Below are positions 1-64,000 of a DNA stretch of 64,000 nucleotides, one piece after another; within the stretch, counting starts at the first letter, position 1, and the number at the start of each line of letters is the position of its first letter. The DNA lies in assembly GCF_964204645.1 (NCBI RefSeq), contig NC_134027.1:21688485-21752484 (forward strand), written 5' to 3'. The notes under the pieces are model-generated. The model did no database searches. It was not told the DNA's origin and saw only the letters and a list, made by a program, of their open reading frames with translations. The DNA comes from Tubulanus polymorphus. Lineage: Eukaryota > Nemertea > Palaeonemertea > Tubulaniformes > Tubulanidae. Position numbers and translations under genes: made by a program.

Positions 1-565
1 GAACCATAGACGGAAAGACTTTGCCGATTCGGAGATCGAAGTCCATGCCGAGATAAGTGAACTGTTGGGCCGGCGTCAACTGAGATTTTTCCCTGTTTAC
101 GCGGAACCCTAGCTGATGGACTAAGTCCAAGACTGAGGTCATTGCCTCCCGACATTCCTGAGCCGAATTCGCGACTATTAACCAGTCGTCGAGGTAAACG
201 AACAGTCGAACACCCCTTGACTGAAGTACCTTCTGAACTGACTTGACCAACTTGGTGAAAACCCACGGGGCCGTACTGAGGCCAAATGGAAGAGACCTGA
301 ATTGGAACTGGCGGCCTTTCCACTTTATCCTGAGAAATCGCCGAGATTTTGGGTGAATTGGAACCTGCAAGTAAGCATCCTTCAGGTCCAATGAAGCCGC
401 CCATTGACCCGGATGGAGCCCTTGAATCACGTCCTTGGGCTTGGTCATCCGGAACCTTGGAATGTCTAGGTGCCGATTGAGGGATGACAGATCTATCACT
501 GTCCGTTGACCCCCTGTGGCCTTTGGTACCATGAATATTCGAGAAAACCAGCCGAGCGAAATGCG
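1..565 (-). CDS. DIRS-type reverse transcriptase, N-terminal part (cut by window edge)
   Basis: The minus frame is open from about 565 down to position 1. It begins around a VPKATGGQRTVIDLSSLN stretch, which is RT motif 1. SLDLKDAYLQVPIH follows near 365-410 and carries the first catalytic Asp. Next come LPFGLSTAPWVFTK near 250-295 and LFVYLDDWLIVA at about 170-205, which holds the catalytic Asp pair. It copies element RNA into DNA. It is in a different frame from the gag ORF ending at 496 and overlaps that ORF by about 70 bases, as DIRS reading frames often do. No stop was seen in the visible RT frame, so this part may be intact. Confidence 0.8.
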
Positions 566-1815
566 CCTATAGGTGGATCGGTTGAACTAAAATATTTCCC
601 AGATTTCATACCCCGTTCAGGAGGGGGAAATGAAAAAGTTCCAGGCCGACATTCACCCCATAATTGCGTATCCAATCGAGCCCATTCTCTTGAAACCGCT
701 GACGATTCCCGTAAAACGTTAAGATCGGAGTCCGGAGGGCGATAAGCTTCCATTGACTCACCGACCAGAGGAGCTGCTATGGGCTTAGCGCGAGTTGCCC
801 CGTGCTTGACAAAGAACTCACTTATCATCGCTCTAAATGGCATGTCCCCCGCTGGTTCGGATAAAACTGAACGGGACGGAGATACATTGCGAGCCAGGGA
901 AGCCCCCATCGTCTGGGGCAACCCACAATTGCTTGCGACAGGAACGACCCCAGAAGGAATTGCCGCCTCTGGGACCGGATCCTCATTGAAATCAGACCCT
1001 ACCGCAGCATCCAGGAATTCAGAGTCAGAATTCCGAAAAACTGAGTGGGCTGGCGAACTTCTAACCAGACAATCAGGAATAGGCTTACCTGTTGTAGAAG
1101 TTGCAGCGACTTGTTGCGACGAAGATAACAAGTTTAAAATTTTCTCCTCAAATACATGGAAATCCTTCTGAGTCAGGTATTTTCCAGTATCCCGACGATC
1201 ATGCCGACTTCGGTGACGGTCCCTCGAACGGGATCGCGACCTACTAGAAGAATCGCTTTCATCGCTAACCGACGTCGACGAACGATGAGAAGACCGACGG
1301 CGAAACTTCCGACAATAACGATCGTAGTCCCTCTCGCGATCAAACCTTGATCTGCGAGAAGGAGATCTTGCTCGTTTATTACGCTCACGGCGTCTAAATC
1401 TAGTGGGAGAGCGAGCTCTATCCCCGGAGCGACGATCAGAATCAGACGATGAACGTACCGGATGTTTTGAACCGGACGACGTCTGGACCGGACCGGTGGC
1501 CGAACCGGACCGATGCCCGACCCGGTACCGACCGAACCGGTGCGGGCCGTTCGCGACTACCGCGGCGCGCGCTCGGTTCCGAACATGTAGTCTGAACCGG
1601 CCGAACCGGCCGAACCGGTGAACGACCAGAGACCGGTGAATGACCGGAGACCGGTGCCGGTGAACGACCAGAGACCGGTGAATGACCGGAGACCGGTGCC
1701 GGTGAACCAGCGTTCCTCCCCGGTGAACGGAGTTGGGAAGCCGATCGTACCTGAACGACCGGCGACCGCTCCGCTTTACGATAAGAAACAGGATTAGAAA
1801 CGTCGGTTGGCACAT
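496..1815 (-). CDS. DIRS gag-like protein, RS-rich middle and C-terminal part
   Basis: A long minus-strand frame. Its informative part runs from about 1600 down to 496. It starts with an Arg/Ser/Asp-rich stretch of RSRSRSRDRHRSR type, like an SR-protein tail. A segment with DFHVFEEKILNLL and then an acidic and Pro-rich C-terminal region follow. The first ~90 codons, full of HRSPVIHRS repeats, are probably an out-of-frame reading of the 42-bp duplication. The real N-terminus is likely the overlapping frame at 2077-1442. It probably encodes the structural gag of the element. The frame switch could be a frameshift mutation, programmed slippage or an unrecognised splice. Confidence 0.55.
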   Translation of the reverse strand: MCQPTFLILFLIVKRSGRRSFRYDRLPNSVHRGGTLVHRHRSPVIHRSLVVHRHRSPVIHRSLVVHRFGRFGRFRLHVRNRARAAVVANGPHRFGRYRVGHRSGSATGPVQTSSGSKHPVRSSSDSDRRSGDRARSPTRFRRRERNKRARSPSRRSRFDRERDYDRYCRKFRRRSSHRSSTSVSDESDSSSRSRSRSRDRHRSRHDRRDTGKYLTQKDFHVFEEKILNLLSSSQQVAATSTTGKPIPDCLVRSSPAHSVFRNSDSEFLDAAVGSDFNEDPVPEAAIPSGVVPVASNCGLPQTMGASLARNVSPSRSVLSEPAGDMPFRAMISEFFVKHGATRAKPIAAPLVGESMEAYRPPDSDLNVLRESSAVSREWARLDTQLWGECRPGTFSFPPPERGMKSGKYFSSTDPPIGAFRSAGFLEYSWYQRPQGVNGQ

Positions 1816-2077
1816 CGGCCGAAACCGACGAATCCCTGCTAACTCGACGACGATCTCTTAGTTTAAGAGCCTTATCGGCCCGAAGCCAAAGGTCCTCGGA
1901 CCACACGACGCAAATATTGCAAGGATTGCTCCTTGCACATATTTGACCGGATTTGCGCCTGCACGACGCACATGAATCGTGGTTGTCCCAGGCGCCAAAC
2001 AAATGCCCGCATCCCTCCCCGCCACGATGCTGACCCTTAGGAGGGGGTGGCATAATAATTATCCTGTTACAAATCAA
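1442..2077 (-). CDS. DIRS gag-like protein, N-terminal part with Cys/His cluster
   Basis: A 211-codon minus frame starting with an ATG at 2077; a second Met lies eight codons later. Near the start it has GCGHLFGAWDNHDSCASC, then a C...CxxC group, which looks like a zinc-binding cluster at the head of DIRS-type gag proteins. A Lys/Arg-rich linker with RDRRRVSRDSS leads into Pro/Ser-rich repeats of the APVSGHSPVSGRS type encoded by the 42-bp tandem duplication. The SR-rich continuation is in the next frame (496-1815), so this ORF alone is probably a truncated reading. Nucleic-acid binding is inferred from the cysteines and the basic charge. Confidence 0.55.
   Translation of the reverse strand: MICNRIIIMPPPPKGQHRGGEGCGHLFGAWDNHDSCASCRRKSGQICARSNPCNICVVWSEDLWLRADKALKLRDRRRVSRDSSVSADVPTDVSNPVSYRKAERSPVVQVRSASQLRSPGRNAGSPAPVSGHSPVSGRSPAPVSGHSPVSGRSPVRPVRPVQTTCSEPSARRGSRERPAPVRSVPGRASVRFGHRSGPDVVRFKTSGTFIV
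1615..1704. repeat. 42-bp tandem duplication in gag
   Basis: Two perfect 42-base units start at 1615 and 1657, each built of CCGGTG hexamers separated by short spacers, followed by another CCGGTG. The unit length is a multiple of three, so the duplication itself keeps the frame. The two overlapping gag frames cross in this region. Confidence 0.85.
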
Positions 2078-2390
2078 AACAATTCAATTCAATTCAATCA
2101 AATTATATTTGTAAATAAAATTCTTACGGAAAAAAAGAAATCAGGGATAACCCCCAAACCGAACGGACTCACCGTTACGAGAGTGAAAACTCCCTAATAT
2201 CCTAATTCCCAGATTTTTACGGCGAAAAAATCCAACGCGTTCTACTGCGAGAACGCCAAGAAAAAAGATGGCGGATTTCGCCGGTGGCTAAATGCAATAC
2301 CGCAGGGCCGGGTCGTATAGAAAAACCATTGGCGATAAATCCAAATTTAGAAAATATTGGCAAAAACCATAGGAAAGGGTACAGTACTCG

Positions 2391-2603
2391 ATGGAAATAC
2401 AGGCTAGTGGCGTAGCCAATCACGTTTGGAACACTGGTCATCGTATTAATTTTGATAAAACTGAAATTATTTATACTTCCAGCAATTACACTAAACGCCA
2501 CACAGTTGAGTCTGCCCTAATTACTCGTCACTCAGATATTAGTACCAATTTGAATAATTCCCTTCCTTCTAAGTATATTACTTCATGCCTTGCCAAACAC
2601 TAA
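2391..2603 (+). pseudogene. GIY-YIG endonuclease C-terminus (5'-truncated Penelope-like ORF)
   Basis: The frame contains HVWNTGHRINFDKTEIIY, then YTKRHTVESALI and a short tail to a TAA at 2601-2603. The H...GH.I.FD...I pattern followed by R...E.ALI matches the second half of the GIY-YIG domain of Penelope-like elements, and the Glu of VESALI would be the metal-binding residue. The GIY and YIG motifs and the whole RT are missing upstream, so this is a fragment. Confidence 0.65.
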
Positions 2604-2682
2604 TTATTTACTCACTCACCAATTTACTCAATTAACCTGTTTTCCTCTGTATACATATACCCCTGTTTTTAGTCAATATCTC

Positions 2683-2729
2683 ACACCTGACGATGATCTC
2701 TAGGGTGAGATCGAAACGTCGTATTTTTA
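2683..2729 (+). ncRNA. Hammerhead-ribozyme-like motif (copy 1)
   Basis: CTGACGA (2687-2693) fits the CUGANGA core. GATCTC pairs with GAGATC across a TAGGGT loop (stem II), and GAA plus ACGTC follow. The ACGT before the putative GUC cleavage site is self-complementary, as in short-stem-III hammerheads thought to act as dimers. One extra U lies between core and stem II, which is not canonical. In this copy stem I is weak (CA/GU only), so activity is doubtful. Confidence 0.4.
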
Positions 2730-2803
2730 AATTTTAGATTGTTTCAATAAATAAATTCTCGATTTTAGATTTCTTTTAATTTGTAAATAGTGGGTTTTTT
2801 ATC

Positions 2804-2860
2804 TTATCACTATGGTGGATGATTGAGGATTTACCCATACGGGTAACTTTTTGATTCAGT
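2804..2860 (+). repeat. Short fragment matching the LINE at 3.8 kb, next to the Penelope tail
   Basis: CTTATCACTATGGTGGATGAT at 2804-2824 matches, with one difference, the antisense of the LINE fragment at 3797-3820. The Penelope-like copy may therefore have inserted into an older LINE copy in the opposite orientation. Confidence 0.35.
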
Positions 2861-3299
2861 ACATGAAACTGGGCCCAGATCAATTTCCCTGAAAAAAGCA
2901 CTATCATTTGATTTTATTAAAAAATAATTTTCTGATTTCTGGTTACCTTCTTGTTTAAAAGCAGCCGGCCTAACTGACGGCCTATAAATTTATCTTAGAC
3001 CATCATTGACTTTTCAAATGTATGTATGTAGGCTATATTTATTTTATTATTGTGACATGTAGTTATAAGTTTCTTTTTTTTTTCGAAATTTTTTATACAA
3101 ACACATATATTTTTCGACACTACCCAGCCCTCAACAGGCTTATAAGTCACCAATCATACTAATTAAATTTAACGACAGATAGATTCAAGTGGTACCGAAA
3201 ATACATAAACTCCTTTTACTCCAACATTGTTCGATAAAAGTTGCTAGAGTAATTTGATAGTTAGCCATTAATATTTGAAACTGTCATTGTTTTGTCATC

Positions 3300-3972
3300 T
3301 CTTGGAAGCCTGGTACCTGCTGTGACATATCAACAAAAAGTTTATGCCGTTCTTGTTTGTATTTCTTACATGACATAATAAAGTGAAATTAATCTTCAAC
3401 GCAGGCTCCAGGTCTACAATAAGTAACATATGCGTTCCTCAACCCTTTTACCCCTAAACCGACCCAATTCTATTTCCAAACCTAGGACACCACGCCTTAG
3501 CTGTGCTAATAAGCTTCTCTTCTTTCTTGACATAAATTTCATAATATAGTTTTCAGCCCCGAAAGTATTCTTAAATGTAATATACGTGCGTAATTTTGGT
3601 TTATTATTAACTTCAGAAATCCATCGCTCGCTAATTGATAATTCAATACACCTTTGTGCGTACTTCATATCAACTCGTTGTAAATTATCTATGAAGTCAG
3701 TATTTAAACCGAGGCTTCGACATAAGTTTCTGAAATTTCGGAACCACCCAGTAGTATTCAAATCACGTAATTGGAGAAATGTACGTTTGGTGAATCTATC
3801 ATCCACCATAGCGATAAGTCTATCCCAGAGAGGATAAATTTCAAAATAATGCTTATAGGCCTACTTTGCTGGATACCATCCGAATTCACCCTGCATTGCC
3901 GCAATGGGGGTTAATGACCCCACACCGAGAAAAAATCTAATGGCTCTAGTTTGCACCCTTTCTATCAGTTTA
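3300..3972 (-). pseudogene. Decayed LINE (non-LTR retrotransposon), ORF2 3' end
   Basis: The minus-strand translation reads RVQTRAIRFFLGVGS, then QGEFGWYPAK, an in-frame stop, WDRLIAMVDDRF, and later KRSLLAQLRRGVLGLEIELGR. After a frameshift comes CRPGACVED, another stop, and FHFIMSCKKY. This order (RA.R.FLGV, then LR.G...LEIE.GR, then C...C..VED..HF...C) is the C-terminal zinc-knuckle region found after the RT of many LINEs. At least one stop before MVDD and a frameshift near 3414 show it is dead. Confidence 0.75.
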
Positions 3973-4079
3973 TCATTCTTAAAAAAATATTTCACTTTAA
4001 CATCTTTGACAACATCCATGAATTATTAGTCTTATTAATACGACTAGTGAACTGTGCAGTTTCAAAAGACCATCGTTTT

Positions 4080-4115
4080 AGGCTAAAAAAATTGATACCT
4101 TGTTTCACTACCCTG
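4080..4115 (+). repeat. Left end of AGGCTAAAAAAATTGATACCTTG MITE
   Basis: This matches the left terminal inverted repeat of the complete copy at 33407-33628. No matching right end was found nearby, so it is a solo or truncated end. Confidence 0.5.
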
Positions 4116-4494
4116 CTGGAGGTCGGAACGACCACAGTTAAGGTGTCCATAATGGTTATGTACCTTAACCTTACCATAACACTATTATTTAATGACACTA
4201 GTGCAACACGGTGGAAGGTGACCTACAGTTAGACCGAAGCGAAATAGGCCCTCGGACCTTAGTAGTAGTCCTATCCCAAAAATTTTGAATCTGATGTCTT
4301 GATGTCGACCCACAAAAATAAATAACACTTGAAAAACAACTTATTGCCTATTGAACAATGGTGACCTAAGTTAAGTTGAAGCTTTGGTCAATTCATCGAT
4401 TGATGAGTTGAAATTGAACGACAAAACATGCATTTGCAACAGTAACAACAACTGGCCCAGATAATGAATAAATATGTATTGTGATTGTATTTAC

Positions 4495-4601
4495 CTGGAA
4501 TCGCGGAGTGCTGTTTTAGCGACGAAATCGATAGCAGCAAAGATGAAATAGTCGATAACCGTATAGAATATAAACCCGTAGAGCTCAGAGAAGAACCCCA
4601 T
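4495..4601 (-). CDS. Candidate first coding exon of an unidentified membrane protein
   Basis: Starting at an ATG at 4601, the frame reads MGFFSELYGFIFYTV, continues with DYFIFAAIDFVAKTAL and ends ...RDS plus two bases at an AG|GTAAAT donor (4494). The hydrophobic, aromatic-rich segment could be a membrane helix or signal anchor. The start sits in a short CpG-rich stretch (4500-4720), consistent with a promoter region. I found no continuing exon to the left and do not recognise the family. It could be chance, but the start, the hydrophobic stretch and the donor agree. Confidence 0.35.
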
Positions 4602-4730
4602 AGTTCTACATCGACGATACAAACATTCTATACCCGTCGCCGCAAATAAACATTTCGTTATTTTCAAAATATCCGGCAAAATGGCGGTTGTACGAGTGCG
4701 CAGGCGTCGTGACCCACTTACGGAAATGGA
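4602..4730. promoter_or_regulatory. Possible bidirectional start region
   Basis: A locally CpG-rich stretch lies between the minus-strand ATG at 4601 and a plus-strand ATG at 4681. The plus frame begins MAVVRVRRRRDPLTEM and stays open for about 35 codons. No TATA box is evident. The plus ORF has no convincing donor and no recognised family, so a head-to-head gene pair is only a suggestion. Confidence 0.2.
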
Positions 4731-5699
4731 TGTTCCGATTGATATTGTGCGATTCGTAACTTGTAAAAAATACTTTAGTTTCTGTTAAAAAAAATTTAAA
4801 TATACTTGCTAGATTTTTTAAATATGTAAGTTATGTTCACTTACGTACAATCAAGTTTATTCAAATTGTTGGATGAACGAAAACGTTTTATTCTATGACT
4901 AAATAATTCTTATTAACCCGTTTCTCTAGATGAATCTACGAGCAATTATCTGAACGCTCGTAGGATGAATGGACTGAACCATTACTGAGAAGTTGTAGTT
5001 TTCGAAAACTGATAAAAGTAGTGCCAATAAAGGAAATTGAATTCAATTGAGAATGTTCCGATTGATGTTCCGATGAATTTTTCCAGGGATGTTCCGATTG
5101 TAAAAACCAAGATGTCGACCTGTTGAAGTGAGGTTGCAGGACGTGAACGTAGATTCTTCTAAATTAAGGTAGGTCTTCTCGGGTGATTTCATTACTAATA
5201 GTTCGGTGTACAAACTAATCGAAGAAACTGGGATTAAAATTGTTTTGGTGAATCGGTGTTCCTTGCGTAGCAGATCAATAGGGGGGCAAGCCCAAAATTT
5301 AGATTTTCATGAATCGATGAATGAAGAGAATAATAAGTCATTTTGAATTGAATTGAATTTTTGTTGCACTGTCAAAATTGGCCTAACTCGCGTTATTAGC
5401 AGCCCCTGTCCTATGGTGGGTGCGTGTGCTGAAATATTTTTAAAATCTGTTCTACTAAATTTTTAATCGAGGAAAGCGAAGTGTTGCATAGGCCTAAGAC
5501 TCTCGTTGTCGATGATGCTTGTGTGAAACAGCAGCATCTGTCACCTGTCCGATCTTGTGACACAAGTCATCATGATAGATAATACATACTGCAAGCGTTT
5601 TTTGATCATTCGTAAAATTGGTACCTGCCTTGATGTGGAAAACATGAGCCATGTTTAATTTGGCCTGGTCAAAAAAATATTGCATCCAAGCCGCGGGCT

Positions 5700-6040
5700 A
5701 GATTTTAGGATAGTTAGGCTATAGTCGCCTAATCGTTGATAGTAAGTTTTCATTATCGGATGGGCTTATACCATACCTTGTGTTGTGGTTTGTGAAAATA
5801 TCCGATCATGGAACTAAACCACAGACCAGGTTACTGACTAGATTTTAGCACAGCTGACAACGAATTCCACGGTATGTGAATGTAAACATTACCTATTTCT
5901 GGAAGTGACTCACCTCGCTAACCACAGCATCATTTTGATTGCATTGATATAGGCCTAGGACCTGTGTGAGAATGCCCTTTCAAATTAGCACAAGCTAAAT
6001 ATGCCTTAGGCCTGGTTGGGGCCAAATCGTCTCCATGTGA
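5700..6040. repeat. Degenerate copy of the AGCCGCGATCACA MITE family
   Basis: Pieces such as GGAAGTGACTCACCTCG and GGGGCCAAATCGTCTCCATGTGACTGG are recognisable from the better copies at 24.5, 37.5 and 60.5 kb. The ends are not preserved. Confidence 0.4.
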
Positions 6041-6334
6041 CTGGGTTTTAAACAGCTACTTATACCTAGCTAGCGAGTCAAGGTCAGAATGCTAAAATTT
6101 AGATGATGCCTCAGACGGGCTTTTGGTTTCTGTCATTCATGCTCTCCGTGTGAAGTTTTAATGTAATTTCGTTAATAATCAGTGAACCTATAGGGCCTAT
6201 TAATACATTGTGGTGATTTTCAAGGTTATAGGCTTTTACTATTTTCACCAGGGGTTGTAATGGTGAAAGTAGGCCTACGTAGTATTTTCATTGGTAGTTT
6301 TGGATGTATGCCGATTTTGTTCCCTATCCCGCGA

Positions 6335-6585
6335 TCAATGGGGAACCGGCACACCAGCTATCCTGTCAGATAGCGCCGCTGAGATATCAGACGCACTCGA
6401 TCAAAAATTAGTCCATTTTCAAGTAACTTTGATCTCAGTTTTCGGTCTTCCAAAAATTAGGCAAATCACGCATCGAAATAAACTCTGATTAGTGCGTCGG
6501 CGTCATATTGTACACTAGCGACACCTGGCGGATTATGATGGAGTTCCGCTTGCCACAGTAGCGCTGCCAGTACCCCATTGCAAAA
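6335..6585. mobile_element. MITE with GGTACC/GGTACTGG-type ends, copy 1
   Basis: It starts near GGGGAACCGGCACACC...CTGTCAGATAGCGCC and ends near CTGGCGGATTATGATGGAGTTCCGCTTGCCACAGTAGCGCTGCCAGTACCCCATTGC. The same two blocks in the same order recur at 28146-28285, so this is a dispersed nonautonomous element. The superfamily is not clear. Confidence 0.5.
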
Positions 6586-7087
6586 TTGTGGCTTATGACT
6601 ATTCTATAGTTGTGGCGAGTTTCATCGGTTTCTGTATGTTCACTAGGGGCATCGAAGAATGTTGAAATTTTCAGATCGTTAAGTAGTTCAGACCATGGTC
6701 TCCATGGTCCTCTAGTTTATCCCTGTTACAATTTTGGTAAGCCTGCGAGTTTTTTTTTTTTTTAATCCAATTTTGATAGGTCTCAGATTTTAAGTAGGCC
6801 TACAACCTTTACTGAACAATGATTAGAAAAATATGGTGCAAGTTAGTAATGGTTTAGAATTAGAATAGTGAGTTCATTTCCAATGTTTTTGAAAGCCATA
6901 GAGAACTAAGGTCAGGCTATAGGCATATAAATCCAGATTGATTATTATTGACTGATTTCTAATATAACCGGTTAGTTAGTTCAAGACCCCTTTACTACTT
7001 TACTGACCGCTGAGATGTTATTATTATTAGGCCTATTATTATTGTTGTTAATCTAAGCGTTGAGTTACACATGAGTAAGGGGCCGTT

Positions 7088-7125
7088 GACCGACTATTGA
7101 CCGACTATTGACCGACTATTGACCG
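7088..7125. repeat. 11-bp tandem repeat (GACCGACTATT)
   Basis: Just over three direct copies of GACCGACTATT, ending GACCGTTGG. A short local duplication with no visible function. Confidence 0.8.
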
Positions 7126-7642
7126 TTGGATCACTTAGCAAATCCAACATTTTCTCATGACTTATTTCTTGGTTGAATTTTTGAATAGCAGCATTTTTGT
7201 TGACCGTGTCTATGTGAGGTCAAATATGGAAATCCCGTCTGATTTGCGTGGAAATTTTTTTAATCTCATCAACACTTTGTACATGTATAAGGCTCTCAAG
7301 TTTCGAGAAAAAGAGAAAACAAAAATACAAAAAAATGCACATTCAATTGAGAAACCTATTTATATGCATAATTATTTAAGGACATGGATTCAAAGTTACA
7401 TGAAAGCTACATGAATTAGCAGGTACAATAATGGTTAATTAGGTCTTTTATCTCATTTTTGCCAAATTGAAACTCAGGGGATGGATAAAGTAGAACATAA
7501 ACCAAGTCAAAAATATGCTGGGCTGCTTCAATATATTCAACCGTGGGTAGTGAGAGCTGTATATCAGGAATAATGGTTTAGAATAGAAATCTGTTAAATC
7601 TATATCTAATAGAAATACGGATACAATGTAAGAATTACAATG

Positions 7643-8120
7643 CAGTCAAAGCTCGTAATACCGCCAAATTCACCTATCGCCAAGAATTTCCTTGTGCGCA
7701 GTTCATTTGATATCTATATGTATGTAAATAGTTCTCTTTAAACCACCTCTCACCCTCCGCCAGAACGCCAACAAAATCCTAGAACGGTCTTATCTTCAAA
7801 CTCATAGAGAAAATAGTAGTTACACCGCCAACTATCTTCTATCAATGACGTTTCCAGTCTTTTGGTTAGGAATCGATACATATGATTTGCAGTTTCACAC
7901 ATCTACTGTTTAATTTTTCCTATTATCTAAATGAAATGAGCTAAGACCTTAACCCTTTCCTAAATTAAGATCAACTAATGTCTAATTCTGGATTTGGTTA
8001 ATAGTCATGTCTTCTTTACTTTGTCAACTCTAATGATCACCATTTCGTTATACCGCCACATTCGTTAAATCGTCGAAATTTTGATGGTCCCAGGGCTGGC
8101 ATTATAACAAGCTTTGACTG
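7643..8120. mobile_element. 478-bp MITE with CAGTCAAAGCT ends
   Basis: CAGTCAAAGCTCGTAATA at 7643 is inverted at the right end as TATAACAAGCTTTGACTG (to 8120). Next to both ends lie further inverted words containing ATACCGCCA. No ORF is present. The ends resemble Tc1/mariner-type nonautonomous elements, but a clear TA duplication is not seen. Confidence 0.6.
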
Positions 8121-8420
8121 TAGTTCCTTTTCATTTCTGCAAAACGAAATTTAACGAATCATTGGATTGTTCTTTCGGGTTTTAATTGGTACGACACATA
8201 TCGACAATTTTAATCTGATGTATTTGATAAATGATAAATGATTTTTATTTATATTTAATGAATTAAATAAATATCATATTTAATAAATTCGATATAATAT
8301 TTGATAAATGATGAATTTGAATTCATCATTTATTGTATATAGGCCTACAAGAAAATTATTAAAATTAAGATAAAATTATTATTAAAATTAAGAAAATTAT
8401 GGATGGATTTTGAGATACAG

Positions 8421-8501
8421 CATGAATATTGTACGGCAAAACTAATGGACTTATCCGCTCTCTACGGTAATAGTTCCAATGAGCTGCTTCTGCGGTTCGA
8501 G
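8421..8501 (+). other. Weak candidate coding exon
   Basis: Between TTTTGAGATACAG and GTTAGATA there are 27 open codons including TAKLMDLSALYGNSSNELLL. The wording loosely resembles the KILDLCVLFG helix of ASCC2-type proteins, but no supporting exon was found. Treat it as unproved. Confidence 0.2.
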
Positions 8502-8523
8502 GTTAGATATAATTCATTTTCAG

Positions 8524-8607
8524 TTCGAGGCAGAGTTATCATCGTGTATAACGGTATTGTGGAACCGGATCTCGGTCCTCGATGAAATAAATCAGATGGT
8601 ATTTTGA
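8524..8607 (+). other. Weak candidate terminal exon
   Basis: After TTCATTTTCAG the frame reads LSSCITVLWNRISVLDEINQ and stops at TGA 8605-8607. It cannot be joined to 8421-8501 by a normal intron because only 22 bases separate them. Coding status is uncertain. Confidence 0.15.
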
Positions 8608-9589
8608 ATATAGTAAGCCCCATGTTCGTTCGTACGATATTATAATGCGGTAAACTTGGAAGCTTCTTTTTAAAATGAAATTTATTCACAATTTTGAAAT
8701 GATACAGTTGTTGAATTTATGGTAAAAATCTAATACGCGGTAATGGTATTTATGTGAGTTGTATATGTGTGTATAGTAGTTATTCAAGAGGTGATGGTGT
8801 TTACCATACATTCCATATTTATTACACATCACACACGCCTGTGTGCGCGAATCAGACAGCACCAGACATCATTCAGTACTAAACGTATATATTTCATTGC
8901 TTCCTTCATTTGTTCGTTGGTTTCTTTTAGTGAGGAGACGTGCTGGCGATATATTGGAGCGTTTTCTAGTTTTAGTTTCGCACTAGATAGACTCAGGTAC
9001 GCGGCGCGCGGGGACAAATTTCAGGCCAGTAAAGTTTCTGTGATCGAATGTGCATGGGTATTGATTAGGCCTATCTGATATCTGAACCACTATTCAGTTT
9101 TATTGGAACGGAATAGGGCCAACGTAATTTTTACCCTATAGAGTTTACTAATATTTATCTTGAGTTGAACCTCGGGTTTAAGTTTAAACTTGTCTATAAA
9201 ATAGATCATAGGGTTATGGTTGGTAATACGTGTCCAAGCTGAGAGAATTTTAAGCTGAGGACAAAAATATCACGATTGGAAATAGGAAGAAAGGAACGTC
9301 AAAATACTTTTAGGCATCAAAATTGAACATGATGATATTTTGGCCTGTTTTTGGCCGCAAATTTTACAGATCATTCTAAATATGCTTCTAAAGAAGTTTA
9401 ACGTGACATCCCTGTCGGTATGTGATCTGTTTTGCCTCCGATACACTAGATAATTTTTGATGAATTTCGGGCATCACAGTTGAGAAATCTGAGCTTTCAC
9501 TCTCATCTCAGGTTTGGTATTGACAACTACATATTAAAGCCATTAACGGCTCAAATGGAAACTTAATCAACTTGTTCTTTCCTGTAGGC

Positions 9590-9700
9590 CCTATACTCCC
9601 TATTTTATTTTATTATTGTTTTACCTGATGAGGGTCTCTACAGAAAGTCGAAAATGTCGTGTAATTTGTTTTTAGTTCCTGAGTGAAAAATCTCATCTTA
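9590..9700 (+). repeat. Degenerate Penelope-like tail
   Basis: CCTGATGAGGGTCTC...AAAGTCGAAAATGTCGTGTAA at 9627-9670 keeps the layout CTGANGA, stem-loop, GAAA, TGTC of the motifs at 2.7, 32.2 and 60.3 kb. Stem II is largely lost, so it is a relic. Confidence 0.35.
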
Positions 9701-10577
9701 AATCCTTGAAATTTGTATAGCAGGTTTTGAATTTATACTTTGAACCATTTTGTGTATCATCAATTAAAGCGTTGAAAATCAGAATATAGTTGAGAAATAA
9801 TTATGAATTATCTGTCCATATGTATTCCTTGATATTGTTATAAAATCAATATTTAGTTTTTATCTTAAGTTCTATACTTTAGTTTGATGGCAGATTTTTA
9901 TCTTTTTTCCCCAAGGGGGGTGGGGTGGGGTGATATTTAGTGGGGGATTATTACCTACTCTTAGACTAGTATACCAATGGTGATTTATAAGCCCTGTGAG
10001 GGCCTGGGTGGTGTTTAACTGTACTGTTTGTTTGTGTAGAATGATAATTATAACCATATGTCACAATTATGAATTAATATACATGCATAAAACTAATTAG
10101 TGTTTGTGGTATTGGCAGGTTGTCTTATATCCACTTTTCTTTTGAATTGCGTTTTTGTTTTGTATTCGTTCAGAGTCTGAATCCAAATTTGCAATCGAAA
10201 GAAAACTTTCAGGTCTCGCTGACACTCAATTATGCCTAATATCTTAATCAAACATTTGCTCAAATCATGTTTACGTGAATTATTAACTTCCCCCCAGCCG
10301 GCAGTAAACAGGCATTGCTAAATGCCACGATGAATGAATAAAAACAATTTGTGTAGAATCGTAAAAGTTAAGCCGGTGTGCGCTCAAAATCTTCATAGGT
10401 TCAACTGATTACGGCAGTATTCGAGCTTGTAGAATCTTCGTTAATTTATGTCGAATTCTATCGTTTACTTCAGATCTGTAACGAGAAGAACCGCACGAAT
10501 TCGATAAAAAAAAGAACCTCACTATTTTCAACCATTCTCAACAGTAGAGCCCGCACACACGCGCACGCACACACAAG

Positions 10578-12374
10578 ATGGCAGACGACCCAGCGCATAA
10601 AGCTATGTTGTATTTTCTGGAGGTTTTGATGAACAACAGCGGGCCTCTATCGATCAGCCAGTTAGCCGGTCGATTCGGAGGTCGCGCGTTCAGCGCCGAC
10701 ATGCGTACGGCGTCGGGCGGCAACGAAGTCGGACTTCGTAAATTTCTGCTCCGATATCCGTCGCTTTTCACCGTCAATGGCAATCTCGTTTCGTTGAATG
10801 AAAGCGGCACGGCGCCCCCGACGTCGACTCCTCCAGCGTCAACTACGAATCAAACGACCGTTTCGCGCCATTCGACTGATTTATCCATCGAAACCGAGGC
10901 CGTGTTGTTCTTCCAGGGAAAACTCGCGAAGAAGGAAGAAAAGTGGGTGCAAATAAAAAGTCTCGCCGGGCACCTTTCGCAGGCTAACGCCGATATCCGC
11001 CAGTGCGTCGGGCCGCAGAACGAGTTCAAAAAGTTTCTACTTCGCCACCTGCACGTTTTCGAAGTGCAGGGAGAATTGGTGAGTTTACGCGACAGTTTTT
11101 CGAGCGCGTCGCGAAAATTCGACAAAACGGCGGCCGCCGGCGCGCCGAAGTCGCCGGCGGCGCGTCCGCGGAATCTGAAGTTCGTGACGCGGTCGCACAG
11201 TTCTCCGTTGAATCCGATCAAAACGCCGACCGGTACGCCGGCCATACCAGTCATCGCGCAAACCCCAACGCCGACCACCGGCAAACCGGCGCCGATGACG
11301 ATGACGGCGAACGAATACAAGGCCGTCATGTTTCTGAAGAACATCGTCGAAACGCGCGGCGCTATCAAGCTACACAATTTGACCGGGCATTTTAGCCAGG
11401 CGCCGGATGGCGTGCGAAACACAATCGGCTGGACGAAAATGGAACTGGAAGAGTTCGTCTTGAAAAACCAGAACATATTCAGCATCGACGAAGACGAATT
11501 GGTCACCGTGAAAAAGGCGCCGAAGATGCACGTGATCATCACCGGCAGTCGGCCGCAACGGCAGTCAGTTCAAACATTGACCGCGCGCAAGGGTAAAGTG
11601 TTCCACGTCGCGAAACTCTGGGGTATCATCGACCTCGGCAAACACGAGCACGTCTTCTTCGACAAGTCGATCTACCCGAAAGAGATCGACGACTTCCAGA
11701 AGGAATTCGCTGTCGGCGAGATATTGAACTTCAACGCGGTGCTCGCGCCGAAAGAGAGCCGCGCGAAGTGGCGCGCGACGCAGGTATGGCGCGACGGCGA
11801 GACGGCGGCGTCGATGATCGACTTTACGGCGGCGCACGGTCTGGACGGAATAACGAGCCCGACGACGAGCATCGAGGAGGAGCTGCGACAACTTCTGCCG
11901 AACGACTACGACAAATTCGACGCCGAATTCCTGCAGCAGCTGAAGGATGACCCGTTCACCGACGCGGCGCCGAGCGGCACCGGATCGGTGCCCGTCTGGA
12001 ACCGGAAGCTCGGCGCCGGGAAATACGGCCAGACGCCGACGACGCCGACGATCACGATGGTGCCCGAGAATTACTTCATGTACGCCTCGTCGATGGAGGA
12101 TGTTCACAACATTCTCTCCGATTACGTCGCGTTGCCCGACCCGAGCGACGCCGGCGTCAGTCCGACGAAAGGTCGTCCGACTTTTATGCTCAACGAGAAC
12201 GGTAACGCGTCGGACGAAGACGCCGAGGACGACGGTAACGTATGCAACGGTGACAGCGCTAGTAGAAAAATGATCAGCGTAGCTTGTCAAACGATGTCGA
12301 CTGGAGAGATCTTAGCTACTCAGTTTTATCACGAAGGTTTGTTGAAGGAAACGGCCGGTATGTCGGTAGTTTAA
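10578..12374 (+). CDS. Egalitarian-type winged-helix repeat protein with OB-like domain, 598 aa, single exon
   Basis: Three similar ~68-residue modules lie at about residues 6-74, 103-171 and 244-312. Each has a hydrophobic first helix, a SLAGHLSQA-like helix, N.....KFLL and a final F.V.G.LVSL strand. They match the winged-helix domain named after Egalitarian. A CSD/S1-like OB segment follows at 337-405 (KGKVFHVAKLWGIIDLG, EHVFFDKS). The tail is acidic, with SIEEELRQLLP near 431 and SVACQTMSTGEI near the C-terminus. Linkers are Pro/Thr/Ser-rich. Drosophila Egalitarian links RNA cargo to BicD/dynein and has a 3'-5' exonuclease-like domain, which is absent here. An mRNA-transport or RNA-binding role is therefore inference. 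The ATG is in context AAGATGG after a CA/CG-rich leader. Codon third positions are strongly GC-rich compared with the AT-rich flanks. No intron is visible, so it may be a natural single-exon gene or an old retrocopy. Confidence 0.85.
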   Translation: MADDPAHKAMLYFLEVLMNNSGPLSISQLAGRFGGRAFSADMRTASGGNEVGLRKFLLRYPSLFTVNGNLVSLNESGTAPPTSTPPASTTNQTTVSRHSTDLSIETEAVLFFQGKLAKKEEKWVQIKSLAGHLSQANADIRQCVGPQNEFKKFLLRHLHVFEVQGELVSLRDSFSSASRKFDKTAAAGAPKSPAARPRNLKFVTRSHSSPLNPIKTPTGTPAIPVIAQTPTPTTGKPAPMTMTANEYKAVMFLKNIVETRGAIKLHNLTGHFSQAPDGVRNTIGWTKMELEEFVLKNQNIFSIDEDELVTVKKAPKMHVIITGSRPQRQSVQTLTARKGKVFHVAKLWGIIDLGKHEHVFFDKSIYPKEIDDFQKEFAVGEILNFNAVLAPKESRAKWRATQVWRDGETAASMIDFTAAHGLDGITSPTTSIEEELRQLLPNDYDKFDAEFLQQLKDDPFTDAAPSGTGSVPVWNRKLGAGKYGQTPTTPTITMVPENYFMYASSMEDVHNILSDYVALPDPSDAGVSPTKGRPTFMLNENGNASDEDAEDDGNVCNGDSASRKMISVACQTMSTGEILATQFYHEGLLKETAGMSVV

Positions 12375-17629
<5,255 letters not shown>

Positions 17630-17640
<11 letters not shown>

Positions 17641-17900
17641 TTCTATCGCGGTACTAAAACAAAACGCGCGCGCGAGCGTCGCCGATTTATATAATTCGCA
17701 TTCATTTCGACTTGAAACGGGTATAGTAGATTCTTTACCGAATTCTAGTCAAACGCCTCCCGTATTATTTCGGAGACATCGCGTTTAAATGGTACCGTAA
17801 CTACCGGGCTTAGTTTAATGCTTACTACAAATAGAGGGCACGTCGAGAACAACCATGGCTGATTTTTGTTTTGTACGAGATGTCTCCGTCTAGTCACACG
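17630..17900 (+). promoter_or_regulatory. Candidate promoter / 5' leader
   Basis: A CpG-rich block (ACGCGCGCGCGAGCGTCGCCG at about 17669) is followed by TTATATAAT at 17684-17692, about 210 bases before the ATG at 17901. An intervening ATG at 17855 opens only 12 codons. This looks like an animal core promoter, but no transcript evidence exists. Confidence 0.25.
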
Positions 17901-18029
17901 ATGGGAGACGTTGAAATACTCAAAATCGTGACGGAAAAAACGACGGAAATTATTTGTAAAAAAAAACCCTGTTTCCCGGTTGATTGGAATACAATTATTC
18001 GTTATTCAAGGTTTGGTAGATTATCTTGA
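17901..18029 (+). CDS. Candidate first exon, unidentified protein
   Basis: A 42-codon frame starts MGDVEILKIVTEKTTEIIC, continues CFPVDWNTIIRYS and stops at 18027. A donor such as AAG|GTTTGG at 18010 or TTG|GTAGAT at 18016 could end an exon before the stop. Its composition looks protein-like and it lies just downstream of a CpG/TATA block. I recognise no family and found no next exon. Confidence 0.25.
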   Translation: MGDVEILKIVTEKTTEIICKKKPCFPVDWNTIIRYSRFGRLS

Positions 18030-18765
18030 TGGCATGATCCCAAATCAGTTGTACTTGCGTTTGCACTTGCAATCAAGATAGATATTGTATTTACTGACTA
18101 CCCAGAATTGAAAACCCAGCACATCCTTAATACTCAGCAATTAAGCGATATCTCAACCTATAATTACTTTGCTAGGAAAACAAGTGTCAAAAGGAATTGG
18201 TAACTTGCGTTTGAAAATTGAACCCCAGATTTTGCAAAAATTGAACATTGGAATATTTTAATGCGATGCCAATAAAACGTTATATATTACATGTACTCAT
18301 AATATCTGGAACTGAGTTTGAAAAAATCTGCAACTGTGGAAATTCTAGTTAGCTATATTCCTTTCATGTCATACGTATTTCTGTGAGTTCTGGCAGTATG
18401 GTATATCCATTTTCAAGTGTTAATATTCGAGTTTTGCTGTCAAGTACTTACCAGGTAGTTTCTACTGATGACGAATAACTGATACAGTGAACTACGCATA
18501 AGTCTGAGGATTTGGGACTGGATGATTTACTCCGACTGTGAGAAGGTCGAATTTTCAAGCTCTCGAATGTAAAATGAGGCTTAAAGAAGGAACAGCGTTC
18601 AGTCTTTATACCATGTATCGACTCGTCATTTAAGCAATTTCTTGTTAGCACGATGTAGCCTGCATTTCTCGATGGATTTCCATGAAATTTGGTTTGAGAG
18701 TTCAGACAGTTTTATCTATTCCAGACATGAATCAACAATTCTTAGGAAGTCAATTAACATTCAAT

Positions 18766-19017
18766 CCTTTTCAGTGCTGAATATTTATACCAAAAAGTGC
18801 TGGAGATATTTTGGAAATTTTTGAAAATTCCACCCGTGTGTTGAATAATGGGCATACAGTGTATCATTAGTTACCGGTACTAATGTTCAACTGTGGTTGA
18901 CAGGTGCTGCCATCTTTCAATAGGTAAAAACTAATCACGTACATCGCGATGCTGTGTACTAACAAGTCCATCACCAATTTAGATACAATGCACTGCGGTA
19001 CAGACACACTGAAAGGG
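18766..19017. mobile_element. piggyBac-like MITE, diverged copy
   Basis: CCTTTTCAGTGCTGAATA at the left and CACACTGAAAGGG at the right correspond to the terminal repeats of the family best seen at 38104-38392. The internal GACAGGTGCTGCCATCTTTCAATAG block is also shared. The flanking TTAA is lost. Confidence 0.55.
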
Positions 19018-20061
19018 TTGAGCTGTTTTTCACTGTATTCTATAAAGTATGCAAATATTGTTGCGCTTCCCTTTCACTGATGGCTTACTCCAGATAGACC
19101 TACATTGTGTGGTCACATTCTAAGTGCATCCTCAATCGTTCAAACCATCGAAATACTATGCATAGGTGGGTTTCCGACTTAAAAATCTGATTTTGGGCCC
19201 AGACGTTTTATGTTAAAACGGAGAAAGATAAACAACACCCGATATTTTCCGACTTATGCGTGGTTTACTGTATATTGTAATGTATATCACTGGGTTCGGG
19301 TTCAAACTGAGAAGCAACTGTTAACGATCGTTCGGTCCAGAACGCCTCGACCTAGTCGAATCGTTCTGTCAGACCATTTGATCTTGAATTTCATTCGTGT
19401 AAATTTTGTATAAAAAAAAAGAAAAAGTAATTTTCTCTTGGGGTAAAAAGAAATATATTCGATGTTACAACAAATCATGATTATCGATGTTGATGAAAAT
19501 CTTGAAATATTCCCAGGTTGTCCGGCTATCATAGTTTAATCCACATATTTATTATTGACAAACGGTTGTTTGGTTGTAATCTAATATTAGTTATTATACT
19601 TCTGCTTTGAAACAGCCAGTAAAATTTAGTGAATCGGATAGTGAAAAAGAAAATTTTAGTAGAATCTGGATTATTATTGCTGTTTGAAATTAGGTTGGAT
19701 GTTTTGAAATTATTGATGAAATTTTTTTGGCGCCTTTTCAATATTTGAAAAAATGTCATTGACATGCAGTGTTTTTGAGGCGGAAATTCTATGAATGTTA
19801 ACGATAATTATCTTGCCAACAAAAATTGTGGCCTTTAGGTTTTTATTTTGCTATCACTGCTGACATTTTGGTAATTGCAGTTAAACCCGCTTAATTTAGA
19901 TTGGTTTAATTCGGACTTTATCTAATCAGTACTGTCCATCTATACATCAAATGTATAGATGTATCAAAATATGATGTTTAATTCAGATTTCTCATAAACC
20001 GGATGAATTTAGATCCGAATGATCCAAATTGAACGGGTTTTACTGTTAGTGGTTTTATTTA

Positions 20062-20463
20062 AGCCTGACTCAAATGTCGCATCGGATCCGACCCGATCGT
20101 CGCGTCGTAAGGAATCGGCAACCAGTTGCCGATTTTTCAGTCGGGAAATTTTTGCGACATAAGTCTACTTAAGATCGTTAAAATCGATTGCAGACCGTCT
20201 TTAGCAGATCGGACATGTTCTATTTCTTACAATGATCGGATCTTATGTGACCCGAGTGTACTTACGACAGATCTTCAGCTTGTAGCCAATTAACGGCGAT
20301 GTACATATCACACTTAGGCATTCTGTTCAAAATGATCGTGGATTTAAGATGACCTAAGTGTAGCTAAGATCTGACAAATGAGTACTCGTGTGATGAACCA
20401 TGACTGTTCTTAGACTGAATCGCAGACGATCGGATCGGATTTTAGTGCGACCTGAGTTAGGAT
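20062..20463. mobile_element. AGCCTGACTCA palindromic MITE, copy 1
   Basis: The left end AGCCTGACTCAAATGTCGCATCGGATC is roughly inverted at the right as GATCGGATTTTAGTGCGACCTGAGTTAGG. Internal GATCGG/TGACCTGAGTGTA blocks recur in the copy at 60825-61365. No coding capacity. Confidence 0.5.
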
Positions 20464-20856
20464 TCGAACCGTCGATAATCGTGAAATTGGATTCAGCTTG
20501 AAATTCGATCCACACATCTGTGTGGAACTGGATTGTGTTTGCTGTGTGAGATGTGCGAGTGGATGAACGGTGCTGGCACCGGTTTTACATAAAAAACAAA
20601 TAACTGCTGTATAAAAACTATAGCAATTTCATAAAAACAAAAAGGTTTTTCCATACAGAATTCTGACAGATAATTGATTATTTTATGGCGATTTGTTCAA
20701 AATGGAAAATTTCTATCGGTTGCAATTAATTTGAAACAAATACTTCCAGATATCCAAAACTAGACTCGATTTAGTAAATAGAGATTTGCAAACTAGAAAA
20801 CAAATTTTGGATGATATGAGAAAGAAGCTGAATTTAGAGCAATTTTGACTTATAGC

Positions 20857-21001
20857 CCTGGGGTCCGTTGCATAGTCCTGGCTTAGACTTAATACCAGTC
20901 TAAGACCAACTTAGTTCTAAAGCTAATCTAACAACTTAAGACCAGTCTTATGTTTTAAGACCACTTTTGGACTTAAGTCACAACTGTGCAACTGGCCCCT
21001 G
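20857..21001. mobile_element. GGGGCCAGTTGCA palindromic MITE, copy 1
   Basis: CTGGGGTCCGTTGCATAGTCCTGGCTTAGACTTAA at the left is inverted at the right as TTAAGTCACAACTGTGCAACTGGCCCC. The whole 145 bases could fold into one hairpin. Related copies lie at 29.55, 38.96, 49.71 and 51.84 kb. Confidence 0.7.
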
Positions 21002-21994
21002 GGGTTGATTTGACTGATTCCCCATGTAACTACCTTGCAAGTTTTATGGTAAACTGCGACTGATAATAGTTGAATTAACCCTTATGGGTTAGGCCCTATG
21101 GTTCAAACTGTCCTAGGATACTTTTGATCAGTCGTTTTAAAGGAATAGATTATCCGTCGAATTCTGATTGGAGTTTTGAAAAAAATCTCACATAAAAATA
21201 ACTGTCCAATTCACGTTATGTATGTTGTGTACTCTGTGTTTCATGAGAAAAGACTATAATGATAGATATTGAGACCGATTCAACAAAATCCAGGAGTTGA
21301 TACAATATACGTATATCGGCAAGCTTATTTGCTTCTGAAGCCAGTTGTATTGTTCGATTTGGTTTCGTGGCCAACGTGATGAGTGATAGACCAGGGCAAA
21401 ATATTCCGCAGCTGCGTGCCGATATCGTCTTTACAATTTTGACACTGGTCTTGAGTTATTAGAACGGCTTAAGAACCAAAATGGACTCAGTTCTTAAGAT
21501 AAGATCAGCCGCATTTGGGTTCACGCCATGACTGTGCAGTTAGGAATTTAGGAAAAAAGTGAACCAATCATTCAAATATTCTTTCCATGAAACTCTGCCT
21601 GTCTGTCCTGGCATTAGTAAGAAAAATGATATTCGTGATTTCTCTCTTTGATTCGATGATGTCTAGGTATTTTTAGTAGTAGTAGAGTCTTGCTCTTTCG
21701 GTATTGCTTTGTCGTTTGTGTTGGCTTGAATTCTATTTTGTTACTGAACACGTGCGATGAGAGTTCATTATGGAAAAAATCGCTCAATTTCGTTCATATC
21801 AAACTTAAAAGTTAAAATCGATTTTAGCCTCGAAACATAACTTTTTGCGCATTTTGGTCAGTGATCTTTACAGGAGGTGATGATATAAGACTTATAATGG
21901 GGAGCTGCAGCGCCGAGTTTTCCCACCAGGTGGCGAGTGACGAAGACTCGGACATTCATTGTCATCGATACATTATCACATGACCTGTGTCCTG

Positions 21995-22080
21995 TCCTTT
22001 TGCATGGAGGATAAGGCGTTTGACTCACAACCGAGAGGTTGTCGGTTCGAATCCTAGTGAGACTATGTTATACAGGTAGG
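21995..22080 (+). repeat. tRNA-like SINE head
   Basis: GATAAGGCGTTTGACTCACAACCGAGAGGTTGTCGGTTCGAATCC resembles a tRNA anticodon and T arm with a good B box (GGTTCGAATCC). No full cloverleaf with paired acceptor ends was found, so a SINE relic is more likely than a tRNA gene. Confidence 0.45.
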
Positions 22081-22900
22081 ACACATATCAGTGCCAGTCG
22101 ACTCACTGATTTAACAACAAAAGTCCGTACCTGGCAAAAATCTTCAACATGATGAATTTGGCCAGTAATAGGTAGAACTAGAACTAGACCTACCAGAAAT
22201 ATTTTAAATTCATTCTTCTACTCATAACTAACAATAATTATGATCTATTTAAGAGAAAAGTTCATTCGGTTATCATTGAAATGTTGAAGACCGAGTAACT
22301 ACTAGCAACCCTGGTGGAAGGGGTGTTGCAGATTCCCCATTCAAATCCACCTCCAAATCTTGCAGCATCGCGTTTATAATTGCTTGCTTCTTCGGACAAT
22401 TTTGTCGAGTGCAATGTTGTAAATAGTTTTTCTTTCGCGTGTCGTTGTTTTATTTTCTTAGCTTTCATACTTTTTCGCGACGGTATGAACGTTATTTTTT
22501 CGCATAACCAAATATATACTTGCTCATGACCGGGGTTTAAATTACTTTCACCGATTTCGACCGGCACTTTTTTCGCGATATTCTTTTCGAAATTTTCAGG
22601 GTAAACGAAATACGGTAGATTCCTCAGTCCATTCGGTCACGTTGGGGACTGTATCCTACCCTTAGGGCTTGAATGTTGATTAAGACGAAGTCTGAGTCCC
22701 ACGATCAAAAAGTCAATAAGTTTGAATATCAATAGTTAAGAATTTGTTTAAAAATCCAAATTTTCAGTTCAAAAATTCGGTTTTTTAGATAATTTATTTT
22801 AATCTAACAATAACTTATCGGTTTTTTTATTGTGGTACTTAGAAATGATTTTTCATTCGCAACAAACACTTTGCGAAGATCTACACGTTATCTCGATTAA

Positions 22901-23139
22901 CCCTTTCAGTGCTGACTAATCAATACTCGAAAGTGCTTGAGATAATTTGAAAATTTTTAAAAATACACTGCGCTGCGGTGTATTGTTAGTTACTAGTATT
23001 TCACTTTGTTTGACTGGTGCTGCCACCTTCCAATAGAGATAACAAATTACTAATAATAACATTACACCGCAATACAGTGTATAAGCAAAGTCCATCGCTG
23101 ATTTATACACCGCAGTGCGGTGTAGACGCACTGATAGGG
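22901..23139. mobile_element. piggyBac-like MITE with TTAA flanks
   Basis: CCCTTTCAGTGCTGACTAAT at the left and CGCACTGATAGGG at the right are bordered by TTAA at 22897-22900 and 23140-23143. The inside has TACACCGCAGTGCGGTGTA palindromes. TTAA target duplication with CCCTTT-type ends is characteristic of piggyBac elements. Confidence 0.75.
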
Positions 23140-24508
23140 TTAAGTTAAATCAGTTCATTTTGAATGATTTCAGCTCTTTTTATTGAGCCAAATTCAACTC
23201 GCGACTGAGGGGTTTGTTTATTACCGGATTGTGATGAGGGGGTCTACCGTTCGATTTAGCAACACGTCTCTTATTTTCAAACCGGAAAGAAAACGTTTCT
23301 GGTTATGAAAAGATTTTCATAATTTTTTTGTAATAAAAAAAAAGTTAAATAAATTTGTTGATGCAGGAGGTTTTTTCAATTCCTGTGAGTTGTTATGGCC
23401 CTGGTTACATGTAGCAAGCATATTTAACCCCACCCTACATTTCTACTTTACCTACAACAAAAATACGATATATACATTATATTATACTATTTTTACCTAT
23501 TATTACCGAAACTGTGATTATCGAAAATTTACAAAAAAAAATAGTTGGAGGGTTCTTTTTATTCACTGAAATCTCTCGTAGAAAATTAGTTTGATTTTTC
23601 AAGGTATTAGTATAGATGGCTACAAATGCATATATTGATTAGCATTGATAGAAATAGCTTTTGAAAAATACGTGTACATTAGAGTTTATGCATTATTTCG
23701 CTATCACGATGTTGAATTTATTCCAAATTTGGAGAATTCAATATTGAAAAGTGAGCTTTCGTCACAAGTGACATCATTGCGCAATGACGTCTGCTAAAAA
23801 TCGTTCTGTCTGTGCATTACATTTTTCATTAGAAATCTGACCCGTTTTTGAACTCATTGGTTAAGAAATACAGTCCAATTTGTCAATTAGTCAAACCACT
23901 CGAAAATGGACAAATCAGAAAGTCAGATGACGCTCATTGGCTAGGTGGTTTTAGTGTGCTTAGCCAACCCAGACTTCTTGGGTTGAGCCAACTACCTTCT
24001 TAATTTTCAAATGAAAAACTAACAGATAGAATTTTGAACAGGGACAACTGCCAAGAGCACACCTTTTACAGTGCTAGATCTACTGATACGCAGTGTTTTA
24101 AGGGAGCACGACTAGTGCATAATCGTAGTGTATTTTGTATTTATTGGCTCATATTGTAGAGATTTGGTCTCTAGAAGGTAAATGTTCAAATGGTTCAATA
24201 AATCTTATTTAAGTATAGCGTTGGAGCTTGGTTAAATACTGACCGTTTTTTCCAGCTAAATTCAACTTGTTTATTTGAATTCACTTTTGTATCGAATAAA
24301 CCACTGTCATTATGGCTCCCAATAAATGGTATATATTATCAATAAATATATATATATACATAATATAGTTGCTTTTTTCAAGTCTATCTATTTATTGCGG
24401 TCACCTTCATCTGTCCATCCAGCAAATTTCCTTGGACCTCCCTACTTCACTTTATTGGACAGGTGAGTAGCATGACTGATTATCTGGGCATTTCATTTGC
24501 CTTAATTA

Positions 24509-24777
24509 AGCCACGATCACATGGAGACGATTTGGCCTGGATCAGGCCCGAGCCAAATTTGGCCTGTTGGTAATTAGAGAGCGCGTACACATGCACTGAC
24601 TTGATATTTAACAAAGTGAAGTGAGTCATTACTGGAACCAGATCACGATCATTTGACCCATGCTAAAATTTGGCTTGGCCTGGTCAATGTATCTGGACGG
24701 GCCAAACTGGCACAGCCCCATTTTGACATCAGTGTGACCAGCTGTTCCGGGCCAAAAACACTTGTATGATCGTGGCT
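24509..24777. mobile_element. AGCCACGATCACA MITE with TTA duplication
   Basis: AGCCACGATCACATGGAGACGATTTGGCC at the left is inverted at the right as GGCCAAAAACACTTGTATGATCGTGGCT. TTA flanks both ends (24506-24508 and 24778-24780). Three-base TTA/TWA duplications are typical of PIF/Harbinger MITEs. The body is made of GGGCCAAATTTGGC-type palindromic words. Confidence 0.8.
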
Positions 24778-27733
24778 TTAAAATGAGTGGATCTGTTTGA
24801 AACAGCTCTCGAAAATAAAACGATGTGTCTTGAAGGCAAATTCGCCCGCAGTCCTAAGCTTCCTGTGGAGTAGTTCTTCAATACAAAGAGAAAAGGATTT
24901 TATTCAAACTGGGATTTTATTCAAATTCTGCGAATTCACTTTTACAAAAGCGGACCTTTTTCAGATTTTGGCCGGTTCGCCTTAACCTCCCACGCTATGG
25001 GCCTGTTGGGGTGCTCCGAATGACGAGATAATGTGTCCTAAGTTTGACTAAAAAGAAAAAAACAAACACTTGAACTCAAATATTTCATTTGTTTATTGTA
25101 TACTATTTTCATTAAATTCGTACAACGTAGTTCTTTAAAACCAAATAAATATTCATTTAAAACTAGCCAAGAATTTACATCACAATATACATATATATAT
25201 ATTCTCATTATAATTATTACCATGTATGTATGTACAGAAACCTATTAACAGCCAAATTATGTATCTGTTGACCTTGACCCCGCACCCATTCTACTACTAC
25301 ATTCAACGAATTCAACGAATGAAGGTACAGGTACCATACCTATTTCTCAGCCATGCACAATAAATAATGTTTAGACATCATTGAATTAAATGGAGGTTCT
25401 GCTATATCGTTACAATCGACATCAAGATTAGGAAAATATTAATCCGCGGTGAAAATTTTGTGACACAAGCCGCGATCACACGGCGACGATTTTGCCCAAG
25501 CCAGAGTCAAATTTGACCCACGCTTAATAAGAGAAGTGAAGCAAGGATCCTGACCATGTTACCCTAATACAGTATTGTATTTTAAGTTCCCTTCTGAATT
25601 TCGCGGACTAAATATATTTCACCGCCCATCGCTGTCATGCAGTCATTGAAAATCCTGGAAATTCAGGGAATTTGAAAATAGTTTTTGGCTATTCAAATAG
25701 TCCAAAAATTTCAAACTTTACTAGGACAGATCCAGACCCCCGTATTGACTTTACACCTGCAGTGTTAGCGTGTTTGTGAATACAGGAAGCGCACTAAATT
25801 GTCTTCAAATGCTGCCATTCCATCTTTGCAAAAAGGGCACACTAGTAGCAAATAAAGAGATTTATAACATTTTCAGAACTAATTATTGAATAACTAAGTC
25901 AGTTTTATCTCACTATTGGCCATTGACCTTTATATACATAGGGCCTATAGGTACATGTGGTTACACTACATAGTGTGTTCAAACGTTGTCGGTGAACTAT
26001 GTTTTAGCGCGAAAATTTGTGCGGGTAGCCGATGGCCCTTATCAAACATATTTCCAATAGTGCACTATGAACTTTCTAAGGGGCAGGCCTCAAAAGAAGC
26101 ATATCCTTAGGAAAATTCAAATTTACAAAAGGGTTCTTAGCTCAGAACAGCTGTTCGTTTGAATGAACAAATCCCTTACCTACAGGCTAGTCTGCCTTTT
26201 ATGGAAATGAATAATCTAGTACTGTAGCTAGGACCGAGAAGTCAAAAGCACATGATCTCCGTACATATAACTAGGTAGCTTTTCACAGAGTGTACATACT
26301 TTATGATTGGCATATTGGGTATATGTTCAGGGTTCATTGTTGTCAGACATTTAAGCTGAAATCAAGACTTAAAAATCAATACTTTTTCACATGAAATATG
26401 AAAGCCAACAACAACAACTTTCACGCCAAAACGATTGAGCATGCATGAAGTTGTTGCGCCAGATAGTGACATTATGCGAACAGGTTAGAATCCAGCGGAA
26501 GAATGAACAAATGCCGAGAATTTATCGCGTCCTACTATCTGAGAAAATGGACCAACACAAAAATACTACTAAGCGAAGCTCAGGTCGACACAACCCGAAT
26601 AGATGATTGCAAAAACAGTAATAGTATACACGCGATGGCTGATTCGATTGTCTCACGATCATAAGAGCACTCGGCTCGACGACGACTCGATCTTCACCGA
26701 GTCTAGAAGTCATGTGGCGCAACACTCGTCGCTGATTGGCTACGACGATCTGATAGGCTCGTAGAAAAGTCCTCCTACAATTCTGCGATCAATCCGTCGC
26801 GGTCGTTAGTACGCTAATGTCAAAAAGGTTCAGACTCAGCCTCGTCTGCTTACGATCTGATCGGTTCTTTAGTTGACCTGAGCCTCGCGGTTACCGGAAT
26901 GCTAGAAATCCAAAACCCATTCATCCCGAAAAACGCAAAAAATACAATGTTACATTGACTTTCTCAGTATTTCAAAGGAAATCAAGACAAATACTGACCC
27001 CGACATTTTTTTAAAATGTATACAAATAAATACCGATATGGAAGACTGGCTATGAACCCAAAGTTTCTACTGATATCACTGAATATATGTGTATATCATG
27101 GGCAGATATAGGGGTGGTTTGAAGGGTCCAGACCCCTGCCCTCCCATTGAGGCTGCCCTTTTTTCAAGGCAGAGATTGCTCAAATCTATAAATTTGACAC
27201 TCATCCTGTTGAAAATTTCATCTTTTAAGATGGATTTTTCAAAATCATCTAACCCTATATGGAGGGACCCCACTAGTAGGCTTATCTGAATGGGGTGCCT
27301 TCTCTGAGAATGCCTTTTCTTTTCAGTCTTCAGGACCTCAGCCTTCCAATTTTCGTAGATCCACCCCTGGGACATTGATAAAAATCATCCCATTCTGGAT
27401 TACATAACAACATAGCAGAACCTACCGTACATAACAATAAAAGATACTTCATGAACAAGATCTTCATGAAAAAGAATTGGAGAACATTAATAGTCAACCC
27501 ACCCTTTTTCCTTGTAATGAAAAATACATGTCGTTAGAACTATTAAAACAATCTTATTCGATACATGTATATCATATATCATTCCCATAGATTTACAGAA
27601 AAGCTCAGAATGTTTGTTTTTTTCATCTTTTTTACATGGGCTAAATCCAATTCAAGTGTACAAATCTTAAGAAACAGAAAAATGCTATTAAAAATCAAAA
27701 TGTAAAACAATTTCGAATTCTGCATAATAACTA

Positions 27734-27904
27734 GTGGAGCCTCGTTATGATAACCTCAGTTAACAACAATTCATAAATTGATATGAACCTAGAATCTTTT
27801 TCCCGATCATTTTTTTCAATCATTTCTAACTGGATATTGAAGAAGTATCGGTTGTAACTAACAGATTTTCTGGCCCCCTGAAGTTCGTTGTAACGAGGTT
27901 CCAC
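27734..27904. mobile_element. Tc1/mariner-like MITE with TA flanks
   Basis: GTGGAGCCTCGTTATGATAAC at the left is inverted at the right as GTTGTAACGAGGTTCCAC. TA flanks both sides (27732-27733, 27905-27906), the duplication expected for Tc1/mariner transposition. 171 bases, noncoding. Confidence 0.65.
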
Positions 27905-28145
27905 TAAACTGCACGAGACAAGAGGTCCACGAACGTTGCTGAAGTTCAGCAGACAGTTCAGGATTATAAGCGAGAGCCCCGAGTTGGGGGACAACATAGC
28001 TTAAGTTATCAAGCATATATTGCCTTGGTGTTTCTTAGTGAATAGAACTCTGAATTTAAAAAAAATTGGCCGAATGAAATTGAATTGGAATTTGTGCAAA
28101 GCGCCAATAGATTTGATCAATTTACACTAATTTAGTGACGTGACA

Positions 28146-28285
28146 ATGTGGTACCTGCAGACGAGCTGTCCTGTCAGATGGCGCCACTTTAGATACCTGA
28201 TGAACTTGACATTAGCAAACCTGGCGGATTATAATGGAATTTTGCTAGCCACACTAGCGTTACCAGTACCACATTGCAATTTCAT
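28146..28285. mobile_element. GGTACC/GGTACTGG MITE, copy 2
   Basis: ATGTGGTACCTGCAGACGAGCTGTCCTGTCAGATGGCGCC is followed by CTGGCGGATTATAATGGAATTTTGC and ACCAGTACCACATTGC. The order matches 6335-6585 but the copy is shorter. The outer ends CAATGTGGTACTGG/CCAGTACCACATTG are inverted. Confidence 0.55.
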
Positions 28286-29550
28286 TGATGATACCAGGTG
28301 GGTATGAATCATATCAAATCAATTTTTGTAATATTAGCGTCCAGATAATAATCTTGCTATCGCGAAAATTCAAACACATGGCTAATTAGCATAATATAGC
28401 ATCACCAATGAGAGCAATAATGGAATTTATCGGATGGAGCAAATTATTGGGAATAAATACCGACCTTAATGTGTTTAGTACTACGTAACTGGAACGTTTC
28501 ACGGAATTCTGTTCTCACCGTTTCATCTTAGAACGGTAAAGATTTAAATGGCACTAGTCGCACATCGAAAGCGTACGGTACAAAAGGCGATTTTCGATAC
28601 ATGCCATTTTGTGGGCAATTTATTTCTGGACCAGTGGCCAGAGCAATAAGGAAGACTGTCATTGACGACGAAGTCAAAAACAGAATGATTCACCATAACA
28701 TAGCTGAACGCACTGTCCAAAAAATTAATACAAATCATCCGTTAAACTTACATCTTATTAGAAACTAAAAAAGATCATCTTAAAACCACGATAATCATTT
28801 ACAAAAACATTTGGTCTACTCATTAAAAGGTGCCCTTTCACCGAACACTGTCAGTCTAATGGGCCTGTGACACCTTGACGATTTAGCCATGGTATGCCAA
28901 TGCATGAAAACTTGGGCAGTTATAACAGTTTTGTTTCAAAACACGGTTTACGGAAACCAGTGCTTCCTGTTTTTCGGAGCAATACAGACTCGAATGAAGC
29001 CAGAAAAGCATTTCCATTTCATGTTTATGTCTTGCTGTGTGCTCTAGCGATGGGTAAGTTTTATTCAAGTTAAGAACTGGACGAAGCTTGCTTGTGTTGA
29101 GAAAAAGGGTTTGCACACACAGGCTTCAAGTCGAAATAATATGTCCATACAATGCCTAGAATACCCAAAACCCATTTCTAACCTACGATAACGTGCTTTA
29201 AACCTATGCGTTATCTATATCGAGCTTGTCCCCAACGCATTTCAACATATTTGACATGTGCTCTGGATGACCACAGAGCGTGTTTCTGACTGAACTGAGT
29301 TAAGATTCAAGTAATCATGGGAAAGCATGGGAAAGCATACTCCACATCGATCATTAAACCTATACTTAAATAGATAATACGACCATTCCGGTGAAAGACT
29401 AGTTCCAATTATGGTACGTAAACACTATTTTGAGTTTCGTCGACAAATCTCATAAGAGCTGGAAAACTTCACAGCCTATAACCGTTCATTTGAATAAACA
29501 CTATCAATTCCAGTAAAATTCCGTTCATCGCTGATTGACCAGCTAGTAAT

Positions 29551-29675
29551 CTGGGGCCGATTGCATAGTCATGGCTTAGAATTAAGACCAGTCTAAGACC
29601 AACTTAGTTCTATAGCCAATCTAACAATTTAAGACCACTTTTTGACTTAAGTCACGACTGTGCAACTGGCCCCTG
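29551..29675. mobile_element. GGGGCCAGTTGCA palindromic MITE, copy 2
   Basis: CTGGGGCCGATTGCATAGTCATGGCTTAG at the left is inverted at the right as TTAAGTCACGACTGTGCAACTGGCCCC. A middle segment present in other copies is missing. Confidence 0.7.
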
Positions 29676-29966
29676 GTCTACTGCCTAAAACAATTCCATT
29701 CATTTTAGATTAAAAACAGACTTTCCCACTATTAAAAGCGTAAACCGCCAAAATATTCAACAATTGCCATACTAAAATGCCTAAGCGCAATTTCGAACGC
29801 ATCATCCTTTTTCCATCATAAACCCATAGGGTTTTAAAACGTATCCAAAACCACTATTCCTTACGTTGTTCCCAAAACCGTTCCCTCGGCTCACGTTGAC
29901 GCAGTAACCAGACTTAAAACGGGTCGGAGGCTGGATCGGAATGTTGTTCTTAAAACGGAAATGCCG

Positions 29967-31164
29967 TTACGCTGCCGTCGTTCGGAGACTTGAATCCTCG
30001 TGAAAGAATTCAAATAAACAATAGAGAAACAAAACCGACACGACGAACATGAACGCCCTTCGCGGTCTTTGACTTCCGACTAAACCGTAGACGACGGTGA
30101 AAACGCCTCCTTGCGGCTTGCGTAGAACAATGTACAGTATAATCGAGACCGTGCCCGCTAATGTGATCAGCAAAACAATACTTGGTATAAAAGACGGACT
30201 GTAACTACGCGCCTGAAAAATAAAACAAAATCCTATTGAGTTTTTAACAAGGTCTAAATAATTTTAACATAATCGCCTCCGATTACAAGCTGTGAATCTC
30301 ATATTGCCACTGTTGCTAATATGCGATATCTTGGGACCATGCAACAATACATACAACATACTGGTATCTCCTATTCTATAGCAGGCACCATTGACACTAT
30401 GAGATATCTCATACTTCTGGGTCTATCACCAATGCGATGCCGGTTCGAGGTATTTCGTACTTCTGGTTACGCCAACAATAACACCGAGATATCTGATACT
30501 TCTGATTCTACCCCCATGGCCACTATGAGATATCTGATACTTCTGACTCCATCCCCACGGCCACTATGAGATATCTGATACTTCTGACTCTATCCCCATG
30601 GCCACTAAGAGATATCTCATACTTCTGACTCCATTCCCATGGCCACTATGAGACATCTCATAAAGCTGGTTTTGACACCATTGTCGCCACTTGAGAATCA
30701 CTATCAATAAACTTTGTTTCGTCCTCAATGTTCATTGGTCAATTCGGGATAACTTTCAACTATTTACACTAGCCCAAAGATAACTCATAGCAGCAACAAT
30801 GATATACATGTACTGTAAAAACCAGTATAAAAGTCGAGTTTTTAACCCCCGATTTTACCACTCAAATATTGACCTCGACTTATACGCCGCTAGGCCTATA
30901 TGCTGGTTTTTACAGTTCATGTGATTCAATTTTGGCAGCAGCAGCAGCAGCGGAGATATGAAACAGTTTCATATATATTATTGACATTTCATTTACCTTT
31001 GCCGACGACAGAAGACGCTCTAATCTGTACGATGAATCTGAATTCATGTTACTACTAGCACTAATCGATTGGAGACAGGGTTCTTTAAGATGAACAATCT
31101 TAATCTTGCTCTCGCGTTTCTTGCCGTTACTCGGGCACTTCGTTGGACCATTTACTACACCCAT
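29967..31164 (-). CDS. Two-exon gene for a small two-TM membrane protein (about 137 aa)
   Basis: Exon 1 is 31164-30997 (56 codons from ATG to AAG|GTAAATG). Exon 2 is 30212-29967, starting after TTTTATTTTTCAG and ending at TAA 29967-29969. Both exons are phase 0, so they join cleanly. The N-terminal half is polar and Lys/Ser-rich (NGKKRESKIKIV). Exon 2 encodes two hydrophobic segments, SIVLLITLAGTVSIILYIVL and AFMFVVSVLFLYCLFEFF, separated by a basic loop (GSQRPRR). A small integral membrane protein is likely. I do not recognise the family. It lies about 340 bases downstream of the hexosaminidase stop on the same strand. An AG (ACATCAG) 16 bases before the ATG could be the acceptor of an upstream leader exon. 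Confidence 0.6.
30320..30665. repeat. 41-bp minisatellite
   Basis: Direct repeats spaced exactly 41 bases (at 30521, 30562, 30603 and 30644), with more diverged copies upstream. The unit is of the form CACTATGAGATATCTGATAC, then TTCTGACTCC, then ATCCCCATGGC. Each unit has the palindrome GAGATATCTC. It lies in the intron of the two-TM gene. Confidence 0.85.
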
Positions 31165-31497
31165 TGATATCCCTCGGCTGATGTCACAAAAAAAAAATGC
31201 AAAATGATATAAAATTTTGTATCAGTTCGTATGGTATGACAGGGGCGAATCCAAGCTATATTCCATCCACTGAATTTAAGAAAAATGTGACTAACATATA
31301 TTTCTAGAAGTACCTAATCAGACAAGTCCGGAATCCCTTAGATACAAGCCAAACTACTCATTTTTCTAACTTTTTAGGAGGTGGACCACAAAACCCCCTT
31401 ATAATGAGCTACTCCGTCGGCAGATCATTGAGCAATAATTTCTAGGAATATATTCCAATTCAACAGCTGGATCCACCCCTGTACGATGTATTCGAAA

Positions 31498-31503
31498 TTT
31501 ATT
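31498..31503 (-). terminator. Polyadenylation signal AATAAA of the hexosaminidase gene
   Basis: AATAAA on the minus strand begins within the last bases of the TGA context (GAATGAATAAA) at the end of the final exon. A signal this close to the stop implies a very short 3' UTR, or that the functional signal is another one further down. Confidence 0.4.
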
Positions 31504-31650
31504 CATTCACAGTATGAGCATCGCTGAACCTCGTTGGATACATACTTAGCCATTCTACATCTTTGTTCTTCTAACCGATAAGCGGCTGATTGGATATCCC
31601 TAACGTTCTGGTTACTCCAGAATCGTTCCGCCGCTGCTGAACCTCTCGGC
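31503..31650 (-). CDS. Hexosaminidase exon k (last coding exon)
   Basis: Acceptor [29 protein letters not shown], then [18 protein letters not shown], ending QRCSYCE and TGA. RCRM...YC is the usual disulfide-bearing C-terminus of lysosomal hexosaminidases; the RGI.A.P stretch between them in relatives is changed here. Confidence 0.88.
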
Positions 31651-34600
31651 CTGAAAATACAATTTGTACAATCACTTCACTCAGTAAAATGTTAAAAACA
31701 AGAGGGTTCTTTGGTTCCCAGTATTGCAACAGGATTGCCACTTTAATTCGCTTTGCTTTCTTCCCGACTATTCCCTGACATGCCTCAGTCAAATACGTAA
31801 AACACAGATGGAAACTGTTTGATTTACGCGCGAACTAGCAATCTCAACAAATATTTCCCTGTCCGGACTGATTTTTAGCTTCTTTTTACAAAATTCACTG
31901 ACTAAGCCCCTGACTTTTTTAAAGAAAAGAAAATTCTTCGACTTCTCCCTGATTTCCAGGAAGTGAAAATTATAATCAAAGCACCAATTCCCTAGGCATC
32001 CATTATTGAATAGTACGATAACCCGACTCAAACGTGGTGAACGGATAAAAAGATTAAAACCCACTATCTACAGATTAAAAGAATTTGAAATCAAGAATTT
32101 ATTTATTCGAAAAATCTAAAATATATAATAAACACGAGGTTACGATCTCACTCTTAACCCGTTCTCCTCTGTATATATACCCCTGTTTTTAGTCAATATC
32201 TCACACCTGACGATGATCTCTAGGGTGAGATCGAAACGTCGTGTTAATTATATATTTTAGATTGTTCGAATGAATAAATTCTTGATTTTAAATTCTTTTA
32301 ATCTGTAGATAGTGGGTTTTAATCTTTTTATCCATTATTGAATTTCTCACGGTAAGATCATTGGGAATCAGTGAAGAAGACTACGTTATTTACCAGGTTC
32401 TCGATAAGAATTCGCTATCGTCTATATACTCGGCCCACATGGCGAATTCAGCTCCGAGAAATAATTTAGTGTCGATCGCCCTTCCTGAAAAAAAAAATAA
32501 ATCATTTAAAATCAAATAAAACCTAAATGAAGATCAATTTTCGACACCTGAAACTGGGATCACATGAACGTTTTTGACCCAGGCTAAATTTGGCATTTAA
32601 TGCATTGACGCATTTGATGAACAAATGATTTATGTGTGAATGCCCGCCCTCTCTTATTAAGAATATGCTAAATCTGATTCGGTCTGGTCCGGGCCAAATC
32701 ATCCGTGTAATTGTGTGATTGTGCTTCATCTCATGTCTTGCAAAACTGATAAAACATTTTCACTGGCATTGCCGACCATATTGTATAACTACATTTCCTA
32801 AATTTACTAGCCCAACAGCCAATCAGGGAGACAAATGCACAACACGTGACATTCAAAATACAGTCCGAAATACTAGCCATCTATTTACTAGGTCATTTAC
32901 ACCAATCAATCAGATGAACCATTATTTCAGTGGTTATGTAAGCAAATTTGTATCCTATACGCTACCTAAACTCAGTTTCGGTAACCACCTAATTGCATGG
33001 AAAAAAATCTGGTTCCAACTGTATCCATTTAGGCATACTTTACTGTAAAATTACAAAAATTTCTAATTGCCTATTTCTCAAAATTGAAGGAGTTTCGGCA
33101 TTTTGCTCAAATTAAAGGAGTGTCAAGCACCTTTAGCAGTGTGGTAGACAATGAAATGTCCTCATTATTAAAGCTTCCACTAAAATCTTACACTTCAATA
33201 AAGTTTACAGAACCCAGAGAAAAAAACCAGGTAAATAATGTAATTTTCAACCAAAATATGTCTTTATTTATTGCCTAGAAACACATCATTTTATATTCAT
33301 GTTACCACGCATATAACGTCATTATGACGCTTTGTGTGGTTTGTTTATTTTGTTAATTTCCTTGTTTTTTGTGAAATAAACTCATTTTGGTTAAAAAAAA
33401 ACCTTTAGGCTAAAAAAAATTGATACCTTGTTTCTCTGCTCTGCTGAGCTTAAATGTTGACCCGGCCGGCCGCCTATCTACCCTATACATTACTTTTTTT
33501 GAAATCATGATCTATTTTACCATAACAGACCTGGCCGCTATAGAAATGAACTGTTAACAAATTCTATCATATTTTACAAAAATGACCCGGCCGCTGCGGA
33601 GAAACAAGGTATCATTTTTGTTTAGCCTTAGTTGTCTGAATGAAGGAGTCAACCTGTATCATTTTCTACATACATTTATGCATAGGTAGACCATCAATAA
33701 TATCCGCATAAAACTGATCAAAATCACGGGGGTTTGACTAATTCATTCGAAATCTGAGTCTGACAGTTTCACAATCTGAACTCAATTCAATAAATACAAC
33801 GCCTGTGTAATCAATTGAAAATGAACTCAAAATTAAATCTAAAACCAAATTGCCTCATTTTCATTACCTTCGTTGAGCGGATCGCATAGATAAAATCTCT
33901 GCCACTCGATCCCATAACTGAAATGGTCGAGGTACCAACAAGACGAGAATATAGCTCTCATTTTCTGTTGAGTAACGCGTTCGACATCGGCTGAACTTCC
34001 CATCCATACCTGCACTATAGTATCAGGGTTCAGCTGTAAGTAAATATACCGGCATTATTATCGCATCATTTATCATAAGTTTCTTAACTAAAAAAGTACA
34101 TGTGTATGATACAAAAATACAGTCTATTGTATAAAAGAAGGAGTTACGTTGAAGCATTTCCGCATTATAGAGTGTAGTCAAGTAAATGGACAAAATAACC
34201 CAACAGGAAAACGAACAATGTATGAAAATACAAGGACTAGAAAATGCATTCCAGTTCCTGTATTTTCCAATATGTGGTATTCCCTGTATATTCCAGTCAT
34301 GGACGTTGATTTCATTTTCCAATTTTCCCGGGAAATCGAAGCGGGGTAACCCAGAGCCTCTAGTGATCCAGGCAGAATATTGCCGAATCCTCGCTTCCTT
34401 GCGTTGCTGGTATCCCATTGAATTCTTTTTTTAATGTTAAGTGAAAAAAGATTCGTCCGGTTCTACCGGGATATATTTTGTTCCTTCCTGGAACTTATAT
34501 CTTCCCGGAATAACTTCCTGAATATTTTACGACTGTTATGATCCTACGCACCTCAACGGCTTTATCAAATACTTCCTGCCAGACGATGTTACCAGCTTTC

Positions 34601-37600
34601 TGAGCGCGCGACTGTCCTAACTTCAATATGATATTAATCAATCTGTCGAAAGAAAATGGAAAGCAAAATCAACACGTGTATTCGCAGCTGGTTCAATGAA
34701 ATAATTGATACGTCATAAATCAATGATATTGAGAATTAAAGTCATGGCAATAAAAATACCTAGCAACGCCGAAATGTAATACATTGAGACCAAGGATCTG
34801 ATTGAGATGAACTCTGGAATTTTCATATTATTTCACACCCTTACAATTAGATTCTTTCATATTATTTTACAGCAAAATACAAAAATTTGTCGCATTTTTC
34901 ACATGATCTTACCCAGATTTTATTTTTCAAATTTAGGCACGATAACATACTGATCATAATGTGGACAGACAACGATGTAATTTCTGTAATCGGTATATGG
35001 TATATGGCATAAAAGGGGGATGAAAATGTTTTGATGGACATTTTTCATAAATCTACACGTATTCACAATTATTTTGCACATTTTTTGAAGCAAACATCCA
35101 TTATTCACAATATTTCACACATTTCAATCTAACCCCTGAGTTTCACATACATGTGTGATAAACCCGCCAGACAATTCATATTGCAGGTATTGCTTTAACC
35201 CTCCCTCCCCAATTCCACAAATTAGGATTTCTCTAATTGGGTCACAGTGCAGTCAGTTTGAAACTTATTTCCAGGACATCAAAATTGGAGAAGTATTCAC
35301 TGGGTTATGCCATTTTTTCAAATTTACCGCTTCATAATTAGCCCAAAACTGGAGAGGTTTGAAAGCTATTTTCAGGACTGAATAATTACAAAATATATCA
35401 TCCAGATGAAAAGCTATATAAATCGTCAAAACAGGTTTCGTACTACAGAAAATGATATGTACACTTTTCTACTGGTTTGAATGCAATGGTATAGCGGTAT
35501 AGAAATCCTGCTATGGCTGCTTTGTTGCTTTACTACTTACCTTTGCGTATAATATTGTACCATAATCTCATTATTTCCTGGACTCGTTTTCTGAATATAT
35601 TTCATTATATCCGGATTCGAATACCTAGAATCAAATAGTTCCGATTAGTTGAAATTATACTATTCACAAGCTTATATTTCAACATTTACGTATTTACACA
35701 AGCGTACAGATCCACTCTTATTCTGAGAGATCTGCGCTATATACACTGAAAAGCGTTTTTCTCTAAAAGAGGGCATTCATCCTGAATCGGTGAGAATTTT
35801 CTTTGGATCCGAGTAGGAAAGACAATAACTAGCTGGTTGTCAGAAAAAGTTTCCGATTGCGTATACAAATTTTATATCTCGAACTGACGCAAAAACCCTC
35901 ACACAGCAAGAAAAACCTCATTGTCCCCGGGCTAGGATTCAAACCTGATGGCATCAAGACTCGCTGTGGTACGAAACCCTGCCACACTAGTCCAAGTGCA
36001 CAGCTAAATGCCTAGCTTAGCTAGTGTCAATATTAGCCAATCACAAATGCCATTTCATTTTAGCTCATTTATAATTTACGCGTTCGATCATCCACGCTTG
36101 CCAGGGGTTCGGTAACTCGCTTCCACCAGCCCCCTGGCCTCCCGAAGCGTGATTTCATTAATGGTGCTGTTGCGCATGACGTCATATATCGATTTGCCAA
36201 ATACTTCCTTGTTCAGTAAAACGTTCACTGATTGGTCCATTTAATGGAAAAACCAACAGAGGCCTAATGTCGTTTGTTACAAGCGCTGTGATTGGTACGA
36301 CCGGATTCTGGTCGGCTAGTAACGACTCTAACGACTCGTGAGGTCAAGGGGTTCGGCGAACAGCTTTAGCGTAGTGGGTTCGAATCCCTTGACGGGTGAA
36401 GATGGTGTTCAATTTGCCAGCAATTATACACCAAGCAATCTGATTGGCACCGCAAGTTTTCTGGTGGCAGACATGCGCATCATGTAACAGGGTTTCGTTA
36501 GGTAGCTGAGTCTAGTAATGTTAATGCCATCAGATTCGAATCCCTGCCAGGGGAGGATGGAAAAACCTCATAACAAAAGTTAGATTTTTACGTGTATTAC
36601 GTATTTGATGTTTTGTGCCCATTGCGCCATGCATGTGATATCACAGCACGCGATATTTGAGTCGATACCCATTGCGCCATGCATGTGATATCACAGCACG
36701 CGATATTTGAGTTGATACCCATTGCGCCATGCATGTGATATCACAGCACGCGATATTTGAGTCGATATTTGAGTCGTCCATCAGGTGCACAAGCAGGCTA
36801 ATTGAAGTTAGAAGTCACAATATGACAGCCACTTGACAGACAATGTGACTGTGAGTGAACAATACGTGTGACATCTGCTGATAATCTCTATTAGCGTATC
36901 ACAGTTACTTGTTCTTGATATGCAAACAGCAATTGAAACAGTTTGTCTTGTCTCGTAGCCACAGCCATGAAACGAGCCTTTTCGTCTCACGTTTTGTGTG
37001 CTGAGGTTTAACTATTTATTTGTCTGTTTGCGGTTTTCCTATACACCTGTTTCAACTTAATTACATGAATTTTTTTTCGAAAGATACTTATGTTTTGAAA
37101 ATGGCTCATATATTTAAATTGAAATGTCACTACTCTTAAGTATTGTGGGTTTTTCTTCAGCTCAAAACTCATTCAATTTTTATCAGATTTCGAAGTTGAC
37201 CTACCAGCAGCCGAGCGACACTTCATCGCCGCCTAAATGAACGTAACGATCTTTGAAAACGGTTAGAATTTCACCGAACAACTTCTCCAGGAAGTTGTAC
37301 GTAGTATTCTGCAGCGGGTGAATCGGCCCGTAAAATCCGTCGGGCTCGTTTCCGACATAGCACGGCGTCAGAAACTCGGGATGCCCGTAACCCCACGAAT
37401 GAACGTGACCTATAAAGAGATAGATAATACACAACTGCAGACACTGATGATGGGACAGCAAGAGGATAATAGCCGCGATCACACCGAGATGATTTGGTCC
37501 GGGCCAAATTGACACGGATCGGGCTCGAGCCTAATGAAGCCCGTGCCTAATTAGAGAGCGCGTTTACACGCAAACCATTCACTCGATACTAAACAATGTT

Positions 37601-40600
37601 CAAACAAAGCGAAGTGGGTCATTTTCGGTACCAGTTGCAATTCAAACGCAATCATTTTTGGTCGCGCCTGATTTGGCACGGGCGAAACAGGCTCGGTCCA
37701 TTTGGCACCTGTGTGAACAATTTTTCCGGCACGGGCCTAGAATGCTCGTGTGATCGCGGCTTATACGGTACCTTCCTGCAAATGTTAGAATTTGCACGAT
37801 TTGTATTGTAATAGAGACTTAGAAGAGTGTAGTGTTATCTGTAAATTTGAAAGCAACTCACTAGGAGTTTGCTGTCTTGCTATCGATAAACAATATTATC
37901 TGTTTAGGGATCATTCATTTATGACATACGTACACATGAATCGGGTCAGTTCAAATGAGTACGGTATTGGGGAAGGGGTTTGGCAGGGAGGGGGTTCGGC
38001 AGGGTTTGGAGGTGATAGCACGTATATACTATGTCATATCAATGTTCTATCTATTTCTAATTCAGTGGAATCTGCTTAATGTATATACTTTTTTGTATAT
38101 TAACCCTTTCAGTGCTGACTAATCAGTACCCTATAGTGCTGGAGATAATTTGAAAATTTAAAAAAAATTCGGTTCTATAGTGTGTTGAATAACAGGATAC
38201 CACTGTAGTGTGTCTACACCGCAGCGCGGTGTATCGTTAGTTACTAGTATTTTACTATGTTTGACAGGTGCTGCCATTTTTCAAGAGAGATATTACTAAT
38301 TACAAATAACCTTAATACACTGCAGTGCGGTGTAGTAGCAAAATCTATCACTGATTTATACACCGCACTGCCGTGTAGACGCACTGAAAGGGTTAACGAA
38401 CAAATGGATTGCAAATATTGTCGGGATTAGAACAAAATCCGGATTAGATCGATCCGTATAAAGCAAGTTTGACTGTATTTCAAAACGTTTCTCTAGCGAG
38501 GGATGATGTTCAGGGTACATCCGTTATTCGCAAAACATGATACACGCGTTTTTATCGGATGTTGGATGAAACATTGGATGATTCCTACATTCAATCATAC
38601 ATTCGGTATCGTGAAATCCCGGAAAAGATGATGATAGAATCTACGGAATCAAATTCGCTGCATTTTCAATGCCGCCTATTCGACGACTTACCAGGTGTAT
38701 CGAATTCAGGGATAACGCGAATACCCCGCAGTCGACCATATTCTATAATGTCGCTAACATCTTCTAACGTATAAACTGACTCCGCATCAAATGCACCCTG
38801 CAAGTAGATAATATACATAGGAATATATAGGATTAGCAAACGCATCTACCAGCCAATGCATTTTCTTAGGGTTAAAATCATGATTATGCGTACAAATAGT
38901 TGTAACAATCAAAAACTCCTAGAGCCAGTTTTATAGACTGATATTAACTTTAAACCCAGGGGCCAGTTGCATAGTCATGGCTTTGACTTAAGACCAGTCT
39001 AAGACCAACTTAGTTCCATAGCTAATCTAACAACTTAAGACCAGTCTTAAGATTTAAGACCACTTATGGATTTAAGTCACGACTATGCAACTGGCCCCAG
39101 GGGCTAACTGAATTCATTTTCAATTGAGTTAGCCCCTGGGTTAATACCAGTCATTAAAACTGGGTCCTAGATTATTACAAGAGATCTATTCAAGATACCC
39201 TACCCCCTTGTCCCACTGCTCCCCCAGTACTACTGTTCTCAATGGTACCCTTTTCAAGATACACGTATGTGCCCCTGTTCAGTTATCCGAAAAATGTGCC
39301 GCAACACGAAACAAATACAAATGCTAGTTGGGCTAAATAAATAATCAGCCGAGAACCCATCATCAAATTATGGCCTTCGAAGAAAAACGTCAAAACAAGA
39401 GAGAGTTTCTGCGTCTACACAGTACACTTCAGCTCAAAAGCACTTGTTACATAACCGTGCTCTCGAACAAGAAACCCTTATTGGATTTTCGTTCCTGAGT
39501 ATGCAGCACTAGAAAACTAAAAAAGATTTTCAAAAAAATAAAAACATCGATTATTCAATTACGTACGAGCAAATACAGATCTATTTTGTGATACGTGTCT
39601 TCATACATCGGCGCACGCCGGGCTTTACCCTTTCCAGTGCTGTTTAATTGGTACCTTATAGTGCTTGAGATAATTTGAATATTTTGAGAAATTCCACCCT
39701 ACTGTATTCAATAACTAGAATACCACTGTGGTGCGTCTACACCATGGTGTGGTGTATCGTTAGTTACAAATATTTCACTATGTTTTACAGGTGCTACCAT
39801 TTTTCAAGAGAGATAATTACTAATTACATCAATACACCGCAGTGCGGTGTACTAGCAAAATCCATCACCGATTCATACACCGCACTGCGGTGTAGACACA
39901 CTGAAAGGGTTAAACGAGGTCTTGGAAAAAACAGTCTTTCGAGTTAAGCAGTGAAAAAGTTATAAACGAATCATTAAATTTTACGTCGCCGATATAACCC
40001 CGGCTGCGTGACAAATTCGACGAGACGTAAGCTGTTAAAATGCCATTCGTTTTTATAAATCATCATTTCGTATCGACATGAAATTAATTGTAATGTCGAA
40101 AAGCTTTTAGCAGGAAATATACGTGACTGTCCTCAAGTGCCACACGGTGCAGGGGCGGATCTAGACGGGAGCACGCGGAGCACGTGCTCCTGTCGCAAAT
40201 TCTGAGTGCCCTTTTTGAAAAAAGTGCGAAAAAAATCTTTTCCATATTAATTTCATTTTCCACATTGTTTCCATATTAATAAATTCCCATCTCTTAAAGA
40301 ATTGTTGCAGAATGCCATTTTTGTGTCTCAGGTGCCTGGAAATCGCATTAAAATGGGTTGAAATTCAAAAATTTTATCCAGACCCCGCAAACGCTTCACG
40401 CCTTCGGATAGTGCCTTTTCTTATGAATTGCCCTTTTTTTAATTCTGTGCTCATGTCATAGTCTGCCTCTAGATCCGCCCCTGCAGTGTAGAACGATTTG
40501 AGGGTTGTTGACGTTGTTCCCTCCCGTGGAATTTCATCTCGCTAAGAAATACATCGTTATCACTGTAATGATCGGAAGATGAATAAGAGTTATTAAGGAC

Positions 40601-43600
40601 CATGGGACCGGTAGGATCAACTGAGAATTTTTTTAAGTTTTGAGCACAAAAATCGATTTGTTCTTGAATTTGCAATTAAGTATAAACAGCTGATAAAGAT
40701 ACATGGTAATGGGTTTTCTACGGAAGCCCCTAGGTGACATACGAGAAAGTTTTTTCACAATTTCGACTTATTAAGTCAAGGCTTCCGTAGAAAACCCATT
40801 ACCATAGTAGAACAGTTCTCGATAATGATGCCACTGGGAAAGCCCTTCTAGAGGGATTTCCAAGTGATGCCCTTCTGAAGGGCTTTCCCTGTGATGTCAT
40901 AAAACTAGGTCAAGCATCGATTAGTAGAATAGCAATAGTTTTATTGAAATTTTGCCCATTTTCTCCCAGTACTTCGAAACGGCTTAGAGCTGATGGATGA
41001 AACTGCCCAAATCAATTCCACCATCTGTTTTCCACCGATTGACAAAATATCAGCTGTGTATATCCAGTGGTTACAATTTGTGCCACCAAGAGCTAACAGA
41101 AAGTTACTCTCAGGACCATTCTATAAGGATCAACACACTTGATCCTAAAAACGATGAAAACCATTCCTGCTTCGCGCAGAAAGATTTTAAAGGAGCGTTG
41201 CGCCCGAGCGGTCGAAGCCGTCGGTCACGGGCACCTGGGGAAATCAACCTTGAACCCACTTATATAATACCCAGGGTTCGGCACTCATTTCAATCCTACT
41301 CAGGTCGAAGACTTAAGCCGCCATCACAGAAGCACTTTGGCATGGGCTAAATTTGACTCAGGCCTGATGCGTGCCAATTTGGCCCTACCAAAAATGTCCG
41401 ACCAAGCACAAGTCAAATTTTGAATCGCAACTTATTCTGGAAGTGACTCACTTGTTCACTTTAAGCATTGTTCAGTATCCAGTGAGTGGTTTGTGTACGC
41501 GCACGTGTTTATTAGGCACGGGCCAAATTTGACTCGGGCCTGATCCGTGCCAATTTGGCTTGGGCTAAATCATATCTATGCGATCGCGGCTAATGCCTCA
41601 GCCATGTCATATTCAATATAAACCCTCTATTCAATCATTCAAGTGCCACTACAGTCGATACATCCTTTCTAATTATTGGAACATCATATCATTCCACTTA
41701 TATACATACGTATGTATTGCACTAATATACATATATTAATGGGAAACCTACTCCATACAGCCTATCTTCCATTAGTCTCTCCTTCATAACTTTTTTTGGC
41801 ATTTCGTCGCGAAACATTAACTCATTTTCGGAAATACAGAAGACAAGCTTATGAATTCAAAACTTTTTTAGGTATCAGTCTTCCTTTTCCCGTGAGATTT
41901 CAGGGTAACTAGACATTTTTAGAGGGGGTGTGCACCCTCCCCTCGGTTCGGCCTCCCAAGTAGGAAACAACAAAGTCATGAGACATGATTTAAAAACGGT
42001 ATCATGTTTCGCTTTCCCCATCACCACCTCCCCCCCCCCCCCCGACTTTTTTTCTCAAATATGCATTGTTTAAAAAGTTCCCATTATATGACCTATATAT
42101 TGTATATTGGATGTTGGCGATTGCGGACGTTAACATCTGTGAGTAATAATGCGGGAGGGCACTTCAAACAGGAGGGAGAGGGAGAACATTGCAAGCCGAG
42201 AGTCTACAGTACAGCAGCTAGCGTCACACAACCGATAAAGGAATAAAAAGGTACGCATTTTTCCATTAATTAGACTCTAGATACTTCAATTATCGCGGAC
42301 TACGCTGTTAAAATAAAGCTGAAGAATTCAAGTTCGATCATTTTTGATTCAAATCGGAAATATTCAAATTCGAATATATAAGTACATCATTTGCTCATAC
42401 GAGAATAATCTAACGCATCATTTTAGGATGATACGAATTCATTAAACAACTCATCAACCGGACAATGGATCAACAAAATAAATACAGCCCGCCGCCAGGT
42501 AAGGGTCATTTTCGTATCGGGCTGCCTGGGTCACACGGGTGTATTTTTTGCCCAAATTGAAGCGAGCGACTGAATATCTACGGGGAAACGGGTAGCAGAT
42601 GTCTGGAAGCATATACCACGTCGCTACTTGACGAGCGCACAAAATGGCGGAACAGCTGAACACGCAGCTATTTCAATATCGCTAGATGCAAATAATAAAA
42701 TGATTAGGACCGGGATGAATTGGCCCAGATCAGGCCCGAGTCAAATTTGGCCCGTGTCTAATTAGACAGCGAGTTTACATGTAAATCACTTGGTACTGAA
42801 CAATGCTTTTCAAAGCCAAATGAGTCACTTCCAGACCCAGTTGCAATTCACATGCAATAATTTGACCCGCACGGAAATTTGACTCCGACCTGGTCCACAC
42901 ATCTTTGGTCGGGCCAAATTAGGCCCAGGCTAAACAGGCACAAGCCCTATTCCAGAAGCCACGTTTACTGACCTATTTCACCTACAACACTTTCATTGAC
43001 CTATTTCAGTTGAAACACTTTCATTGACCTATTTCAATAGTAACACTTTCATTGACCTATTTCAGTTAAAACACTTTCACTGACCTTTTTCAATTGCAAC
43101 ACTTTGACCTATTTCACCTTAAAACTTTCATTGACCTAATTCCTTTAAAACACTGTTACTGACCTATTTTACCTATAACACTTACATTGATCTATTTTGT
43201 CAGTAACACTTTCACTAACCTATTTCACCTATAACACTTTCATTTACCTATTTCAGTATAAAGAATTTCACTGATCTCACTTCACTTACAATTAAAACAC
43301 ATGCATTGGCCTATTCCAACTATAACACTTCATTGACCCATTTCATGTGAAACACTTTCAACGACCTATTTCAACTGAAACACTTTCACTGACAAATTTT
43401 CACAATTTATAAACACATTCAGGAGACTCATTACTCTGAATTGGACAGGCAACCAACATGAAATGTGATCAGTATTATTTTTTCCCAACAGGTGACGGTC
43501 AGTACAATGTAGCCTATAGCGGTCCACCACAGCAAACAACTGTCGTCATTCAACCGGCGACACTTTCAAACCCACCTAAAGATCACCTCGCATTATCAGT

Positions 43601-46600
43601 GTTTGTTTGCCTGTTTTGCTGTTGGCCCTGCGGCATCGTCGCCATCATCAAGGCTTTCGACACCAGGAACTCGATAACCAATCTAAACCAGCCCCAGGCC
43701 CAAACTGACTCCAAGCAAGCCTACAAGTGGAGCATGATATCGTTAGGATTTGGAATAGCGGGCCATGCGGTATGGATTATATTACTTATCGCATTGGCTG
43801 CTACTGGGGTCATCTACAGTTACAGATCCTAGAATACTGGCTAACACTTTAAACGCCCTGAGTATCTACACTGCTGGCTAACACTTTAAACAATAAGTCT
43901 TTAATTTCTTATACTCTACAAATGACTATATAACTTCTTACTTAGAATGCTTGTAATGTATGACTTACTAATTATGTGGATCACAGACTATGAAATCTAA
44001 TCGAATGTTGAAAAAGTTTGTTGATGACCTAATGTGGTACATTTCTTGCGATGTAATTCTAATCGTAATATCATAGGCCCACCAAGTACTTGAGTACTCG
44101 ATCAGGCTCGAGTCAAATTTGGCATGTGCCTAATCAGACACAGGCCAAATTTGACTCGGGCCCTCACTTAATACTTAGCAATGCTTAGTTAATGCTTAGC
44201 AAAGAAGGTGAGTCACCGAGTCACTTCCAGAACCAGTTGCAATTCACACGGGCCTGGGCCGACGTTTGTGGTCGGGCCAAACAGGCACGCACCCGTGTGA
44301 TTGGTTGTTCCGGGCCAAAAACACTCAAGTCTCTCAGTCAAGGCTTTGATGAATACTACAGTAATGAAGATATATCGATGAATCAAATTTGCATGTTCAC
44401 ATATCAATATGTAAGAATCGATGTTTGATGGAAAATCATGCACACTGATTCAGTCTTATTTAGTAATTAAGTAGTAAATTCGACCAGATTACATAGTTTA
44501 GGATTCGATTTCAACTCCTGGACTCAGTTCCACAGTAAAGGTTTTCAATTTGATCAAAAAGAGATCTTAATACTATACTTAATACTATTGAGATAGAGAT
44601 CATCAAATGGATCCAGAATTCCTGATGGATTTGGTCTTGAGTTGTTTAATACGATGTTTTGTACAAGGTGGCCACTTAGCAACCATTTACAAATCCCCTG
44701 GGCCCAGTTTTATAGACCGGTATTACCTTCAACCCGGGGGGGGGGGGGTTAACTGCATTGAAAATGAATTAACTCAGCCCCTGGGTAAAAAAGGTAATAC
44801 CAGTTTATAAAACCGGCCCCCGAGTTTTCGCTGATTTTCCATGCAATTACACAAAATTCTGCGAGTTAATCAGAGAAGGTCCTAGGTTTAGAATGCTACG
44901 CTTCAATCATTTTTCATTGAATCACGTACTGACAAAGAAATGCGTGATCAATAGCATTCCCGAATTCCCCAAGTTTTCCAGTGTCTTCTTTTGTCAAATT
45001 TATCAAATTCGCAAGTTTTCTCTGATTTTGTCTCGATTTCTCTGAATCCCAGGGTTTTCCAGGTAAGAGGCCACTAACTGTTGTACGAGCATTCTTCAAT
45101 ATTTCACGAAATATTTCATGTAACTCAAACGCTTTATATCGTTTGGATACATATCGATGGCGTTACACGAAGTACAGCTGTATTTTTTAATGAATCGATT
45201 ACTGATTGCAAACACTGATAACAACTGTGATGTATTTGCTTTGGAATTCTGCTCTCACATAACATTTACATATCGAGCGCTACAAACAATCACACGAATT
45301 TAAATCGTTCACAAACGAGGATGTGTTTTATGATTCAAATACTATTGGACTATATCGATATCCTCAACGCAACAAGAACCAAATTTTGGGCCAATTACCT
45401 TTCTCATTTGAGAATTACTTTGTGGTAGTATTTTGAGTTTCGGCTTTAAAAACTTTTTTGGCTCACCTATTTTGCCAAAAATTGTACAACAGGTCGTACA
45501 TTTGGTCTCAAATGACGAAAATCTTGGGGAATTTCGGAATTTCAATTTGAATTTTAATATCTTAAACCATTCTCAGTGCCTTATTTACACCTTAACTCGA
45601 TATTTTAGCGGTTAACTAACCAGATGCTATGGTGAAGGAATTTTTTTGAGCACTTGAGAATTGAGAAATTTTTTAGATGATTTTATCTGAGAATCTAGGC
45701 CACAGTACCGCTCAGAAGCTGTCCCCCGTAGTGTTGCACTAGCGCGATAGATGGCATCACAATATTGTACAGAATATAGTGCATTGGGTTTCAGCAGTGT
45801 AAAATGTGTGTCCCGTGAATGTCTAAAATTGTACAGATGGCAGTAGTGGATATAAGCCGTGATCACATGGAGACAATTTGGCTCGGATCAGGCCAGAGTA
45901 AATTTTGGCCTATGCATGATGTGAGTGTGTTCACAAATAAGTAAATCACTCATTCGATACTAAACAATGCTTAAACAAAGCGAAATGAGTCACATCGAAA
46001 AAACCATTCATTTTACACGCAATAATTTGACCCATGCTAAAATTCAGCTCAGGCCAAATTTTTCCCGGGCCCATATGGCATCTGGGTGAACAGTTGTTCC
46101 GGGCCTAATTTGGCATGGACCGAAATCGTCAATGTGATCGTGGCTATAGTTAAGTGTATGGGGCAGATCAAGTGGTTTCAGCCCATCGACAGTCTCTTAA
46201 ATTTCACTGTGCTGAGTAAATATTTGAAACAGGAGTTAAATGAATATGACCTGCTGGACCCAATTCCACGGTTTGAATGTCAAAGAGTTAAAATCGGTTT
46301 ATTTCTAACTCATTTCAGGATGTTCTAAAAATGTCATTCAATTAAAAAAAAAGAAATTTAATGTCATTTAATTAGTTCTAATCAATCAACAGAATTATGT
46401 AATCTAATCAATTTGTTCTGAAACGAAACCAATGGATGTTTACTTCATGCTGAAAAATTTTTATCGAAATGAACTGATACTTAAAGGACCCAAAACCGGT
46501 CATCCGAGAAGTGATAAATTGATTATTTAACCCTTTCAGTGCGGTGTATGAATCGGTGATGGATTTTGCTAGTACGCCGCACTGCGGTGTATTGATGTAA

Positions 46601-49600
46601 TTAGTAATTAGTAATTATTTCTCTTGAAAAATGGCAGCACTAGTCAAACATAGTTAAATATTATTAACTAACAATACACCCTACCACGGTGTAGACGCAC
46701 CATAGTGGTATTCCTGTTATTCAACACACACTAGGGTGGAATTTCTCAAAATATTCAAATTATCTCCAGCACTATAAGGTATCAATTAGTCAGCACTGAA
46801 AGGGTTAACCAATATAGCACTTGAATTATGAATAGCTCCTCGTCGATTGAAACAAACTATTTGTTAAACTAAAACCTAAATGATTTTATTCTGAAATAAA
46901 AAACTGAACTAAAATCTCTTAAAGTAGCTTGACTCTAGGTGGAATTGTTATTACTAAGGACACTTAATACTATGGATGAGAATGGCGCAGAGAAACCACA
47001 GGGGATGCAGTGTCAAGTCAAACTTGAACACACAACCCAGGAACTGGATCTCGAGTCAAACTTAACCGATTACTGGCCAACTGTTTGATCAACTCAATAA
47101 TGTGAAACTGGATCCAATTTTCTAAATCATCCCTGATGTAAGGCCAACATTTAAATCAGTCCTTTCTTTAACCCTAACCGAAAAATGGCTAACGAATGAG
47201 CGTCCTGAAAAGGGGGTTGATGGGTGCCAATGACCCCCTTTAGGGCCATACAAAACGAAACGAAACAAAACGAAAACAGCCCATATTGAAAAAGTCAGAA
47301 AATATCTTTTTTAAAAGAATTTTTCTGGGGAATGAAAATCAGTAACTTTTAGCCAAAAAACTTACTTTCTTATGGTCAAAATGTTAATAGGTTGGGCCTG
47401 AATTAGAGCCGCTTTTTGAATAAGACGCCATATTGGTTTCTCCGACTCCACAGTTGTGCTAACTACTGCCGAAAACCGTCTTATGGAGCACTCCTAACTA
47501 CGAAGCACTCCGATGTGACACCCGCGATCGAGGCAATTTACACTGATCTCAGGAATAAAGAAAATGTTAGAAAAGGTCGGAAATCCATCTAAGGTCGGAA
47601 GATTATCATCCCTGGCCATATTTTGAATGAGGATAGAATATTTTTCTTCAGCAATTTAGATTTGCGATAGTATAGTTTAGAGCACGACGACAGCTTAAAT
47701 CTCTATGAAACAAGTAAAACATATACATTAATAGAGGGACAATATCGTGGCCACCTAAGTTGTTTGTGAAGTTACGAAATTCTAGTGGATTTAGCCCTTT
47801 AAAAGGGAAATTCAACCCCCTTAAAAAATCATGGGGTCGCCCATGTAAAAGCAAAATTCTCTTAACTTTGTTCCAATGCCCCAACTAGTTTTGTAAACCA
47901 TTCGTAACAGCCAAGTGAGCTCAAAGCCCAACGTGAACGAAACAGGGAATCGCGGAAACAGGAGACGGAAACATGTTTCCGAGCATTTCCCCATGTCATG
48001 TGCGTCGATGAGAAATAAGAAACATGGTTTCATTCGAGAACGAAATCTCCAAAATCGAACTTGTTTGATTCAGTGTTTCTTAGTTTCTGCGTTTCCGTGC
48101 GCCTCGTTTAATGAACCTAAAACCGATCGATACAACCGACTATCAAGGTTTGACATGTTGTCACTCATATTTTTTCCTAATCATTCAAGATATAGAAAGG
48201 AATGAATTCGCTCGCTCGCTCAGAATAAACGGAAAACGCCGCATAAACTGAATATCGAATTATCTCTTTCACGGCGGCGGCGACGGCGACGAGGATAACG
48301 ACGACGTCACCGCGTGTCTGGCTGCTCAGTTGTCAACTGTTGCTACGAGACAGCGCGTATGAATTATTCATCCAGACCGATACGATTAAAAATTCGCGCG
48401 TGTTTCGCCGACGAAAATATCCACGACGTCGATAACCGCGAATCGAGCTTATACAAATCAAATTAACCGCGAAGTATACGTCCCGCTCGGCGTCGGTGTC
48501 TTGCCCGATTGCGGGCGAGAATTATTTGGGGAAAAGTATCGATCCCGAAGTGAAATCGGTCTGGCAATAATAAGGGATTTTCAAAAATAGAAAAGTTTCG
48601 AAATAGAGAGTTGGTGAACAATCTTTAAGTTTCAGGGCACCTTTTTGGTGGAATATCACACCAAGAAATGTCAGGTTCCTGTTTTCAAAATTAGCTTAAT
48701 AACTTTGTTTCCTCATAGAAAAAATTCTAAAATATTCGGAATTCTTTAAAAATAGCTTTAAAAACTTTATGTCTCCTAATGCCATTAATTCTTAGAATGT
48801 CATTATCTGTTCTCGTTTAGTTTTATACTAGTGTTTTATCTTTGGGTTCTATAATCAATTATGTAAAGCACAGTGAGTCCATTAAGAAAATAACATAACA
48901 GCATATTTCATCATTATTATCAATGTCATTACTATTATGGCACAATGAAAAATTATGGCACATCTAATTTTCAAGCGGTAATCAACATGGAATTTACTAC
49001 ACACATTCTAGCCAAACACTTCTTCTGATTTGAAATCTTCATAGTTGTAGAGGCCAATAGCTGAATGCGTTTGGGTCACATGATTTTCAAACAATATAAG
49101 TTTGTTTTCTGTTTGTCTACCACTCAGAAGATACAGTACAAACAGAAGCAGAACCGATATTGGGTCGATCGGGCCGATTTTTGACCGAATAATTTTCACC
49201 CGATATCAGATTAAGAACGTACGCACTGAGCTTTATTGACAGTGAAGGTTTAAAAAACCAACCTTATCTCTAAAGACAATAATAGGAGGCAAGGACAGAT
49301 GTTCGTTAATCGATACCATCGACAACAGAAATTCCTTGAATCAGAAAATGTTCACATCAGGAAGTTCGTCATTATGCCCTAATAGCGAAAATTTCACATT
49401 TAATAGCACCACGCCAGACCCAGTTCCACAGTTCCGTGTAAAGATTTGACTGGAGAGTTAACTCTTCGGATATGAACTGATATCACTCTCGTGAGTTAAC
49501 TATTATCTCACAAATGTGAAACTGGATCACCACCAGCAGCACCATTTTAAATCCTGTGACTGAGAGTTGAATTAGGCATACTTGTTGGCACTAACAATTC

Positions 49601-52600
49601 ACTAGATTTTATAAGTAAAATAGCTCCCACCGTGAAACAAAGAAATGTCCTGAAAAAAAGTGTTCAGGAAAATGTTCGGCAAACAATGTGGTTTAACTGA
49701 CTATGCATCATCAGGGGTCACTTGCACAGTCATAACTTAACTACGCCATGACTTCAATCCGATAGTGGTCTTAAGTCTGAAGTTGACTTATGTCCAAAAG
49801 AGGTTTCAAATCTTCAGTCATTTTTTGATTGGCTACAGAACTAAGTTGGTCTTAGACTGGTCATAAATCTAAGCTATGAATGGCAACTAGCTTCTATGAA
49901 ATCTATTTGCTGAGCTAACTGTATGTAAATGTATTATCGGTAACAGGTAATAATCCCCATCGGTAAAAATCCCCCCAAATTTGATTTCAAATCAAAACTC
50001 AACAAGATATAGCAATATTCTTATGTTGATAAACTTCAATAGTTTTCGAAAGTTTCAAATTCTTTGTGGTGTTTTTCAGAATTTTCCTGATCTTTACATA
50101 TCTTGTGGGAATTTTACCTACATTTGTATTATCTGGGGTAGTATTACTTGTTCTCAGATAAAACGTTGGGGTAGTATTACTTGTTCTCAGATAAAACATA
50201 ACCAGTATTTTTGCTATATTCGACGAGTCTTTCACATTCTAGGTTCAATTCAAATCATAAAAACACTCACCTTGGCACTCAATTTCGGAAAAACTTTACT
50301 CTGGAACGGAAATGATTGATCATCTACCATGTGCCAGTGGAAGACATTGATTTTATTCAACTCCATCGCATCCTAGAAAAAAATCAATTCATTCAAAATG
50401 CAATTCATAATTCTATTGAATAATATATCAATCATATCGAAAAAATGCGTATAAACAATGATTCAAAACACAATATTGTTTTGACGATAGCGATATTGTT
50501 TATTATCATTTTGACTCTCGAAAAGTGGGTGAAAAGCTGCTGAATAACACCTCTGATGCAATACTTTCCAATTGCTGCCAGGGCTACTAGGATAATTCAT
50601 AACTAGCCAATGTTCAGAATTGCAGCTACGTCTACACTTGCATCTTATACCCGGGTTACGCGTCTACATAATGCCCGAAACACGGGTTCAATGCAATTTT
50701 CTGCAAAACCTGGGTTTTAGAAACCCTTCTTGAAAAAGAACAGTTCACCCCGCATTCGCATCAGACTGCATTTTTGCTAGTGTAATGGTTAACCCGTGTT
50801 CAATGCAGCGTTCGAGCGTCACGACCTTGAACTTGGAACTATAGCCGCGATTACACAGAGATGATTTGAACGCGGGTTTTCATAAAACCCGGGTTCAGAG
50901 CTAGTATAGAGGTAGCTTAGACCAATACAGTACTTGGGTGTAGTAGTGTGCGCTAAAAATTGGGCCGAGTTTGCAGTATACAACGGACGTTGGATGGCAT
51001 AGAGCATGTCTAATATTTCGCCATCTCGGTTTCGTCAGCAAATATTCCCCTAAAAAGGTATGCAGCGACGATCAGGCTAAAAGGGATAGGCTATTAGACC
51101 AGTAAGAGAAAACGCATGATTGTACACCATATCGCGATCGGCCACCCAGCCATCGGCATGCGTGACAAACAAACGTCCAATAACGTAACGAAACAGTCAT
51201 CGTCGTCCCACAAATCCAGCATCAACTGGGAGTACGACATACCTCATCATGGCAATTATGACAGTAGCCAGCAGAAGTATGATATATCTAATAGTAAGCA
51301 GCGAATGCTTTAGGGTTTTATCTGTGTGGATTTTATTGTATTCTCTGGAGTTTTATTATTAATTCAGTTACGCGACCGCTCTCTGCTCTCTCTCGCAATG
51401 CTCTCTCTCGTCTAGTCTACCCTCAGTAATTAACGACAGCTGTGATTACACTGACACGATGCGCAAATAAAATCAGTCGTTATTTCCGCAAAGCTCAACC
51501 AATAAAAGATACGCGGTTTATGAGATATTAAAAGATAACATACAAAGTGACAAAAATAGAGTCCCACAAATAATATCGAGCGATGCACATCTTTTATCTA
51601 CCCGGTACGATGAAAGAATAAAATATTGATAATATTGAGAAAGGAGAAACAAGGTATAACTTTTTTTAGACCATTTGGGACTTGACCCATTAGCACTCAA
51701 ACCGCTCTTATCCGCCCTGCCTATTACTCCTTAAACCGCCCGAATCCGCCCTGACACTTTTTTCTAATGCTGCACAAAAACAGTTATATTGGGATTCGAA
51801 CCCAATAGCTTATGATAAACTAGACACCTTAGTACTTAGGGCCCAGTTCCATAGTTATGGCTTAGTCTTAAAATTTAAGACCATTTTTGGACTTAAGTCT
51901 CAACTGAGGAACCAGCCCCAGAATACCGTACAAAAATCAACATCTTCCTATTTTGAAATTCTTGAGTATTTGGAGTAAGGACATGACAGATCTGATCACT
52001 CACTTCAAATCCAAGTCAGTTTGGAAGAATTTGGGGGGCCAAAAGGACACGATTTTCGGTGGCCCACCTCACCAAATCTAATACAATATGAAAGTATTGA
52101 CTACAAATATTCACTACACAAATAACACAAACTTGTAATACATGAAAATAAACAGCAAATGAGCTATTCGGTATCGGGATAAACGTGGATTTTCCCTTGT
52201 ATTTTTTGAGGAGTAATTGACACTTCATAGTTTAATTCCTGAGTGCTAATGGGTTAAATCCCAGGGGCTATTACATTCATTTTATGTCCGTTGTATATCC
52301 ATCCCTCCATTCGTTCGTCCGTAGATGGAATCCAGTTATTTTGGGAAGTTTTGGAGACTCATCTATGGCTTGTCTTGATCTTTGGTTTATACATCTACCC
52401 TAGACACATCTTCAGCTCAAAAACTCGCCCAATCAAATTCAAAATGGCCGACTCGTAATTTAGAACCCGTCCAAATTTGGCAATTTGCAACGGCAATCAA
52501 AAATCGCCTGACTTGTCAAACCTGGCATTAATTCGATTCTGCATCAACATATTTCTATCATCTATCACTTTCACTAAACTTGATTTCTAGTCCAGATAAT

Positions 52601-55600
52601 TGAAATCATTTCTCCAGGTCAAGATGTTTTTTTTTTCCGATACGATGACTTGTGAGATTAGTTTTTCCACCATAGATATATCCTTCTCACAGATGGAACA
52701 TTTTGCAAAATCGTGTATTTCTTAGTTTTCAGAAGCCAATCCTTTAAGGCTGGCTTATGTCGACAAGCAACGCGACGCCTACCGACACAACTAGGTTTAT
52801 CGCCAATTAGCGGCAACTAGCGGCTTACGAGAGGCCGCCAGTTGCTGCTCTATCGGTTCGAACTAAGCCGGCTTGCGACGGCAACCCGACGCCTACCGAC
52901 TCCTCGCAAGCCGTATCCGGCTAGTTGCCCATGTTCTACTCCAGCCTACGGTAGGCGGATAGTTGATTTCGATTGCAGCCGACATAAGCTCATCTGTGAC
53001 GCGACGGAACTGAGCGCAGGGGTTCCAGCCAATAAGAGACCGCATATACATAGTACAAATTATGACCGCTAGTTAGCGTTATTCGTAATTAGTCATAAAC
53101 TTTCAAATTCAAGTATTTCGAAACGTAAACCAAACCTTCAGCAGGGCAGATGACTGGACCGAAGATCTAGAAACGAAATTGGTAGAATTATGGTGTGAGC
53201 GGCCATCTTTATATAATGTGGCTAGCACATTGTATTCAAAACAGAATCATAAAGACAAAGATCTTAAAGAAATAGCTTTTCTAATAGAAATATATTTCCC
53301 AATAATTCAAAATATTTCATATTCATTCTCAAAGCTGCAATCGGGCTCATGTCGAACGGATTTAGGAGCAACTGGCAGCCTCTTGTAGGCCGCTAGAGAG
53401 GCTGCTAGTCATGGCTTATCAGCGATAAACCCAGAGGCGTCGAGTCGCTTATCGACATAAAGCAAGCCTTACAAGAGCCACGATGATACAAGTTTTTTGG
53501 CCCAGAACAATCGTTCACACGGGTGCCAGATGGGTCCCGTGCCTATTTGGCCTGACCAAAAATGTTGGATCAGGCACGAGCCAAACAGGGTGATGGCACG
53601 AGCATGGGATAAATGATTGCGTTGGATGCATTTGAATTTCAACTGGTACATCTGCATACTTTTGAGCTAGGTTTGTAGCAGGATTTTATGGTTTTGAGAC
53701 TGACATTTCCAGAAAATAATCATCGCTGGAAGTCGGAGATAATGAAATTCTAGATCTGTCCCTGTTTCAGCCAGTTTAACGTAAAAATAAATTTAAGAAT
53801 TTTCAGCCAGTCCATGCAAAGCAAGATATTAGGAAATATTTACCATATGGAGAAGAAGGGTTTCTTTTCTCATGAAATGTCTTGCGGTGTCAACCAGCAC
53901 TCCTCGGTGGCGCCATCTAGGGAAGTCTTTTATCACAGTTCTGTTCACATAAAACTACTCAAACGAAAAACAAAAAAGAAAATCAAATATAGCCACAAAG
54001 CAGCGATAACAGGTTTTCTTCATGGAGCTGCTCATTGTCCACAATTCCTGGGACCTTGGAAAATAATTAATAATCGAACGGGTACAGAATAATTTCCAGC
54101 CAATCAAGAATATTTAAATCTTCCATTTGCATGTGGCATGAAAATCATTTGAATCGAATCATTTGCGGTGGCAACCAGATAACAAAACATTTGAATCGCT
54201 ATCTACCAATAATAAAAATCCAGGAATTTAAGATGTTTAGCCCCTATTGGACGAACAATGACAACCACAAAATTTCTATTAATTGGCATTTTCGTGTGAA
54301 TATGATGAAACACTCAGGAAATTGCTGCATTTTCCAGTTCCTGTATATTCCAAACATGGATGTTCATTTCATTTCCCAACCTGTACATTCTTACATTTTC
54401 CAGTTCTTGTTTATGCCGTATCGTAATTTCAGTGGATTTTACCTACATTTTCATCATACGTTGGAATATTCTATTGCAACCATTTTCATGTTGTGCAATT
54501 TCTTATTTTGCATCCGGAATACTAGCGATAGGATTTTACGCTGAATACTTATGAAACTCATTCAAAACAAGCGAGGAGTCAAGCAAGGATCCACCAGGTG
54601 GCGTGCAACAGTTCGACAAGCGATACATCTTAATACACTCCCCGCTCAAAATAATTTACACGGTACAATCATGTTTTTGTAAGTAATACAGATGGGGAGA
54701 TGGCAGGAACGAATACCTCAGGTCAATTTTTTCCCTTCGTCTGAATGTTTTGAATGTGGAATAAAAATGAATCGGATTTGATGTAATTTTGTTCATTAAA
54801 ATAAAATTGGATTGGATTTGATGTTTTTGCAGAATAAAATTTAATTGAATTTGCAATTCGAGCACATGGCTAATTAATATATCTAGGTCATCCATCCTAT
54901 CTGAGAAAAAGCTATTCTTCCCAAACCTTGCACAATCGGCGCTAACTGATGAAATTGATATTTTCTCTAGTGCAAATAAAAATTATTCCCAAAAACCAAA
55001 TCAATGAAAGGTTTCATAGAAATCCAACTAGAAATGCAACATTTTTTAATCTTTAAAAAAACCCGTCAAGTAAAACAGTAGACGATACTGCAGGTTCACG
55101 TGAACACCTGCTGATTTCAGCAGCTGAGCCAATCATAGAGGAGACAGCTTTCTGATTGGCTTTTTAAAACTAATATTTTTGCGTTCAGAAATACATCCTG
55201 TAAATTTTATCGAGGCCCTTTTTCAAAATCAGAAGCGAGCTCATTAAACGCCGAATCATGAGTTATGAATGCAACTCGCTCTGTAAGCGCGGTATTCTGG
55301 CATATTCAGCACCACACTGTAAGTACGGTACTTCGTAAGCCCCTAAATCTCGTGTGAACATCATTATAGAGCCTTTGATTTGTCTGATTTATGGATGGGG
55401 GAAGCAATTTTTCACGGTTAGATTTGATTAAAACATGAACTAACAGTACATACTTTGGTCATCATAGGCACGCCATCTGGTGAAAAGCCATTGATTGGAA
55501 TAAAAAGAGGATCAAATTTTTTTTTAATGTTGAAATTATCCTTCCACAACACAGGTGTCGAGGGTACTGTGAACATTTCCTATTCATCTTATGTAATATT

Positions 55601-58600
55601 AATCAGTCGATATAAGCAGATATTGAGCCTGAATACAATACTTCATCATATTGGCTTAGAAACATATATCTAACGGTTAACACGTGCAACATTTCAATTC
55701 AATCCGTTATTACGACGGCTTCTGTTTGATAAAGTTGGATTATCAGAAATTGGTATCATAAACAATAGTACTCATCTTTCAATATAAGAACAAAATTATA
55801 TTATCAAGTTTCATCATCCTCATGACTGAATCTCGTTTCAAAAAGGAGATCTCTCAAGGAATCAACGAGTTCGAAGGCAAAAATAAAATGTGAATGTTTG
55901 TTTTCAGTATTTCTAGTAAGCACTTATGAGAGCAGTTTACGTAATGGCCACTGGTAGCTGGTCTCGTCAATGCAGGGTTCATGGGTTCGAATCCAGGCAG
56001 TGACCGAGTTTGTTGGCGTAACAAGCTTCCAAGGTCTATCATCTCAATTGGGAAAAAATTTTGGGGATTTTGGGGTTCATGTTAAAAATTAGAATTTAAC
56101 GACACAAAGTAATGAATATCCCTCAGCCAGTGAGTGAGTCATGTAGAGAATGCAAAGTTGTAACGGGGTACATACTCTTAACCCTTTGAGTGCTGACTAA
56201 TCAATACCCTAGTGCTGGAGATAATTTGAAAATTTTTAAAAATTCCACCCTAGTGTGTTGAATAACGGGAATACCACTATGGTGCGTCTACACCGCAGCG
56301 CAGTGTATCATAAGTTTCTAGTATTTCACTATGTTTGACAGGTGCTGCCATTTTTCAAGAGAGATAATTACTAATTACTAATTAAATCAATATACCGCAG
56401 TGCGGTGTACTCACAAAATCCATCACCAATTCATACACCGCACTGCGGTGTAGACACACTGAAAGGGTTAATGCTAAGTTTCATCTCACAAATAAGTTTC
56501 AATATGATTGTGGCAATGTTTTTATCCGACGAAAAATATCTGACTCCGAAAACGCTATTATCTCTGCAGAGAAAGTCTGGAAAAACTATCTAATCTAAAC
56601 AAATATGCCCCAAGGACAGCAGTCAGTGGGAGTTTCTATCGTTGCGGATTTAATTCCAGACGTTTATTCGAAGAGAAAGATTAAAAAACCTTTTTTCATG
56701 GTGGCTAATTCTCATGAAAAGTAGTTGACTCCGAAATGATATCATCTGAGCAGAGATAGTTCGGTGGAGCTATCTAATTCAAAGGAAAGTAACCTAAGGA
56801 CAAATGCTTAGAGGGATTTCTTTTTCATTTTGAATTCAATTCTTGATGTTTTATCCAAAGAAAAAGATAACATAAAGATAAAAACATTTTCCGTCTATGT
56901 CCCTAAGACGATTCCATCTTTTATCTTGCTAAAATACTATAGCAGTCAAAACTAATGAATTACTGCCTTTAAAAAAATTTTCCCCAGCCTACCAACTTAC
57001 CCAACACATTTTGGACAAATCATCGGAAGTAAATATACATTTTATTTTGGCTTTAATCTATGAATACCATGGCCGTAATTACACTTCCACCAATTCTTGA
57101 TTCTTGACGGCATCCTGGACATTTACAATCGAATATGTACTATTTCCAATTGCAAGAATGAACTAACGAATGGACAAATGAACAAATAACACCAGACATT
57201 AGCCGCTAAGAAACGAAGACGATTTGGTCCTGGGCAAATTGCCACGGATTAGGCCCCAGTCAAATTTTCAGGAGAGCGTATGCATCAAAAACAATTCACT
57301 CAAACAAAGCGAAGCGAGTCACTTCCGAAACCAGTTGCAATTCAGACGCACTTTTTGGCTTGCGCCTGGTCTGACTTTTTTGGTCATGCAATACTCAGGG
57401 ATGAAAACGGCCCATATTGAAAAAGTCGGAAAATATTTTAAAAAAAAAAAAGAATTTTTTGGGGAACAAAAATCAGTAACTTTTAGCCAAAAAACTTACT
57501 TCGTCAAAATGTTAATAGTTTGGGCCTGAATTAGGAGAGCCGCTTTTTGAATGAGATGCCATATTGGTTTCTCCGATTCCACAGTTGTGCTAACAACTGA
57601 TGAAAACTGTTTTAAGGAGCACTCCTAACTACAGAGTTCTCCGATGTGACGCCCGCGATTGAGGTGATTAAAGCGATTGAGGTGATTTACACTGTTCTCA
57701 GGAATAAAGAAAATGTTAGAAAAGGTTGGAAATCCGTCTAAGGTCGGAAGATTTTCATCCCTGAATACAGGCATCCCATTTGGCAAGCATGTGAACAGTT
57801 AACCTGGGCCTGAAACGCTTGTGTGATTGCAGCTCTTTTACACTAGATTTTCAAAAGTGATTGTCAAGGTTCATCCGATAGGGTGGTATCAGGCAACAGA
57901 CTGATGATAGGAGCCGTCAAATTCGAATCTCGGCTGGCAGCACCGCTAGACCCAGCTACGGCATGAAGTCCTGCCAAGTTAAAAATTATTGACTCAAAAA
58001 ATGGCCTGGGGAAGAAGCTAGCGTTATACTTACATTTCCATCTGTGGTGTAATATATGAGCTGACTGAACGTAGCCAAACCTCTCAACGCTCCCCACGTT
58101 TCGTTCGCCGATATGAACGCACCTTTCTCCGATATATGTAAACTATCTGTAAAATCATGGTAAATTCGAAGATGGTCATCGAACGAGAAATTATGATAGA
58201 ACGGTAAAAATGAACGCCAGTTTTAACGAGAAACTATGAGGGGCAGGGGCAGGATCCAGAGTTCAATTCTGACTGCCTCACGAAAGAAAAAGAGCATCTT
58301 TTTTCATAAAGAGGCACATTATAGGCATTTTTCCCACAGTTACATTTTCCCCGAATATTTCATGGGTGATTTTCAATTTTCCCAAAATGGAAAATTGGGT
58401 CTTCGTAAAAATGAACAGATATCATCATACTTCAGTCAACATTCAAAAGGTGATTTTCTAGGAAAATTGCTAACAAAGGTGCCCTTAGCAAATGCTATCC
58501 GTGAAATAAAAAGCAATTTCCAAAATATTTCCTGGATTAGAGGTAAATATCTCAAATTCCCAAATATTTCCAAACTGCTAATATTATTTCAAAATTCCTA

Positions 58601-61600
58601 AGGTTTGCCAAATTTCCTGATACTGTGGGAACCACGAATAGGAATCAACCCCAATGCACAGTCAAAGTCATTTTCAACCATTTTTGTTGTTTTTACCTAA
58701 ATACCTAAATACAAGGATATACAATTGAATATTCTGAACATGTTCAGGACTCTAAAGAAACAATCGTTTGAGGCAAACCTTCGGAAAATTTTGCCTGATA
58801 AAACATTTGAAAGGTTTTCAAATTCATTTCTTGGTTTTTTTTCACTGCTTTTCCAACAAGGGTACTTCAGATTTTTTGAGCACCTCCTGTGAGGCATGTG
58901 ACGTGCACCCTCAATCTGCCACTGATAGGTATTTATTTTTGAGGCGGGTCCAGAAATAATTTGCCCAATACAATATTGCTATTCATAATTCCATATTGTT
59001 ACGAAATTGCATCATATCTGAAATAACATTGATCATTCGGGAACTCCAGGCATCATTTCAGCAATTTTCAGTCAACCCACCAGGACCACTAGTCTTTCTC
59101 ATCTTGACATACTCTAGCGCTGTTGCAAAAATAATTGCATATATTCTGAAGTGCGTACGTAGAGCTCTGGTGACACGTAAAACTACACAGCGCACACAAA
59201 GCGCGAGGCATGCTGTGTAAAATAGAGCGTCACCATGCCCCCCTATCAGGGTGAAAGACATTCTAGAATTGCTCTCGTTCAATCAATAGTTTTTATTTTT
59301 AACTGATCAATAGATTTGCATTCTATAATCGAAATGAACCTATAATTTTCACGCTGGCTGTTGGCGTATAAAGGTTATGACTCGGTTGAATAGTTCGACC
59401 TTCATGACTATTTCATTCAGAAATATACTTTTGTATTATTTGATGACTGACTATTTCGAAACAGTTCCATGTTTGTGAACCTTTTTGTACTGTACAGTAG
59501 ACTCCCCGAGTACAGAGTACAGTTGGTCGACATGGGACAACGTCGATGAATACAAAACAATTTTACTTTTTTTCTTTCTTAGAGTAGGGATTCACCTGTT
59601 TTTATTTGATGGGTAGATTTTGATTTGTTTCGTCTCGGTGCCCCTTAGAAACTCGTGACACCTGTCGGTAGCGAAATAGGGGATTAGGGCAGACACTATG
59701 AAAGGCTGTGATATAATACGCTCCTATCGTAAACTATTGTAAATATAGCTGTGTTTATACTGCATTATTCAGACTGTTCTAGATTTAGTCCGTTCTAATT
59801 CAGAAGCGTTCACACTAGCGAAAAGTCGGTACTGAATTTTCGAAGTGGAATGAATCATATAAGTCCGATCCAGATTGAGATTCAAGCTTAGTACGAATTT
59901 CATTCATCGATCATTTAAAGGCTGGCTTATGTCGACAAGCAACGCGACGCCTACCGACGCAACTGAGAGCAACCGCGATCGCAGCCCAGCTTGTGAAGAC
60001 AGTGCTCCGATTCGCAGCAACTTTAACGTGGCCCTTTTTCGAAATTCAGCTATATAGGGGTTGGAGAATGGATAATGCTCTAATGAATGATTTGTATGAA
60101 TATATGCTCAGTTGCACAGTCAAAGAGCCTTAGCTCTGGAAACCACGTCATTTAAATTCGCTCCAGTTGTATAGTAATAGGCTCAGCCTACGGCTGGCCT
60201 AAAAACGGTCCGAAAATGTTACTTTGAGCTAGTAGTTTATTCGACGTTTCGACTATATTCTAATATTATATCATATATTAGATCCTAATTATCCTGAAGA
60301 TGACTATTAGGATATAGTCGAAATGTTGAATAAACTACTAGCTCAAAGTAACATTTTCGGACTGTTTTTCGTTATTATTTTGGGATTCTCTCTACATTTA
60401 TTTCGAATAATTTGATTGGATGTGGATAGAATATGCGAGCTTTCATGGGTAGTTCACTAGAAAATCCAAATTGGCACGGATCAGACTCGAGCCAAATTTC
60501 GCCCGTGCCTAATTAGAGAGCGCGTTTACACGCAAACCATTCACTCGATACTAAACAATGCTCAAACAAAGCGAAGTGGATCATTTCCGGTACTAGTTGC
60601 AATTCAAACACAATCATTTGTCTGGTGCTAAAATTTGGCTCGGGCCTGGTCCGACGTTTCTGGTCGGGCCAAATTTGGCCTGGGCCAAACAGGCTCGGGC
60701 CCATTTGGCACGCGTGTGAACAGTTGTTCCAGGCACGGGCAAAGTTTGGCGCGGGCCAAAAATGCTTGTGTGATCGCGGCTAAAGACTGTGTTAATAACT
60801 ACTGTTAGACTAACAAGACATTAAAGCCTGACTCATCAAGCGGTCACTTCTAGATCCGACCCAATCGTTTGATCATAAGAATCAGCAACAAGTTTCTTAC
60901 GACCACCGGATCGGATCTTGTGTGACCTGAGCGTACTGACGACTGCTCGTAAGGTAAGGTCGACGAACAGCGATGTATGTACACCAGGGCTGCCAACCGC
61001 TGAAAAGAGCTATCGGTAATAAATTGAATTTTTTTCAGTAACATTTCATCGAAATATGAAAGAAAATGTTCAAATTAAGCGGTAATCAACAGTTAGACGT
61101 TCAGTAACACCTGTGATATTTCGGTACGCATCAAACATATTAAATCAGTACTTCTTATCATAAAATAGTAACAAATACGGAAAATCGGGAACAGTTGGTA
61201 GCTCTGCAATCGCGTGACTTAAGCGTTCAGTTCAAAATGATCGTGACTTGAGTGTAGCTAAGATCTGACAAACGAGTAGAGAAGTCCGCATCAACCTCGC
61301 TAGTGTTCTTAAAACCGAATCGCAGATGATCGGTCGGATATTGGCGCGACTAGTGTTTGGCTTAAGATACTGCCATTTAACCCTCTTTGGTCCATTCAAA
61401 TTTGGACCGTACCAGAAACAGACCCATTTTCGGGGACAAAAAAGTAAATTTTCAGGTACACAAAATGGAAAAAATGTCAAAACAATTTTTAGGAGGAACA
61501 GTAGAAAATTGTTTCAGGGACAGCAATAGATTTTCAATAGCATCAAAAAAAATACCAGCAGGGACAGTGAGGCGTTTTCAGGGACTGTCCCCGACAATCA

Positions 61601-62126
61601 GGGCGATTGGCAGCTCAGTTTCACGATTTCTACTCACATGATTCGTCCGATTCTAAAGTCGGATACGTCGTGCACGGTTTAAAAACGGCGACGTCGACCA
61701 TCTGAATGACCTCGACGAGACCTTGAGTTTGCAGGTGACGATTCAACTCGACGACTGGCGCGACGCTGACCCCGAGGTCGTCGAATATCGTCGCTTTGTA
61801 TCGGCGGAACGCGTCCTGCAGGATGTCGCAGTCGTGTTTCAACGCGCGAAATTTGAACAGCTTCTTCTCGACCTGGTATACCGTCGTCGACGTGGTGTAG
61901 TATTGCGGCAGAGGCCACGGACTGCCGAAGCCGACCGTCGGGCCTTTGCGCACTTTGAACTTTTCCGTCGACGACAACTTGACCACGAAATCCGAGCCGT
62001 CCCAATAGGGGACTTCTTTCGGCCGCTTCTGCATGGCCGCCATGAATTTCTCCCATTGTCGCTTTCTGGCCCACTGAGCTAAAGCCGGCTCTCCTAAATT
62101 CTTCTTATGAAATTGGCCTCCGCCGG
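31503..62126 (-). CDS. Beta-N-acetylhexosaminidase (GH20, HEXA/HEXB family), 11 visible exons
   Basis: It removes terminal N-acetyl-hexosamines from glycans and glycolipids; animal HEXA/HEXB relatives are lysosomal. Exons: 62126-61638, 58146-58034, 53954-53844, 50372-50271, 38797-38692, 37409-37205, 35624-35541, 34642-34552, 34033-33868, 32484-32394 and 31650-31503. All have GT donors and AG acceptors, and every join preserves frame, giving about 567 residues. Landmarks in order are [10 protein letters not shown] (N-terminal domain), [31 protein letters not shown] (substrate-binding Arg), [44 protein letters not shown] (catalytic Asp-Glu), [30 protein letters not shown] and AAAERFWS. All expected GH20 blocks are present and no stop interrupts them. 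The signal peptide is missing because exon 62126-61638 begins at an acceptor. The 11.5-kb intron holds a dispanin gene on the other strand. Confidence 0.93.
32012..32329 (+). mobile_element. Fold-back Penelope-like remnant with 14-bp target duplication
   Basis: ATCCATTATTGAAT occurs at 31998-32011 and again at 32330-32343. Inside, the left ~100 bases (GGATAAAAAGATTAAAACCCAC onward) are the reverse complement of the right ~100 bases (ending GTGGGTTTTAATCTTTTTATCC). Between the arms lies the same tail as at 2.65-2.8 kb, with the hammerhead-like motif. It occupies the last hexosaminidase intron, about 50 bases from the donor of exon j. Confidence 0.75.
32203..32244 (+). ncRNA. Hammerhead-ribozyme-like motif (copy 2, best formed)
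   Basis: Stem I is ACAC (32203-32206) with GTGT (32241-32244). The core is CTGACGA. Stem II is GATCTC/GAGATC with a TAGGGT loop. GAA and ACGTC follow, with GTC as the putative cleavage site just before GTGT. Stem III would be the self-complementary ACGT, needing a dimer. One unpaired U between core and stem II departs from the consensus. Penelope-like elements are known to carry hammerheads of this small type; activity here is not shown. Confidence 0.5.
32394..32484 (-). CDS. Hexosaminidase exon j
   Basis: Acceptor TTTTTTTTTCAG, donor [28 protein letters not shown], then DDSEFLSRT, corresponding to GGEACMWGEYVD of relatives. The Ala in WAEY replaces the usual Gly. The Trp codon of the WP join is split with the next exon. 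Confidence 0.9.
32550..32735. repeat. Degenerate AGCCGCGATCACA MITE
   Basis: GGATCACATGAACGTTTTTGACCCAGGCTAAATTTGGC at one side and GGTCCGGGCCAAATCATCCGTGTAATTGTGTGATTGTGCT at the other resemble the family ends with many changes. Confidence 0.5.
33407..33628. mobile_element. AGGCTAAAAAAAATTGATACCTTG palindromic MITE
   Basis: The left end AGGCTAAAAAAAATTGATAC, continuing CTTGTTTCTC, is inverted at the right as GAGAAACAAGGTATCA, then TTTTTGTTTAGCCT. 222 bases with no ORF. GACCCGGCCG occurs in both halves. Single ends of the same type lie at 4080 and about 51645. Confidence 0.7.
33868..34033 (-). CDS. Hexosaminidase exon i
   Basis: Acceptor TTTACTTACAG, donor [28 protein letters not shown], then [25 protein letters not shown]...YG..W is the aromatic pocket of GH20 enzymes; relatives have SAPWYLD. 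Confidence 0.92.
34552..34642 (-). CDS. Hexosaminidase exon h
   Basis: Acceptor CTTTCGACAG, donor [26 protein letters not shown], then [12 protein letters not shown]. The VWQEVFD strand is strongly conserved and lines the active site. Confidence 0.9.
35541..35624 (-). CDS. Hexosaminidase exon g
   Basis: Acceptor TGATTCTAG, donor [28 protein letters not shown], then MVQYYTQ, matching the W.SNP.I..FM...G helix of the family. The split codons give Trp at the 5' join and Arg at the 3' join. Confidence 0.88.
35925..36010 (-). repeat. tRNA-like SINE, inverted copy
   Basis: On the minus strand: GGCAGGGTTTCGTACCACAG, GATGCCATCAGGTTTGAATCC and TAGCCCGGGGACAATGAGG. It matches the plus copy at 36484-36575 in order and wording (CAGGGTTTCGT, TGCCATCAG.TT.GAATCC, AGG.TTTT). 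The B-box-like T arm is mutated. Confidence 0.5.
36330..36405 (+). repeat. tRNA-like sequence
   Basis: TCAAGGG near 36345 could pair with CCCTTGA near 36388, enclosing TAGTGGGTTCGAATCCC. It is too short for a normal tRNA and lacks a clear anticodon arm, so it is probably a SINE head or pseudo-tRNA. Confidence 0.35.
36484..36575 (+). repeat. tRNA-like SINE, plus copy
   Basis: CAGGGTTTCGTTAGGTAGCT, then GAGTCTAGTAATGTTAATGC and CATCAGATTCGAATCCCTGC, ending GGAAAAACCTCAT. It pairs as an inverted partner with the copy at 35925-36010. The promoter B box (ATTCGAATCC) is well kept. Confidence 0.5.
36618..36770. repeat. 50-bp tandem repeat, three units
   Basis: Units start at 36618, 36668 and 36718 and are nearly identical. 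Each carries GTGATATCAC and GCGCCATGCATG palindromic words. The high identity suggests recent amplification in this hexosaminidase intron. Confidence 0.9.
37205..37409 (-). CDS. Hexosaminidase exon f (catalytic Asp-Glu)
   Basis: Acceptor CTCTTTATAG, donor GTAGGTCA. It encodes [37 protein letters not shown] and [14 protein letters not shown]. The Glu of GGDE is the general acid and the Asp before it orients the substrate acetamido group. Confidence 0.95.
37471..37761. mobile_element. AGCCGCGATCACA MITE, well preserved copy
   Basis: AGCCGCGATCACACCGAGATGATTTGG is inverted at the right as GGCCTAGAATGCTCGTGTGATCGCGGCT. Internal blocks AATTAGAGAGCGCGTTTACACGCAAACC and TACTAAACAATG are shared with 60465-60781. 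It lies within 65 bases of hexosaminidase exon f, in the intron. Confidence 0.8.
38104..38392. mobile_element. piggyBac-like MITE with TTAA flanks, best copy
   Basis: TTAA (38100-38103) CCCTTTCAGTGCTGACTAATC ... GACGCACTGAAAGGG TTAA (38393-38396). Inside are CACCGCAGCGCGGTGTA and CACTGCAGTGCGGTGTA palindromes. 289 bases, noncoding. Confidence 0.85.
38692..38797 (-). CDS. Hexosaminidase exon e
   Basis: Acceptor CTACTTGCAG, donor GTAAGTCG. It encodes [20 protein letters not shown], then [15 protein letters not shown], plus one base that completes Gly with the next exon (DTPGH). IPEFD is a conserved GH20 strand. Confidence 0.92.
38924..39168. mobile_element. CAGTTTTATAGACTG MITE interrupted by another MITE
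   Basis: The left half is CCAGTTTTATAGACTGATATTAACTTTAAACCCAG. The right half is GGGGCTAACTGAATTCATTTTCAATTG, then AGCCCCTGGGTTAATACCAG and TCATTAAAACTGGG. The uninterrupted relative at 44701-44820 shows what the intact element looks like. Confidence 0.65.
38957..39100. mobile_element. GGGGCCAGTTGCA palindromic MITE, copy 3 (nested)
   Basis: CAGGGGCCAGTTGCATAGTCATGGC ... GTCACGACTATGCAACTGGCCCCAG, a near-perfect long hairpin inserted between the two halves of the element at 38924-39168. It is therefore the younger of the two. Confidence 0.75.
39628..39909. mobile_element. piggyBac-like MITE, copy with one mutated flank
   Basis: TTTA CCCTTTCCAGTGCTGTTTAATTG ... GACACACTGAAAGGG TTAA. The left TTAA has become TTTA. 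It carries the same CACCGCAGTGCGGTGTA palindromes as its relatives. Confidence 0.75.
40150..40483. mobile_element. CAGGGGCGGATC MITE (hAT-like ends)
   Basis: CAGGGGCGGATCTAGACGGGAGCACG at the left is inverted at the right as GTCTGCCTCTAGATCCGCCCCTG. 334 bases. CAGGG...CCCTG termini are common in hAT elements, but no clean 8-bp target duplication is visible. Confidence 0.65.
40703..40805. repeat. Perfect 26-bp inverted repeat (103-bp hairpin element)
   Basis: The word from 40703 to 40728 (GGTAATGGGTTTTCTACGG core) is exactly reverse-complemented at 40780-40805, around a 51-base spacer. It could be a very short MITE or a fold-back duplication. Confidence 0.85.
41316..41591. mobile_element. AGCCGCGATCACA MITE
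   Basis: The left end AGCCGCCATCACAGAAGCACTTTGG is inverted at the right as GGGCTAAATCATATCTATGCGATCGCGGCT. The inner blocks are in the opposite order to the 37.5-kb copy (GGAAGTGACTCAC before GTACGCGCACG), so the copy is inserted in reverse. Confidence 0.75.
42465..43832 (+). CDS. CD225/dispanin-family membrane protein (IFITM-like), two exons, 124 aa
   Basis: Exon 1 is 42465-42498 ([12 protein letters not shown], donor CCAG|GTAAGG). Exon 2 is 43492-43832 (acceptor TTTTTTCCCAACAG); they join in frame within a Gly codon. The protein has a short Pro/Gln-rich cytosolic start. The CD225 signature [20 protein letters not shown], then [10 protein letters not shown], follows at about residues 43-72. 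A polar loop comes next, then a second hydrophobic segment ([15 protein letters not shown]) near the C-terminus. The FCCWPC cysteines are typical palmitoylation sites of the family. Members are two-pass or re-entrant membrane proteins with varied roles, including vesicle-fusion control and, for vertebrate IFITMs, antiviral restriction. No specific role can be read here. The gene lies wholly inside the hexosaminidase intron between exons d and e, on the opposite strand. Confidence 0.88.
42710..42965. repeat. AGCCGCGATCACA MITE, ends decayed
   Basis: GATTAGGACCGGGATGAATTGGCCC to CAAGCCCTATTCCAGAAGCCACG, with the family body (AATTAGACAGCGAGTTTACA, TGGTACTGAACAATG). It lies in the dispanin intron. 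Confidence 0.6.
42968..43395. repeat. 28-bp degenerate minisatellite in the dispanin intron
   Basis: About fifteen diverged units of the form TTGACCTATTTCA, a few variable bases, then AACACTTTCA. It ends about 95 bases before the exon 2 acceptor. The plus strand is rich in TATTTCA and CTTTCA pyrimidine words that look like branch or tract sequence, so an effect on splicing is conceivable but unproved. Confidence 0.85.
44096..44330. repeat. AGCCGCGATCACA MITE, 5' end decayed
   Basis: GATCAGGCTCGAGTCAAATTTGGC to GGTTGTTCCGGGCCAAAAACACTC. The body is recognisable and the terminal AGCC...GGCT is lost. Confidence 0.55.
44701..44820. mobile_element. CAGTTTTATAGACCGG MITE, uninterrupted copy
   Basis: GGCCCAGTTTTATAGACCGGTATTACC ... 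GGTAATACCAGTTTATAAAACCGGCCCC, with an 11-G run in the middle. 120 bases that can fold on themselves. Reference copy for the split element at 38924-39168. Confidence 0.7.
45855..46145. mobile_element. AGCCGCGATCACA MITE with ATA duplication
   Basis: AGCCGTGATCACATGGAGACAATTTGG ... GGACCGAAATCGTCAATGTGATCGTGGCT, flanked by ATA at 45852-45854 and 46146-46148. 291 bases. Confidence 0.8.
46531..46804. mobile_element. piggyBac-like MITE, inverted orientation
   Basis: TTAA CCCTTTCAGTGCGGTGTATGAATC ... TTAGTCAGCACTGAAAGGG TTAA (46527-46530 and 46805-46808). Its body runs in reverse relative to the copy at 38104. Confidence 0.85.
47262..47614. repeat. CAGGGATGAAAA hAT-like element, copy 1
   Basis: It shares about 350 bases with 57396-57764, from ACAGCCCATATTGAAAAAGTC to GGTCGGAAGATTATCATCCCTG. 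The left terminus is lost; it begins next to an AAACGAAACG run. Confidence 0.65.
48200..48570. promoter_or_regulatory. CpG-rich block, possible promoter or first exon
   Basis: In otherwise AT-rich intron DNA, this stretch holds CGGCGGCGGCGACGGCGACGA, CGACGACGTCACCGCG (with a TGACGTCG/CRE-like word) and CGCGCGTGTTTCGCCGACG. No convincing ORF or splice donor was found. It could be an alternative promoter inside the hexosaminidase gene or a decayed gene end. Confidence 0.25.
49713..49890. mobile_element. GGGGCCAGTTGCA palindromic MITE, copy 4
   Basis: AGGGGTCACTTGCACAGTCATAACTTAAC at the left. The middle is inverted relative to other copies (AACTAAGTTGGTCTTAGACTGG). The right end is decayed. 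Confidence 0.5.
50135..50200. repeat. 33-bp tandem duplication
   Basis: GGGGTAGTATTACTTGTTCT, then CAGATAAAACGTT, is repeated exactly 33 bases later. It sits 70 bases beyond the exon d donor of the hexosaminidase gene. Confidence 0.85.
50271..50372 (-). CDS. Hexosaminidase exon d
   Basis: 34 codons between TTTTTTTCTAG and [26 protein letters not shown], then [15 protein letters not shown]. This is the core beta-strand region of the GH20 barrel. Both ends are phase 0. Confidence 0.92.
51098..51313 (+). other. Candidate plus-strand terminal exon, unidentified
   Basis: After CTATTAG an open frame runs 71 codons to TAG. It has [16 protein letters not shown], a Ser-rich run and [20 protein letters not shown]. 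An AATAAA lies at 51467. The composition looks protein-like, but there is no known domain and no upstream exon was found. It lies in hexosaminidase intron c-d, antisense. Confidence 0.25.
51839..51920. repeat. GGGGCCAGTTGCA palindromic MITE, short copy 5
   Basis: GGGCCCAGTTCCATAGTTATGGCTTAG ... TTAAGTCTCAACTGAGGAACCAGCCCC, an 82-base internally deleted hairpin. Confidence 0.6.
52747..53470. mobile_element. Harbinger-like deletion derivative carrying a MADF fragment
   Basis: AAGGCTGGCTTATGTCGACAAGCAACGCGACGCC at the left is inverted at the right as GGCGTCGAGTCGCTTATCGACATAAAGCAAGCCTT. Inner arms repeat the CTAGCGGC/GCCGCTAG words. Between them lies a MADF-like reading frame. PIF/Harbinger transposons encode a separate MADF/Myb-like protein, so this is read as a nonautonomous deletion product. 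The target duplication is unclear. Confidence 0.65.
53092..53388 (+). pseudogene. MADF-domain (Adf-1/Myb-SANT-like) fragment
   Basis: The open frame includes [20 protein letters not shown], then [20 protein letters not shown] and KEIAFLIE, which fits the MADF pattern W...L...LW...P.LYN..S..Y......K...L..IA. No ATG starts the frame. After FLIE the frame runs into the MITE-like arm and stops at 53388. It is a piece of the DNA-binding protein of a transposon, or a captured host exon. Confidence 0.55.
53473..53650. repeat. AGCCGCGATCACA MITE fragment, reverse orientation
   Basis: AGAGCCACGATGATACAAGTTTTTTGGCCC ... CAGGCACGAGCCAAACAGG ... TTTGAATTTCAACTGGTAC. It directly abuts the Harbinger-like element at 53470. 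Confidence 0.55.
53844..53954 (-). CDS. Hexosaminidase exon c
   Basis: 37 codons between TTTGAGTAG and [26 protein letters not shown], then [23 protein letters not shown] carries the Arg that contacts the substrate in GH20 enzymes. Relatives have PRF.HRG; the Trp here in place of Phe is a small difference. Confidence 0.9.
55925..56010 (+). repeat. tRNA-like sequence (SINE relic)
   Basis: GGCCACTGGTAGCTGGTCTCGTCAATGCAGGGTTCATGGGTTCGAATCCAGGCAGTGACC has a good T arm and B box and a D-arm-like GGTAGCTGG. Acceptor pairing is poor. It is probably a SINE head, not a tRNA gene. Confidence 0.35.
56182..56467. mobile_element. piggyBac-like MITE with TTAA flanks
   Basis: TTAA (56178-56181) CCCTTTGAGTGCTGACTAATC ... 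GACACACTGAAAGGG TTAA (56468-56471). Near-identical body to 38104-38392 and 39628-39909. Confidence 0.85.
57201..57834. mobile_element. AGCCGCGATCACA MITE split by a hAT-like insertion
   Basis: The outer ends AGCCGCTAAGAAACGAAGACG and GCTTGTGTGATTGCAGCT, with family body (CAAACAAAGCGAAGCGAGTC, CATTTGGCAAGCATGTGAAC), are separated by the 369-base element at 57396-57764. Confidence 0.7.
57396..57764. mobile_element. CAGGGATGAAAA hAT-like element, copy 2 (nested)
   Basis: CAGGGATGAAAACGG ... GATTTTCATCCCTG, bordered by AATACT on the left and AATACA on the right, perhaps a worn target duplication. It closely matches 47262-47614. No ORF. Confidence 0.7.
58034..58146 (-). CDS. Hexosaminidase exon b
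   Basis: Acceptor TTTTACAG, donor GTAAGTAT. It encodes [19 protein letters not shown] and [18 protein letters not shown], the conserved end of the N-terminal domain (ALRGLETFSQL in relatives). Confidence 0.9.
59917..59995. repeat. Left end of the Harbinger-like element, second copy
   Basis: AAGGCTGGCTTATGTCGACA, then AGCAACGCGACGCCTACCGAC, is identical over about 40 bases to the left end at 52747. The right end is not found nearby. Confidence 0.65.
60201..60369. mobile_element. Long inverted repeat with a hammerhead-like motif at its centre
   Basis: About 65 bases on each side are near-perfect reverse complements (AAAAACGGTCCGAAAATG, then TTACTTTGAGCTAGTAG, at left). The loop holds GATCCTAATTATCCTGAAGATGAC. 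The right arm contains TAGTCGAAATGTTG, part of the Penelope-like tail motif. It is probably a fold-back Penelope-type terminal repeat. Confidence 0.65.
60294..60326 (+). ncRNA. Hammerhead-ribozyme-like motif (copy 3)
   Basis: CTGAAGA core, one extra U, stem GACTAT/ATAGTC around TAGGAT, then GAA and ATGTT. It has the same architecture as 2683 and 32203, but the cleavage triplet is GTT and stem I is not evident. Confidence 0.35.
60465..60781. mobile_element. AGCCGCGATCACA MITE, left end truncated
   Basis: It begins inside the element (AAATTGGCACGGATCAGACTCG) and ends GCTTGTGTGATCGCGGCT. The body AATTAGAGAGCGCGTTTACACGCAAACC is identical to the 37.5-kb copy, so the two are close relatives. Confidence 0.75.
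60825..61365. mobile_element. AGCCTGACTCA MITE, copy 2, with a nested insert
   Basis: Left AGCCTGACTCATCAAGCGGTCAC, inner GATCGGATCTTGTGTGACCTGAGCGTA and right CAGATGATCGGTCGGATATTGG match 20062-20463 in order. It is split by the element at 60985-61206. Confidence 0.55.
60985..61206. mobile_element. CAGGGCTGCCAAC hAT-like MITE (nested)
   Basis: CAGGGCTGCCAACCGCTGAAAAG at the left is inverted at the right as GTTGGTAGCTCTG. A related sequence with TTGGCAGCTC lies near 61607. The 8-bp duplication is not clear. Confidence 0.6.
61638..62126 (-). CDS. Hexosaminidase exon a (first visible; N-terminal domain)
   Basis: 163 codons between TATTTCAG and GTGAGTAG. It includes [18 protein letters not shown] and [18 protein letters not shown], the latter being the start of the GH20 family N-terminal alpha/beta domain. 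The 5' border is an acceptor, so an upstream exon with start codon and signal peptide must exist. The last base T joins AT of the next exon to form Tyr in DESYSL. Confidence 0.88.
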
Positions 62127-64000
62127 CTGAAATATTGATAAAATAAAAATGTATGAACAACATTGATTTGATAGAAAGCAATTAAAATCATTACGTAATT
62201 AGATGATTATGATTTAATTAAACATGTAACATTATTATTATTATCATTATCATTACAATTATTATCATTTTCTCATTATTATTATCATTATCAAAAACTT
62301 CTATCGATGTCGCATAAAATTTCAGCGGATGCCTCACTGCTGCCACTAGGTCGTCACATTGGTTTGAAATGGACGTAAGAACACTTTCGAGGATGGAACA
62401 ATTCGATCGGTAGCGGCGTTCACTTGATGATATCAGTTCGGTACTAAGCGTTCGCCAATTAAATTATTCAGGGTTCATTAAGCACGGAAAGTGATTCCGC
62501 ATCAAAAACCTGATCGCAGATTCGGCAATTAGTAAGTCGGCGTATCATAGTACACTACACTCAACCATGGGGGGGGGAGGATGAGTGTTGTTTATTAACC
62601 CACATAGCATTTTTACTCGTTTATGACTCTTTTTTTTAAGGGGCCCACACACATTTACGCCGCGCCAATTTCGTACGTACTTAGCACAGAATATCGGGCC
62701 AAGTACACGAGCCGAAAAAAGCCAACAGAAAAGGGAGCTGTGGCAAGCGTGTATATGCACAATAAAACCATATCTACACTCTTAGCACAAATGGTTCTTC
62801 AGAAGAACCTTAAGGGGTTCTTCGGCTTGCTTCTGCATGTATGAACCACAAGTGATTCTTTATCATCCTTGTCAAACCTGTTTAAATAGGGGGGGGGGGG
62901 AAATTGATAGTCATGTAATAAATCGACAATTTTCTATTCTGAAATCGAAATCGTCAAGTTTCTTAATAATTACGCATGGGCGTTGACGATGAATGCAGCA
63001 CAAAATGCACAGAGTTGCCCGCACATGGCGTTGACTTTGCGAAAAAGATCAAACATGTTAGATATTTGGCGAACGACAAAATGCGCTGGAAACATCACCG
63101 GCACACGAGCCGAATACTGCGCTGCGCACTTTGCGTCCGCGTCTAAAAAGAACACAGATACGCACGCAGATGTATTCACTTTATTTGGTGCTTACTTCCA
63201 ATATGCTTGACAAACGCGAATTGCGCAGACATTAACTACATTTATAGTTGTAACGTCAAATTTGTATTTCAAACTGCCATTCGGAAGGCAAGAGAGGTAG
63301 GTTGGAAATTTATTTAGAATATATACACGAAAACGATGATAGCATGTAAATGCCATCTTGAAATCACTTTTGATATCGCGGTAACTGAAGCTTACAAAGT
63401 GCCTAATCACGCGTGAACGCAACTGGCTCTGTGTACTCTTGAAAATTTGGCACCACGCTTTGTGTCTAATTTCATGTGAATGCCGCTTATGGCCCTATAG
63501 ATTGTGGTACTGTCAACCCTATTGTTATTTCCTGATTCTTATCATCGCTATCGTGTTATGCGGGTACAGTGCAATCGATTTACACGCGCGTAATTATATG
63601 TTAATATTATCAGCATCATAGGTGTTCCAGTCACAGAAATCGGACCTAAATGATTTACTTCGCTTTGTTTGAACATTGTTTAGCATCGAATGAGTGGTTT
63701 GCGTGTGAATGCGCTTTCTAGGCACAGGCCAATTTGACTCGGGCGTGGCCGGATCCGGGCCAAATTGACCTACACAGAAAAATCTTCTGAAACTTTGTCA
63801 ATTTTGAACTTCACCAGGAGCTCGCAGAAACTCGGTACTACACATTAGAAAAGGTTTCAAATGTTTTTCAGCTCGCCGTTACTGTTATCTTTGCTCAGTT
63901 GTTATATAGAATTATTTGGTTTGTACGCTACTTGCTTTACGCAAAATTATACCCCTTGCGAGCGAATCTGAACATAATCGCCCAGTGGTTACAAATATGC
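62127..64000. other. Upstream of hexosaminidase exon a, no further exon seen
   Basis: It holds a TTA/TCA-rich run at 62230-62290, G runs at 62568 and 62888, a GGTTCTTCAGAAGAACC palindrome at 62790, and a partial AGCCGCGATCACA MITE at 63640-63775. The missing signal-peptide exon was not identified and may lie beyond 64 kb. Confidence 0.45.

Follow-up and report, generated by a model that had tools for sequence, protein, structure and literature searches.

The window, a stretch of 64,000 nt of the Tubulanus polymorphus genome (contig NC_134027.1, positions 21,688,485 to 21,752,484), carries a short fold-back insertion in an intron of a minus-strand gene. The splice sites of this intron read as a donor GT at 32393-32392, some 50 bases from the element, and an acceptor AG at 31652-31651. 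One exon translation on the minus strand matches Pfam GH20 at E 0.052, below the cut-off, and another has the beta-hexosaminidase subunit beta as its best PDB match (E 8.9e-6), so the exons read as beta-hexosaminidase, in agreement with an earlier note on this DNA that had placed the element in a hexosaminidase intron. The same note had described a 14-bp direct repeat and inverted arms of about 100 bases. Both are present: the repeat, ATCCATTATTGAAT, lies at 31998-32011 and 32330-32343 and is the target-site duplication (TSD) of the element, and the arms, at 32040-32154 and 32222-32336, are 115 nt long, 93% complementary and separated by 67 nt. Folded as RNA, 32012-32329 has an energy of -151.4 kcal/mol, whereas 100 shuffles average -54.1 (z -21.8). 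The features of the insertion, and of a second family copy in the window, are as follows.

31651..32393, minus strand: hexosaminidase intron holding the insertion, 743 nt (splice sites read from the sequence, exon translations)
31998..32011, no strand: left TSD copy, 14 bp (repeat search)
32011..32044, minus strand: 34-nt tail, the left arm's outer end (read from the sequence; T32011 is also in the TSD)
32011..32154, minus strand: left (tailed) arm, with its inner end within hammerhead loop II (alignment with other copies)
32154..32329, plus strand: right (tail-less) arm with promoter-like stretch, complete hammerhead and 3' body (alignment)
32172..32179, plus strand: TATATATA, TATA box, beginning 31 nt before A32203, the presumed start (read from the sequence)
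32203..32244, plus strand: minimal type I hammerhead motif, presumed cleavage after C32240 (layout, genome patterns, covariation)
32330..32343, no strand: right TSD copy, 14 bp (repeat search)
2395..2807, plus strand: second family copy, with an endonuclease frame end (2403-2603), promoter-like stretch, hammerhead (2687) and tail-less end

The two arms meet head to head at 32154. The tail of the window element recurs at one end of other copies, and the right-arm alignment continues 7 nt into the TSD, where ATCCATT is common to element and target. The left arm retains no more than an altered 3' half of the hammerhead, so no complete hammerhead lies in the sense direction of the gene here; the whole motif is on the plus strand and the hexosaminidase gene on the minus strand, the antisense arrangement that had been claimed. 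Within 32172-32343 the TATA box and the presumed start are retained and directed antisense through the hexosaminidase exon that has its 3' edge at 32394. For the second family copy, a TSD and a left arm were searched for and neither was found.

The hammerhead motif of the window is composed of stem I (ACAC 32203-32206 with GUGU 32241-32244), the core CUGACGA (32207-32213), an extra U (32214), stem II (GAUCUC 32215-32220 with GAGAUC 32227-32232), and a 3' part of GAA (32233-32235), ACGU (32236-32239) and C32240. The CUGANGA core, the GAAA and the NUH cleavage site that define a type I hammerhead are all present. The layout first proposed for it stands in its stems, core, GAA and ACGU; the GUC triplet, which had been placed after the ACGU, is formed by the last two bases of the ACGU together with C32240. 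Minimal type I hammerheads of Penelope-like elements were reportedly described by Cervera and de la Pena (2014) and Luense et al. (2017). The window motif resembles these in its CUGANGA, stems I and II, GAAA, absent helix III, and self-complementary ACGU, a sequence with a role in the hammerhead dimer. A review covers the class (PMC6155905). The motif departs from the class by one extra base before stem II, which falls within the one or two nucleotides already known at this position (PMC10085705). The search with Rfam models that had been suggested returned no hammerhead at the gathering threshold anywhere in the window, and none in 31900-32450 up to E 10, which is the outcome we would expect for a motif without stem III.

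To place the motif in its genomic context (267.8 Mb), we searched for the pattern CTGANGATGATCTCN{2,16}GAGATCGAAACGT, which occurs at 567 places (288 + 279) and at none in a backwards-read control, so the pattern does not arise by chance. A second pattern, which excludes the first-but-one stem II base pair of the window's family (family A), revealed 225 further places, again with none in the control; among the first 100 matches listed, these included mutated family A copies and, more often, sister families with GGCUAAC/GUUAGCC (family B), GGCUGUU/AACAGCC and GGCUUAC/GUAAGCC. The 72 distinct stem combinations were reduced to 15 representatives differing in at least 6 of the 24 stem positions, some of which are damaged copies. 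In these, 112 of 150 cells are paired, against a mean of 87.2 and a maximum of 107 in 2000 shuffles, which ignore relatedness; the first stem II pair was set by the pattern used for the search. Stem I shows compensatory changes across families (ACAC/GUGU, CCAC/GUGG, AUUC/GAAU, CUUC/GAAG); it has just 2 bp in family B and is weaker still in L118 and L122, and in several cases stem II has defects as well. The covariation test named in the earlier note thus came out positive, with compensatory changes in both stems. Its idea that the extra U might define a subtype fared less well. The extra base is found at all 567 and 225 places, where both patterns require it, and a pattern with stem II directly after CUGANGA gave 18 places (control 1), at least nine of which belong to the same families and have G in place of the extra base. 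Judged from these patterns, the extra base is the rule in this genome and not a mark of the window copy.

The family is of Penelope type, as had been assigned. Locus L037 contains a 468-aa open frame with an RVT_1 match (E 3.4e-11) and YVDD, followed by the hammerhead unit, and L112, which covers this place at greater length, has a 547-aa frame whose GIY-YIG-like end lies about 95 nt before the hammerhead. This endonuclease end scores 17.6 bits against PF01541 (E 0.005; cut-off 22.6), matched nothing in a PDB search up to E 10, and includes GVYKIP..IYFGETGR, which we take to be a typical GIY-YIG motif. In the reverse complement of L112, the copy opens with a piece that perfectly repeats, in inverted orientation, part of its own frame (nt 3095-3192 and 3579-3676) and resembles a twin-priming scar. 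At the tandem locus L106, an endonuclease frame end is followed by a unit with hammerhead and tail and, a few bases on, by an ATG and a 249-codon stretch, an order that makes the unit the leader of the element. The unit would thus be the 5' leader of a Penelope-type element, with TATA box, start, hammerhead, two 3' end points and ATG in succession. The features of Penelope-like elements found here are the RT frame tied to the unit (not in the window fold-back), the pLTR tandem of L106, the tail (about 34 nt in family A and about 36 nt in family B) and the TSD. An element with both pLTRs was not obtained: L113 has no unit upstream of the frame, and L106 gives the 5' junction.

Among 97 family A units, the 5' end of the right arm lies 0-9 nt upstream of CTGA in 54, most commonly at A(-4) (16 units), and 22 of the 97 run up to the template's upstream end, as expected of copies made from read-through RNA; the units were selected by an intact hammerhead, and right-arm 5' ends inside the motif are invisible. 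Together with the TATA box, these ends of motif-selected units point to a presumed transcript start at the hammerhead's first base. Copies with the whole motif came from RNA left uncut at the presumed site (after C32240 in the window).

Much of this architecture is shared with elements of the Penelope/Poseidon type, such as Poseidon of Anolis (PMC11167929) and the Penelope families of Adineta vaga (PMC3846280): the frame with RT and GIY-YIG-like parts, inverted as well as tandem pLTRs, the latter with a TATA box and a hammerhead, a 30-40 bp tail, an AT-rich target and a TSD. Here the unit reads as an untranslated leader with the ATG just after the tail (L106), whereas the lizard ORF starts inside the hammerhead (PMC11167929). 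Element and motif are both of a known kind; what is new is a quantitative rule for the ends of the fold-backs.

The family A units behind this rule came from 111 loci, from which L008, L020 and L034 were left out as repeats of L006, L019 and L033, as were copies without an intact motif (several early matches) and units too near the locus end. The 18 family B loci comprise L114-L117, picked as head-to-head pairs, and 14 others chosen by motif alone. L115 also holds, at about 484-601 and directly beside its fold-back, a tRNA-like stretch that resembles a SINE. The 3' ends of the 97 family A units fall at two points about 34 nt apart, with 51 tail-less, 41 tailed and 5 other; these 5, whose 3' ends are unclear, were kept out of the two-end table. 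Exact TSD-like repeats of at least 9 nt flank 45 of the 97 units, compared with 2 of 97 controls with mispaired flanks. The TSDs have a median length of 13 nt (42 TSDs of at least 10 nt) and an AT content of 0.72, against 0.65 nearby.

A left arm scored above the null in 47 of the 92 classed family A units. By script, 32 of these combine a tail-less right arm with a tailed left arm, 13 a tailed right arm with a tail-less left arm, one is tail-less at both ends, and one lacks the outer end of its left arm. The doubly tail-less case, L024, was re-read by eye, and its left arm opens with the tail and has an internal deletion. L019 and L033 were seen twice and are counted once, so that the 47 left arms represent 45 insertions. 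The outer ends are complementary in 44 of 44 family A insertions with both ends classed, the window copy included, and in 11 of 11 of family B, and independence of the two ends is rejected for family A alone (Fisher p 1.3e-10). Every examined fold-back in which both outer ends could be classed has the tail on exactly one arm. One copy of each family (L060 in A, L137 in B) has lost the outer end of its left arm. In 44 of 45 insertions of family A and 11 of 12 of family B, outer ends lie at either point, within a tolerance of some 8-10 nt.

The inner ends, in contrast to these fixed outer ends, vary: those of the 47 left arms range from -4, the template limit, to +118. They cluster to some degree, with 9 of 47 at +56 to +59 and 9 of 47 at +15 to +19 from CTGA; the latter cluster may come from a short sequence in common with the 5' end of the other arm. 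The left arms of L072 and L010 barely exceed the tail, and L013 has a few tail bases, below the score threshold. A peak of ends at the cleavage site was sought among the left arms, whose selection did not depend on the motif, and only 2 of 47 end there (+36/+37). The exact motif lies on the tail-less arm in 31 cases and on the tailed arm in 11 (p 0.003, L019 and L033 left out), a bias that is only suggestive because tail-less arms start 34 nt nearer the hammerhead. To see whether one RNA gave rise to both arms of an insertion, the arms were compared. Arms of the same insertion have a median similarity of 0.961 (n=33), against 0.927 between insertions (n=398), but in only 4 of 33 insertions does an arm match its own partner best. 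Indels of at least 4 nt distinguish the arms only in L019 and L102, and one or both of their states occur in no other locus. In family A, no left arm turned up within the 330 nt searched for 45 of the 92 classed units (27 of them tailed and 18 without a tail), and in family B 6 of the 18 loci show none. Single-arm copies flanked by TSDs also occur, tailed in L017 and L021 and tail-less in L083. Two-ended products are thus not the sole kind.

Anatomy, family, TSD, fixed outer ends and variable inner ends are direct observations, and in light of them we consider it probable that the window element is a short dead insertion of a Penelope-type 5' leader, made by reverse transcription primed at both nicked strands. 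The element protein would nick an AT-rich target on both strands, with about 13 nt between the nicks, and the 3' end at each nick would prime reverse transcription inside the RNA leader. This leader would begin with the first base of the hammerhead, where transcription presumably starts, and reach to the two end points just before the ATG. A distal start at one end would yield the tailed arm and a proximal start at the other the tail-less arm, and the two cDNAs would extend toward the 5' end, stop at different points and be joined head to head, in the window at 32154. A Penelope-like protein of a lizard has been shown in vitro to nick both strands and extend them, with reverse transcription beginning at either of two internal sites on the borders of the tail (PMC11167929). 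Such a reaction would produce just what the window element shows, namely a left arm with the tail, a right arm without it, the junction at 32154 and the 14-bp TSD. The hammerhead would be a passenger in the window insertion, and in the parent element it may, as a putative ribozyme, trim tandem transcripts. The lizard relative cleaves only with its protein, cleavage is dispensable for its insertion in vitro, and unprocessed RNA is its main substrate (PMC11167929), with which the few left-arm ends at the cleavage site agree.

Self-priming, in which a cDNA or antisense template folds back and copies itself into head-to-head arms, was proposed for rotifer Penelope copies from palindromes at inverted junctions (PMC3846280). 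Some loci here might be read in this way, as small inverted 5'-end pieces occur at a few junctions (L086, L027) and the truncated 5' end of L112 bears a perfect 98-nt inverted piece. It predicts arms that match beside the junction and outer ends that may be absent, whereas the outer ends are fixed (44/45 and 11/12) with variable inner ends, and the left arms of L072 and L010 consist of almost nothing but tail, that of L013 of a few bases. Fixed outer and variable inner ends fit priming at both strands and disfavour self-priming, which we regard as improbable. The many copies with long inverted arms and TSDs would also suit a MITE-like or snap-back unit that is itself mobile and copied whole by a DNA transposase. 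Such a unit should keep its junction, yet inner ends vary by copy, no large set with one identical junction was seen among the 47 left arms, the arms differ by one fixed 34-nt piece, and the hammerhead unit also stands at the end of RT-coding copies, so we give this reading hardly any weight.

A type I hammerhead inside a repeat of a few hundred bases recalls metazoan retrozymes, small non-autonomous elements spread via ribozyme-cut circular RNA, which co-occur with Penelope-like elements (PMC7229834). The units here, unlike those retrozymes, are flanked by TSDs and often have two inverted arms, and their motif is minimal where that of the retrozymes is canonical (PMC7229834). They are single or head to head, none of 71 loci has two intact motifs on one strand and hence small head-to-tail repeats, and the 2 of 47 left arms ending at +36/+37, a count from which motif-selected right arms are excluded, also speak against circles cut by the ribozyme; a retrozyme origin is extremely unlikely. 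A question apart is whether the hammerhead layout merely reflects conservation of the leader, as a by-product without catalytic role in this genome. The empty Rfam search, the short stem I of family B and its still weaker form in L118 and L122, and insertion of the relative without cleavage in vitro (PMC11167929) lend this some appeal. Against it, the families have all retained the core and the two stems, the latter through compensatory changes, and we consider it rather unlikely.

Priming at both strands leaves the single tail to be accounted for. In vitro, the start site is chosen without difference between the strands (PMC11167929), so an exclusive single tail needs an extra rule. Tentatively, and with somewhat less than even confidence, we suggest that the start sites are mutually exclusive, one per strand, because the two polymerases of a dimeric particle sit in a row on one leader, with the leading, tail-less one usually going further. 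If true, this row-loading would account both for one tail per insertion and for the longer tail-less arm. Start-site exclusivity within a single insertion would be new. The tail was described as optionally present at one of the inverted pLTRs (PMC3846280), whereas the fold-backs examined here carry it at exactly one end, not optionally as in the known Penelope-like elements. In a survey of the literature that covered parts of the sources and lacked some key papers, a tail at exactly one end of every fold-back is nowhere stated.

The integration route of Penelope-like elements is an open question, and the two published ideas on their inverted copies predict different ends. The 55 two-ended fold-backs classed here are recorded integration products, whose fixed outer ends, variable inner ends and one tail each favour priming at both target strands, and the added rule of one start site per strand is directly testable with purified enzyme.
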